Source: a virus. Taken from it: 39,851 nucleotides of DNA. Where the stretch lies: positions 1 to 39,851 of the IMG/VR virus record IMGVR_UViG_3300025940_000014, one strand, 5' to 3'. Shown here one piece after another: positions 1 to 39,851 of the stretch (the first letter of the stretch is position 1; every line of letters begins with the position of its first letter). The position numbers were made by a program, and so were the translations under genes. Under the pieces are notes generated by a model, which did no database searches, was not told the DNA's origin, and was given only the letters and a program-made list of their open reading frames with translations.

Positions 1-458
1 GCGAGGTGCGCAGCCTGATGAAGTACCAGCCGGCGCTCGGCGTCCCGAAGATGTTCGCGGCGACCAGCACGGGCAAGATCTACGACGTGACGACGGCCAC
101 GCTGTCGGGCGTCACGCCGGCCGCCGTCACGACGGTGACGGGCGGTACGCCCCCGGGCGAGTGGACGTCGCTCAACTTCGTGTCCCAGGCCGGCGTGCGT
201 GGCCTCGTCTGCGTGAACCCGGGGAGTGGATACTGGGTCTACAACGGCACGACGTTCACGCACGTCACGATGGGTGCCGGGGTCGGTCAGGTCGGCGGCG
301 TCAACCCGAACCTCTTCACCTTCGTCACCGTCTTCAAGAACCGGCTCTGGTTCATCGAGGGTGGCAGCACCCGTGCGTGGTACTTGCCGCTCGGCCAGTT
401 CTACGGGGCGGCGGTCTCGTTCGACTTCGGCGCGATGCTGCCCAACGGCGGCGAGCTT
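1..458. repeat. Left copy of the terminal overlap (circular closure)
   Basis: The first 458 bases recur at 39394-39851 in the same orientation. Seven substitutions separate the copies, at window positions 84, 146, 199, 221, 287, 296 and 362. The reading frame of the tail gene continues across the junction, so the molecule or assembly is circular or circularly permuted, 39,393 bp long. True packaged terminal repeats are normally identical, so the mismatches look more like population variants in an assembly. Confidence 0.93.
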
Positions 459-1430
459 GCGGCCCTCATCAACTGGACCGCCGATGGCGGCGGGGGCCAG
501 GGCAGCAGCACGGGCGGCGGCACGGTCAACAACCAACTCGTGGTCGTCAGCGACCAGGGCGACGTGCTGGTGTACGGAGGCGACGACGCCTCCGACCCGA
601 GCCTGCCCGAGCACGTCCAGGGCCGCTGGTACGTCGGCCGGGTGCCGACCGGGCACCGCTTCTTCAGCCTGTACGGGTCCGACGTGATCATCCTGTCCGA
701 GCGCGGCATGTGCTTCATGTCCGAACTGATGCGCGGCCAGGGCTTCTTCGAGAACGTCGGCACCGCCCAGGCCATCAACTCGGCCCTGGCGGTCGACATC
801 GCGGCGAGCCTCGACAGCCGCTACTGGGAGGTGGTCTTCCTGCCCCAGGAGCAGTTGATCATCATCAACCGGGCCGAGATCAACACCGAGAACCTGCAGT
901 GGGTCTACGAGGTGAACAACCGCGCCTTCGCGACCCTGCGCAGCATCCCGATGCTGACCGTGGCGACCTTCAACGGGGCGTCCTACTGCGGAGATCTCGC
1001 CGGCCACGTCTGGTGGATCTTCGAGGGCAGCACCGACGGGGCCGTCGATGACGTCCCCGGCCTCGATCTCCAGGCCGTCTGCGTGACCGCCTTCCTGCCG
1101 ATGGGCGAGGGCATCCGGGTCAAGCGCTTCCTGATGGTCCGGCCGAGCTTCATCTCGTCCTCGGCCCCAGGCGTGCAGACACGTCTGAACGCCGAATGGA
1201 ACCTGGGGGCACCGAGCAGCGTGCCGCCCTACCTCGGGGCCGGCGAGAACCTCTGGGACGTCGCGACGTGGGACTTGGCGACGTGGGACGGCGAGGGCCA
1301 AAGCTACGAGGGCTGGGCCGGCGCGTCCGGCACGGGCAGGTACGGCTCCCTGGCGATGCGCGTGCGGGGCGCGGCCGACACGATCTTCGTCGGCTGGCAG
1401 GCCCTGGTCGAGCAGGGAGGCATCCTGTGA
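1..1430 (+). CDS. Tail nozzle / head-tail stabilisation-like protein, 3' part (start lies at 39165)
   Basis: This is the C-terminal three quarters of a protein whose start is at 39165; joined across the overlap it is 552 residues. The codon frame is open from base 3. It is rich in short beta-strand stretches with repeated aromatic-glycine turns, which suggests a beta-propeller-like fold. Its place directly after the adaptor and before the ejection proteins matches the nozzle or stabilisation protein of short-tailed phages (position of T7 gp12 or P22 gp10). The family assignment rests on position and size, not on a recognised motif. It ends in a GTGA overlap with the GNAT gene. Confidence 0.6.
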   Translation, partial: EVRSLMKYQPALGVPKMFAATSTGKIYDVTTATLSGVTPAAVTTVTGGTPPGEWTSLNFVSQAGVRGLVCVNPGSGYWVYNGTTFTHVTMGAGVGQVGGVNPNLFTFVTVFKNRLWFIEGGSTRAWYLPLGQFYGAAVSFDFGAMLPNGGELAALINWTADGGGGQGSSTGGGTVNNQLVVVSDQGDVLVYGGDDASDPSLPEHVQGRWYVGRVPTGHRFFSLYGSDVIILSERGMCFMSELMRGQGFFENVGTAQAINSALAVDIAASLDSRYWEVVFLPQEQLIIINRAEINTENLQWVYEVNNRAFATLRSIPMLTVATFNGASYCGDLAGHVWWIFEGSTDGAVDDVPGLDLQAVCVTAFLPMGEGIRVKRFLMVRPSFISSSAPGVQTRLNAEWNLGAPSSVPPYLGAGENLWDVATWDLATWDGEGQSYEGWAGASGTGRYGSLAMRVRGAADTIFVGWQALVEQGGIL

Positions 1431-1846
1431 TCACTACCGAGAACCAGATCGGCCTGATGCGCTGGATCTGCGACCGGATCGGCTACATGCCGTCGCCGTT
1501 CTTCCGCGCCATCGGGAGCCTCAGTCACATCGACGGGCACTTGCGCGGCGTGGTCGGCTACGACAGCTACAACGGCGCGAGCGTGGTGATGCACATGGCC
1601 GGCGAGCCGGGCTGGATCGACAAGGCGATCCTGCACGCCGCCTTCGACTACCCCTTCAACACGATGGGCTGCTCCCAGGTGCTGGCGTTCGTCCCGAGCG
1701 GGAACGACACGGCCCAGGACATCGACACCCGGCTCGGCTTCGAGACCGTGGTGGAGCTTGAGGGAGCACATCCCGACGGGTCGCTGATCGTCATGCGGAT
1801 GAAGCGCGACGACTGCAAGTGGATCTCACCGCACAGGACGCATTGA
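1427..1846 (+). CDS. GNAT-family N-acetyltransferase-like protein
   Basis: This 139-residue protein starts at a GTG whose TG is shared with the TGA of the preceding gene; AGGGAGG just upstream supports the start. It shows the GNAT pattern: beta-strands flanking VVGYDSYNG, a segment like the acetyl-CoA pyrophosphate-binding turn around FVPSGNDTAQDIDTRLGF (about residues 88-105), and the terminal LGF that commonly closes this motif. GNAT enzymes move acetyl groups from acetyl-CoA to amines. Small GNAT-like proteins recur between tail and ejection genes in podoviruses, where the substrate is unknown. It could modify a virion protein or a host factor; nothing here decides. Confidence 0.65.
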   Translation: MITTENQIGLMRWICDRIGYMPSPFFRAIGSLSHIDGHLRGVVGYDSYNGASVVMHMAGEPGWIDKAILHAAFDYPFNTMGCSQVLAFVPSGNDTAQDIDTRLGFETVVELEGAHPDGSLIVMRMKRDDCKWISPHRTH

Positions 1847-1847
1847 C

Positions 1848-2933
1848 ATGGGCAAGAAGTCAGCACCGCCGCCGCCGCCCGACTACCGGGCCCAGGCCGA
1901 GGCCACGGCCAAGAGCAGCCAGCAGGCGCAGACCCAGGCCGACTGGGCGAACCGTCCCGACCAGACGGACATGTACGGCAACAAGACGTCATGGTCGACC
2001 CAGGCCGTGGTCGACCCTGCCACCGGCCAGACGATCAACAAGTGGTCGCAGAGCACCCAGCTATCGCCCGACCAGCAGGCCGCCGTCGACTCCGAGATGG
2101 CGATCAGCAAGGGCCTCATGGGCACCGCCCAGGGCATGCTCGGCCGCGCCAACGAGGCGGTCTCGAAGGACTTCGACTGGGGCAACCTCCAGGCGATGGG
2201 CAAGGTGCCCCAGTCCGGGCAACTCCAGGGCGCGGGCCAGGGCCTGATGTCCGGGCTGAACACCGCGAGCCTCGGCAGCATGCCGACCGCCGACGACCAG
2301 GGCCGCCAGCGGATCGAGAACGCGATGTTCGACCGCATGCGGCCCGAGCACCAGCAGGCCCAGGCCGGTCTGGAGGCCAAGCTGGCGAACATGGGCCTGA
2401 CCCGGGGCAGCGAGCAGTGGAACCGGGAGGCACAACGACTCGGCGACCAGCAGTCCCGTGAACGCTACAACGCCCTGGAAGCCGGCGGCGTGGAGCAGCA
2501 GCGCCAGTTCGGCATGCAGATGCAGGGCCGCGAGCAGGGCTGGAACGAACTGATGGGTGCGGGCACGTTCCAGAATCAGGCACAAGCCCAGGGCTTCAAC
2601 CAGAACGCGGCCCAGACCCAGCAGAATTTCGGGCAAGACCTTCAGGCGGCGAACTACCAGAACCAGCTTCGCCAGCAGCAGATCGCCGAGCAGCAGATGG
2701 CCCGCCAGATGCCGCTCAACGAACTTAACGCATTCATGTCCGGGCAGCAGGTCGGCGCGCCCCAGTTCGGCAACTTCAACACCTCCCAGGCGGCCGGCGC
2801 GGTCGACTACACGGGCGCGGCGAAGGACCAGTACGGGGCCAGCATGGACGCCTACAACGCCAAGCAGAAGCAGCAGGCCGGGCTGATGTCGGGCATCGGC
2901 TCGATTGCCGGTGCCGGGATCATGGCGTTCTGA
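1848..2933 (+). CDS. Putative internal virion / DNA ejection protein (Gln-rich)
   Basis: This is a 361-residue protein beginning MGKKSAPPPPPDY, a proline-rich start I associate with phage structural proteins of this locus. The rest is extremely Gln/Ala-rich and predicted largely helical (residues about 60-300), ending in a small hydrophobic glycine segment, GLMSGIGSIAGAGIMAF, which could insert into a membrane. Together with the three similar proteins downstream it forms a set placed where short-tailed phages encode ejection proteins. These leave the capsid with the DNA and extend the tail through the cell envelope. The gene starts one base after the GNAT stop. Confidence 0.6.
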   Translation: MGKKSAPPPPPDYRAQAEATAKSSQQAQTQADWANRPDQTDMYGNKTSWSTQAVVDPATGQTINKWSQSTQLSPDQQAAVDSEMAISKGLMGTAQGMLGRANEAVSKDFDWGNLQAMGKVPQSGQLQGAGQGLMSGLNTASLGSMPTADDQGRQRIENAMFDRMRPEHQQAQAGLEAKLANMGLTRGSEQWNREAQRLGDQQSRERYNALEAGGVEQQRQFGMQMQGREQGWNELMGAGTFQNQAQAQGFNQNAAQTQQNFGQDLQAANYQNQLRQQQIAEQQMARQMPLNELNAFMSGQQVGAPQFGNFNTSQAAGAVDYTGAAKDQYGASMDAYNAKQKQQAGLMSGIGSIAGAGIMAF

Positions 2934-2934
2934 C

Positions 2935-3630
2935 ATGGCCGTCACCGTCCTGCAGTTCTCCGGAGGGATCGACTCCCTCTGCATGCTTCTGCTGCTGCGC
3001 AAGAGCAGCAGGGCGGGGGCGCATGTCGTCACGGTCCTGACCGACGGCGCGTACCCGGACGCCGAGCAGTACCTCCAGGCTGTCGCGAACGAGATGCGGA
3101 TGTACACGTTCCACACGGTCCGCACCGAGCGCTACCTCCCGCACTACGGCCAGCCGGTCGACATCGTCCCCCTGCGCTGGACCGCCATGGGCCAGCTTGC
3201 CCGGGGCACGCACGACGTCCGCTATCAGGACGCCTTCTCGTGCTGCAACCGGGCGATCTGGGAGCCGCTCGACAAGAAAAGCCGGGCGCTCGACGCGACC
3301 GACATCTACCGGGGCCAGCGCAACGACGACCGGCTGAGATCTCCGCTGAAGGACGGCGACGAGGACCGGGGCGTGCGGATGCACTTCCCGCTGGCCGACT
3401 GGGGCCGCCAGGAAGTGCGCGAGTATGTGATCGACAACGCCCCGCACCTCCTGCCCGAGTACTACGCCATGGGCGAGCAGACGTCGCGCGACTGCCTCGA
3501 CTGCACCGCCTATCGGGCCGACAACGCGATCCGGGTGGACAACCTGCCGGATCTCGAGAAGCAGCGTGTAAACGGGCTGATCACCCGCTGGCACAGAGAT
3601 GTGATCACCGAACTGGAGAACCCGAAATGA
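2935..3630 (+). CDS. PP-loop ATPase, PAPS reductase-like family
   Basis: This 231-residue protein carries an N-terminal PP-loop, FSGGIDS (residues about 8-14), the pyrophosphate-binding signature of the adenine nucleotide alpha-hydrolase fold. YRGQRNDD in the middle resembles the nucleotide-contact strand of PAPS reductase-like proteins. It has a CC pair near residue 103 and a CLDC pair near residue 189 that could bind a metal or Fe-S cluster. The C-terminal ECG-type catalytic cysteine motif of true PAPS reductase is not visible, so sulfate reduction is unlikely. Relatives include DndC and tRNA-thiolation enzymes. It sits inside the ejection-protein operon, starting one base after the previous stop. 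Confidence 0.7.
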   Translation: MAVTVLQFSGGIDSLCMLLLLRKSSRAGAHVVTVLTDGAYPDAEQYLQAVANEMRMYTFHTVRTERYLPHYGQPVDIVPLRWTAMGQLARGTHDVRYQDAFSCCNRAIWEPLDKKSRALDATDIYRGQRNDDRLRSPLKDGDEDRGVRMHFPLADWGRQEVREYVIDNAPHLLPEYYAMGEQTSRDCLDCTAYRADNAIRVDNLPDLEKQRVNGLITRWHRDVITELENPK

Positions 3631-4058
3631 TGCCTGGACAACCCCCGAGCGACCCGATGGCGTATGCCCCCGTGGCACCGCAGCAGCAGCGGCCCGACCG
3701 CGACCAGATGCTGATGGAGTACCTGATGCAGCAGGGCGCGGCCCAGCCCGAGCAGCAGAAGATCGCCCAGCAGCGGGCCACGGCGAACCTGCTTCGCCAG
3801 GGCGGCATGCAGGCACCCGGCATGCGCAGCAGCCGGGCCAGCACGGGCGGCACGATGGACACGGCTCCCCACCCGCTGGAGATGCTCGGCCAGCTTGCCC
3901 AGGCCGGTGCCGGTGCCTACACCGGCATGCAGGCCGATGCGTCGGCCCAGGCCGCCCAGGCCCTGCAGGGCCAGCAGCTTGCCGACCTGCGCAAGCGCAT
4001 GTACGGTGCAGCGCAGACGCAAGGCGAGGCGCAGTTGCCGATGGGCGGGGGCATGTAG
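3627..4058 (+). CDS. Small Gln/Met-rich putative ejection or virion protein
   Basis: This is a 143-residue protein with its ATG overlapping the preceding TGA (ATGA). Composition is dominated by Gln, Ala, Met and Gly, with helical stretches such as QMLMEYLMQQ and an alanine-rich central segment. I recognise no family. Composition, size and location between two larger Gln/Ala-rich proteins suggest an internal virion component. Confidence 0.5.
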   Translation: MMPGQPPSDPMAYAPVAPQQQRPDRDQMLMEYLMQQGAAQPEQQKIAQQRATANLLRQGGMQAPGMRSSRASTGGTMDTAPHPLEMLGQLAQAGAGAYTGMQADASAQAAQALQGQQLADLRKRMYGAAQTQGEAQLPMGGGM

Positions 4059-4067
4059 GGGGTCGTC

Positions 4068-5570
4068 ATGTCCACGTTCGGTCTCGACATCACCGGCATC
4101 CTGCTCGGCCTCCACGAGGACCAGCAGGCGGCTGCACGCTCGGCGGCTTTGCGCGGCAAGCCGCCACCGCCGCCGGCCCCGGTCGCGGGCCTGGGTGGCG
4201 GGGCGACCGGGGGTTGGGACAGTCCGCCGCCGCAGCCGACGCCGCAAGCGATCCCGCAACGACCGATGCCCCAGCCGCAGGCCCAGCCGCCCCGCCAGGG
4301 CACGATGCTGCCTCAGGCCATGGCTACCCAGCCACAAGGCCCCCCAGCGCCTCCTGCGGGCTCTATTCAGGTCGACCCCGACACCGTCTGGGAAAAGGAG
4401 AACGCCGACCTGATGAAGAAGCAGGCGAAGCTGCTGACCGAGTACCAGCAGTCGCTCGCCCCGCCCGACATGACGGCGGCCCAGGAGGCTTACGGCAAGC
4501 GGGCCGACCGGGGCGGCAGTCAACTCCTGCTCGCCCTGGCGGCCCAGCATGCCGGCGACAACTACAAGGGCGTCCAGGGCCACTTCCTGAAGCAGGCCGC
4601 CGAGGCGGCCGAGCCGATGAAGGTCCAGGGCGGGACGCTGACCGACACCGGCTTCATCGAAGACCCGGGTTACCGCCAGGAACTGAAGCTGAAGCAGATC
4701 CAGGCCCAGATGGCGCAGTACCAGCACATCATCGACGGCAACAACACCCGGCAGGCGAAGATCGATGCGGCCAAGGAGATCGAGCGGCTGAAGCGCGAGG
4801 GCTGGGAGTACCAGCGTGGGACGGCGGTGCAGGTCGCCAACATCACGGCCGGCGGGATGGGGGCGTCGGGCCCCGGCAAGGCCGACTTCGAGGGCATCGA
4901 CGCCACCACCGGCACCGAGGTGATCCGGGGCAAGGACGGCCGGGCCTACCGCGCCACCGGGAAGGTCGGTGTCGACGGCAAGCCCGTGTACGAGCCGCTG
5001 CCGGGGACGTCGGGCGGCAGCATCATCCCGAAGGCGACCTACGAGAAGAACGTCCACGACGCGACCGAGGCCGCCCAGGCGCACGACAACATGACGACCC
5101 TGCTCGCCAGGGTGCAGGCCAACCCGTCGGCGTTCGGGCTCGGCCCGTCGCTGGCTTCCGCAGTGCCCGGCGTGCTCGGCAAGTCGAAGTTCCAGACGAT
5201 TGCCGGCATGACCCCCGAGGCGAAGGCCCTGCGGTCCAACTTCGCCGAGGACGCGGCGAAGGAGATGAACCGGCTGTACGGCGCGGCCCAGTCGGCCGGC
5301 GAGGCGGCCCGGGCCCAGCAGTTCATCATCTACCCGCAGACCGACGATCTCGCGGACGTGATCACCAAGCTGGAAGGCGGCCGGGCCTATGCGGCCGACG
5401 CCAGGAAGCGCTGGGGCAAGGCGGTCGGTCAGGCCGTCACCGAGCGCACCGGCATCAAGCCCGAGGCTTCAGCACCGGCAGCGCTGCCGGGCAAGCCGAA
5501 GTTCGCGATCAACCCGACGTCGGGTGAGCGGCTGCAACTCGTCAACGGCAAGTGGGAGCCGGTGCCATGA
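4068..5570 (+). CDS. Putative internal virion / DNA ejection protein
   Basis: This is a 500-residue protein. Residues 1-30 may form an amphipathic helix; residues 30-100 are a Pro/Gln linker; residues about 105-260 are helical and charged (a long Lys/Gln/Glu stretch typical of coiled coil). The C-terminal half contains a compact domain around FGLGPSLASAVPGVLGK and ends in a small cap, FAINPTSGERLQLVNGKWE. The modular helical architecture and neighbours fit a pilot or ejection protein. No peptidoglycan-cleaving motif is visible, although such proteins often carry one. The end overlaps the next ATG. Confidence 0.55.
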   Translation: MSTFGLDITGILLGLHEDQQAAARSAALRGKPPPPPAPVAGLGGGATGGWDSPPPQPTPQAIPQRPMPQPQAQPPRQGTMLPQAMATQPQGPPAPPAGSIQVDPDTVWEKENADLMKKQAKLLTEYQQSLAPPDMTAAQEAYGKRADRGGSQLLLALAAQHAGDNYKGVQGHFLKQAAEAAEPMKVQGGTLTDTGFIEDPGYRQELKLKQIQAQMAQYQHIIDGNNTRQAKIDAAKEIERLKREGWEYQRGTAVQVANITAGGMGASGPGKADFEGIDATTGTEVIRGKDGRAYRATGKVGVDGKPVYEPLPGTSGGSIIPKATYEKNVHDATEAAQAHDNMTTLLARVQANPSAFGLGPSLASAVPGVLGKSKFQTIAGMTPEAKALRSNFAEDAAKEMNRLYGAAQSAGEAARAQQFIIYPQTDDLADVITKLEGGRAYAADARKRWGKAVGQAVTERTGIKPEASAPAALPGKPKFAINPTSGERLQLVNGKWEPVP

Positions 5571-7036
5571 GCACGAGCGTGCCGAATCCGCCGCCCGGCT
5601 TCGAGGTCGAGGAAGATCCGCCGCTGCCGTCGGGGTACATCCTCGACCGGCGCGGCGTCAAGTTCGGCGAGCCCAAGCCCGAGCCGACCGGCCTGGGCTC
5701 GCGCGTGCTGACCGGCCTCATGGACCCGGTCGTCGGCGCGGCCCAGCTTGCCGACAAGGCCATCAACCCGATCCGGCAGGCTGTAGCCCCGGGCGCGATG
5801 AGCATGGACGACTACGTCCGGCAGCGGGACGCCGAGTACAAGGCCCCCGAGGGCGTCGACTGGGGCCGGATGGGCGGCAACATGGCGAACCCGCTGAACT
5901 ACCTGGGCGGCGGGGGCGGGCTCGGGCGGATGGTCGGCCAGGGCGCGGTCTCGGCCGCCATGGCACCGACCGAGGCCGGCGACGACGGCGGCACCTACCT
6001 CCTCAAGAAGGCCGGGCAGGCCGGCCTGGGCGGCGTCTTCGGCGGTGCCGGCGGGGCGCTCACGCGCGGGGTCGCGCGGCCGACCGCCGACGCCCAGGCC
6101 CTCATCCGCCAGGGCGTGCGGCTCACGCCAGGGCAGGCGGCCGGCGGGTTCTGGAACACCACCGAGCAGAAGCTGACCAGCCTGCCGTTCGCAGGCGACG
6201 TGATCGACCGTGGCCGGCGGCGTGCGGTCGAGGACGTGCAGGAGCGGGCCATCGAGCGCGCCACGGGAACCCCGGGCTTGCGCACGGTGCGGGCGGCGAA
6301 CGACGCCATCGAGGACGCCTACGATCAGGCGGTGCCGCACATCCGGGCGAACCCGGGCGGCATCTTCGAGGCCGCCCAGGCGTACAACGCCGCGCTGCAG
6401 AACCCCAGGCTGATCCCCGAGTACCGGGACATCCTGACCGGCCTGTGGGACAAGCACTTCAGCCAGTACAGCCTGCTGCAGGGGCGGGGCCTGAAGGAAC
6501 TGGACAGCGAACTGGGGAGCCTTTCCCGCGACTACCTCAAGGGGAGCCCGCACGACCGGGTGCTGGGGCAGGCGATCAACGACATCAAGGTGGCGATGCG
6601 CCAGGGCTGGGCCCAGGGCGGCGGCATGCCGGCGGTCGAGGCCGGGCGTTTAAACGCCGCGAACCGGGCCTACCGGGGGATGATCCCGATCAACGAGGTG
6701 GCGAGCCGGCGGGCCGACGAGCTTGCGATGCCGAGTCCCCTCCGCAAGGCCCTGGCGAAGCAGGACCGGACCCAGGTCACCCGCCGGTACGACGACCTGC
6801 TCGACCCGGCGGCGCGCACGCTCACCCAGACGATCCCCGACAGCGGCACGGCGGGCAGATCCGCCCTGCAGTCGCCGATGAAGATGGCGCTCGGCCTGGG
6901 CGCGAGCCTTCCGGCGTGGCTGGCGACGTCGGGCCCCGGTGCCCGCGTGCTGCTCGGGGAGTCCCGGGGTCAGCAGCTTCTCGGGCCGTACGCCGACCCG
7001 GCCATCCAGGCCATGATCGCCGCCCTTCGAGAATGA
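5567..7036 (+). CDS. Putative internal virion / DNA ejection protein
   Basis: This 489-residue protein starts at the ATG overlapping the upstream TGA; GGGAG lies 10 bases before it. Residues 1-60 are Pro-rich. Residues about 95-175 are glycine-rich and weakly hydrophobic, a possible membrane-active segment. The remainder is mostly helical with many Arg/Asp pairs. A further hydrophobic segment, MALGLGASLPAWLATS, lies near the C-terminus. Its arrangement resembles other phage proteins assigned to DNA ejection, but no catalytic motif is seen. It contains the palindrome GGCGTTTAAACGCC at 6645-6658, which forces the rare TTA leucine codon. Confidence 0.55.
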   Translation: MSTSVPNPPPGFEVEEDPPLPSGYILDRRGVKFGEPKPEPTGLGSRVLTGLMDPVVGAAQLADKAINPIRQAVAPGAMSMDDYVRQRDAEYKAPEGVDWGRMGGNMANPLNYLGGGGGLGRMVGQGAVSAAMAPTEAGDDGGTYLLKKAGQAGLGGVFGGAGGALTRGVARPTADAQALIRQGVRLTPGQAAGGFWNTTEQKLTSLPFAGDVIDRGRRRAVEDVQERAIERATGTPGLRTVRAANDAIEDAYDQAVPHIRANPGGIFEAAQAYNAALQNPRLIPEYRDILTGLWDKHFSQYSLLQGRGLKELDSELGSLSRDYLKGSPHDRVLGQAINDIKVAMRQGWAQGGGMPAVEAGRLNAANRAYRGMIPINEVASRRADELAMPSPLRKALAKQDRTQVTRRYDDLLDPAARTLTQTIPDSGTAGRSALQSPMKMALGLGASLPAWLATSGPGARVLLGESRGQQLLGPYADPAIQAMIAALRE

Positions 7037-7048
7037 ACGGAGAACAGA

Positions 7049-8851
7049 ATGCCTCGTAGCGTTTCCGGCAACTACACGCTGCCCCTGCCGCCGGTCGCCG
7101 CGAACACGGTCATCCAGGCGGCCTGGGCGAACACCTCCCTGGACGACATAGCCCAGGGCATCACCGACTCGCTGGATCGGTACGGACGCGGCGGGCTGGT
7201 CGCTCCTTTCCGGTTCATCGACGGGTCCGAGGCGCTGCCGGCCTGGGCCTTCTCCTCGGAGACCGGCACCGGCATGTGGCGCGACCCGGGCGGCGGCATC
7301 CTGGCGATCTCGATCCTCGGCTCGAAGGTCGCGCAGTGGTCGGCCGCCGGCCTCCTGGCCGGCGACATCACGGCCCTGAACGGGACGATCCAGACCCTGT
7401 CGGTCACCGACATCCTGACGAGCACCGTCGATGCCGACAGCCTCATCGTCACCGGCCCTGCACACGTCACCGGGTCGGTGCTGTTCGACTCGTCGCTCGA
7501 AGTCGTCGGCGACACCTACATGCACGGCAAGCTCGGCGTCGGCATCGCGCCGGCCGCCAAGCTGCATGTCTCGGACAGCGTCAACCAGCTTGCACGCTTC
7601 GACTCGACCGCCGCCACTGGGGGTTACATCGGCTTCCTCACCTCGGGCACGCTGCAGGCGCGTGTCGGCGTCGGCGGCAATGTCGTCACGGGCTCGTCCC
7701 TCACCGACCTCGGCCTCCGCAGCGACGGCGGCAACATCTACTTCGCCGCCGGCAGCGGGGTCGAGAAGATGCGGATCGACACGGCCGGCAACGTCAGCAT
7801 CGGGCAGGTCGCCCCTGGCGCACGGCTTCACGTTGTTGCGCCCGACGATGCGCGGCTGATACTCGACGGCACCGGGTCCGGTATCGGCTCGGGCGGCACG
7901 ATCCTGTTCGCTCGCACGGGTGTCACCAAGGGCTCGCTCGGCGTCCAGGCAAACCGCTTCGGCGACTCCAGCGGCAACCTCTTCCTCCACGCCAACGACT
8001 ACCTGCGCGTCAATACCGGGCCCGGGGTCGGCACCACCGCGTTCGAGATCTCCGGCAGCAACCAGTTCATCGGCATCGGCCGTGGGCCGGGCGTCAAGGT
8101 CGACATCCTCGGCGTCAACAATGTCGTCGGGTGGGGCGGCAACAACGACCTCCGCATCTCGTCGCAAAACGCGACCGTCGCGACGACCTATGGCTGGAAC
8201 CAGATGGGCACCACGGGCGACTATGCCTGGGGCAACGCTGGCGGCGAGCGGATGCGGATGTACTCGGCCGGCACCATCGGCATCGGGCAGGCGGGCGGCA
8301 CCGTCACGGCATCGGGCCTGGAGATCAAGGGCAACGCGAATCCCCTCATCCTCCACGGCCCCAACGCGGGGGGCTATGTGGGCATGCGGCTCTACAACGA
8401 CTCCTACAACAGCGGTCGCTCGGTAGAGATCAACTACTCGGGGACGTCCTGGGCCGGTCAGTTCGTCACCGACAGCCCTGTCGGCGAGCAGGCCGCCATC
8501 GTCACCACCGGCCTGTACCCGATGTCCATCGGCACAGGCAACCGTACCCGCATCATGATCCCGGCAGCGTCGGCTTCGCCGGTCCTGATCTACCAGAACG
8601 GCAACCCGTACGCGCCGCTGCTCGACCCTGGCAATCTCGGCACCATCGGGATCGGCTCGGTGATCGGTGCCGAGGCCAACGGTGCCGCGTTCACCGGCCT
8701 TGTGGGTGGGGGCATTGTCTCGTTGAGCGGTGCGTCCACGCTCTCGGTCTACGGCTTCTCACCCGCCGCGAACGTGGTGCTGACCACCGGCCAGTACCGG
8801 CTGCTCGGGCGCGTCAGCGCGAACTTCGGCATCTGGATGCGAGCCGCTTGA
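7049..8851 (+). CDS. Tail fibre protein
   Basis: This is a 600-residue protein preceded by CGGAGAACAG. Residues 1-100 form a conserved-looking attachment domain (start MPRSVSGNYTLPLPP). The rest is a long series of short repeats with GIG-type motifs spaced by hydrophobic strands (KLGVGIAPAAKLHV, NVSIGQVAPGARLHV, TIGIGQAGG, TIGIGSVIG), typical of trimeric beta-structured fibres. The C-terminal 80 residues, rich in Gly, Ser and Ala, probably form the host-contact tip. There is no intramolecular chaperone motif that I recognise. Role: adsorption to the cell surface. It is the first large gene after the ejection set. Confidence 0.8.
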   Translation: MPRSVSGNYTLPLPPVAANTVIQAAWANTSLDDIAQGITDSLDRYGRGGLVAPFRFIDGSEALPAWAFSSETGTGMWRDPGGGILAISILGSKVAQWSAAGLLAGDITALNGTIQTLSVTDILTSTVDADSLIVTGPAHVTGSVLFDSSLEVVGDTYMHGKLGVGIAPAAKLHVSDSVNQLARFDSTAATGGYIGFLTSGTLQARVGVGGNVVTGSSLTDLGLRSDGGNIYFAAGSGVEKMRIDTAGNVSIGQVAPGARLHVVAPDDARLILDGTGSGIGSGGTILFARTGVTKGSLGVQANRFGDSSGNLFLHANDYLRVNTGPGVGTTAFEISGSNQFIGIGRGPGVKVDILGVNNVVGWGGNNDLRISSQNATVATTYGWNQMGTTGDYAWGNAGGERMRMYSAGTIGIGQAGGTVTASGLEIKGNANPLILHGPNAGGYVGMRLYNDSYNSGRSVEINYSGTSWAGQFVTDSPVGEQAAIVTTGLYPMSIGTGNRTRIMIPAASASPVLIYQNGNPYAPLLDPGNLGTIGIGSVIGAEANGAAFTGLVGGGIVSLSGASTLSVYGFSPAANVVLTTGQYRLLGRVSANFGIWMRAA

Positions 8852-8854
8852 TGT

Positions 8855-9094
8855 ATGTGGACCCTGCTCCTGCCCCTGGCCCTGGCCGGCTGCGCCGTCG
8901 CGAACGAGTGCGGGTCGGCGGCTGTCAACATCAACACCCACCGCTCCATCGAAGTGGACACCGACGACCCTGAAAGGAAACCCAATGGCAACGATCTTCG
9001 AGGAAGCCCGCCGCCGCCGCGAGAAGGCGCTGGAGGAAGCAACCAACCCCCAGGCTCCACCGGCAAGTGCAACGGTTCCACCACCTCCCGTTGA
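8855..9094 (+). CDS. Small lipoprotein, possible outer-membrane spanin (Rz1-like)
   Basis: This is a 79-residue protein with a short signal sequence, MWTLLLPLALAGC, whose LAGC fits a lipobox with Cys13 as the lipidated residue. The mature part is hydrophilic and ends in a Pro/Gly-rich tail (PPPPREG...NQPPG), as in Rz1-type outer-membrane spanin subunits. It starts four bases after the tail-fibre stop without a clear Shine-Dalgarno sequence, so translation is probably coupled. Its last 110 bases overlap the next gene in another frame, an unusual amount for this genome. No inner-membrane spanin partner is obvious, so the lysis role is tentative. Confidence 0.45.
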   Translation: MWTLLLPLALAGCAVANECGSAAVNINTHRSIEVDTDDPERKPNGNDLRGSPPPPREGAGGSNQPPGSTGKCNGSTTSR

Positions 9095-9176
9095 CTTCTT
9101 CAGGCCCAAGCCGCTCGACCCCGAGGCCGAGGCGGCGAAGGCCCGCAAGCTGGCGGAACTGCTGCGCAAGCGCTGA
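8985..9176 (+). CDS. Small charged protein of unknown function
   Basis: This is a 63-residue protein preceded by AAAGGA at good spacing. It has a charged helix (residues 1-20, EEARRRREKALEEA), a proline-rich centre, and a second charged helix ending in KARKLAELLRKR. It has no transmembrane segment or recognised family. It overlaps the lipoprotein gene out of frame and precedes the holin-like gene, so it may belong to the lysis cluster. Confidence 0.55.
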   Translation: MATIFEEARRRREKALEEATNPQAPPASATVPPPPVDFFRPKPLDPEAEAAKARKLAELLRKR

Positions 9177-9210
9177 ATTCCCCGTAACGAAACCCTGACC
9201 GGAGACCGCC

Positions 9211-9405
9211 ATGGCACTCGTCAACATCCTCATCACGATCCTCATCCTGGGGCTCGTCTTCGGACTGGTCTGGTGGGTGCTCGGGCAGATCCCGCTGCCC
9301 CCGCCGTTCCTGCTGGCGGCCCAGGTCGTCCTCGGCATCATCATGGTCATCCTGCTGCTGTCGATGCTGTTCGGCGGCATCAACGTGCCGTGGAGGCTTG
9401 GATGA
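9211..9405 (+). CDS. Small two-helix membrane protein, holin candidate
   Basis: This is a 64-residue protein with a good Shine-Dalgarno sequence (CCGGAGACCGCC). There are two strongly hydrophobic helices: residues about 3-24 (ILITILILGLVFGLVWWVL) and 34-56 (LLAAQVVLGIIMVILLLSML). They are joined by a short Pro-rich turn (PLPPP). Its length and topology resemble small bacterial membrane proteins of the Thivi_2564 type and also small phage holins. Its position between a lipoprotein and a secreted protein at the end of the late operon favours a holin, which would form inner-membrane lesions at lysis. The ATG of the next gene overlaps its stop. Confidence 0.6.
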   Translation: MALVNILITILILGLVFGLVWWVLGQIPLPPPFLLAAQVVLGIIMVILLLSMLFGGINVPWRLG

Positions 9406-10634
9406 AGCGGCTGCTCCTAGCCCTGCTGCCGCTCGCCGCCCAGGCCCAGGTGCCCCCGGTCTACAACGTCGAGGGCGTCCCGGGCAAGTACATCCTGTAC
9501 AGCAACAACCTGCTGGTCAGCCGCTACAACACCCAGCCCGAGTGCTCGACGGCGGCGACCAAGCTGAAGCAGACGACGAGCAAGACGGTCATCTGCCAGA
9601 ACACGGTGACCTACATCCGGACGCCCAAGCCGGTCGAGCCGCCGCCCGACATGCACGTCGGCCTGCCGGTCAGCGACCCGTCCACATGGCCGGTCCCGCA
9701 GCCTGGAGTGGACGGGGAGTGGCTGCAGCAGACCGGGTACATCCCGCCGTCCCGTGTTACCTGGGGCTGGGAGGAGGGCGGCGACTTCCGGCTGATCTGC
9801 AACTGGTCGAAGATGGGCTACGACGACCCCATCGTCTACCCCGGCAAGCCGGGGGCGGCCCACCACCACACGTTCTTCAGCAACACCGCCATCGACGCCT
9901 TCACCACGTCGGCGAACATCCGCTCGAAGGGCAACGCGACGTGCCGTGGCGGCACGATCAACAAGTCGGGCTACTGGATACCGTCGCTGATCGACACCGC
10001 GACCAACAGGCCGCTCGCGCCGAAGGATCTGCTGATCTACTACAAGACCGGCAACTGGCCGTACTTCAACAACAACCCGCCCATCGCGCCGCTGCCGCCA
10101 GGGCTGAAGATGATCGCGGGAGATCCGACCCGCACCACGGCGGGCGGGGTCGGCACATGGCTGTGCCTGATCCCCTCGACCGGCTCGGACCGGCCCGGGA
10201 CGAAGGGGTCGGCCATCCCGACCAACTGCCAGCCCGGCGACGAGCTATGGGGCAACATCCCGTTCCCGCAGTGCTGGGACGGCAAGAACCTCGACAGCCC
10301 GGACCACAAGAGTCACCTCGCCTATCACATCCAGTTCTGGACCGGCGACCCGCAGCGCCAGTACCGCTGCCCGGACACCCACCCGGTGGTGCTGCCGGCG
10401 ATCACGTTCCTGCCGAAGTGGACCATCCCGGCCAACGCGGACACGAGCAAGTGGCGGCTGTCGTCGGACGTCTACACTGGACCCGCAGGCTACAGCCTGC
10501 ACGGCGACTGGATCAACGGCTGGGATCAGGCGATCACCGAGTTGTGGGGCCAGAAGTGCATGACCGAGAAGCGCGACTGCGGCTCGGCGAACCTGGGTGA
10601 CGGTCGCGTCACCCAGGAGTTCCAGGGGAACTAG
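9402..10634 (+). CDS. Secreted DUF1996-domain protein
   Basis: This is a 410-residue protein with a Sec signal peptide (MKRLLLALLPLAAQAQ, predicted cut after AQA). The body, residues about 120-400, matches the DUF1996 pattern: a histidine cluster in GAAHHHTFFSN, a TCRGG/SGYWIPSL block, GLKMIAGD, then CWDGKNLDSPDHKSHLAYH and CPDTHPVVLPAITF. Many conserved His, Asp and Cys suggest a metal-binding or hydrolytic centre plus disulfides, but the family has no established activity. It is the last gene of the late operon, directly after the holin-like gene. It could act on the cell envelope or surface polysaccharide. Confidence 0.8.
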   Translation: MKRLLLALLPLAAQAQVPPVYNVEGVPGKYILYSNNLLVSRYNTQPECSTAATKLKQTTSKTVICQNTVTYIRTPKPVEPPPDMHVGLPVSDPSTWPVPQPGVDGEWLQQTGYIPPSRVTWGWEEGGDFRLICNWSKMGYDDPIVYPGKPGAAHHHTFFSNTAIDAFTTSANIRSKGNATCRGGTINKSGYWIPSLIDTATNRPLAPKDLLIYYKTGNWPYFNNNPPIAPLPPGLKMIAGDPTRTTAGGVGTWLCLIPSTGSDRPGTKGSAIPTNCQPGDELWGNIPFPQCWDGKNLDSPDHKSHLAYHIQFWTGDPQRQYRCPDTHPVVLPAITFLPKWTIPANADTSKWRLSSDVYTGPAGYSLHGDWINGWDQAITELWGQKCMTEKRDCGSANLGDGRVTQEFQGN

Positions 10635-11461
10635 GCGGGCAGGGTGCCGGCCTTCTTCTGGCCGCGCCGGATGGCGAAGCGCAGGGCCAGGAGGCCGATG
10701 CCGGCGAGCGCCAGCGAGCCGGGCTCGGGCACCGCGTTCGGCGTGGCCGAGCGGTAGGCCCACTCCTCGAAGCCATCGGCGGTCGAGGCCGACCCGCCAG
10801 CGGCACCGAACGACGTGCCGAAGATCAGCCGGCTGTCGAGCGCCACGCCAGCGAATTCGGCCACCGGGATCAGCATCGACAGGTCGTAGCCCAGGCCCGA
10901 GCCCGAGAACAGCGTGCCGTCCATGACGATCTGGTTGGTCGGCCCCATCGCATAGATCAGCGACGAGAACAGGCCATCGACGTCGGCCAAGCTGGTCACG
11001 TTCTGGTTGGTCAGCAACTGCAGCGCAGCCGACTGGGCGTCCCAGATCCGGATCGTGTCGATGCTGATCAGCTTGTCGCCGACCGAGCTAGGCTCGTTGG
11101 TGTCGAGGAAGAACTGGTAGTAGTCCGTCCCGCCCAAGGTCACCACCCCCAGGTCACTTCTCGTGAAAGTGTTGGTGAAGGTGTTGGCGTTGTCGCGCTT
11201 GTCGGTCAGCGGCAGCAGGTTGACGTTCGGGATGTCGGTTGTAACCCCGGACTCCGTCCCGTTCTGCTGCGTCCCGAGGAACGGTGTGATGACACCGGAC
11301 CCGATGTTCGACAGGTTCGTCGGGTTGGAGAAGATCGTTGTCCCGCCGCTCGTGTCCGTCGCGAAGGTGCAAGAGCCATCCTTCGCGAACAGGGTGCAGA
11401 CCTCGGCGGATGCCGAGGCTGCGGCCAGCATGAGTGCGCCGGCCAGTAGTGCTTTCTTCAT
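10631..11461 (-). CDS. PEP-CTERM sorted surface protein
   Basis: This is a 276-residue protein starting at the ATG with GGGAG seven bases upstream. It has an N-terminal signal peptide, MKKALLAGALMLAAASASA. The mature region is Ser/Thr/Asn-rich with beta-sheet character and two N-terminal cysteines. The C-terminus is a textbook PEP-CTERM signal: VPEP at about 244-247, a hydrophobic helix GSLALAGIGLLALRF, then a basic AIRRGQKK cluster. In bacteria such proteins are cleaved by a host exosortase and exported with exopolysaccharide. Its stop shares CTAG with the stop of the DUF1996 gene. The gene is the last in the minus block, 72 bp from its neighbour, which suggests an accessory (moron) gene. 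Confidence 0.9.
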   Translation of the reverse strand: MKKALLAGALMLAAASASAEVCTLFAKDGSCTFATDTSGGTTIFSNPTNLSNIGSGVITPFLGTQQNGTESGVTTDIPNVNLLPLTDKRDNANTFTNTFTRSDLGVVTLGGTDYYQFFLDTNEPSSVGDKLISIDTIRIWDAQSAALQLLTNQNVTSLADVDGLFSSLIYAMGPTNQIVMDGTLFSGSGLGYDLSMLIPVAEFAGVALDSRLIFGTSFGAAGGSASTADGFEEWAYRSATPNAVPEPGSLALAGIGLLALRFAIRRGQKKAGTLPA

Positions 11462-11505
11462 TGAGATCTCCCATTGCGCCAGGGTAGGAAGGGGCACCCC
11501 GGCAA

Positions 11506-11523
11506 GGCCCCTGCAGGGGCTTT
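11506..11523 (-). terminator. Hairpin between the early operon and the PEP-CTERM gene
   Basis: The near-perfect palindrome AAGGCCCCTGCAGGGGCTTT-type sequence can fold as a GC-rich hairpin with a TGCA loop. It follows the stop of the 58-residue gene and precedes the PEP-CTERM gene. The U-tract is short on both strands, so it may only attenuate readthrough. Confidence 0.45.
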
Positions 11524-11533
11524 GATGGTGATC

Positions 11534-11710
11534 TCAGTCGGTCCCGGCGGCGAGCCCCTCACTCGTGGGGGGTGCCTGCTGGCGGCGGCGATTCTCGGCC
11601 GCCGCCTGCTCGCCGATCTTGCCGAGCAGGGTGTAGCTGACCTTGGCCGGCAGTTCGCCGAGCGCCCGCAGCAGCAGGTTCACGTCCTCGTCGGTCAGGT
11701 CGAGGTTCAT
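11534..11710 (-). CDS. Small hypothetical protein
   Basis: This is a 58-residue protein starting at an ATG that overlaps the stop of the Cro-like gene (ATGA). It has an acidic N-terminus (LDLTDEDVNLLLRALGELP), then a helix and a basic stretch (ENRRRQQ) with a flexible end. I recognise no family. Tight coupling to the Cro-like regulator suggests a shared function or shared expression. Confidence 0.55.
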   Translation of the reverse strand: MNLDLTDEDVNLLLRALGELPAKVSYTLLGKIGEQAAAENRRRQQAPPTSEGLAAGTD

Positions 11711-12030
11711 GCGTTCCCCCAGGGGAAGTCGGGCCGGAAGGTCGACGGCGGCACCTTGAAGAACGTGGCGATCTGCTGGGCGCGGAGCACCGGCAGCGGG
11801 AAGTTGCGGTCCTTCCGGCAGGCCCGCTCCCACTTGTAGATCGACTGCGGGCGTACGCCGAGGTGCTTGGCGAGGATGGACTTGTTGTGGTCCTCGGGGT
11901 CTTCCTTGAGGTACGACTCCAGCAGGTAGACGAACGGGTGGCGCGTGATGCGCTTGTCGCCCATCGTCGCCGGCAGTTTCAGGATCGGCTGGCGTGCGCC
12001 AGGGCCGGAAGTGGGTTTGGTCTTTTTCAC
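11707..12030 (-). CDS. Cro/YdaS-like helix-turn-helix DNA-binding protein
   Basis: This is a 107-residue protein with a GTG start overlapping the helicase stop (GTGA). A helix-turn-helix is visible at about residues 51-68: ILAKHLGVRPQSIYKWERA, with the conserved GV turn and SIYKWE recognition helix. PLPVLRAQQIATFF and RPDFPW follow, as in Cro or YdaS-type proteins of prophages. The N-terminus is basic and flexible. Role by inference: a late-acting repressor or switch, possibly binding the control region at 25.5 kb. It sits at the far end of the early operon rather than next to the divergent control region, which is unusual for a Cro protein. Confidence 0.7.
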   Translation of the reverse strand: MKKTKPTSGPGARQPILKLPATMGDKRITRHPFVYLLESYLKEDPEDHNKSILAKHLGVRPQSIYKWERACRKDRNFPLPVLRAQQIATFFKVPPSTFRPDFPWGNA

Positions 12031-13430
12031 TTGTTGCCTTTCAGACGGTTGAGGATTGCGGACTGGACGTCGGCCTTGGTGGACAGCGCCTGCGCGATGT
12101 CCTCATCGACCGTATCCTGCACTGCGAGGTAATGTATCACCACGGGCTTGCTTTGACCCTGGCGGTACACGCGGGCATTTGTCTGGATGTGCTCCTCCAG
12201 GGACCACGTCAGACCGAACCAGCAGACGGCATGGCCGCCGGCCTGGAGGTTCAGGCCGTGGGCCACCGACGTCGGGTGGACCAGCAGCACCGGCAGCTTG
12301 CCGGCGTTCCAGTCGGCCTCGGTGGTCTTGGCCTCGGTCTTGCTGACCCCGCCGCCCAGGTACGGCACGATGGTGCCCGGGGGCAGCACGGACTTCAGGG
12401 CCTCGCGGATCGCCGGCACCTCGTGCAGGAAGGCGACGGCCACCAGCAGCGGGGTGCCCTGCTGCTCCTCGACCAGATCGCACAGGGCGCTGATCTTGTT
12501 GTTGTGCAGGAAGGTCGAGCCGCCCTCGTGGTAGGCCCAGCCATTGACGATCTGGCGCAGCTTCATCACGGCAGCGGCGGCGGTCGGGGCGGTCAGGGTG
12601 GTGCCGTCCCGGGTCTCGGTCACGAGGTTCTGGGCAAGCTGGTTGTAGGACTTGCGGACCGCCGTCGGCAGGGTCACGGGGATGACGTTGTAGGAGATCC
12701 CCGGCATCTTCAGGTAGTCCTCGGCCTGGAGCCGCAGGCTGATGTCGGCGATCTTGCCGGCCACCTCGACGTCCGAGCCCTTGCGCGGGTGCCAGACGTC
12801 GACCGTGTCGCCGCCGCCGATGCGGATGGTCTCCGACTCCATGAACATCCTGCGGAAGTGGGTGATGTAGCGGCCCAGGCGGTGGCCGTCATCGAGGATC
12901 TGGATCTGCGCGAACAGGTCTTCGATGCTCTGCGGAGCCGGCGTGCCGGTCAGGATGAGGCGGCGTTTAAACGACGGGAGAATCTGCTTCAGGGCCTTGA
13001 AGCGCTTGCTGCGGGCGTTCTTGAAGCGGGTCGACTCATCGACCACCAGCAGTTCGGGCTTGGTGCCGAAGGCGCAGACGCCGCCGATGACGGTCGTCAG
13101 CCAGTCGACCATCTCGGGGTTGATCAGGTACACGTCGGCCGGGGTCTGCATGGCCTTCATGCGCTGGGCCGGCGTGCCGTGGACGATGGAGACCTTCAGG
13201 TGCTTGAACTGGTCCCACTTCGCGATCTCGGCCGGCCACGTCAGGTAGAGCGGTCGGAGCGGCACGACGACCAGGGCGGCCTCGATCTCCTTGTGGTGCT
13301 GGAGCACGCAGATCGCGGCCAGGGTGATCGCCGTCTTGCCCATGCCCGGGTCGAGCAGCAGGGCGAAGCCCTCGGTGCAGCAGACCTTGGCGATGGCGTT
13401 CTCTTGGAAGGGGAGCGGGTTGTACTGCAC
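12027..13430 (-). CDS. SNF2-family DNA helicase/translocase
   Basis: This 467-residue protein starts at a GTG with GAGG upstream. Superfamily 2 motifs are in order: QxxxI-type start NPLPFQENAI, Walker A DPGMGKT (27-33), VVPLRPLYLTW, Walker B variant DEST (131-134), LTGTP (160-164), then in the second lobe HPTSVAHGLNLQ and QTNARVYRQGQ (motif VI, about 432-444). This SNF2-like helicase with an adjoining VRR-NUC, VapE protein and PolA forms a replication module common in phages. It acts on DNA in replication or recombination. A promoter-like sequence lies just upstream at 13457-13486. Confidence 0.9.
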   Translation of the reverse strand: MQYNPLPFQENAIAKVCCTEGFALLLDPGMGKTAITLAAICVLQHHKEIEAALVVVPLRPLYLTWPAEIAKWDQFKHLKVSIVHGTPAQRMKAMQTPADVYLINPEMVDWLTTVIGGVCAFGTKPELLVVDESTRFKNARSKRFKALKQILPSFKRRLILTGTPAPQSIEDLFAQIQILDDGHRLGRYITHFRRMFMESETIRIGGGDTVDVWHPRKGSDVEVAGKIADISLRLQAEDYLKMPGISYNVIPVTLPTAVRKSYNQLAQNLVTETRDGTTLTAPTAAAAVMKLRQIVNGWAYHEGGSTFLHNNKISALCDLVEEQQGTPLLVAVAFLHEVPAIREALKSVLPPGTIVPYLGGGVSKTEAKTTEADWNAGKLPVLLVHPTSVAHGLNLQAGGHAVCWFGLTWSLEEHIQTNARVYRQGQSKPVVIHYLAVQDTVDEDIAQALSTKADVQSAILNRLKGNK

Positions 13431-13454
13431 TTGGAACCTCGGGTTGGTGAGCCT

Positions 13455-13742
13455 CTATTCTGATGTAGCCCCGAGGAACAGGTCAAGCAGTATTTTGAAG
13501 TGGACCGTGCTGTCGATCACGGTGACATGGAAACCGAGGGCCGCCAGTTCGGCGTGCCGGACCCGCTGGCGGGGTCGGAGCCGCCCACCCGGCCGCTTGA
13601 ACTCGACCGGCCAGAAGAGGTGCCCGGGCAGGACGAAGCCCCGGTCGGGCTCGCCCGTGATGCCCCGGTGCAGCTTGATCGGCCAGCAGCCCCGCCGGAT
13701 GGCGTAGGCCCGGCAGGAAGCCTCGATGGCGGCCTCCCTCAC
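13455..13742 (-). CDS. VRR-NUC domain nuclease
   Basis: This is a 95-residue protein starting at a GTG that overlaps the VapE stop (GTGA). It shows the minimal VRR-NUC fold: REAAIEASCRAYAIRRG, then GEPDRGFVLPG (acidic Asp), WPVEFKRPGGR (Glu-x-Lys of the PD-(D/E)xK core, about residues 45-52) and RQRVRHAELAALGFHVTVID. Stand-alone viral VRR-NUC proteins can act as structure-specific or Holliday-junction nucleases. Here it probably processes branched replication intermediates with the adjacent helicase. The last codons contain the -35-like element of the helicase promoter. Confidence 0.87.
   Translation of the reverse strand: MREAAIEASCRAYAIRRGCWPIKLHRGITGEPDRGFVLPGHLFWPVEFKRPGGRLRPRQRVRHAELAALGFHVTVIDSTVHFKILLDLFLGATSE
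13457..13486 (-). promoter_or_regulatory. Sigma70-like promoter for the SNF2 helicase gene
   Basis: On the minus strand TTGACC (13486-13481) is followed after 18 bases by CAGAAT (13462-13457), about 26 bases before the helicase GTG. The -35 element overlaps the last codons of the VRR-NUC gene. This is the same arrangement as the promoters at 20.7 and 23.35 kb. Confidence 0.5.
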
Positions 13743-16069
13743 GGCTTGATCCGGGGCTTCAGCAGCACGGCCTTGAGCGCATCCTTCTCGTTGCGGTTCA
13801 GCCAGAACGGCCACGCCCTGGCACCGCCGCCCCGCTTGCGCAGATCCTTCTTGTCGCCCAGGTGCTTGCGCAGGCCGTTCGCGACGCGCCGGCACACCAT
13901 CAGGTCGTCCCAGCGCAGGTTCAGCAGCTTCGCGACGCTGCCGGCGTTCACGCTGCACTCCAGCGGGTAGGCATCGCGGTGCTCCTCGCGTTCCGCGATC
14001 TCCTCGGCGATCTGCTCGGCCACGCTGTCGATGGTCTGGAACTGGACGCTGTGGCCCGTCTGCAGTTCCTCTTCCTCGGCCGTCAGCCAGTGCTGCTCGC
14101 CGCCGCCCCACCACGTCCGCACCTGGGCCCAAAGCTGCTGCATGTCGATGCCGTGGTCGACCACCGGCCGGCCGAGCACGTTCACCGGCAGGAACCGGCC
14201 CGAGCCGGTCGGGTCGTTCAGGAATTCGCCCTCGTTGACGCTGCCGCAGAAGCTGGTGCAGCGCGGCCGGGTCAGCCAGTCGGCGGCGTACGGCAACCGA
14301 TACTCGTCGGTCACGTCGGTGATGAAGGCCTTCAGGGCGCTGATGTCCGAGCGCTTGAAGGTGGCATCAAGCTCGCCCAGTTCCACGATCATCCCCTGCA
14401 GCGCCTCGTGCCTGCTGTCGCGCGACATCGCGCCGTTCAGGTTCAGGTTCTTCCCGGCCTTGCTGTAGCCTGGGGCGAGGCCCAGCAGCCACGACGTCTT
14501 GCCGATGCGCTGCGAGCCGACCAGCACCAGCACGAGGCCCTTCTGCGACTCCCGCTTGCGTTCCCAGCCGCAGGCGGCTTCGACACCTTGCAATAACCAG
14601 CGACGTAAATACTTCTTCCACAGGCCCTGGTCAGTGGTGCTGACGGTCGCGGCGAGCGCTTCAAACCGATCCTTGCCGTCCCACGGGATCGACTCGATCC
14701 AGTCCTTTGCCGGGTGCCAGTACAGGCTGTTCGCGATGCGCGCGAAACCGTCGCGCAGTTCCTTCTTGTTGCGCATGCCGACCATCGTGAACAGGTCGAC
14801 CAGCGCGCCCTCGATCAGGCCGTCGATCTCCAGCACCGACTTCGTGCCGAAGCGGGCCATGTCGATGCTCGGCGGCAGGATGTAGCTCGTCTTCGCGTTC
14901 AGCAGGTTCAGCCGGACCTGCACCCCCAGGGTACGCAAGCCGGCCTCGATGTTGCCGAAGGTCACCGGCTGGATCTTGCTGTAGCCCTCCTTAGTCCTGT
15001 CGGTGAACGACAGCGCCGTGATCGGGATGCGCCCCAGGGCGTCGGCCAGGGTGCCGATGTTGAACATGTCGGCCGGCTCGTAGGTCTGCTTGCGCACGGC
15101 CGGCTTGGCCTTCATGTCGGCCGCGATCTTCGCGAGCACGTCATGGAGGGCGGTGCTGGCGGGGGCCCGTATCGGCCCCTGCGGGCCGCCCCACTCCACG
15201 ATCTTCGCCCAGAAGCGGCGCTCGTAGTCCGGTGCGTTGTCGCCCTGGCCGTGCCCGTGCATGCACTCGATGCGGCTGCAGCCGGTGTGCGACAGGGCCA
15301 CCGGCAGGTAGTTGGAATCGTCGCGACCGTCGGTGTGCTCCTCGGCGAACGGGCATGTGATCTCGTACCAGCCATTGCTCTTGGCGTGGCGCACCATGCC
15401 GCGCTCGGCCAGCAGATCGAAGATCGGGTCGGCCATGCCGGCCGCCGGCAGGTCTGCGGGCACGAGGCGCGGCGGCTCGAGTTTTCCGGGTGTAACGCCC
15501 AGGGCTTCAGCCAGGGAGTCGAGCGTGTAAACGATGTCTGCATCGAAACTGTGCAGCACCGCCTTGAAGTTGCCCCGGCCCTTCTTGTCGTTCAGGCTGT
15601 CGGGGATGCGGAACAGCCGGCTCGACGTCCGCACTCCCGGATCTTGCAGGCCGGTGGCGATCAGGCCGTTGAACAGTTCATCGCCGCCGTGGATGTCGTC
15701 GGTCCATTCGAGCAGGAAGCCAAGCTGGAAGTTGCCCTTGCTGGTTTCGAGCACCCACGTCGGCGTGGCCTTCACGGCCGCGCGCTCGACCTTCGTCCCC
15801 ACGTCATCGAGCACGATGGCCCGCAGCGCCTTGGTGGTCTCCTTGCGTCGATGCCGGGTGTGGTTGGAGGCCCCGGTCGAGAAGTACCAGGGCCCGACCA
15901 GTTGCTGCTCGCGCCACTTCTCTGCCGGGAACACTTCGCGCGGCTCGGCCCCATCCTTGCCGGGGACCATGACCTTCTGCGCGACGAGGAAGTGCAACCC
16001 TTTCGGGCAACCGGCGGCAAGCGCGGTCAGGAATCCATATTGGTCGGTGCTACCATTCGTATCGCTCAC
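13739..16069 (-). CDS. Primase-helicase with VapE-type ATPase domain
   Basis: This is a 776-residue protein. The N-terminal part (about 55-190) resembles an AEP-type primase domain, with the acidic AIVLDDVGTK and SSRLFRIP segments. Residues 232-275 contain a zinc-finger-like region (ITCPF...HTGCSRIECMHGHG). The C-terminal domain matches virulence-associated protein E: Walker A GSQRIGKTS (518-526), Walker B IVELGELDA (561-569), then TDEYRLPYAADW and RFLPVNV. Such proteins prime and unwind DNA at the fork. It is followed by VRR-NUC with a GTGA overlap and preceded by a 118-bp gap with a terminator. Confidence 0.85.
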   Translation of the reverse strand: MSDTNGSTDQYGFLTALAAGCPKGLHFLVAQKVMVPGKDGAEPREVFPAEKWREQQLVGPWYFSTGASNHTRHRRKETTKALRAIVLDDVGTKVERAAVKATPTWVLETSKGNFQLGFLLEWTDDIHGGDELFNGLIATGLQDPGVRTSSRLFRIPDSLNDKKGRGNFKAVLHSFDADIVYTLDSLAEALGVTPGKLEPPRLVPADLPAAGMADPIFDLLAERGMVRHAKSNGWYEITCPFAEEHTDGRDDSNYLPVALSHTGCSRIECMHGHGQGDNAPDYERRFWAKIVEWGGPQGPIRAPASTALHDVLAKIAADMKAKPAVRKQTYEPADMFNIGTLADALGRIPITALSFTDRTKEGYSKIQPVTFGNIEAGLRTLGVQVRLNLLNAKTSYILPPSIDMARFGTKSVLEIDGLIEGALVDLFTMVGMRNKKELRDGFARIANSLYWHPAKDWIESIPWDGKDRFEALAATVSTTDQGLWKKYLRRWLLQGVEAACGWERKRESQKGLVLVLVGSQRIGKTSWLLGLAPGYSKAGKNLNLNGAMSRDSRHEALQGMIVELGELDATFKRSDISALKAFITDVTDEYRLPYAADWLTRPRCTSFCGSVNEGEFLNDPTGSGRFLPVNVLGRPVVDHGIDMQQLWAQVRTWWGGGEQHWLTAEEEELQTGHSVQFQTIDSVAEQIAEEIAEREEHRDAYPLECSVNAGSVAKLLNLRWDDLMVCRRVANGLRKHLGDKKDLRKRGGGARAWPFWLNRNEKDALKAVLLKPRIKP

Positions 16070-16144
16070 AACAGAGGTTCCTTGAAAGCACTAGCGTGTT
16101 GGTGATAGTGGGCGCGGCTGGTAACCGCTCTCTTTGATCTTGAT

Positions 16145-16178
16145 AAAGCCCCGGGGTTGCAGCCCACGGGGCTTTTTT
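16145..16178. terminator. Strong, probably bidirectional terminator
   Basis: AAAGCCCC (16145-16152) pairs with GGGGCTTT (16168-16175). On the plus strand six T follow directly, a classic rho-independent terminator, although no plus-strand gene ends here. On the minus strand the hairpin follows the polymerase stop by about ten bases and is followed by TTTATC, so it can end the polymerase transcript as well. The rest of the 118-bp gap (16070-16187) shows no gene. Confidence 0.75.
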
Positions 16179-16187
16179 CTGCGCCGT

Positions 16188-18377
16188 CTACTTGACGTAG
16201 CGCGGGCCCGACTTCACCTCGCAGCCGAGGGGAAAACCGGTCAGCCACTTAGGTGTGCGCTGCATCTCCCGATGAAGGATCGTAGACGCTTGCTTGGCTT
16301 TGTTCAAAGGCGCTTCCAAGATAATTTCATCATGCGTGTGGCCGACTATCCGCACGTCATCCGACACCTTTGCCAGTGCCTTTTCGACGCGCCCCAGGCA
16401 GTCCCGCAGCAGGGCTGCGCAGAGGGCCTGGGTGACATTCTCGGCCAACAGGCCGTGCCATATCCGCTCGCGGTGACCTGCCGTGGTGAGGGCCTTGGTG
16501 TAGGTCAGTGACGCGGGGTGCTCACGCTTGAATCCGGCTGCGGCACGCTCGTGATCTGTCGTCAACCACGGCGGCAGGGACAGCGCGAGTGCCACGTTGC
16601 CCGGCTGCTCACGGCCGGCCCCGAAAGCCCGGCCGAGCCGCCTCAGAACGTCGGCGGCGAGGAAGCGCTCACCTTCATAGCCGGTCTGGGGCGTAATCAG
16701 CACATAGTCGCTGAAGTACCGCAGGTACACGGTCGCCTCCACCCGCTGGTAGTACAGCCGGGTGCCGCCGGGCAGCGTGCAGCGCACGGTCATGCCGGTC
16801 GCGTTGCTGATGTTCACGGCTTCGTACTCGATGCCGCAGTGGTGTATTACAGCCCCAGGTAGCACCACCGCAGACGCAAAGGCCGTGAGCAGCCCCTGAC
16901 TGAACTGGGCCGCCCACTTGTTCGCGTTGCGCCAGCGGTCCACCACGAGGTCGGCCATGTCGTCGGTCATGGGGACGCCATAGTTGCGCGACATTGCCTT
17001 GAGGGCCCCTCGCGCACCGCCGAACTGGAGCGAAAGCTCCGACACCTTGCCGACCTGCCGCTCGCGGTCGTCCACTTTGTTGTAGGGCGTGCCGAAGATG
17101 TCCTGCGCGTTGCGCTTGTAGACATCGATGTTGTTGCGGTACAGGTCGAGCTTCCACTCGCAGCCGGCCAGCCATGGCATGCCACGGGCCTCGACGCTCG
17201 ACCAGTCGCCCCACACCAGCACCCGGCCGAGGGGTGCCTTCACGGCGGGCCGCAGGAGGGCCGCCAGGACGTGCATGACCTTGCCGGGCACCTTGTGCTC
17301 CATGACCTGCTGGATCGCCTTGGGGACGTCATCCAGGCCCTTCCTGGGCAGGTTGTGCATCTGGATGCCGACGCTGCTGTAGCGCTTCGTCTGCCCGGCC
17401 CCGGCCAGGAGGTAGCTGCCCTCGGCGCGGCCGTTGTCGACGGCGCGCGTTGCCATCTTGGCGAACTTCGAGACCGACGCCTTGTTGGCGTCATCCACCA
17501 GTTCAAGCAAGGCCACCGGGGTCGGATCGTCCAGGGTGTTGACGACGTCGCTGTTCAGGAAGTCGGCACGCGCGGCCTTGTCGGTGGTGATCTTGCCGTT
17601 GCGGGTGAAGTACGCATCGACCACCTCGGCAGGCAGGTGCTCGGCGATCCACTCCTTGACCCGGGTGTGCTGGGTGGCGCTGGTGATCACGCCGCCCGTC
17701 ATCTCGGACATCCACCCCGCCAGTTCTGCCCGCTCCTCGATCCCGTAGGCCGCCGCCGCCAGGGCCAGTTCGCGGTCGATGGGCAGGCCCGCATCGTTTA
17801 CACGCTCGTTGGTCTCGTACTCGGCCCGCTCCAGGGCGGTCATCGGAACGACCGCGAGCAGCGCCCCGATGGCGGCCTCGCTGCGCACATCGTCCATGCA
17901 GTAGTGCAGCAGTTCGATGTACTCGTTTTCGTCGGCCGCCCAGCCACCGTCGGGCATCGGCTGGCACCACTTCAGCATGACCGCCGCGCCCCGTCGCTTC
18001 GCGTACAGGCCGGGGGCCATGCCGAGGAAATTCAGCGCACCCTCCAGCTTGCCCGGCAGGCTGCGCAGGCGGGCATGGGCCGCCGTGCAGTGCCACCGCT
18101 CCAGGGGCACATCGATGCCGACGACGTGCTTGGTGATCAGCCGCTCGAACTGGGCGTTCCAGGCGTGGATCTCGGCCTCTTCCAGCGCCCGGCGCAGATC
18201 CGCCGGCATCGGCAGTCCGGCCGCCGCCGGCCATACCTGCACCGGCTCGCCGTCGATGCTGTAGGCGGCGCACAGCACGAGAGTGGACGGGTGCCTTGCG
18301 TAGACATAGGTGCCGGCCAGCTTGAGGTTACAGGTGCTCCGGGTCTCGTAGTCCAGATTCAGCTTCACGATGCCCAC
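16188..18377 (-). CDS. Family A DNA polymerase with 3'-5' exonuclease domain
   Basis: This is a 729-residue protein. Exonuclease motifs: LDYETRS (D9, E11), AWNAQFER (N74) and LHYCMDDVRS (Exo III). Polymerase motif A is WGDWSSVEAR (D391); motif B is RxxxKxxxLxxxF, with R440, K444, Leu448 and F452; motif C is GHTHDEIILE (HDE, 682-684). Leu448 aligns with E. coli Pol I Phe762, and F452 with Tyr766. It replicates the phage genome. The drawn start is a GTG; another GTG at 18368 forms a GTGA overlap with the upstream gene and gives the usual short LNLDYETRS start, so it is a credible alternative. Confidence 0.95.
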   Translation of the reverse strand: MGIVKLNLDYETRSTCNLKLAGTYVYARHPSTLVLCAAYSIDGEPVQVWPAAAGLPMPADLRRALEEAEIHAWNAQFERLITKHVVGIDVPLERWHCTAAHARLRSLPGKLEGALNFLGMAPGLYAKRRGAAVMLKWCQPMPDGGWAADENEYIELLHYCMDDVRSEAAIGALLAVVPMTALERAEYETNERVNDAGLPIDRELALAAAAYGIEERAELAGWMSEMTGGVITSATQHTRVKEWIAEHLPAEVVDAYFTRNGKITTDKAARADFLNSDVVNTLDDPTPVALLELVDDANKASVSKFAKMATRAVDNGRAEGSYLLAGAGQTKRYSSVGIQMHNLPRKGLDDVPKAIQQVMEHKVPGKVMHVLAALLRPAVKAPLGRVLVWGDWSSVEARGMPWLAGCEWKLDLYRNNIDVYKRNAQDIFGTPYNKVDDRERQVGKVSELSLQFGGARGALKAMSRNYGVPMTDDMADLVVDRWRNANKWAAQFSQGLLTAFASAVVLPGAVIHHCGIEYEAVNISNATGMTVRCTLPGGTRLYYQRVEATVYLRYFSDYVLITPQTGYEGERFLAADVLRRLGRAFGAGREQPGNVALALSLPPWLTTDHERAAAGFKREHPASLTYTKALTTAGHRERIWHGLLAENVTQALCAALLRDCLGRVEKALAKVSDDVRIVGHTHDEIILEAPLNKAKQASTILHREMQRTPKWLTGFPLGCEVKSGPRYVK

Positions 18378-18661
18378 GAGTCCAGCAGCGTGAAGCCCTT
18401 GTGCTGCGCAATGGACAGGATCGGAAGCGCGAAGCAGTGCTCGCAGGTGAAATGCACCAAGATGCCGTCGCGCCGCCTGCTCGGGTTGTCATCCAGATTC
18501 ACATCCATGGTCACGGGAGCACCAACATCGTGCGCGACCGCGACATGCACACCTTCGGTGGCGTCCTCGCCTCGACGGGTGAACACCTCGATGCGGGTCT
18601 GGTGCAGGTTCTCGTTGCCGCAGGCCGGGCACGCGAGAACGGTGTCGGGTTCGATCTTCAT
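18365..18661 (-). CDS. Small zinc-ribbon protein
   Basis: This is a 98-residue protein with GAGG eight bases upstream of ATG. Two CxxC knuckles (ACPACG near residue 11 and CEHC near residue 74) suggest a single bound zinc. It begins with IEPDTVLACPACG, close to the KPDTVLCPCCG start of the late zinc-ribbon gene at 31322, so the two may be distant paralogues. Function unknown; possibly nucleic acid or protein binding next to the polymerase. Confidence 0.65.
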   Translation of the reverse strand: MKIEPDTVLACPACGNENLHQTRIEVFTRRGEDATEGVHVAVAHDVGAPVTMDVNLDDNPSRRRDGILVHFTCEHCFALPILSIAQHKGFTLLDSWAS

Positions 18662-18690
18662 AAAGCCTCAATCTTCAATCACGCGTAACG

Positions 18691-18719
18691 AAAAGGGCCA
18701 GGGCGTGACCCCTGGCCCT
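18691..18719 (-). terminator. Rho-independent terminator after the putative SSB gene
   Basis: AGGGCCAGGG (18694-18703) and CCCTGGCCCT (18710-18719) form a perfect 10-bp stem with a six-base loop. On the minus strand it is followed by TTTT and then CGTTACG. It lies directly after the stop of the gene at 18724 and separates it from the zinc-ribbon/polymerase pair. Confidence 0.8.
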
Positions 18720-18723
18720 GGCA

Positions 18724-19425
18724 TCAAGCAGCCCGGCGCGCTGCCCTGGCGGGCTTGGTCGGCGGCGGCGGCGGCTTGACCGGCTTGCCCGGCTTGGCCG
18801 GCGGTGCCTTCGGCTTCTTGGCGTTCTCGATGGCCTTGTCGGCCGCAGCTTCGGCCGCTTCCGGCAGCTTCGAGACCCAGCCGACGATCTCGATCATGGG
18901 CACATAGATCCGACCATAGGTCTTGTTCTTGTGCTTGTACGAGTCGCTCGACAGGTTCGCGACCGCGATCATCTTGTCGGGGGCCTTCTGGTACTGCTTG
19001 GCGTAGGCTTCCGCCAGCGCTGCGATGGCGTTGGCCCCGCCGACGCTGGTGGTCGAATAGACCAGCTTCTGGCCGTCCACGATGCACGACATGCCGTGCA
19101 GGTTCGCCCAGCCCCGGCCGTTCTCGGGAACCTGCGCCGGCCTGGGCGGCAGCACCTCGAACATCGGTGCCAGGACTTCACCCAGCAGTTCGGACTGCAC
19201 CCCCTGGATGTCGGTGTCGGCCCAGCACTGCCAGCCATGGACGAAGCCCATCGGGTCGATGTAGACCGGGGTATCTTCCGATACCGGGATCTCGTCGGTG
19301 CCGAACGACCACGCGCCGGTCTTGTCCATCTTCAGGAAGCCGACGCGCGCGCTGGCCCCCTTTGCCATGTTCGCCACCGACGCGGCGAACTTGGTCGGAT
19401 CAAACTTCACCACTTCATTGCTCAT
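18724..19425 (-). CDS. Conserved phage replication-associated protein, putative ssDNA-binding
   Basis: This is a 233-residue protein with a strong AGGAG upstream. Residues 1-180 form a compact domain with VHGWQCW, EVLPPRP and KTYGRIYVPMIEIVGWV. Residues 190-233 are a long Lys/Pro/Ala-rich basic tail (PPAKPGKPVKPPPPPTK). A protein of this size beside a DUF2800 nuclease is usually an ssDNA-binding or annealing partner. I base the role on that context; no OB-fold signature is certain. It starts nine bases after the DUF2800 stop and ends at a strong terminator. Confidence 0.5.
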   Translation of the reverse strand: MSNEVVKFDPTKFAASVANMAKGASARVGFLKMDKTGAWSFGTDEIPVSEDTPVYIDPMGFVHGWQCWADTDIQGVQSELLGEVLAPMFEVLPPRPAQVPENGRGWANLHGMSCIVDGQKLVYSTTSVGGANAIAALAEAYAKQYQKAPDKMIAVANLSSDSYKHKNKTYGRIYVPMIEIVGWVSKLPEAAEAAADKAIENAKKPKAPPAKPGKPVKPPPPPTKPARAARRAA

Positions 19426-19434
19426 TCCAAACTC

Positions 19435-20637
19435 CTAGAACTTCTTCAGGTTGAGGTTTGCCACCAACCGCGCCATCGGCGAGGCATCGGGCGCGGTTAC
19501 CGCATGCGGGGCATTGCCACGCACGAGGTTGGTCCCCGAGGATACAGCAACGATCTGGTCGCGCAGTTCCTGCGGTAGGTTCGGGTGCTCATTCTCGGCC
19601 ATCGCGGGCGAGAGCAGCTTGTCTTGCCAGATCTTGATCCGGCGCTTGCGGGCGATCTCAAGCACCTTGGCCTCGTCGGCCCAGGACCGGGTCGCCCGCT
19701 TCGGCTTCAGGGTCCAGCCGGGGATGCCTGGGCGGCCCTGCTGGAGGGCCTGCGAGGCCACCTCGTGGCCCATCTCGCGCACGGCCTTGATGAAGCCCTC
19801 CATGCGGTCGGCGCGTTCGAGCCAGAACGCCAGGGTGTCGACCGACATCGTCGCCGGCAGCGGCCCGTCCACGGCCTCGACCACCTCGCCGCGCAGCTTC
19901 GGGCAGATCGGCTTGGCCTTGCAGAACCGGCAGTGGTCGCCAGGGATCAGCTTGCCCTTGCCGGACAAGGCGATGGCGATGGCCTTCTCAGAGGCTTTGC
20001 CGTGCTCCAGCACATGCTCGCGGGTGGTGTCCCAGGTCTTCACCGGGTGGTCCTCGTCGGGCGGCTGCACGATGGTCAGCCGGATCGTCTGCGGCAGGAA
20101 CTGGAACGGGTCCGGCTGATCGGCGCGGATGTCGGCGAATTCATCGAACCGCTTGCGGGTCGCCATGCTCGGCTGGCCCCACTCCATCTTCGCCATCTCC
20201 AGCAGGGCCATGTAGGCGTAGGTCAGAAGCTGGCCGTTCTCCTCGGGGTCCACGAGGATGCCAGCCCCGGTCTTCAGGTCCACGATTTCGAGGATGTGCT
20301 CGCCGGCCTCCTTGTAGATCAGCTTCAGGTCGGGCGTGCCGAACAGCCACGAGGAGTGCTTCAAGGTCGCCTCGATGGCGACGGCCTTCGTCTGCTTCAT
20401 CCGCTTGCGGGCGTAGTCGAGGTAGGGCTTGAGGAGGGCGGCGTCATCCGCCGTCGGCGCGCAGGGCTCGTCATGCGCAGCGCCCAGGTCGTTCGACGCG
20501 ACGGTGTGCAGCCGGGTGCCCTCGGCGGCGTACTCCGACTCGGGGGGCTCGGGAACCTGCAGCCCGAGGGCGAAGCTGCCGGTGCAGATCTTCCAGCGGT
20601 CGTGCGCGCTGGGCGGGAAGGGTGCGTGAAGCGACAT
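19435..20637 (-). CDS. DUF2800 / Cas4-RecB-like nuclease
   Basis: This is a 400-residue protein with AAGGA upstream of ATG. The PD-(D/E)xK elements are visible: ESEYAAEGTRLHTVA (active-site helix, residues 33-47), FGTPDLKLI, EIVDLKTGAG (Asp...Asp-x-Lys, about 115-124) and ENGQLLTYAY. A later CRFCKAKPICP cysteine cluster matches DUF2800 and Cas4-type exonucleases, which often bind an Fe-S cluster. In phages this family accompanies an ssDNA-binding protein and PolA, and probably resects DNA ends for recombination-dependent replication. It has its own promoter-like sequence upstream. Confidence 0.85.
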   Translation of the reverse strand: MSLHAPFPPSAHDRWKICTGSFALGLQVPEPPESEYAAEGTRLHTVASNDLGAAHDEPCAPTADDAALLKPYLDYARKRMKQTKAVAIEATLKHSSWLFGTPDLKLIYKEAGEHILEIVDLKTGAGILVDPEENGQLLTYAYMALLEMAKMEWGQPSMATRKRFDEFADIRADQPDPFQFLPQTIRLTIVQPPDEDHPVKTWDTTREHVLEHGKASEKAIAIALSGKGKLIPGDHCRFCKAKPICPKLRGEVVEAVDGPLPATMSVDTLAFWLERADRMEGFIKAVREMGHEVASQALQQGRPGIPGWTLKPKRATRSWADEAKVLEIARKRRIKIWQDKLLSPAMAENEHPNLPQELRDQIVAVSSGTNLVRGNAPHAVTAPDASPMARLVANLNLKKF

Positions 20638-20673
20638 GGTGTTCCTTGGTGGTGGTGTGGTAGACCCCGGGCC

Positions 20674-20704
20674 AGTATAGCCCGGGGTTTTAGTGTGATG
20701 TCAA
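20674..20704 (-). promoter_or_regulatory. Sigma70-like promoter for the nuclease/SSB genes
   Basis: On the minus strand a perfect TTGACA (20704-20699) and TATACT (20679-20674) are separated by 19 bases, 37 bases before the ATG of the DUF2800 gene. The spacer contains AAAACCCCGGGC. The -35 element overlaps the TGA of the SprT-like gene. It is the best match to the host-type consensus in the window. Confidence 0.65.
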
Positions 20705-21279
20705 TCCCCGTGACCGACGGCCTCGCTGCCGCAGCACGGGCACATCGTGACGTTGATGGCGTGCTTGGCCGACATGCGCCAGACCGCACCGCACTCGACG
20801 CATTCCAGCTTCAGCATCCGGGCGGTCTGCTTCTTGACCGGGGACATCGACTTGTCGAGCGTGCGGTGCGGGAACGGGCCGTGCTTCTTGGTGACCTTCT
20901 CGGCCCAGGCGGCCGACACCTCGACCTTCGGCACCATCTGGGTCGGCTTGCCCTCGCAGCCCATCTTCGCGGCGATGGCGACGAACGGGGCCTTGTGGCC
21001 GGACTTGCAGTTGTCGACGGCATGCGCCAACTCGTGGCAGAGGATGCCGAGCACGCGGACCGGGTCTTCGATCTTCGGCGACACGAACACCTCGTTGATG
21101 CCGGCCTTCGAGGCTTGCGTGGCCCAGCACTCGCCGATCCGCTTGTTGCTGTCGCCGCCGCCCGGCCAGGAGCAGGAGACCTTGACGGGCGGGACTTGGA
21201 CGGTCTTCTTGACCGACGCGCGGATGACGTCGACAGCACGTTCCAGCCATTGTTCGCGGGTGATGGGTTTGCGGTTCAT
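20701..21279 (-). CDS. SprT-like zinc metalloprotein with C-terminal zinc ribbon
   Basis: This is a 192-residue protein starting at the ATG with GGAG eight bases upstream. It contains the SprT-type active site HELAH (82-86) with a third ligand candidate in KSGH (His95). The C-terminus has paired knuckles, CVECG and CPCCG, forming a zinc ribbon. The cellular relative Spartan degrades DNA-protein crosslinks. Phage versions are common in replication operons, but their targets are unknown. A copy of CGTTTAAACG lies at 21291-21300, 12 bases upstream of the start. Confidence 0.85.
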   Translation of the reverse strand: MNRKPITREQWLERAVDVIRASVKKTVQVPPVKVSCSWPGGGDSNKRIGECWATQASKAGINEVFVSPKIEDPVRVLGILCHELAHAVDNCKSGHKAPFVAIAAKMGCEGKPTQMVPKVEVSAAWAEKVTKKHGPFPHRTLDKSMSPVKKQTARMLKLECVECGAVWRMSAKHAINVTMCPCCGSEAVGHGD

Positions 21280-21316
21280 TTCGGGCACTCCGTTTAAACG
21301 CTGATTGCGTACCGCT

Positions 21317-21360
21317 AGTGTAGCCCCAGGCTTCAATGGAGTGCAAGAGGAATTTGTCAC
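21317..21360 (-). promoter_or_regulatory. Promoter-like element for the SprT-like gene
   Basis: On the minus strand GTGACAAATT begins the element, TTGCAC follows, and after 17 bases comes CTACACT within GAAGCCTGGGGCTACACT. The GAAGCC...TACACT core recurs upstream of the genes starting at 24561 and 25403. The left edge overlaps the stop of the 70-residue gene. Confidence 0.5.
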
Positions 21361-21569
21361 GCTTGATCGGTCTCGTCCGAATTCTCCGTAACGAAACCCT
21401 GGGCTGCAGGGGCCCAGGCCATGCGCAGGGCGGCGGCTTCGATCACCCCCAGGGACTGCTTGTCCCAGGCCGGCGTGTGGCCGTCGCGCTTCCTGTCCTG
21501 GCTGTCCCGCTGGCCGTTGCCGCCGACGCGGTTGCGGTGCAGGGGAAGGTCGAGGATCTTCTTGGTCAC
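21357..21569 (-). CDS. Small hypothetical protein
   Basis: This is a 70-residue protein with a GTG start that overlaps the upstream TGA and has GGAGAA six bases before it. It is basic and polar at the N-terminus (LDLPLHRNRVGGNGQRDSQDRKRDG) and ends acidic (ENSDETDQA), with a helix around VIEAAALRMAWAP. I recognise no family. A hairpin (21398-21404 with 21412-21418) lies inside its 3' end. Confidence 0.55.
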   Translation of the reverse strand: MTKKILDLPLHRNRVGGNGQRDSQDRKRDGHTPAWDKQSLGVIEAAALRMAWAPAAQGFVTENSDETDQA

Positions 21570-21766
21570 GGTTCTTCTCCGTAGGTCTTCGGGTCGTTGA
21601 GGTTGTCGAACAGGGTCGAGATCGGCGGGTCGATGGTCGCCCGCTTCTCGCGCTCGGTCGGTGTCTGCTGGCGCGACAGATGCCGGTGCGGGCACTCGGC
21701 GACCGAGCACTCCCACCGCCAATTGTTGTGCAGCCTGGGGTCTTGCTTGCAGATGGTGCAGATCAC
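21566..21766 (-). CDS. Small putative zinc-binding protein
   Basis: This is a 66-residue protein with a GTG start in a GTGA overlap. ICTICKQ and ECSVAECPHRH supply two cysteine pairs and histidines suited to one zinc. The remainder is polar. Function unknown; it belongs to a run of five coupled early genes (21357-22585). Confidence 0.55.
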   Translation of the reverse strand: MICTICKQDPRLHNNWRWECSVAECPHRHLSRQQTPTEREKRATIDPPISTLFDNLNDPKTYGEEP

Positions 21767-21987
21767 TTCGCTCTCCTGGCGGCCTTCCTGGCCTTGCGCT
21801 CGGCCATCACGCGGGCCTTCACGGCCTGGAAGTACAGCGTGGCGATGTCGACGGTCTCGACCTGCCGGCGGCCCTTCGCCCGCAGTTCGATCACGCTGCC
21901 GGTGATCGTGACGACCACGGCACGCATGCCCTGGTCCCTCACCCAGGCGCTCGACAGCCGGGTGACCGGCTTGGTGCTCGGGGTCAT
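21763..21987 (-). CDS. Small basic hypothetical protein
   Basis: This is a 74-residue protein, ATG overlapping the upstream stop. The N-terminal half looks like a small beta-sheet (MRAVVVTITGSVIELRAKG). The C-terminal end is a strongly basic helix (KARVMAERKARKAARRAK) that could bind nucleic acid. No family recognised. Confidence 0.55.
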   Translation of the reverse strand: MTPSTKPVTRLSSAWVRDQGMRAVVVTITGSVIELRAKGRRQVETVDIATLYFQAVKARVMAERKARKAARRAK

Positions 21988-22316
21988 GCGAGCCTCCCGC
22001 CGTCGGGCCGCGCGAACGTCAACTCGCGGGCCTGCGACGTCTTGCGGTTCAGGGCCTGATAGGACCGGACGTACTCGGCCGTGGTCTGGGCGGTGAACTT
22101 CGGGAAGTAGCGGACCGTGCCCCAGTCGGGGTCGAGCAGGTTCTCCCGGCGGGTGGCCTGCTGGCGCTTGTAGTTGTTCATGGCTTTCCTCGGGTCAAGG
22201 AGCACCTTGGCGACGTGCTCGCGGTGCTTGGCTAGGTCCAGGGCTTCCTGGGCCTCCTGGCGGGCCCTGGTGCGGTTGTTGGCGCGCTCCAGGGCGGCCG
22301 GGAAAGGGTCGGTCAT
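21984..22316 (-). CDS. Hypothetical early protein
   Basis: This is a 110-residue protein, ATG overlapping the upstream TGA. It is helical and highly charged through residue 70 (RANNRTRARQEAQEALDLAKHREHVA in part), followed by an aromatic-containing segment (WGTVRYFPKFTAQTTAEYVRSYQ). No family recognised. Confidence 0.55.
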   Translation of the reverse strand: MTDPFPAALERANNRTRARQEAQEALDLAKHREHVAKVLLDPRKAMNNYKRQQATRRENLLDPDWGTVRYFPKFTAQTTAEYVRSYQALNRKTSQARELTFARPDGGRLA

Positions 22317-22585
22317 AGCTTGGTCCTCGGGTGGGTGTACGGGTAGCAGAGGATGGTCGCCAGGGTGGCGGCGTCGGTGTTCGCGCCGATGAAGTAGATC
22401 GTGACCTTGCGCATGCCCTTGCCGTCGAGATCCGACTTCCAGAGCCAGCCGTGGCCGCGCCTGCAGTCCTCGGCTGCGACGTAGGTGTACTGCCGGTCGG
22501 CGGTGGGGACCATGGAGGCCATGTCCGTATGGCTGGGGGCTCCAGCCATCAGGAAGGCCGCCAGGGTGGTGCTGGCGGCTCCCAT
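22313..22585 (-). CDS. Hypothetical early protein with hydrophobic N-terminus
   Basis: This is a 90-residue protein that starts at the ATG overlapping the TAA of the DUF6011 gene (TAATG). The first 20 residues (MGAASTTLAAFLMAGAPS) are weakly hydrophobic and could be a poor signal sequence. Two cysteines (about residues 41 and 79) and a GHGWLW segment follow. No family recognised. Confidence 0.5.
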   Translation of the reverse strand: MGAASTTLAAFLMAGAPSHTDMASMVPTADRQYTYVAAEDCRRGHGWLWKSDLDGKGMRKVTIYFIGANTDAATLATILCYPYTHPRTKL

Positions 22586-23310
22586 TACCAGCCCGCCTTG
22601 CCGATGCAGATCGGGCCGATGCCGCGCTCGATGCTGACCGGGTCGGTCAGGTCGCGCGAGCAGATCGAGCAACGGCCGCTGGCCTTGCCGTGGCGCACCG
22701 CAGCCGCTTCCGGGTCGGTCTCGATGGCGGCGAGGCGCGACAGCAGGGCGGGCTGGTCGACCATGCGGCCCGTGTTGTCCTGGCGGGAGAACAGCGTGAC
22801 CACGCCGCCGTCCACGATGCGGCCGACGACCTTCTCGACGCCTTCCAGCTTGATCCAGCACAGGCTGTCCTGATTCTTGCGGGCGATGGTGATGTCGCCG
22901 ATGGTCAGCTTGGACAGGCGCTGCATCAGGTCGAACAGCTTCGGCAGGGTCGTTGCCTTGCGCTCCTCGATCACCGGGGCCTTCGGCAGGTCGACCGGCG
23001 GGAGCACCGTCGCCTCGATCACGGCGCTGTACTGGCGCGGCAGGCTCCAGGCCACCAGCTTGTCGGCGAACTCGGCCTGCTTCTCGCTGGCGAACGAGCC
23101 GAAGCGCTCCAGCTTGGCGGCGATGTCGAGGCAGGTCTCCGACTTGCCGGCGGCGAACGAGTCGCGGCGGATCGCGAAGCGGGCGGCGGCCTGCTCCAGG
23201 GCCTTGATCTTCTGGGCGACCTCGGCGGTCAGGCGATTCGACGTCGGGTCGGTCTTGAGCACGGGCGTGGCGATGGACTTGGCGACGTTGAAGTTGGCGG
23301 GGTTGAACAT
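22585..23310 (-). CDS. DUF6011-domain early phage protein
   Basis: This is a 241-residue protein starting at MFNPANFN. The N-terminal two thirds are helical, and a middle beta-rich part follows (ITIARKNQDSLCWIKL). The C-terminus, GRCSICSRDLTDPVSIERGIGPICIGKAG in part, matches the DUF6011 treble-clef pattern (CxxC, then a conserved RGIGPxC) and probably binds zinc. Such proteins are frequent in phage early operons with no proven role. It is preceded by a promoter-like sequence at 23344-23373. Confidence 0.75.
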   Translation of the reverse strand: MFNPANFNVAKSIATPVLKTDPTSNRLTAEVAQKIKALEQAAARFAIRRDSFAAGKSETCLDIAAKLERFGSFASEKQAEFADKLVAWSLPRQYSAVIEATVLPPVDLPKAPVIEERKATTLPKLFDLMQRLSKLTIGDITIARKNQDSLCWIKLEGVEKVVGRIVDGGVVTLFSRQDNTGRMVDQPALLSRLAAIETDPEAAAVRHGKASGRCSICSRDLTDPVSIERGIGPICIGKAGW

Positions 23311-23343
23311 GTTGCTTCCAGGGTTGGTGAGGTGTAAGCCTGT

Positions 23344-23373
23344 ATTGTGAAGCCCGGGGTTACGGCACGTCAA
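23344..23373 (-). promoter_or_regulatory. Sigma70-like promoter for the DUF6011 gene cluster
   Basis: On the minus strand TTGACG (23373-23368) is followed after exactly 18 bases by CACAAT (23349-23344), 34 bases before the ATG at 23310. CCCCGGGCTTCAC fills the spacer end. The -35 element overlaps the stop of the small membrane protein gene. GTGACAAATTT just upstream is shared with the element at 21317-21360. Confidence 0.55.
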
Positions 23374-23528
23374 CCAAATTTGTCACGCAAATGGGGGATA
23401 CCCCAGATGATGAAGACGATCGTGCAGACGAGCCAGAACACAAGGTTCTGCACCGCCTCCTTGCTCGGGTCCACAAGGACCAGCCAGAGGATGGTGAACG
23501 CAGCGCTGGCCCAGAGGACGGTCCACAT
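23370..23528 (-). CDS. Small two-helix membrane protein
   Basis: This is a 52-residue open frame, starting at an ATG sharing one base with the TGA of the upstream gene (TGATG). Two hydrophobic segments are clear: WTVLWASAAFTILWLVLV (2-19) and VFWLVCTIVFIIWGIP (30-45), joined by a short charged turn DPSKEAVQN. It ends in RDKFG. Translational coupling and topology argue that it is real, and its early position suggests an inner-membrane role such as superinfection exclusion. It could also be a holin, but it lies far from the late lysis cluster. Confidence 0.6.
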   Translation of the reverse strand: MWTVLWASAAFTILWLVLVDPSKEAVQNLVFWLVCTIVFIIWGIPHLRDKFG

Positions 23529-23749
23529 CACCGGAACACCGCCGGCTGGGTGTCGCTCTCATGGTGCTCGGGCTGGTGCTGGAACCAGATGGTCTTGTTG
23601 TCGTCCTCGACCACGAAGCGGCGGTCGGCGAAGTACCGGCTGGCGTCGCGTATGACGTAGCGCAGCCGGGTGCCCTCGGGGTAGCGCCGGGCCGGGTGCT
23701 GGACGATGTCGCCATCGTCCTTGAGGAAGTGGATGGTGAAGACGGCCAT
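23528..23749 (-). CDS. Hypothetical early protein
   Basis: This is a 73-residue protein with AGGAA upstream of ATG. It is a compact mixed alpha/beta protein with alternating hydrophobic strands (AVFTIHFLKDDGDIV, RRFVVEDDNKTIWFQH). No family recognised. It heads a two-gene unit with the small membrane protein, after the terminator at 23785-23806. Confidence 0.55.
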   Translation of the reverse strand: MAVFTIHFLKDDGDIVQHPARRYPEGTRLRYVIRDASRYFADRRFVVEDDNKTIWFQHQPEHHESDTQPAVFR

Positions 23750-23784
23750 GGCGTGGGTTCCTGAAGAGTTACGGGTGACGAAAC

Positions 23785-23806
23785 GCCCCGGGCTGGAGCC
23801 CAGGGC
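23785..23806 (-). terminator. Terminator after the 104-residue early gene
   Basis: On the minus strand GCCCTGGGCT pairs with AGCCCGGGGC across a two-base loop, with one G-U pair that exists only in the minus transcript. The stem is followed by GTTTCGTCACCCGTAAC. The hairpin begins about ten bases after the stop of the gene at 23816. Confidence 0.65.
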
Positions 23807-23815
23807 TTGGGGTGG

Positions 23816-24130
23816 TCAGGCGGCCTTGGGCTTGTCCCAGCCCTCGGGCAGGCCGATGCGCTGGTCGGCCAGGAGCACGCCCTCGGTGATGCCGAAGAAG
23901 CCCTGGAGGCCGTTCAGGGGCGGCTGCACGATGCGGCCCAGGCCGCCGCTCTCGGGCATCACCACGTCCTCCTGCACGACCCGGTCCACGAGGATCTTGT
24001 AGCGGTCGTCCTCGATGCCGACCACGCGGCCCTCGATGTAGCAGTCGCGGCGGTTCGGGAAGTCGTACGAGCGGACGCGGGTGCCCGGGGTGAAGTTGCT
24101 GTACTTGGCGGCGGTCTTGGTGGTCTTCAT
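23816..24130 (-). CDS. Hypothetical early protein
   Basis: This is a 104-residue protein starting at MKTTKTAAKYSNF; GAGAGACC precedes the ATG. The N-terminal half looks like a small beta-barrel (GTRVRSYDFP, DCYIEGRVVGIEDDRYKILVDRVV), as in SH3-like or KOW-like folds. The second half holds a glycine/hydrophobic stretch (GLGRIVQPPLNGLQGFFGI). No family recognised. Confidence 0.55.
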   Translation of the reverse strand: MKTTKTAAKYSNFTPGTRVRSYDFPNRRDCYIEGRVVGIEDDRYKILVDRVVQEDVVMPESGGLGRIVQPPLNGLQGFFGITEGVLLADQRIGLPEGWDKPKAA

Positions 24131-24158
24131 GGTGGTCTCTCGTGCGGGTGGTGATGGT

Positions 24159-24181
24159 AGCCGGGGCCGTAGCCCCGGGCT
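24159..24181 (-). terminator. GC-rich hairpin between two early genes
   Basis: AGCCGGGGCC and GCCCCGGGCT flank a short loop and pair with one mismatch. It follows the stop at 24193 by about 12 bases on the minus strand. There is no U-tract, so it may be a weak terminator, an mRNA-end stabiliser or part of a promoter. Confidence 0.4.
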
Positions 24182-24192
24182 GTCAGGGTTGA

Positions 24193-24561
24193 TCAGTAGC
24201 CGAAGCGCTCGTCTTCCAGTTCGCGGGCCTCGGTGGCGATGTCGTCGGCCTGCCCGTACTCGATGTAAGCCTCCGAGCCGTAGATCGGGCGGCCGGCGGG
24301 CCACAGGTCGAAGCCGACGGGCAGGCGGCCCAGGCGCTCGAAGCGGGCGTTCAGGCGGTCGGCCAGGGCCTGGGCGGCGGCCTCCGGGTTGCCGGCCGAC
24401 AGCACCGCAAGCTCGCGGGTGTCGCCGTGCTCGTTGTGGGCCTGGACGAAGTGCATCAGGCCGGTGATCGCGCCGCGCGGGTTGGTGTAGTCGGCGTTCT
24501 CGGGGTTGTAGCCGACGATCACGATGGTCGAGGTGGCTTGAAAGGTCCAGGCAGTGGTCAT
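24193..24561 (-). CDS. Hypothetical early protein
   Basis: This is a 122-residue protein, ATG chosen at MTTAWTFQAT, about 40 bases after the -10-like TACACT. It is a mixed alpha/beta protein with STIVIVGYNPENADY, a long helix (EAAAQALADRLNARFERL) and an acidic C-terminal helix. No family recognised; it may be a small host-takeover protein given its early position. Confidence 0.5.
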   Translation of the reverse strand: MTTAWTFQATSTIVIVGYNPENADYTNPRGAITGLMHFVQAHNEHGDTRELAVLSAGNPEAAAQALADRLNARFERLGRLPVGFDLWPAGRPIYGSEAYIEYGQADDIATEARELEDERFGY

Positions 24562-24598
24562 GGTTGCTCGCAGGGTTGTTTCGGGGACTGACAACGAG

Positions 24599-24639
24599 AG
24601 TGTAGCCTGAGGCTCCACTCTCGTGTGGGACTATTTCAC
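24599..24639 (-). promoter_or_regulatory. Early promoter-like element, copy 2
   Basis: On the minus strand this 41-base stretch begins GTGAAATAGT, contains CCACAC, and ends in AGCC....GGCTACACT. It aligns without gaps to 25430-25470 at about 34 of 41 positions. The last bases provide a -10-like TACACT about 38 bases before the ATG at 24561. It overlaps the stop codon of the 129-residue gene. Confidence 0.6.
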
Positions 24640-25025
24640 GCCTTCGTCCACTTCTTCACCGCAGCCTTGCGGGCGCGCTCGATGCGCTCGGCCAGTTCGA
24701 TCTGGACCGCGCCGAGGGCCGGGCCGCGCACGCAGATCGTGGCGCTGCCGAAGGACTCGCCGTTGCGGGCACCGATGGCGCACGCCTCGAAGTACACCAG
24801 CGGCTTGCCGGCTTCGAGGATCTCGCTGCCGCCGACCGGGGCCTCGGTCGCCAGGGTGAGCGTGTGCAGCGTGGTGCGCCAGACGCGCATGCCGACCTTG
24901 CGGCCCTTGGCGTCGACCACGCCGAAGTCGATGTCGCTGCCCTCGTCCACGGGGCTGCGCTCGTGCTTGGCGACGTAGTTGTAGACGAGGCCGGTGTACT
25001 TGCTGGTGTAGGAGGCGAATGACAT
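24636..25025 (-). CDS. Hypothetical early protein
   Basis: This is a 129-residue protein with AAGGAACCACC before ATG. It is a mostly beta-rich globular protein: SFASYTSKYTGLVYNYVAK, then DIDFGVVDAKGRKVGMRVWR, a strand TLHTLTLATE and a C-terminal basic helix (IERARKAAVKKWTKA). No family recognised. It is the second gene of the leftward early operon. Confidence 0.55.
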   Translation of the reverse strand: MSFASYTSKYTGLVYNYVAKHERSPVDEGSDIDFGVVDAKGRKVGMRVWRTTLHTLTLATEAPVGGSEILEAGKPLVYFEACAIGARNGESFGSATICVRGPALGAVQIELAERIERARKAAVKKWTKA

Positions 25026-25052
25026 GGTGGTTCCTTGGTGGTGGGTGAGCGT

Positions 25053-25403
25053 TTAAACGAGGGAGAAGGCGTCGAGGCTGTCGTCGCGCTCGGCCGGGGC
25101 GGCGCGCTTGCCGGTCTTCAGGCGGGCGTCGGAGATGTCCCAGCCGCCGATGCCGGTCTGGGTCCAGTTCTTGTTGACGAGGGCGAAGCGCAGCATGTTG
25201 TTGATCACATGGGTCTCGGTGGTCTCGAACTGCTCGGCCAGCTTGGCGATGGTCGGGGCCAGCTTGCCGTCCAGGCGCACGGTCTTCACCTTGTTGGCGG
25301 CGCGCCATGCCTTCTGGCGGGCTGCTGCGTCGGTGTGCTTGGCGGGGCGGCCCGGCTTGACGGTCGGGGCGGCGGCTGCGGTGTCGAGGAGCGAGGTGGT
25401 CAT
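25053..25403 (-). CDS. Ribbon-helix-helix-like putative regulator
   Basis: This is a 116-residue protein, first gene of the leftward block. PGRPAKH (about 17-23) resembles an AT-hook. VKTVRLDGKLAPTIAKLAEQFETTETHVINNMLRFAL (in part, 39-75) has the strand-helix-helix layout of CopG/Arc-type ribbon-helix-helix repressors, with the strand KTVRLD. It probably binds DNA as a dimer. The iterons and inverted repeat beginning 75 bases upstream are natural candidate operators. Its TAA stop lies inside a CGTTTAAACG palindrome (25050-25059). Confidence 0.6.
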   Translation of the reverse strand: MTTSLLDTAAAAPTVKPGRPAKHTDAAARQKAWRAANKVKTVRLDGKLAPTIAKLAEQFETTETHVINNMLRFALVNKNWTQTGIGGWDISDARLKTGKRAAPAERDDSLDAFSLV

Positions 25404-25429
25404 GTTCGGGTTCCAGCTACAGAGACTGT

Positions 25430-25470
25430 AGTGTAACCCTGGGCTTCACTCCTGTGTGGAACTATTTCAC
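25430..25470 (-). promoter_or_regulatory. Early promoter-like element, copy 1 (leftward)
   Basis: On the minus strand this begins GTGAAATAGTTCCACAC and ends GAAGCCCAGGGTTACACT, placing a -10-like TACACT about 27 bases before the ATG of the ribbon-helix-helix gene. It aligns over its whole length with 24599-24639. Confidence 0.6.
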
Positions 25471-25477
25471 GCGCAGC

Positions 25478-25562
25478 ACACCTCAGAACACCTCATTGGT
25501 ACACCTCATTCGCGGTGTCTGTTTTCATAGGTAGGTACACCTCAGAACACCTGTACACCTCA
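25478..25562 (+). repeat. Iteron array, ACACCTCA direct repeats
   Basis: ACACCTCA occurs directly repeated at 25478, 25488, 25501, 25537 and 25555, with a variant ACACCTGT at 25547. Spacings of 10, 13, 36, 10 and 8 bases put pairs on nearly the same helix face. Inverted copies lie at 25656-25663 and 25725-25732, with a variant TGAGGCGT at 25638-25645. Two composite units (ACACCTCAGAACACCT) are repeated exactly. Iterons of this kind mark replication origins or operators. Confidence 0.85.
25521..25545 (+). repeat. Left arm of 25-bp inverted repeat
   Basis: This arm is the reverse complement of 25655-25679 with one mismatch in 25 bases. It begins GTTTTCATAGG and ends in an iteron (ACACCTCAG). 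The arms are 109 bp apart, so they suit a looped protein-DNA complex better than a simple hairpin. Confidence 0.9.
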
Positions 25563-25654
25563 TTCACTTAAAGACTATGGTGGAAATGACGCACACCCGC
25601 GTCCGTGAAGGCGCGCGCAGGCGCACGCGAAGGAAAATGAGGCGTACGTGTGGA

Positions 25655-25679
25655 CTGAGGTGTACCTGCCTATGAAAAC
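25655..25679 (-). repeat. Right arm of 25-bp inverted repeat
   Basis: Partner of 25521-25545, with a single T-to-C type difference. It contains the inverted iteron TGAGGTGT and ends CCTATGAAAAC. It lies 73 bases before the first late gene. Confidence 0.9.
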
Positions 25680-25751
25680 GGCGCGTCTGATTGGGGTGAA
25701 CCCTTAGGTTGTGCTGGCCCGAAATGAGGTGTGCGCGTACAGTTCGCGGCC

Positions 25752-26105
25752 ATGACAGCACCTAAAACAGGCAAGGACAGGCCGCGCGGCCGGCTCACGC
25801 AGCCCACCAGCGGGCGCAAGCCTGGGTCGCTCAACAAGGTCACGGTCGAGTTCCGCGAGACCGTGCAGCGGCTGCTGGACGACAACCGCGAGAACATCGC
25901 GAAGTGGATCGCCCAGATCGCCGAGGGCGCGCCAGAGGTCAAGGTGCGCGGCAAGGTCATCCACGCGGCACGCCCGCCTGACCCGAGCGGCGCGCTGCTG
26001 CGGCTGTCGATGCTGGCCGACTACGCCGCGCCGAAGCTGTCCCGCCAGGAGCAGGTCGGCGAGGGCGGCGGGCCGCTGACGGTCGTCATCCGCAAAGAGA
26101 CATGA
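25752..26105 (+). CDS. Putative terminase small subunit
   Basis: This is a 117-residue protein starting at MTAPKTGKD; an upstream in-frame GTG at 25731 would add seven residues, and neither has a clear Shine-Dalgarno sequence. A basic Gly/Arg N-terminus (DRPRGRLTQPTSGRKPGSLNK in part) suggests DNA binding. Residues 30-95 are helical (VEFRETVQRLLDDNRENIAKWIAQIA, in part), and it ends EGGGPLTVVIRKET. Proteins of this layout commonly open the packaging operon. The role is inferred from position as the first late gene, 1.6 kb before the large subunit. Confidence 0.5.
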   Translation: MTAPKTGKDRPRGRLTQPTSGRKPGSLNKVTVEFRETVQRLLDDNRENIAKWIAQIAEGAPEVKVRGKVIHAARPPDPSGALLRLSMLADYAAPKLSRQEQVGEGGGPLTVVIRKET

Positions 26106-26500
26106 ACGAGCCGGACGCCGAGGCCGACGAGCGGGCCATGCAGACGATCCGCGAGGCGGTCGAGGCCCAGGCCACCCACCTCGATCTTCTCGATTCCGTT
26201 ACCCGTAACTGCAGGGACGCCTTCGATGACAACGCCTTCCTCGACGGTTTCGAGGCCGGCCTGAAGCCGCTGCTGCTGGACAACGTCCGGGTCTGGGGCG
26301 TGGTCGACCAAGACCTGACGCTGTTCTGCCTGGGCCCGGCCCAGGTCGCGCTGACCGGCCTGGAGCAGATCCAGGCGGCCGACCGGACGGTGCTCGGCCG
26401 CGTCAAGGGCGAGGCGCTGCGCGAGTTGGCCCTGGCCGTCATGGGCGAGGCCGTCGCACGGCACGAGCGGGAGCCGGGCGATGCACCCGCTGTACGGTGA
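26102..26500 (+). CDS. Hypothetical protein of the packaging operon
   Basis: This is a 132-residue protein with an ATGA overlap. It is acidic at the N-terminus, with a helical FDDNAFLDGFEAGLKPLLLD, a strand-rich centre (VWGVVDQDLTLFCLGPAQVAL) and a C-terminal helix (GEALRELALAVMGEAVAR). No family recognised. It overlaps the methyltransferase-like gene by 20 bases. A GTTACCCGTAAC palindrome lies at 26198-26209. Confidence 0.55.
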   Translation: MNEPDAEADERAMQTIREAVEAQATHLDLLDSVTRNCRDAFDDNAFLDGFEAGLKPLLLDNVRVWGVVDQDLTLFCLGPAQVALTGLEQIQAADRTVLGRVKGEALRELALAVMGEAVARHEREPGDAPAVR

Positions 26501-27122
26501 CGAGGCCCTGGTCGACCGGGTGACGCGCCAGCACCTCGACCAGGGGCGCACGATCTTCCAGCTATGGCTGGCCGGGCCGACCGAGCGCGAGCACTCGGTC
26601 ACCATGCTCGACATCGTGCGTCCACCGCACCGCGCACGCATCCTGTCGCTCGGCTGCGGCGTGGCGGGCATGGAGCGCTGGTGGCACACCATCCGCCCGG
26701 ACATGACGTTCACGCTGCAGAACGTGAGCAAGGCGCAGCTTGATCTCTGCCTCTGCCCAGGCCATCGGCTGCTGGGTGATGCCCAGGGCTACACGCTGCC
26801 CGTTGGCGTGCCCAAGCACGATGTGACGGTGCTGGCGTACATGCTCGGCCATGTCGACGCCCAGCGCACGCTGGAGCACGCCATCGCGGCGACGTGCGGG
26901 ACCATCCTCGTGCTCGACGTGATGGACGTGTCCGATGCGTTTAAACGCCTGCTGCACTACGACCCGCCGTCGCCCTGGACGATGACCAAGCTGGGTTTCC
27001 GGGTGCATCGCCGGCCGAAGGCGGCGTGGCACCGGGTGCCGATGGGCGACGAGGACGGCACCGACGAGCAGCGCGATGCGGTGTCGCACTCGACGCCCGT
27101 GATCTGGACCCGTCATGGGTGA
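26481..27122 (+). CDS. Class I SAM-dependent methyltransferase-like protein
   Basis: This is a 213-residue protein with a Rossmann layout. Motif I is ILSLGCGVAGMERWW (about 54-68). LQNVSKAQLDLC follows where the acidic ribose-binding motif II lies, then HDVTVLAYMLGHVD like motif IV, and GTILVLDVMDV. The motif II acidic residue is replaced (QN rather than E/D), so cofactor binding needs care. No target-recognition or DPPY/PCQ motif of DNA methyltransferases is visible, so a small-molecule, lipid or protein substrate is as likely as DNA. It sits between terminase subunit genes and contains one CGTTTAAACG at 26938-26947. Confidence 0.65.
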   Translation: MHPLYGDEALVDRVTRQHLDQGRTIFQLWLAGPTEREHSVTMLDIVRPPHRARILSLGCGVAGMERWWHTIRPDMTFTLQNVSKAQLDLCLCPGHRLLGDAQGYTLPVGVPKHDVTVLAYMLGHVDAQRTLEHAIAATCGTILVLDVMDVSDAFKRLLHYDPPSPWTMTKLGFRVHRRPKAAWHRVPMGDEDGTDEQRDAVSHSTPVIWTRHG

Positions 27123-27141
27123 ACTGACGCTGGAGGGAGCC

Positions 27142-27351
27142 ATGGCGCTGAACAAGCGGTTGACGATGGAGATCGAGGTGCTGGAGACAGCGGTCGAAGC
27201 CTGCACCCTGGCGGTCGACACCGCCGAAGGGCTGCACGAGTTGAAGCTGGCCGAGGCGGCCCTGCACTCGGCGCGCAAGGAACTGGCCGACGCCCTCGAC
27301 TTCCAGGCCAAGTACGACGACGCCCTGCGCGCGTTCTCGCGCCGTCCATGA
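27142..27351 (+). CDS. Small coiled-coil protein before the large terminase
   Basis: This is a 69-residue protein starting at the ATG with GGAGGG six bases upstream; a longer form from 27115 would overlap the methyltransferase gene but lacks a ribosome site. It is nearly all helical with heptad-like spacing (LNKRLTMEIEVLETAVEA, LKLAEAALHSARKEL). It ends in an ATGA overlap with the terminase. Size, charge and position allow a terminase-associated or small-subunit role, but no family is recognised. Confidence 0.55.
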   Translation: MALNKRLTMEIEVLETAVEACTLAVDTAEGLHELKLAEAALHSARKELADALDFQAKYDDALRAFSRRP

Positions 27352-28706
27352 CCGAGATCTCGCTGCCCAACGGGTTCACGCCCAGGCCGCCGCAGAAGGC
27401 GCTGATGCGCTACTTCGACCATGGCGGCCTGCGTGCCGCCGCGTGCTGGCCGCGCCGCTTCGGCAAGGATCTGACGATGGTCCACCAGTCGGTGAAGATG
27501 GCCTTCGAGCGCCCGGGCATGTACTTCCACATGCTGCCCAACCACAAGCAGGCCAGGAAGGTCATCTGGGACGGGTTCGACAACACCGGGCAGAAGATCA
27601 TCGACTCGGCGATGCCGGCCAAGATCCGCCAGGACACCAACAAGACCGAGATGAAGATCACCCTGCGCAACGGGGCGATCTGGCAGTTGGTCGGCTCGGA
27701 CTACTTCGACAGTTTGGTCGGCGCGAACCCCTTCGGCATCACGATGTCCGAGGCCGCGCTGAGTGACCCGAGGGCGTGGCAGATCTTCCGGCCGATCCTG
27801 GCCGGCAACGGCGGCTGGGCCGCCTTCATCAGTACACCCCGGGGCTACAACCACTTCCACGATCTGGTCAAGCTGGCGGCCAGGACGCCAAGCTGGTTCC
27901 ACTCGCACCTCGGCGTCAAGGACACCCGGCACATCCCCGAGAGCGTGCTGGCCGACGAGCGCCGCGAGATGCCCGACGAGTTGTACCGCCAGGAGTACGA
28001 GTGCGACTTCAGCGCGGCCAACGTCGGTGCCGTGTTCGGGCGCTACGTCGAGGAGGCCGAGAAGCAGGGCCGGATCGGGGCCATCGACCCGCCCGGCATC
28101 CATGACGAGGTCTGGGTCACCTCGGACATCGGCTACCGCGACAAAAGCGCCTGGGTCTGGTGGAAGCGGATGCGCGGCGGCTTCGAGATCTTCCACTACG
28201 ACGACGGCAGCGGCATGGACGCCGAGGAGTGGATCACCCGCCTGCGCAAGCAGCCGAAGGCCGACGTGCTGATCCTGCCGCACGACGCCAGGGCGAAGAC
28301 GTTCTCGTCAAAGCGCAGCGCCGTCGAGGCGTTCCTGTCCGACCGGCCCTGGCCGGGCTGCGAGGTGCGTGTAAACGCGCAGCGCAAGAAGTCCGACAGC
28401 ATCAACGCCGGCCGGGTCATGCTGCGCAACATCCGGATCAGCAGCGGCGAGACCTGCGAGCCTTTCCTGGCGGCGATGCGGGCCTACGGCTTCAAGTACG
28501 ACGAGGATTCCAAGACGTTCAGCAGCGAGCCCGAGCACGACTGGTCGAGCCACGCCGCCGATGCGTACATGGAGGGCGCTGCGGCCCTGTCGGTGATCGA
28601 GCCCCCGCCGACGCCGAAGACCATAATCGTGCCCCAGATGGACCGTGCCTTCACGCTGGAGCAGCTATACGAGAACGTCGGCCCGCGCCGGTCTGGGAGA
28701 CTCTGA
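27348..28706 (+). CDS. Terminase large subunit
   Basis: This is a 452-residue protein with both enzymatic halves. ATPase: Walker A variant WPRRFGKD (34-41), Walker B PFGITMSEA with Glu135, and coupling motif ISTPRG (161-166). Nuclease (RNase H-like): TSDIGYRDKSA (Asp260), LILPHDAR (Asp313) and HDWSSHAADAY (398-407). It translocates DNA into the prohead and cuts the concatemer. The type of end it makes (headful or defined) cannot be read from the sequence alone, although circular permutation of the assembly would fit headful packaging. Confidence 0.95.
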   Translation: MTEISLPNGFTPRPPQKALMRYFDHGGLRAAACWPRRFGKDLTMVHQSVKMAFERPGMYFHMLPNHKQARKVIWDGFDNTGQKIIDSAMPAKIRQDTNKTEMKITLRNGAIWQLVGSDYFDSLVGANPFGITMSEAALSDPRAWQIFRPILAGNGGWAAFISTPRGYNHFHDLVKLAARTPSWFHSHLGVKDTRHIPESVLADERREMPDELYRQEYECDFSAANVGAVFGRYVEEAEKQGRIGAIDPPGIHDEVWVTSDIGYRDKSAWVWWKRMRGGFEIFHYDDGSGMDAEEWITRLRKQPKADVLILPHDARAKTFSSKRSAVEAFLSDRPWPGCEVRVNAQRKKSDSINAGRVMLRNIRISSGETCEPFLAAMRAYGFKYDEDSKTFSSEPEHDWSSHAADAYMEGAAALSVIEPPPTPKTIIVPQMDRAFTLEQLYENVGPRRSGRL

Positions 28707-30740
28707 ATGGCGATTACCAGTAGCGAAACTGCGTACGGCAGCGACCCTGACCCGAGCACCACCAAGGCCGTCGGCGAGCCTGTGAAGCCCGGGGATCAAT
28801 CCAAGGTTCCCGAGGAAGTCAGGGGCAAGAGCCCGGCCGAGATGGCGCAGCGCTGGGAGAAGGAACTGACCGCCGCGAAGCGGGAACTGTCGAAGTTCCA
28901 CGGCACCGGCAAGAAGCTGGTCAGCCGCTACTTGGACGAGCGCGACGGGGCAGCGGACGACACCGCCGAGGCCAAGTTCAACCTGTTCTGGTCGAACATC
29001 GAGGTGCTCAAGGCGAGCCTCTACGCCAAGCCGCCGGATGTCGACGTCAGCAACAGCTACAAGGACAGCGAGGACGACGTCAGCCGGGTGGCCGGCAACA
29101 TCCTGCAGCGGATGCTGAACCACGACATCGAGGACGGCGACGAGTCGACCTACCCGGACATCACCAAGCAGGCCGTCGGCGACTACCTCGTGGTCGGCCT
29201 GGGGCAGGTCTGGTATCGGTACGAGGTCGAGACCAGGGAGAACGAGACCGAGGCCGTGACCGACCCACAGACCGGGGTTACATTGGCCGAGCCGATCAAG
29301 TACGAGGCCATCGTGGGCGAGGACGCGCCGGCCGACTACGTCTACTGGGAGGACTTCTGGTGGTCGCCGGCCCGGGTCTGGCAGGACGTGCGCTGGGTCG
29401 CCCGCCGGGTCTACATGAACCGCGAGGAACTGATCGCCCGCTTCGGCCCGAAGATCGGCAAGGTCATCCCGGTCACCAAGAGCAAGTCGGGCGGCGTGCA
29501 GAACGACCCGTGGGAGAAGGCCGGCGTCTTCGAGATCTGGGACAAGACCACGCAGTGCGCCTACTGGCACGTCCTCGGGTTCGACCTGATCTGCGACTAC
29601 AAGCCGGACCCTTTGAAGCTCCGGGGTTTCTTCCCGTGCCCGCCGCCGATGATCGCGAACGCGGCCACCAGCAAGTACATGCCCCGGGGCGACTACCTCC
29701 TGGCCCAGGACCAGTACCAGCAGATAGACGAGTTGACGACCCGGCTGAAGTACCTGATCCGCGCCTGCAAGGTCGTCGGCGTGTACGACAAGAACAGCAC
29801 CCCCATCGGCCGGGTCTTCACCGAGGGCCTGGAGAACCAGATGATCCCGGTCGACAACTGGGCCGCGTTCGCCGAGAAGGGCGGCCTGAAGGGCCAGATG
29901 GACTTCGTCCCCATCGAGGTGATCGCGGGCGTGATCGAGCGCCTGACGGCGCAACGCGAGGTGCTCAAGGCCAACCTCTACGAGGTGCTCGGCATCGGCG
30001 ACATCATGCGCGGCATGACCGACCCGGACGAGACCCTCGGGGCCCAGCAACTGAAGGCCCAGTTCGGCGGCAATCGGCTCCAGTTCAAGCAGCAGGCCAT
30101 CGGCGAGTGGGTCGCCCAGGGCCAGCGCATCAGGGCCCAGATCATCTGCGACAAGTTCCAGCCGCAGACGATCCTTGAGCGCAGCAACATCGAGAAGTCG
30201 CCCGATGCGCCGCTGGCCCAGCAGGCCATCGCGTTCCTGAAGGAACCGGGCAACTCGAAGTTCTACCGGATCACCATCGAGTCCGAGACCATGGCGATGG
30301 TCGACTGGGCCCAGGAGCGCGACAGTCGCAGCCAGTTCATGCAGGCGGTCGGCACCTTCGTCACCGCTGTCACGCCGCTGATCGAGTCCAAGCCCGAGTC
30401 CGGCCCCATCGTGCTGCAGATGATGAAGTGGGGCCTGGGCGGCTTCCGGATCTCCAAGGAGATCGAGACCGTGCTCGACCAAGCCATCGCGGCTGCGCAG
30501 CAGCCGGTCGCACCGCCCGAACCCAAGCCGCTCGAAGAGGCAGCGGTCCGAGAGAAGGAGGCCAATGCCGTCAAGAACAAGACCCAGGCTGTCAAGAACC
30601 TCGCCGACGCCGGCCAGAAGAGTGCTGAGTCCATGCTTCTCAGCCCTGGCGGCATCGGTCCCGGCGGCATGGCGATGCAGCCGCCGCCCAACGTAGCACC
30701 ATTGCAACCTGCGCCCATGCCGGGCGCGCCCATCCAGTAG
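28707..30740 (+). CDS. Portal protein
   Basis: This is a 677-residue protein that starts directly after the terminase stop with GGGAG upstream. It has the long alpha-helical wing and clip layout of podovirus portals: a charged N-terminus, AEAKFNLFWSNIEVLKASLYAKPP (in part) near residue 90, EDFWWSPARVWQDVRWVARRVYM (in part) and a C-terminal helical, Gln/Pro-rich barrel-like tail ending in PPPNVAPLQPAPMPG. It would form a dodecameric ring through which DNA passes. Position after terminase and large size are the main support. Confidence 0.88.
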   Translation: MAITSSETAYGSDPDPSTTKAVGEPVKPGDQSKVPEEVRGKSPAEMAQRWEKELTAAKRELSKFHGTGKKLVSRYLDERDGAADDTAEAKFNLFWSNIEVLKASLYAKPPDVDVSNSYKDSEDDVSRVAGNILQRMLNHDIEDGDESTYPDITKQAVGDYLVVGLGQVWYRYEVETRENETEAVTDPQTGVTLAEPIKYEAIVGEDAPADYVYWEDFWWSPARVWQDVRWVARRVYMNREELIARFGPKIGKVIPVTKSKSGGVQNDPWEKAGVFEIWDKTTQCAYWHVLGFDLICDYKPDPLKLRGFFPCPPPMIANAATSKYMPRGDYLLAQDQYQQIDELTTRLKYLIRACKVVGVYDKNSTPIGRVFTEGLENQMIPVDNWAAFAEKGGLKGQMDFVPIEVIAGVIERLTAQREVLKANLYEVLGIGDIMRGMTDPDETLGAQQLKAQFGGNRLQFKQQAIGEWVAQGQRIRAQIICDKFQPQTILERSNIEKSPDAPLAQQAIAFLKEPGNSKFYRITIESETMAMVDWAQERDSRSQFMQAVGTFVTAVTPLIESKPESGPIVLQMMKWGLGGFRISKEIETVLDQAIAAAQQPVAPPEPKPLEEAAVREKEANAVKNKTQAVKNLADAGQKSAESMLLSPGGIGPGGMAMQPPPNVAPLQPAPMPGAPIQ

Positions 30741-30749
30741 GAGACTTCG

Positions 30750-31325
30750 ATGACCGCAACAGCACCCAAGAAGCCCGTCGCCAAGGACGTGAACAAGCCC
30801 ACCGCCGAGGAGAAGGAAGCCCTGGCGCAGTGGCAGAAGGAGTCCGACGACTACGCCAGGAAGATGGCGGCCGAGGACCAGCCCGAGAAGGGCAAGAAGG
30901 GCGAGCGCCCCGAGGGCCAGCCGGTCGACGGCGAGCCGGACAAGTTCGCCACGGGCGGGGCGACCTTCGATGAGAAGGAGGACTGGCGCAGGGCCCACCC
31001 CGAGGGCGACCCCGCGTACCGGACGTACGGGCGGGACGACAAGGAGAATCCCCTCGGCGACGGCGCGACCCGCGACAGCCCCGAGAAGCGGCTGGAGATC
31101 GAGAAGAAGCACGCCGAGAAGCTGCCCAAGGAGATGCGCCCGAGCGAGGACGACATCAAGCGGGTGATGAACCGGCCGATGGACCGCCCGGTCGGCACGC
31201 CCCAGCACGACACCGGACGCGGCCCCGTCGATGACGAGAGCCGCTACCCGAAGGGCCCCTTCCCCGACGTCAAGGACAAGGACGACGAGGGCAAGGACGA
31301 GAAGCGGCCAGGGGCCAAGCCGTGA
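30750..31325 (+). CDS. Highly charged disordered late protein
   Basis: This is a 191-residue protein with AGGAG before ATG. It is almost free of hydrophobic residues and packed with Lys, Glu, Asp and Pro, so probably unstructured. DWRRAHPEGDPAYRTYGRDD is the most conserved-looking core. Unknown function; intrinsically disordered proteins beside portals can help scaffold or assemble heads. It ends in an ATGA-type overlap with the zinc-ribbon gene. Confidence 0.6.
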   Translation: MTATAPKKPVAKDVNKPTAEEKEALAQWQKESDDYARKMAAEDQPEKGKKGERPEGQPVDGEPDKFATGGATFDEKEDWRRAHPEGDPAYRTYGRDDKENPLGDGATRDSPEKRLEIEKKHAEKLPKEMRPSEDDIKRVMNRPMDRPVGTPQHDTGRGPVDDESRYPKGPFPDVKDKDDEGKDEKRPGAKP

Positions 31326-31567
31326 AAGCCACGGTGGTGATCAAGCCGGACACGGTGCTCTGCCCGTGTTGCGGCAGCGCGCTGCATGCCGTGCGCTCGC
31401 AGAACATCGAGTCGCACCGGCCCCCGCCCGAGACCGTGCAGATGCGCTGCCTGGACGTCCGTTGCGACGAGAAGGGTGTCGTCAAGCTGGTCCCGCTGCC
31501 GCGCATCGACGTGGAGATCCAGGCTGAAGAGGGCGAGGCCGTACAGGTCGAGACCAAGAAGGGGTGA
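31322..31567 (+). CDS. Small zinc-ribbon late protein
   Basis: This is an 81-residue protein. LCPCCG (residues 13-18) and RCLDVRC (about 42-48) supply four cysteines for one zinc, followed by beta-strands (VVKLVPLPRIDVEIQAEEGEAV, in part). Its start resembles the early zinc-ribbon protein at 18365. Function unknown, possibly a minor virion or assembly factor. Confidence 0.65.
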   Translation: MKATVVIKPDTVLCPCCGSALHAVRSQNIESHRPPPETVQMRCLDVRCDEKGVVKLVPLPRIDVEIQAEEGEAVQVETKKG

Positions 31568-31570
31568 ACC

Positions 31571-33199
31571 ATGGGCTGGCGCGATCTACTCGATGAGGCC
31601 GTCGGACAGGTCGACGCCACCGGCCACCTCCTGAAGGGGGTGGCCCTGCAGCCCGTCGCCGGTCTGGCCGGCGGCAGCAGGGCCATCTCGGCCCTGCTGC
31701 GCGGCGAGGGCCTCGACGCGGCGACCCGCAAGGGTGCCGAGACCGTCGAGGCTTACGAGGGCCTGGGCGGCGGGCCCTACACCGACGTCGGCCGGGCCCG
31801 CCTCGAAGGGCTGGGCCAGAACATCAAGAAGGGCGGCGAGTGGGCCACCCAGAACGTGCCTGGGGTTTCACAGGCCAGCAATGCCTGGGACCAGTACGCC
31901 CAGAGCAACCCGGGTATGGCCGCAGCCGGCCTCGGGCTGCTGGACGTGGGTCCGGCCGGCCGTGGCAAGAAGGCCGCTGCAGCAGCCGAGAAGGCTGCTG
32001 CCAGGATCAGCGAGAAGGCGGCCCAGTCGGCCAAGACCACGCTGCGCCAGGACGTCGAGGCGGCGGCAGCGGCGGCCACACCCGAGGCTCCATACATCCA
32101 GACATCCTCGACCACCACCGGCAACCTGCTGCCGCGTGGCGCGGGGATGTACGACCCCAGCACGCCGCAGAAGGCGCTGTCGCGGATCGGGCGCGAGGGC
32201 CAGTTCACGCCCCGCATGGAAGCGCTGATGGAGAACCCGAGGGCCAAGAAGGCGCTCGACACCCTGATCGCCAAGGGCTTCGAGATCAACCCCGAACTGG
32301 CCGACTGGTACGGCACCTACCCGCTCAAGCAGGCGTTCTCCAACGAGTGGGGCGGCGACGACCAGTGGCGGCGCTTCCTGGCGCAGATGGGGAGCCCGAG
32401 CCAGCGCAACCCGGTGCCGCAGCAGAACCGGATGGGCAGCGTGCTGTGGAACTGGGACGTCCAGGGCCGGCTGGCCGACCCCAAGGTGCGCCTGCTGACC
32501 AACAAGCTGCGCGAGCAGGGCGTGACCGAAGGCCCTGGCGCGCTGGCCCTGCCCGAGGGCTACGGGTCGCTCGCGCAGACCGCGATCTTCGACCGCGCCG
32601 CGCAGATGGCGCAGGGCGTGCCGCTGGAGCAGGTGCTCGACTACAAGAAGAAGCTGGGCAGCTTCGATGAGAACCTCGCCGGCAACATGCACCCCGTCAC
32701 CGTGGACGTGAACGCGACGAAGGCCCCGGTGATGATGTCCGAAGATCCGGCGTGGCTGAAGACGCTGCTGGTCGAGAAGGACGACAGCGGCAAGGTCACC
32801 GGCAAGCACACGCCGCGCGCGGACTATGCGTCCGGCAAGCTGTCGATGGCGGATGCGCTGAAGCGCCCGGGGCTCTGGGCCGATGCGCCCGAGGGCAGCG
32901 AGTACGCCGGCCTGGAGCGGATGTGGCAGGACGCCTCCAGGCGGTCCGGCGTGGAGCCGGCCCAGGGGCAGGCGCTGGGGTGGTACGGCAGCGCCGACAT
33001 CTCCGCGCTCAAGAGCCCGCCCGAGCAGTACATCCAGAACATCGAGCGCCTCGTGCGCGAGCGTGCAGCGGCGACCGGCAAGCGGCCGATGGAGGTGCTG
33101 ACCGACTTCCTGCGCGGCAAGGGCCACCTCGCGGTGGGTGGCGGCGCAGCAGCCGCCCTGGCGGGGGCCCTGCAAGAGGAAGAGAAGGGCATGCAGTGA
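31571..33199 (+). CDS. Large late protein of unknown function, putative virion protein
   Basis: This is a 542-residue protein. Residues 1-90 form a helical, glycine-containing region (LLKGVALQPVAGLAGG). Residues 110-200 are Ala/Lys-rich and probably disordered. Residues 200-515 form a globular domain, with SRIGREGQFTPRMEALMEN, NPELADWYGTYPLKQAF, GSVLWNWDVQGRLADPKVR, HPVTVDVNATKAP and a C-terminal GWYGSADISALKSPPEQYI. It ends with a hydrophobic Gly/Ala helix. The globular part looks enzyme-like and resembles domains I have seen in very large phage polyproteins, but I cannot name its activity. It is expressed with head genes. Confidence 0.6.
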   Translation: MGWRDLLDEAVGQVDATGHLLKGVALQPVAGLAGGSRAISALLRGEGLDAATRKGAETVEAYEGLGGGPYTDVGRARLEGLGQNIKKGGEWATQNVPGVSQASNAWDQYAQSNPGMAAAGLGLLDVGPAGRGKKAAAAAEKAAARISEKAAQSAKTTLRQDVEAAAAAATPEAPYIQTSSTTTGNLLPRGAGMYDPSTPQKALSRIGREGQFTPRMEALMENPRAKKALDTLIAKGFEINPELADWYGTYPLKQAFSNEWGGDDQWRRFLAQMGSPSQRNPVPQQNRMGSVLWNWDVQGRLADPKVRLLTNKLREQGVTEGPGALALPEGYGSLAQTAIFDRAAQMAQGVPLEQVLDYKKKLGSFDENLAGNMHPVTVDVNATKAPVMMSEDPAWLKTLLVEKDDSGKVTGKHTPRADYASGKLSMADALKRPGLWADAPEGSEYAGLERMWQDASRRSGVEPAQGQALGWYGSADISALKSPPEQYIQNIERLVRERAAATGKRPMEVLTDFLRGKGHLAVGGGAAAALAGALQEEEKGMQ

Positions 33200-33531
33200 C
33201 CCGGACCGTCTACGTCTACACGAAGGCTCCGGACGGCACCGTCGAACGCCACGAGAAGCTCGAGCCCCAGCGTTTAAACGCCGACGCGGGGGCCCTCTGG
33301 GGCGACCGCAGCTACGATGGCCTGAAGGCGACCGACGGGTCCGACATCGGCACGCGGTCCAAGCACCGCGAGTACATGCGCCGGCACGGCCTGACGACGG
33401 CCGACGACTTCAAGGACGTCTGGGCCAAGGCCCAGAAGGATCGTGACCTGTACCGCCAGGGATTGGCCGGCGGTGCGGTTACCCGTAACGATATTGCCGA
33501 GGCGATGGCCCGGCTCCAGGGGAGCAAGTGA
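33196..33531 (+). CDS. Conserved small late phage protein
   Basis: This is a 111-residue protein with a GTG start that overlaps the upstream TGA. WGDRSYDGLKATDGSDIGTRSKHREYMRRHGL (in part) is a strongly patterned core that looks conserved, followed by a helical HTH-like stretch (TTADDFKDVWAKAQKDRDLY). Unknown role between portal and scaffold genes. CGTTTAAACG at 33271-33280 encodes Arg-Leu-Asn, the same tripeptide as at 6647. Confidence 0.65.
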   Translation: MTRTVYVYTKAPDGTVERHEKLEPQRLNADAGALWGDRSYDGLKATDGSDIGTRSKHREYMRRHGLTTADDFKDVWAKAQKDRDLYRQGLAGGAVTRNDIAEAMARLQGSK

Positions 33532-34679
33532 TGGGCGAAGACGATCTGCGGGGCGACATCGCGTCGGCCCTGGGCGACAATGACGGCGACTCGACCGAGG
33601 TCGTGGTGGAAACACCCGAAAGATCGGGGGATGGTGAGTCTCCGAAGATTCCCGCCGCCTCCGAGCACCGTGCGGCGACCCCGGCCGAGTCACCCGCCCT
33701 CGAAGGCGACGGTAAGGTCCGCGACAGCCTGGGGCGCTTCGTCCCGAAGGCCAAGGAGGCCCAGGAAGGCCCCCAGGGCGCTCCAGGCACCAACGGTGCC
33801 ACCCCGCCCGTTCTGACGCCGCCAGCGGCCCCCACGCAAGCCCTGGCCCCATCCCCGCCGGTCCAGTCGCCCCAGTCTTGGTCGCCGCTGGTCCGCGACG
33901 AGCACTGGGCCAAGCTGCCTGCTGCAGTGCAGCAAGAGGTGCTGCGGCGCGAGCAGGAGGTGATCCAGGCGTTCCGGCAGGTCGCGCCGGCCCGCCAGTT
34001 GGGCGAGCAGTTCTACAACGCCATCCAGCCCTTCATGCCGGCGATCCAGGCCGAAGGGGTCGAGCCGATCACGGCGGTGACGAACCTGATGCAGTTCGCC
34101 ACCCGGATGCGGATGGGCACGATGGGCGAGAAGGCCGCCACCCTGGCGCAGATCGTCAACACCTACGGGGTCGACATCCAGGCCCTGGATTCCGCCCTGG
34201 CGGGGGTCGCGCCCCCGGCCCAGGCCGACCCCAGGCAGGCGGTGAATCAGGCCGTCCAGCAGGCGCTGCTGCCGATCTACCAAGCCGCCCAGCAACGCCA
34301 GCAGATGGTCCAGCGGCAGGCCGACACCGCCGCCTCGACCGAACTGGAGACCTTCGCGGCCGATCCGAAGAACCGGTTCTTCAACGACCTGCGCCGGGAC
34401 ATGGCCGACATGATCGACATGGCCGCGAACCAGGGCCGCGATCTCAGCCTGCAGGAGGCTTACGACCGGGCCGGAATGTTGCACCCCGAAATCAGCAAGA
34501 CTATGATCGCCGAGCGTCAGGGGGCGAGCGCCCACCAACTCACTGCTGCGGCTCAACGAGCAAAGGCTTCAGCGGTCAGCGTGCGGGGCACGGCCCCTGT
34601 CGGCAACCCGGGCGGGCCCGAACCGTCTTCGATACGGGAGAGTATCGAAGCTGCCATCGAGGCCCACTCCCGGTACTGA
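33531..34679 (+). CDS. Scaffolding protein (putative)
   Basis: This is a 382-residue protein starting at the ATG sharing its A with the preceding TGA and with GGAG six bases upstream. Residues 1-105 are acidic and Pro-rich. DSLGRFVPK lies near residue 64. Residues 110-330 are long Gln-rich helices (QQEVLRREQEVIQAFRQ, IYQAAQQRQQMVQRQ). The end, NPGGPEPSSIRESIEAAIEA, is a short conserved helix likely to contact capsid protein. Acidic, helical, Gln-rich proteins directly before the major capsid gene are typically scaffolds. Confidence 0.75.
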   Translation: MGEDDLRGDIASALGDNDGDSTEVVVETPERSGDGESPKIPAASEHRAATPAESPALEGDGKVRDSLGRFVPKAKEAQEGPQGAPGTNGATPPVLTPPAAPTQALAPSPPVQSPQSWSPLVRDEHWAKLPAAVQQEVLRREQEVIQAFRQVAPARQLGEQFYNAIQPFMPAIQAEGVEPITAVTNLMQFATRMRMGTMGEKAATLAQIVNTYGVDIQALDSALAGVAPPAQADPRQAVNQAVQQALLPIYQAAQQRQQMVQRQADTAASTELETFAADPKNRFFNDLRRDMADMIDMAANQGRDLSLQEAYDRAGMLHPEISKTMIAERQGASAHQLTAAAQRAKASAVSVRGTAPVGNPGGPEPSSIRESIEAAIEAHSRY

Positions 34680-34816
34680 GGTCGAAGGACCGAGTAGCCC
34701 TTGAGGGTGGACCCGCCACGGCGCGCCACCACCCCTGGGAGGTGAAACGCCACCGGAGGCATCAGGTGAACAGGCGCGGTATGTAACCGCAGGCTTAACT
34801 TCATCTGGAGGCTCCC
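34680..34816 (+). promoter_or_regulatory. Structured leader of the capsid gene
   Basis: This 137-bp gap can fold into consecutive hairpins: GGGTGG (34705-34710) with CCACCC (34729-34734) enclosing CGC/GCG (34714-34723); GGTG (34741-34744) with CACC (34751-34754); and GCGGT (34776-34780) with ACCGC (34786-34790). GGGAG (34737-34741) can also pair with CTCCC (34812-34816), which touches the AUG and the GGAGG ribosome site. No open frame is visible. It may set capsid translation or contain a promoter. Confidence 0.5.
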
Positions 34817-35788
34817 ATGGCCGTTCCCAACGTAAGCGACATCGTCGCGACCACGATCCAGTCACGCACCCGCAAGATCGCGGACAACGTGACCAAGAAC
34901 AACGCCCTGTACAAGAAGCTGGACATGCGGGGCAACCGCAAGACGTTCAGCGGCGGCAACGTGATCTACCAAGAGTTGTCCTTCGCGCAGAACGCGAACG
35001 GAAGCTGGTACTCGGGCTATGACCTGCTGCCCGTGGCGGCGTCGGACGTCATCAGCGCGGCCGAGTTCACCATCAAGCAGCTTGCCTGCCCGGTGACGAT
35101 GTCCGGCCTGGAGACCATCCAGAACGCCGGCAAGGAACAGATGATCGACCTGATGGAGGCCCGCATCAACGTCGCCGAGTCGACCATGGCGAACCTGATG
35201 GCCGAGGGCATCTACAGCGACGGCACGACCTATGGCGGCAAGTCGCTCACCGGCCTCGCGGCCTGCGCACCGGCCCTGGCACCCGCCTCGCAGTCGACGG
35301 CCTATGGCGGCATCGTCGGCACGACGTGGCCCTTCTGGACGTCCAAGTACACGCTCACGGCAGCGCAGACGGCGGCCAACATCCAGGGCTTTATGAACAC
35401 GATGTGGGCGAGCCTCGTGCGTGGCACCGACCGGCCGGATCTGATCGTGATGGACAACGGACCCTGGGGCGTCTACATGGCGAGCCTGCAGGCCCAGCAG
35501 CGCTTCACCGGCACCGAGATCGGCAACCTCGGGTTCCCGGCGCTGAAGTTCATGGACTGCGACGTGATCCTCGACGGCGGCATCGGCGGCTACTGCCCGA
35601 CGAACACGACGTTCTTCCTCAACACCAAGTACCTGTTCCTGCGCCCGCACTCGGCGCGCGACATGGTGCCGTTGAGCCCGAACAAGCGCTATGCCATCAA
35701 CCAAGACGCCGAGGTCTCGATCCTGGCCTGGGCGGGCAACCTGACCTGCAGCGGCCGGCAGTTCCAGGGCCGGATGGTTGGAGCGTAG
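34817..35788 (+). CDS. Major capsid protein (putative)
   Basis: This is a 323-residue protein with a very strong ribosome site (TCTGGAGG). It has the layout of a phage coat protein: a helical N-terminus (VSDIVATTIQSRTRKIADNV), a central FAQNANGSWYSGYDLLPV, a long helix with MEARINVAESTMANLMAEG, and a C-terminal half with DLIVMDNGPWGVYMASLQ and RPHSARDMVPL. Position after the scaffold, its own gap upstream and a hairpin downstream support this. I infer an HK97-type fold. Confidence 0.85.
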   Translation: MAVPNVSDIVATTIQSRTRKIADNVTKNNALYKKLDMRGNRKTFSGGNVIYQELSFAQNANGSWYSGYDLLPVAASDVISAAEFTIKQLACPVTMSGLETIQNAGKEQMIDLMEARINVAESTMANLMAEGIYSDGTTYGGKSLTGLAACAPALAPASQSTAYGGIVGTTWPFWTSKYTLTAAQTAANIQGFMNTMWASLVRGTDRPDLIVMDNGPWGVYMASLQAQQRFTGTEIGNLGFPALKFMDCDVILDGGIGGYCPTNTTFFLNTKYLFLRPHSARDMVPLSPNKRYAINQDAEVSILAWAGNLTCSGRQFQGRMVGA

Positions 35789-35802
35789 GTCTACAGTGGC
35801 GC

Positions 35803-35825
35803 GTCCGGCGGGGCCCCCGCCGGAC
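35803..35825 (+). terminator. Perfect 10-bp hairpin after the capsid gene
   Basis: GTCCGGCGGG (35803-35812) pairs perfectly with CCCGCCGGAC (35816-35825) around a three-base loop, 15 bases after the capsid stop. There is no U-tract, so it more likely stabilises the 3' end of capsid mRNA or causes partial termination. Confidence 0.6.
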
Positions 35826-35847
35826 CTGTCAACCAAACGGAGAACCT

Positions 35848-36408
35848 ATGCAGCCATTCCTCGCACTCATCACGCCACTCACCGAGCCTCCGGGCGGCGG
35901 TGGTGGCGGTGGCGGCGGCCAGCCGCCTCTCGGCATCTGGGGACCGACCGACCCTCGGCCCACCTTCCCGATCTCGGGATGGAACCCCGGCACCGGCAAC
36001 TTCCCGGAGCAGCCGCCGACAGGTGGCGGCGGCCAGCCGCCGGTCCCGTCGCACCCCATCGCGGGCGGCCCGTGGCCCACTCACCCGATCTTCTTCCCGC
36101 CGGGCACCCGCCCGCCGGGCCAGGGTGGGCCGATGCCTCCGCAGCCAGGACAGCCTCCCGGCATCTGGGGCCCGAACGATCCGCGCCCGACGCTCCCGAT
36201 TGCCGGCTGGAACCCTGGAACCGGCAACTTCCCGGAAGGCCCGGGCGGCGGTGGCGGCGAGTCGCCAGAACCGAAATTCGAGATGAAGACGGCATGGTCG
36301 CAGCAGACCGGCTGGATCGTCATCTTCGTGCCGGCTGAAGGCACGCTCGTTCCGACGCCCTCGAAGGAAGGCTCGGAGTCGGGCGGCGAAGAGTCCGGCG
36401 ACGAGTGA
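35848..36408 (+). CDS. Gly/Pro-rich late protein with internal repeats
   Basis: This is a 186-residue protein starting at ATG with CGGAGAACC upstream. After a nine-glycine tract it contains two near-identical 26-residue units beginning GIWGP and ending GTGNFPE, at about residues 29-54 and 105-130. A Pro-rich PTHPIFFPPGTRPPGQ lies between them. The C-terminus is a small beta unit (AWSQQTGWIVIFVPAEGT) with an acidic end. Proteins with GIWGP and proline repeats are frequent beside capsid genes in phages; their role is unproven, possibly capsid decoration or neck. Confidence 0.65.
   Translation: MQPFLALITPLTEPPGGGGGGGGGQPPLGIWGPTDPRPTFPISGWNPGTGNFPEQPPTGGGGQPPVPSHPIAGGPWPTHPIFFPPGTRPPGQGGPMPPQPGQPPGIWGPNDPRPTLPIAGWNPGTGNFPEGPGGGGGESPEPKFEMKTAWSQQTGWIVIFVPAEGTLVPTPSKEGSESGGEESGDE
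35932..36008 (+). repeat. 77-bp direct repeat, copy 1
   Basis: This copy, starting GGCATCTGGGG and ending TTCCCGGA, recurs 228 bases downstream. It encodes the first GIWGP unit. Confidence 0.85.
36160..36236 (+). repeat. 77-bp direct repeat, copy 2
   Basis: Second copy of the unit at 35932, with mostly silent base changes and three amino-acid differences in the encoded 26 residues. This points to an old internal duplication kept under protein-level selection. Confidence 0.85.
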
Positions 36409-36414
36409 AGCAAA

Positions 36415-36446
36415 GGCCCGGGCTTCATCGTCCGGGCCGTTTAAAC
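36415..36446 (+). terminator. Terminator with GTTTAAAC tail
   Basis: GGCCCGG (36415-36421) pairs with CCGGGCC (36432-36438), and the stem is followed directly by GTTTAAAC (36439-36446), one of the recurrent palindromes. The TTT makes a short U-tract. It separates the Gly/Pro-rich gene from the next structural gene. Confidence 0.65.
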
Positions 36447-36459
36447 ACTGGAGCTACAC

Positions 36460-37062
36460 ATGCCCGCAGGACTTCCCGGCAGCACGGCTGCTCAGAACCT
36501 CGCCAACCCCAGCCTGGGGCCGTCGGTCATCTTCGACCTGCTCTCGGGCCCGAGGGGTTCGCCCAAGGACCGCGACGTCGACATCGCCTACAACGCGGCC
36601 CCCAACTCGGCAGGCACCCCCAGCAACAACGCCTCGACGGGTGCGCTCTCGACCGGCATCGGGTTCGGCTCGCCGCCGATCTTCCCGCCGACGGCCCCCG
36701 CCAGCATCGTCGCCGCAGGCTTCAACGACGACTACGTCCCGGGCGTCACCAAGCCCGACGGCACGGCTGCGGCCAACGCGACCATGATGTACATCGGCGG
36801 CGGGCGGTCCCTCGCCGACGGCACGTCCAACCCGTACACGGCTGGTTTCGGCATCGGCATGGCGGGCCAGGGCGGCCTGCGTGACGCGGGCGCAGGACCG
36901 ACGACCTACACGGGCTTCCCGACCAAGACGGTCACGGCCGTGGGTACGGTCGCCAACGGCGCGGTGGTCGAGACCGGCTTCGCCAACCGCTCGGGCGTGT
37001 CCATCACGATTGGGCAGTCGGTGTTCGGCGTGTCCAGCACCGCCAGCGCTACGCCGGCCTGA
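36460..37062 (+). CDS. Putative minor structural / decoration protein
   Basis: This is a 200-residue protein with GGAG seven bases upstream. It is rich in Gly, Ala, Ser and Thr with few charges, which suggests a beta-structured extracellular protein. The C-terminus, VANGAVVETGFANRSGVSITIGQSVFGV in part, has the alternating pattern of beta-helical or jelly-roll head decoration proteins. No family recognised. Position after the capsid gene supports a virion role. Confidence 0.55.
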   Translation: MPAGLPGSTAAQNLANPSLGPSVIFDLLSGPRGSPKDRDVDIAYNAAPNSAGTPSNNASTGALSTGIGFGSPPIFPPTAPASIVAAGFNDDYVPGVTKPDGTAAANATMMYIGGGRSLADGTSNPYTAGFGIGMAGQGGLRDAGAGPTTYTGFPTKTVTAVGTVANGAVVETGFANRSGVSITIGQSVFGVSSTASATPA

Positions 37063-37074
37063 CCGGAGCACGCC

Positions 37075-37410
37075 ATGCTGACCGCTGGCGTGCTCAAGTT
37101 CGACCTGCAGGGTCGAATCCTCCTGTCGAGCAAGCCGCCGGTCAACTTCAACGGCGGCACCCCCACTGCCGCCGATGGCGGCCTTGCCGTGGCGGCGGGG
37201 GCGACCCCCCAGCTATTCCTCGCCGCCATCGGCTACCTCAACAACGGGGCCCTCACCGACAGCACCAACCCGCTGGTGCCGCAGGGCCCTGGCGTGGCGA
37301 CGAATGCGCTGGGCCAGATCCGGATCTCGACCGATCCACCGGTCTACTGGTACGCCGGCCTGCCGCTGACAGCCCAGGGTTACCTGTCGACCAGCCCCCG
37401 AATTGCATAG
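37075..37410 (+). CDS. Putative small structural protein
   Basis: This is a 111-residue protein with CCGGAGCACGCC before ATG. It is beta-rich and Gly/Ala/Thr-rich (KFDLQGRILLSS, LGQIRISTDPPVYWYAGLPL). Composition matches the preceding gene, so both may form one surface element. No family recognised. Confidence 0.55.
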   Translation: MLTAGVLKFDLQGRILLSSKPPVNFNGGTPTAADGGLAVAAGATPQLFLAAIGYLNNGALTDSTNPLVPQGPGVATNALGQIRISTDPPVYWYAGLPLTAQGYLSTSPRIA

Positions 37411-37472
37411 GCGGCTTCAGCGGGATGGGCCGCCCACGCTTTCCCAACATCCCGCGCACAAGGAGAACCCAC

Positions 37473-38174
37473 ATGACTCTCGACGCGCAGCAGGTTGAAG
37501 CCCTGCAGAACAGCACACCCACCGACTGGACGAAGTTCGACCAGACCGTCGGTGCCGACGCACGCCGGTTCGGGCAGGCGACCGGCGGCTTGCCGCCCGG
37601 GATGGGCCCCGGCCACGACGACACCCTGCTGGTCCGCTTCTTCATGCGCCCGCGCATCGACGTCGAGGCTTCCACGAAGGAGAACCGGCCGATCTTCCGC
37701 GACGTGCCCCACGTCGAGATCGCGATCCCCGGGGACAAGAACAACATCGTCACCGCCGAGGTTTGGGAGCAGCACATCCGGCGCTTCCCGCAGTACTGGG
37801 CGCAGTTCCAGGCCGGCATCAAGGATCAGGTCGTCGGCACGCCGCTGAAGGTGGCCCCGTTCCTGACCGAGGCCCACGTCGAGGAGTTGGCCTACTTCAA
37901 GATCCGGACCATCGAGCAGCTTGCGAACCTGTCCGACGCCAACATGACGTGGCAGGGCGCGCGCGAGATGCAGCAGGCGGCCCGGAAGTACCTCGACAAG
38001 GTCAGCGGCAACGAGGCCCTGATGGCCCGCATGCACGCCATGGAGGCCGAGATGCAGGCCCTGCGTGACGCCAAGGCCCAAGCCGAGGCGGCCTTGCTCC
38101 AGACCGACACACCGACGCCGTCGGAGCAGCAGCGCGAAGAGGCCGCTGCGGGCCGCAAGAACTTTCGACGTTAA
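37473..38174 (+). CDS. Conserved late phage protein, head-associated
   Basis: This is a 233-residue protein starting at the ATG after AAGGAGAACC; an upstream in-frame start at 37425 lacks such a site. A middle domain contains FFMRPRIDVEASTKENRPIF and HVEIAIPGDKNNIV. WEQHIRRFPQYWAQFQAGIKDQVVGTPL (in part) follows, then LTEAHVEELAYFKIRTIEQLANLSD, a helix-hairpin-like segment. The C-terminal 60 residues form a coiled coil. I know this kind of protein from podovirus head regions but not its function. Confidence 0.65.
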   Translation: MTLDAQQVEALQNSTPTDWTKFDQTVGADARRFGQATGGLPPGMGPGHDDTLLVRFFMRPRIDVEASTKENRPIFRDVPHVEIAIPGDKNNIVTAEVWEQHIRRFPQYWAQFQAGIKDQVVGTPLKVAPFLTEAHVEELAYFKIRTIEQLANLSDANMTWQGAREMQQAARKYLDKVSGNEALMARMHAMEAEMQALRDAKAQAEAALLQTDTPTPSEQQREEAAAGRKNFRR

Positions 38175-38189
38175 GCCTGGAGCATCAGC

Positions 38190-38918
38190 ATGCCGTACCA
38201 GATGACCGACTTCTCGTCGCTCGCGACGTTGATCCAGTCGGTGTGCTCGCTGGTGTCCCTGCCGGCCCCGGCCGATCCGGCCGGCTCGACCGACACCAAC
38301 ATCGCGCTGATGCGGACGGCGGCGAACTTCGCCAGCCTGGAGATGCTGAACGCCTACGAGTGGAGCCAACTCACCAAGAGGGGAAGCCTCACCGTTTACA
38401 CGGCCACCCCGCCGGTCCCGGGCGCGCCGACCGAGGTCGGGTTCGACCTGCCCGAGGACTTCTACCGGATGATCGACCAGACCACGTCGCGGTTCGGTCC
38501 GGTCGCGCCCCAGGGCTGGATGATCTCGCCCAACTCGTCGCTGGCGTGGCAGATCCGGCAGCGCCAGATCTGGTTCCTGGCCCCGCCGCCGGCACCCGGC
38601 CAGCCCTTCGACTACATGTACCTGTCGCGGGCCCTGGTGCAGGACGCCGACGACCCCGCGCTCTACAAGAACGTCGCCAGCAAGAACGGCGACGTGTTCC
38701 AGCTTGACGGCATCCTGATGTCGCTGCTGACCCGGGTGAAGTGGCTGGAGGCCAAGGGCTTCGACAGCAGCGCTGCGGTGCGCGACTTCCTGCTCGCCTT
38801 CGACAGCCGGATCGGTGCCGAGAAGGGCGCGAACGTCCTCAACATGGTCGGCCCGCCGGCCCGCTTCCCGCTGATCAACACCGGCAACCTGCCGTCGAGC
38901 CTCTACGGTTACGGGTAA
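38190..38918 (+). CDS. Head-tail adaptor protein (putative)
   Basis: This is a 242-residue protein with TGGAGC upstream of ATG. The sequence pattern NFASLEMLNAYEWSQLTKRGSLTVYT (in part), DLPEDFYRMIDQT and QRQIWFLAPPPAPG, followed by a helical C-terminus, is that of adaptor or tail-tubular-A-like proteins that dock on the portal. Position two genes before the nozzle protein agrees. A GTTACGGGTAAC palindrome includes its stop codon (38908-38919). Confidence 0.7.
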   Translation: MPYQMTDFSSLATLIQSVCSLVSLPAPADPAGSTDTNIALMRTAANFASLEMLNAYEWSQLTKRGSLTVYTATPPVPGAPTEVGFDLPEDFYRMIDQTTSRFGPVAPQGWMISPNSSLAWQIRQRQIWFLAPPPAPGQPFDYMYLSRALVQDADDPALYKNVASKNGDVFQLDGILMSLLTRVKWLEAKGFDSSAAVRDFLLAFDSRIGAEKGANVLNMVGPPARFPLINTGNLPSSLYGYG

Positions 38919-38922
38919 CGAA

Positions 38923-39165
38923 ATGCCGCTCGATCTCCCCCCTGGCTGGGCCATCACCCACACCCTGGAGCACGTCCCTGACCCGAACGAAGGGACCGAG
39001 CCGATGGCGGCCGGGCCGGGCTTCGACCGCTGGACCTGGATCTGCACCGACGAGCGCGGACAGTACGTCTGCGCCAGCGGGTCCGGGCCCGACTGCGAGT
39101 CGCAGGCACTGAGCATGGCCCAGGCCAGGACGCAGCAGCGGCCGTACGACAAGGTGAGCCACTGA
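38923..39165 (+). CDS. Small late hypothetical protein
   Basis: This is an 80-residue protein. DRWTWICTDERGQYVCASGSG suggests a small beta-sheet with two cysteines, followed by a helical end (LSMAQARTQQRPYDK). No family recognised. Its TGA shares a base with the ATG of the nozzle protein, so translation is coupled. Confidence 0.6.
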   Translation: MPLDLPPGWAITHTLEHVPDPNEGTEPMAAGPGFDRWTWICTDERGQYVCASGSGPDCESQALSMAQARTQQRPYDKVSH

Positions 39166-39851
39166 TGGTCCTGCAGGTTTCACCCCACCCGCGCCGGACC
39201 ATCCCGCGCCGGTCGAGCGCGACCCAGACGCACTCGGCGTTCGCCTTCCCGTCGCCGCAGAAGGGGATCAACACGGCCCAGCCGCTGACGGCCGGCAGTC
39301 CGCTGACGGCCCTGCGCCTGGAGAACCTGATCCCCCGGGCCCTCGGGTGCCAGATGCGGCGGGGCTTCACACGCTGGACGTCGAACCTCGACGGCGAGGT
39401 GCGCAGCCTGATGAAGTACCAGCCGGCGCTCGGCGTCCCGAAGATGTTCGCGGCGACCAGCACGGGCAAGATCTACAACGTGACGACGGCCACGCTGTCG
39501 GGCGTCACGCCGGCCGCCGTCACGACGGTGACGGGCGGCACGCCCCCGGGCGAGTGGACGTCGCTCAACTTCGTGTCCCAGGCCGGCGTGCATGGCCTCG
39601 TCTGCGTGAACCCCGGGAGTGGATACTGGGTCTACAACGGCACGACGTTCACGCACGTCACGATGGGTGCCGGGGTCGGGCAGGTCGGTGGCGTCAACCC
39701 GAACCTCTTCACCTTCGTCACCGTCTTCAAGAACCGGCTCTGGTTCATCGAGGGCGGCAGCACCCGTGCGTGGTACTTGCCGCTCGGCCAGTTCTACGGG
39801 GCGGCGGTCTCGTTCGACTTCGGCGCGATGCTGCCCAACGGCGGCGAGCTT
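39165..39851 (+). CDS. Tail nozzle / stabilisation-like protein, 5' part (continues at base 1)
   Basis: This is the first 229 residues of the 552-residue protein completed by bases 1-1430. It starts with the ATG that overlaps the upstream TGA. The N-terminus contains basic SPHPRRTIPRRSS and a strand-rich start GINTAQPLTAGSPL, then LRLENLIPRALGCQMRRGF, typical of ring-forming tail proteins. Compared with the left copy this end encodes two amino-acid differences (Asp to Asn and Arg to His). Confidence 0.65.
   Translation, partial: MVLQVSPHPRRTIPRRSSATQTHSAFAFPSPQKGINTAQPLTAGSPLTALRLENLIPRALGCQMRRGFTRWTSNLDGEVRSLMKYQPALGVPKMFAATSTGKIYNVTTATLSGVTPAAVTTVTGGTPPGEWTSLNFVSQAGVHGLVCVNPGSGYWVYNGTTFTHVTMGAGVGQVGGVNPNLFTFVTVFKNRLWFIEGGSTRAWYLPLGQFYGAAVSFDFGAMLPNGGEL
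39394..39851. repeat. Right copy of the terminal overlap
   Basis: These 458 bases match 1-458 at all but seven positions, with no insertions or deletions. Two of the seven change an amino acid of the nozzle protein; the other five appear silent. Confidence 0.93.

Follow-up and report, generated by a model that had tools for sequence, protein, structure and literature searches.

What does a phage do with a gene for a PEP-CTERM protein? We addressed this question for gene P0001, which lies on the minus strand at 10631..11461 of IMG/VR record IMGVR_UViG_3300025940_000014, a 39.85-kb phage contig that we analysed over its whole length of 39,851 nucleotides and refer to as the window. The work is computational throughout. 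The window encodes a terminase large subunit (27348-28706), a portal (28707-30740), a major head protein (34817-35788), an amidase-like protein (6-1430), PolA, a VapE-type primase, an SNF2 helicase and an exonuclease, which bears out the original prediction that the gene sits in a genuine phage genome. Frames at the two record ends (39165-39851 and 6-1430) both resemble the amidase-like phrog_5107, and no exact terminal repeat of at least 10 bases was found in the window record. A phosphoadenosine phosphosulfate reductase-like gene lies inside the late module (2935-3630). We rejected a host assignment from the nearest catalogued portals and terminases, those of Myxococcus Mx8/Mx9 and Stenotrophomonas phages, which at 32-42% are too distant.

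Substrates of the PEP-CTERM/exosortase system cross the inner membrane, present the PEP motif at the periplasmic face and are cleaved by exosortase (Haft et al. 2006, PMC1569441). The open reading frame of P0001 starts with ATG, is preceded by a Shine-Dalgarno-like GGGAGAT (11466..11472, minus strand) read off the sequence, and encodes 276 aa in three parts, all on the minus strand: (i) a predicted signal peptide of residues 1-19 (11405..11461; MKKALLAGALMLAAASASA), with an AxA site and cleavage before E; (ii) an ectodomain of about 220 aa (residues 20-243; 10733..11404), delimited by alignment and predicted to be beta-rich; and (iii) a PEP-CTERM anchor region (residues 244-276; 10634..10732) at the C-terminus, VPEPGSLALAGIGLLALRFAIRRGQKKAGTLPA, in which VPEP occupies residues 244-247 and a hydrophobic helix (hydropathy 2.2 at residues 250-264) precedes an RRGQKK tail. 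Internally, one stretch shows moderate hydrophobicity (1.9). The protein has no lipobox, C22 being preceded by A-E-V. The complete exosortase-substrate anatomy described in the original prediction, from signal peptide to basic cluster, is thus present in exactly the frame proposed.

P0001 closes a leftward replication module. Upstream of it and in the same orientation lie a 58-aa ORF (cluster c6; 11534..11710, minus strand) that is conserved beside the PEP-CTERM gene, an 85-aa Cro/repressor-like regulator (cluster c4; 11707..11964, minus strand) conserved in syntenic phages, and the SNF2-type helicase (cluster c2; 12027..13430, minus strand), which marks the replication module. On the other side P0001 faces, and overlaps at its 3' end, the rightward gene that ends the late module and encodes a 410-aa, signal-peptide-bearing DUF1996 protein (PF09362, 152 bits; 9402..10634, plus strand). 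A 64-aa small membrane protein (cluster c9; 9211..9405, plus strand) is encoded next to it and is also found near the PEP-CTERM gene in contigs L023, L024 and L025-L028. Within the window, we saw neither a promoter belonging to P0001 nor an intrinsic terminator after it.

The class assignment draws on two general profiles. PF07589 matched the window protein at 26.5 bits, over its gathering score of 20.7; a six-frame scan gave 31 bits (E 1.8e-8) as the sole match in the whole record, and 14 control genomes gave no match. TIGR02595 gave 13.0 bits against a cut-off of 16, missing by 3 bits a value that is a model threshold and corresponds to no biological feature. The PEP-CTERM signal that a profile search was expected to find was therefore recovered by PF07589 but not by TIGR02595. 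Close relatives of the protein pass TIGR02595 (L002, 16.3 bits; L025, 18.9; L029, 20.5; L033, 24.8), and 22 of the 27 records scanned pass PF07589. L029 falls 1 bit below the PF07589 cut-off yet exceeds that of TIGR02595, and L025, which also exceeds it, is one of four contigs (L025-L028) with an APEP variant of the anchor. Among the named NCBIfam PEP-CTERM subfamilies (PepA, THxN, FxDxF and others), the best score of the window protein was 30.3 against a cut-off of 85; the PepA model NF033554 gave 18.4 bits against 80, and TIGR03118 was absent from the models matched. No tested member of the protein's family, which we call c0, passed a subfamily cut-off. Because no named subfamily was reached, we leave the ectodomain family unnamed.

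Family c0 occurs in 30 further IMG/VR contigs, 31 viral contigs with the window, and a repeat search with different patterns added none. Several of the 30 are near-copies of each other, and the alignment comprises 21 different proteins. All full-length members retain a predicted signal peptide (a basic N-terminus, a hydrophobic stretch and AxA, by hydropathy and pattern) and a PEP or APEP anchor, with basic tails throughout. PEP is invariant in the 21-row alignment, as are C22 and C31 (window numbering); the latter is what would be expected of an exported, disulfide-bonded protein, and we infer that the two cysteines probably pair. Nine contigs (L004-L010, L023 and L024), some truncated at one end, are syntenic with the window in the order PolA, primase, helicase, c4, (c6), PEP-CTERM gene. 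Because the gene adjoins the same phage genes in all nine, we ruled out a chimeric assembly; the join to bacterial DNA that had been raised as a danger to the original prediction is not the case.

The gene is not confined to one genomic position. It ends the replication operon in the window, L004-L010 and L023, lies between the major head protein and head-completion genes in L012, L013 and L015, and stands a few genes ahead of the terminase in L033. The search for homologues with conserved neighbours in other phages thus succeeded among IMG/VR contigs (30, nine of them syntenic) but found none in catalogued phages: c0 had no member among 50,697 catalogued phages or 72,556 plasmids. The two further PEP-CTERM families described below are likewise absent from the catalogued phages. 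A 25-residue consensus anchor had no match in phages either, although this short, low-complexity query has little power. We found no generally conserved partner gene, except a tandem gene in three c0 contigs (see below). The DUF1996 neighbour was rejected as a partner, since none of the other contigs contains it; among catalogued phages, its protein is distantly matched in five records, of which three carry the label Salmonella. A proline/glycine-rich phage protein, mostly starting MQPFLA(L/M)ITPL (window 35848-36408; L016:7934-8689; L030:9352-9810; L051:8372-8737), adjoins the PEP-CTERM gene in several contigs and lies elsewhere in the window.

The frame is conserved in the 30 other contigs and ectodomain dN/dS across pairs is 0.06-0.53, on which grounds we treat the gene as coding. 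These ratios, all below 1, point to purifying selection on the ectodomain and therefore to a protein that is maintained. Mean pairwise identity is 0.56 for the ectodomain, 0.37 for the signal peptide and 0.44 for the anchor. Sequence comparisons also indicate that the gene moves between unrelated phages. The window and L002 proteins are 83% identical, next to 38% for the helicase, 29% for the amidase-like protein and 24-35% for structural proteins; for L004 and L022 the values are 82% for the PEP-CTERM protein, 26% for the helicase and 25% for PolA. L004 and L022 are sister rows in the tree (support 100/97), as are the window and L002 (88/87). Among the syntenic contigs, the divergence of the protein is close to that of the helicase, and we conclude that vertical inheritance also operates there.

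Some phages carry more than one such gene. In L029, L032 and L033, the gene directly upstream of the c0 gene encodes another PEP-CTERM protein, unrelated to it (family c65, found in ten contigs); L022 and L017 have other additional PEP-CTERM genes. In L048, L049 and L051, a third PEP-CTERM family fills the second position of the pair. L033 has an intrinsic terminator after the gene (12 pairs, 9 of them G-C), so that transcripts of the tandem pair have an end of their own. The phages L033 and L048 are related, with 82% identity over 3.2 kb upstream and 90% over 5.4 kb downstream. Their homology breaks off after the first 8 nt of the second gene and restarts precisely at the VPEP V codon, so that this gene combines unrelated ectodomains with anchor DNA that is 92% identical. 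Comparison of L032 with L051 aligns the c65 ectodomain (78%) and the second anchor (81%) (shuffled control mean 56%, maximum 72.5%), and the first anchor and second ectodomain fail to align. Overall, L048 and L051 share 86% identity in their third-family proteins, which differ mainly at both ends. The simplest reading of these few available pairs is that recombination occurs at the conserved anchor and start regions; for L032 and L051, convergent conservation of the anchor may be an alternative.

A substrate without its own enzyme would have to rely on the host. As had been proposed, the window phage encodes no exosortase: PF09721 finds nothing in it, nor in 16 relatives and seven c65 contigs (24 phage records in all, some of them fragments), and we rejected a phage-encoded exosortase on this basis. 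Bacterial homologues of the PEP-CTERM protein appear to be few and remote. From 84,980 genomes we recovered a single homologue, 31% identical; the scan used two exact peptide patterns, so diverged relatives will have been missed. When 47 genomes of the same phylum as this homologue were searched with a profile, four gave strong matches, three of which have an exosortase, and the nearest homologue found overall remains at about 31%. In two genomes, the bacterial homologue lies beside TPR proteins that resemble YbgF/BamD below model cut-offs (L037:2518-3720, L039:2551-3726). That the gene narrows the host range to exosortase-bearing Gram-negatives, as originally suggested, is a reasonable inference.

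We modelled the ectodomain (residues 20-241) with AlphaFold2 and 22 sequences and obtained a mostly beta model of moderate quality (pLDDT 73, pTM 0.78); an initial model of the whole protein was of low quality (pLDDT 53) and was left unused. Foldseek matched the ectodomain model to no entry of PDB or BFVD at E <= 0.001, and a sequence-profile search of the ectodomain against PDB found no relative.

We propose that the protein is an accessory, moron-like exosortase substrate that is displayed on the infected cell or its matrix, where it most likely blocks adsorption of other or progeny phages; we put the probability of this reading at about 0.42. The host Sec pathway would export the protein, the VPEP-helix-basic anchor would hold it in the inner membrane, and a host exosortase, whose presence we assume, would cut at PEP and deliver the ectodomain to the cell surface or into exopolysaccharide. 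Since the signatures for these steps are common to all full-length members, we consider export, anchoring and processing very probable, and the sequences support the export route in particular well. The beta-rich, probably disulfide-bonded ectodomain would then alter the cell surface such that no further phages adsorb and progeny are spared loss on debris. Given the earlier steps, this last one has an even chance or slightly less in our estimate. Four observations suggest it: the gene is exchanged between unrelated phages, ectodomains are swapped while the anchor stays, the gene is bound to neither a genome position nor the replication genes, and some contigs have anti-defence genes close by. 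Profile searches place Acb2/Tad1 anti-CBASS genes near the PEP-CTERM locus of L022 (11547-11837) and L025 (11069-11293). ORFs similar to these hairpin proteins also occur in L033, L048 and L049, the profile matches being those of L022 and L025 only. Superinfection exclusion, receptor masking and biofilm change, all named in the original prediction, are each compatible with the data, and adsorption blocking is one among several surface functions that fit. We favour it on three grounds: the anchor stays while ectodomains are exchanged, the gene is tied to neither replication nor head genes, and phages are known to use surface proteins in this way, Ltp (described below) and T5 Llp being examples. 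Counting against the proposal are the lack of a structural match for the ectodomain among solved structures (PDB) and predicted viral ones (BFVD), the TIGR02595 score of the window protein, and the fact that we saw no promoter belonging to the gene in the window.

Another of these phages' possible uses for such a protein is in the matrix itself. Like PepA, it could join exopolysaccharide and, by altering how cells aggregate or form biofilm, make infected or lysed cells cohere or release virions better, with adsorption blocking not its role. PEP-CTERM proteins of known phenotype do act in flocs and biofilms (PMC9850573), and residues 104-211 of the L033 c65 partner score 40 bits with the PepA model. 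That score is under the cut-off of 80, however, no tested family member exceeds any subfamily cut-off, and ectodomain swaps on a kept anchor suit an arms race better than one fixed role, which makes a matrix function unlikely in our judgement. The same swaps could be read in reverse, with the anchor as the active part: an abundant substrate would occupy the host exosortase and leave host surface proteins, receptors or defences among them, unsorted, while the ectodomain is passive. Retention of the anchor during ectodomain exchange fits this, as does variation of signal peptide and anchor among phages, as if tuned to each host. Yet the ectodomain is more conserved than either and is under purifying selection, which passive cargo does not need, and we regard a decoy as improbable.

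Two explanations remain. Its place in the head operon of L012, L013 and L015, shortly downstream of the major head protein, could indicate that the product is built into the particle or acts on the envelope at lysis. In the window and its syntenic relatives, however, the gene ends a replication operon on the opposite strand; the family was not found in the catalogued phages searched, and an exosortase substrate anchored in the membrane would hardly be expected in a virion. We therefore give a virion or lysis component little credence. Least credible of all is that the gene was picked up from a host by chance, or assembled into the contig by error, and does nothing for the phage. PEP-CTERM proteins are typical of bacteria and distant chromosomal homologues exist, but the same locus recurs in nine other contigs, the family spans 31, dN/dS lies far under 1, and all phage members group on one side of the tree.

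Known systems provide partial parallels. Like bacterial EpsH substrates (PMC1569441), the protein has a signal peptide, a near-invariant PEP, a hydrophobic helix, a basic tail and an ectodomain without similarity to known families; unlike them, it is encoded by phages that lack an exosortase, its ectodomain family is unnamed, its anchors coincide with swap points between phages, and the window protein just misses TIGR02595. It resembles PepA in overall architecture, with weak similarity mostly in the C-terminal region, but has no ectodomain in common with this flocculation-associated protein. Ltp, a surface lipoprotein of Streptococcus phage TP-J34, confers superinfection exclusion and protects the host (PMC3952083). 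Both are phage-encoded, exported, membrane-tethered on the infected cell and horizontally spread morons, as predicted for the window protein from its sequence; Ltp differs in its lipid anchor, Gram-positive host and temperate phage, and we claim no sequence relation. A lysogenic role like that of Ltp is unlikely for most of these phages, since all but one of 33 records, many of them fragments, lack a tyrosine integrase (L016 is the exception), and we disfavour lysogenic conversion accordingly. Subject to that incompleteness, most of the phages give no hint of being temperate. In L016, genes that by appearance only are glycosyltransferase- and methyltransferase-like surround the PEP-CTERM gene (9010-14230) and may bear on surface modification.

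That no phage role was established for such proteins agrees with the literature searched, in which we found no description of a phage PEP-CTERM protein or its role; most subscription journals lay outside its scope, and an earlier description may exist. The nearest account is a survey of Yellowstone virus contigs with 13 cell-derived virus proteins carrying the exosortase-interaction domain TIGR03118 (PMC11003980). These share an exosortase-type C-terminal signal in virus contigs and are merely listed as acquired from cells, without further analysis.

Judged from the sequences compared here, the single case first predicted belongs to a phage gene family that recurs, is exchanged and has both tandem and swapped forms. 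With relatives in about 30 contigs of uncultured phages, some of which swap the outer part under a kept tag, phages appear to exploit the machinery with which the host sorts its own surface proteins. More tentatively, phages of exosortase-bearing bacteria may keep a shared stock of exchangeable surface-display genes, in which swappable ectodomains are joined at PEP to host-matched anchors, sometimes in tandem, and rewrite the surface of the infected cell. If such an exchangeable set exists, phages would be making general use of a protein-sorting system that belongs to bacteria. Environmental Gram-negatives have PEP-CTERM proteins in large sets, of which few have an assigned role. These phages have one or two such proteins per genome, under selection and swapped on a kept anchor, and would offer small, testable examples of how PEP-CTERM ectodomains act. 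If the proposal is true, these phages depend on a host exosortase, and their genes would help to predict hosts and provide exosortase reporters.

Follow-up and report, generated by a model that had tools for sequence, protein, structure and literature searches.

The intergenic region between the genes for a ribbon-helix-helix (RHH) protein and a TerS-like protein is, with a probability that we put at roughly 0.8, a phage replication origin of the PICI/SaPI style that would be read by a VapE-type primase-helicase. The window, that is the whole stretch of DNA analysed, corresponds to a whole phage record in IMG/VR (39,851 bp). The original prediction had offered three functions for the region, a replication origin, an early/late switch or a packaging site, and it is the first of these that comparative evidence supports well. 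The features on which the argument draws are as follows.

13739–16069, minus strand: VapE-type primase-helicase gene, proposed initiator (Pfam VapE-like domain, 8.6e-38; PDB 7pds, E 2.5e-16)
13742–14002, minus strand: VapE C-terminal domain, residues 690–776, winged-helix-like, proposed iteron reader (from model, fold search and covariation)
25053–25403, minus strand: RHH protein gene, left neighbour
25423–25472, minus strand: early promoter-operator of the RHH gene, AGCCCAGGG followed by TACACT
25476–25562, plus strand: left iteron set, direct, with words at 25478, 25488, 25501, 25537, 25547 (variant) and 25555
25521–25564, plus strand: left arm of the inverted repeat, TTTTCATAGG core followed by inner iterons; 25-nt core at 25521–25545
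25560–25592, no strand: AT-rich segment, probable melting site (39% GC against 67.5% GC for the genome)
25593–25635, no strand: GC-rich alternating tract CGCGCGCAGGCGCACGCG between the arms, also present in most relatives
25636–25679, minus strand: right arm of the inverted repeat; 25-nt core at 25655–25679
25636–25734, minus strand: right iteron set, inverted, with words at 25638 (variant), 25656 and 25725
25738–25743, plus strand: probable −10 element of the terS promoter, TACAGT
25752–26105, plus strand: TerS-like gene, right neighbour, assigned from its position before TerL and its own sequence, family hit absent

Nine ACACCTCA-type words lie within 255 bp (25478–25732), six direct and then three inverted, exactly as had been predicted, and the description of the arms proved equally exact: 25521–25545 and 25655–25679 are each 25 nt long, mismatch at one position and are separated by 109 bp, a spacing that does not favour a simple cruciform. 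Five of the direct words are spelt ACACCTCA (starts 25478, 25488, 25501, 25537 and 25555) and the variant at 25547 reads ACACCTGT; two inverted words are spelt TGAGGTGT (25656 and 25725), with the variant TGAGGCGT at 25638. The iterons are 9–10 bp long with a core element separate from them, several words of the left set are spaced by 10 bp, and the two sets lie ~70 bp apart. At 86% the arms grow to 44 nt (25521–25564 and 25636–25679) with 71 nt between them. Moreover, the lowest-GC 100 bp of the genome falls inside the array region, and the first 30 bp of 25560–25592 equal the genome-wide GC minimum.

The exact 8-mer is found seven times in the region, compared with a maximum of three in 2000 dinucleotide shuffles, and with one mismatch allowed it is found nine times, compared with a mean of 3.6 and a maximum of seven in 1000 shuffles. 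Outside the array, an exact ACACCTCA or TGAGGTGT occurs only once in 39,851 bp, at 23328. Other GC-rich coding stretches reach counts of 9–10 at one mismatch by way of codon repeats, and a genome-wide count of the best 8-mer with one mismatch did not tell the array apart from coding DNA of high GC. The claim that such density is unique in the window therefore holds for this word but not for the one-mismatch statistic. The region is the divergent point visible in the record, which lacks terminal repeats and may be incomplete. Cumulative GC skew, proposed at the outset as a check, shows no sign change at 25.5 kb. Among 50,697 phage records, a distant-mode search with the region and a near-mode search with the 24.9-kb middle of the genome both found no matching DNA. 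Elsewhere in the record, a palindrome, GTTAC(C/G)(C/G)GTAAC, is dispersed at 23768, 26198, 33478 and 38908 (four copies including one near-copy, compared with a shuffled mean of 0.15), and the tail-side block ends with genes for a DUF1996 protein (9273–10634, plus strand) and a PEP-CTERM motif protein (10631–11497, minus strand), which are unusual in a phage.

Many related contigs were gathered by TerL, RHH, VapE and exonuclease searches; a further TerL search, of genome contigs, returned only distant matches, most of them alphaproteobacterial. The array keeps its one place in these relatives and its words are lineage-specific. At the equivalent intergenic site the iteron words are GGAACACC (L186), GGACAGCC (L187 and L081), CACGCTACCC (L083), AGCACCAGTC (L024), AGRACTACTC (L033), CGGAACACAT (L015), GTCCACAGC (L026) and CACCACAACC (L057), while the words of this phage are found in near-identical relatives only. 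Significant arrays of the left-plus/right-minus form occur in the relatives with GGAACACC, GGACAGCC, CACGCTACCC, AGCACCAGTC, GTCCACAGC and CGGAACACAT; where an array is well resolved, almost every left word is direct and almost every right word inverted. This two-set layout is shared by the VapE-carrying relatives, being weaker in L012 and L224; the array centres are AT-rich, GAGAGA or CGCGCG, and a CATAGG or TACGCCCGG core lies beside the inner iterons in most relatives. L024 and L033 have similar RHH and TerS proteins, yet most of their words at the equivalent position differ. Conservation of the iterons, one of the checks that had been suggested, thus fails for the words and holds for the array, and absence of the repeats from close relatives, which the original prediction would have taken as refutation, would have misled because relatives keep the array with other words. 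We also observed that the iterons have drifted between the nearly identical phages L024 and L119 (genomes G007 and G027), in which the RHH proteins are 99% identical and the Cro-like end is identical; these two phages differ as well in VapE residues 300–520 and 714–750.

In the closest relative (G001, contig L007) the array is replaced together with the initiator. Most genes of this phage are 80–97% identical to those of the window, TerS is 97% identical and the DNA from terS onward shows 87% identity. The initiator slot holds a PriCT_2-AAA_25 primase-helicase in place of VapE, the two proteins being unrelated, and the intergenic DNA of L007 is unrelated to 25398–25734 of this phage. DNA homology stops at 13745 (the 3′ end of vapE) and is picked up again at 25735, on the right edge of the array; the stretch of ~16.5–25.3 kb is missing from the relative's contig, which ends in polA. 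A compact dyad with GACATKAWW is present in all three AAA_25 phages (L007, L008 and L208) and the motif in none of ten VapE phages; by our own calculation the chance of such a perfect 3-versus-10 split is 1/286. Both L208 and L224 turned up after the hypothesis had been formed, and both fitted it. A chimeric initiator was also seen (L217:4709–6463), in which an AAA_25 helicase (74%) comes after a VapE-type N-terminal part (~30% identity).

Pairwise iteron distances were then compared with pairwise protein distances among nine VapE phages by permutation test. VapE residues 690–776 correlate with iteron distance (n = 9, rho 0.56, p 0.0035), with a partial p of 0.004 given all other proteins, in a test that is small and post hoc and in which this segment was one of ten segments or proteins tried. 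Residues 300–455 also reach p 0.024. Among the same nine phages, distances of the Cro, RHH, PolA and exonuclease proteins were not significantly related to iteron distances; TerS was left out, its sequence being missing from some of the compared stretches. An earlier run on eight phages had given rho 0.49 and p 0.008. The figure rises when L012, which has a poorly resolved word, is omitted, an exclusion made post hoc. The words thus apparently track the VapE C-terminal domain, seemingly in step with it.

The VapE-type gene lies at 13.7–16.1 kb on the minus strand, with the array 9.3 kb upstream at 25.5 kb. The helicase part of its product matches PDB 7pds (SaPI5-type PriRep1 with dsDNA, E 2.5e-16), a staphylococcal island initiator. 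A model of the C-terminal fragment is winged-helix-like, with a pLDDT of ~90 over residues 31–110 of the fragment. VIA-align of this domain returned mostly winged-helix regulators at low Z (best 5.2) and the C-terminal part of 7pds at Z 3.5, scores that are weak when taken alone; Foldseek against the PDB gave no significant match to the domain, and its sequence profile found no relative there. Judged from sequence, the VapE-type protein, which had previously been named only in the clause on refutation, is the best candidate for the iteron-binding protein. In another genome (G008:C1:23734–25879) the VapE gene is in two open frames, reflecting either a sequencing error or a real break.

An origin whose iterons are read by another phage or host protein, which would in turn recruit VapE, is unlikely. 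Several small early genes are uncharacterised, and the AAA_25 swap could include a further unseen gene, since the G001 contig ends in polA. However, the covariation points to the VapE C-terminal domain, and the homologous helicases of SaPIs and of SCCmec each use this domain to bind their own iterons (PMC7581432).

Both flanks of the array bear promoter-like elements. The early promoter-operator at the left edge has a copy at 24599–24641 (81%), and a dyad, AGCCYNRGGCT, was observed just 5′ of a TACACT/TATAAT −10 element at 21322, 24604 and 25433 (minus strand; degenerate at 25433). Early promoters of relatives take the form TTGACA-N6-AGCCCNGGGCTATAAT, and the relatives' equivalents of the terS −10 element read TACACT, TACATT or TACAGT. 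The shared dyad looks like the mark of one repressor acting over several early promoters. The divergent region would therefore combine an early promoter-operator, an origin and, probably, a terS promoter, and on present sequence comparison the iterons are distinct from the early operator at the left edge.

That the region is an early/late switch, with the iterons as operators at the divergent promoters, bound by the RHH protein, by the Cro-like protein or by both, we regard as very unlikely. The array does sit at the divergent point, with AGCCYNRGGCT before TACACT at its left edge (and again at 24604 and 21322) and the terS promoter at its right edge, but the recurring dyad differs in sequence from the iterons, RHH and Cro distances do not follow iteron distances, and phages with different iterons show almost no variation in the RHH strand KT(Y/L)R(I/L)DGK or the Cro-like helix PQSLYKWE. 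What survives of the predicted switch is the early promoter-operator at 25423–25472 and the probable terS promoter at the right edge, and not the iterons as that operator; the RHH (25053–25403) and Cro-like (11707–12030) proteins are disfavoured as binders since their DNA-reading segments hardly vary while the iterons do. A packaging (pac/cos) site read by the adjacent TerS is very improbable, for although the array lies directly 5′ of the TerS-like gene and lambda cosB provides a precedent in which repeated TerS-binding sites adjoin terS, the L007 TerS is 97% identical next to unrelated intergenic DNA, and the array changes with the primase-helicase instead.

Under the preferred reading of a VapE-read origin, the AT-rich melting segment would lie between two iteron sets of opposite orientation, both of which have a core element. 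The VapE-type protein, expressed from the early operon, would bind the iterons via its C-terminal winged-helix-like domain, with one assembly per half and the two facing each other. It would then melt the AT-rich centre and load as two hexamers, and bidirectional replication would start together with the phage PolA. We infer the iteron binding, the melting site, the double-hexamer loading and the direction of replication; that each of the opposed sets seats one assembly and that replication is bidirectional are proposed because of the analogy to PICI origins.

More tentatively, it is possible that origin and initiator form a matched pair, kept together across ~9 kb of other genes, whose members are exchanged jointly, VapE going with two-sided iterons and PriCT_2-AAA_25 with a compact dyad, and otherwise diverge in concert one word at a time, creating replication-compatibility groups. 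If this is true, co-infecting phages or satellites could be stopped from using each other's initiator. A layout common to phages with a homologous initiator would tie satellite and phage replicons together. About a dozen iteron words are available as a natural series in the relatives, with the corresponding C-terminal domain known in nine of these phages. Therefore, a recognition code between VapE-type proteins and DNA is directly testable.

Several known systems resemble this arrangement in part. The alpha protein of phage P4 combines primase-helicase and origin binding in one protein, and P4 has two clusters of decamer repeats; ori and crr of P4 are kilobases apart, whereas the two sets here are separated by ~70 bp. 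As in iteron plasmid origins (RepE/Rep_3), direct repeats adjoin an AT-rich melting segment. Unlike the proposed initiator, the plasmid Rep has no helicase function and instead loads the helicase of the host, and the proteins scanned included none of the Rep_3 type. The SCCmec helicase Cch2 is self-loading, and its C-terminal domain in isolation binds the repeats of the origin, as we propose for the VapE domain here; it works with an A-family polymerase. In contrast, the putative SCCmec origin has a single small group of 5-nt repeats, located downstream of the operon (PMC7581432). The likeness to PICI/SaPI replicons is broader. PICI origins consist of an AT-rich region flanked by two iteron sets with lineage-specific words (PMC6092414), a layout also found here, and the C-terminal domain of SaPI Rep reads the origin iterons (PMC7581432). 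Likewise, a homologous VapE/D5-type helicase, here with a proposed C-terminal DNA-binding domain, is encoded in the same replicon, and a primase-like part is fused or adjacent to the initiator helicase. The present genome differs in being that of a full phage, which has a terminase, portal, head and PolA of its own, and in having iterons of 9–10 bp with a separate core element. Moreover, PICI and SCCmec origins lie directly downstream of the initiator gene, whereas this array is not 3′ of vapE and sits 9.3 kb upstream, between the early and late operons. The mechanism is therefore of a known kind; its placement and the turnover of its words are new.
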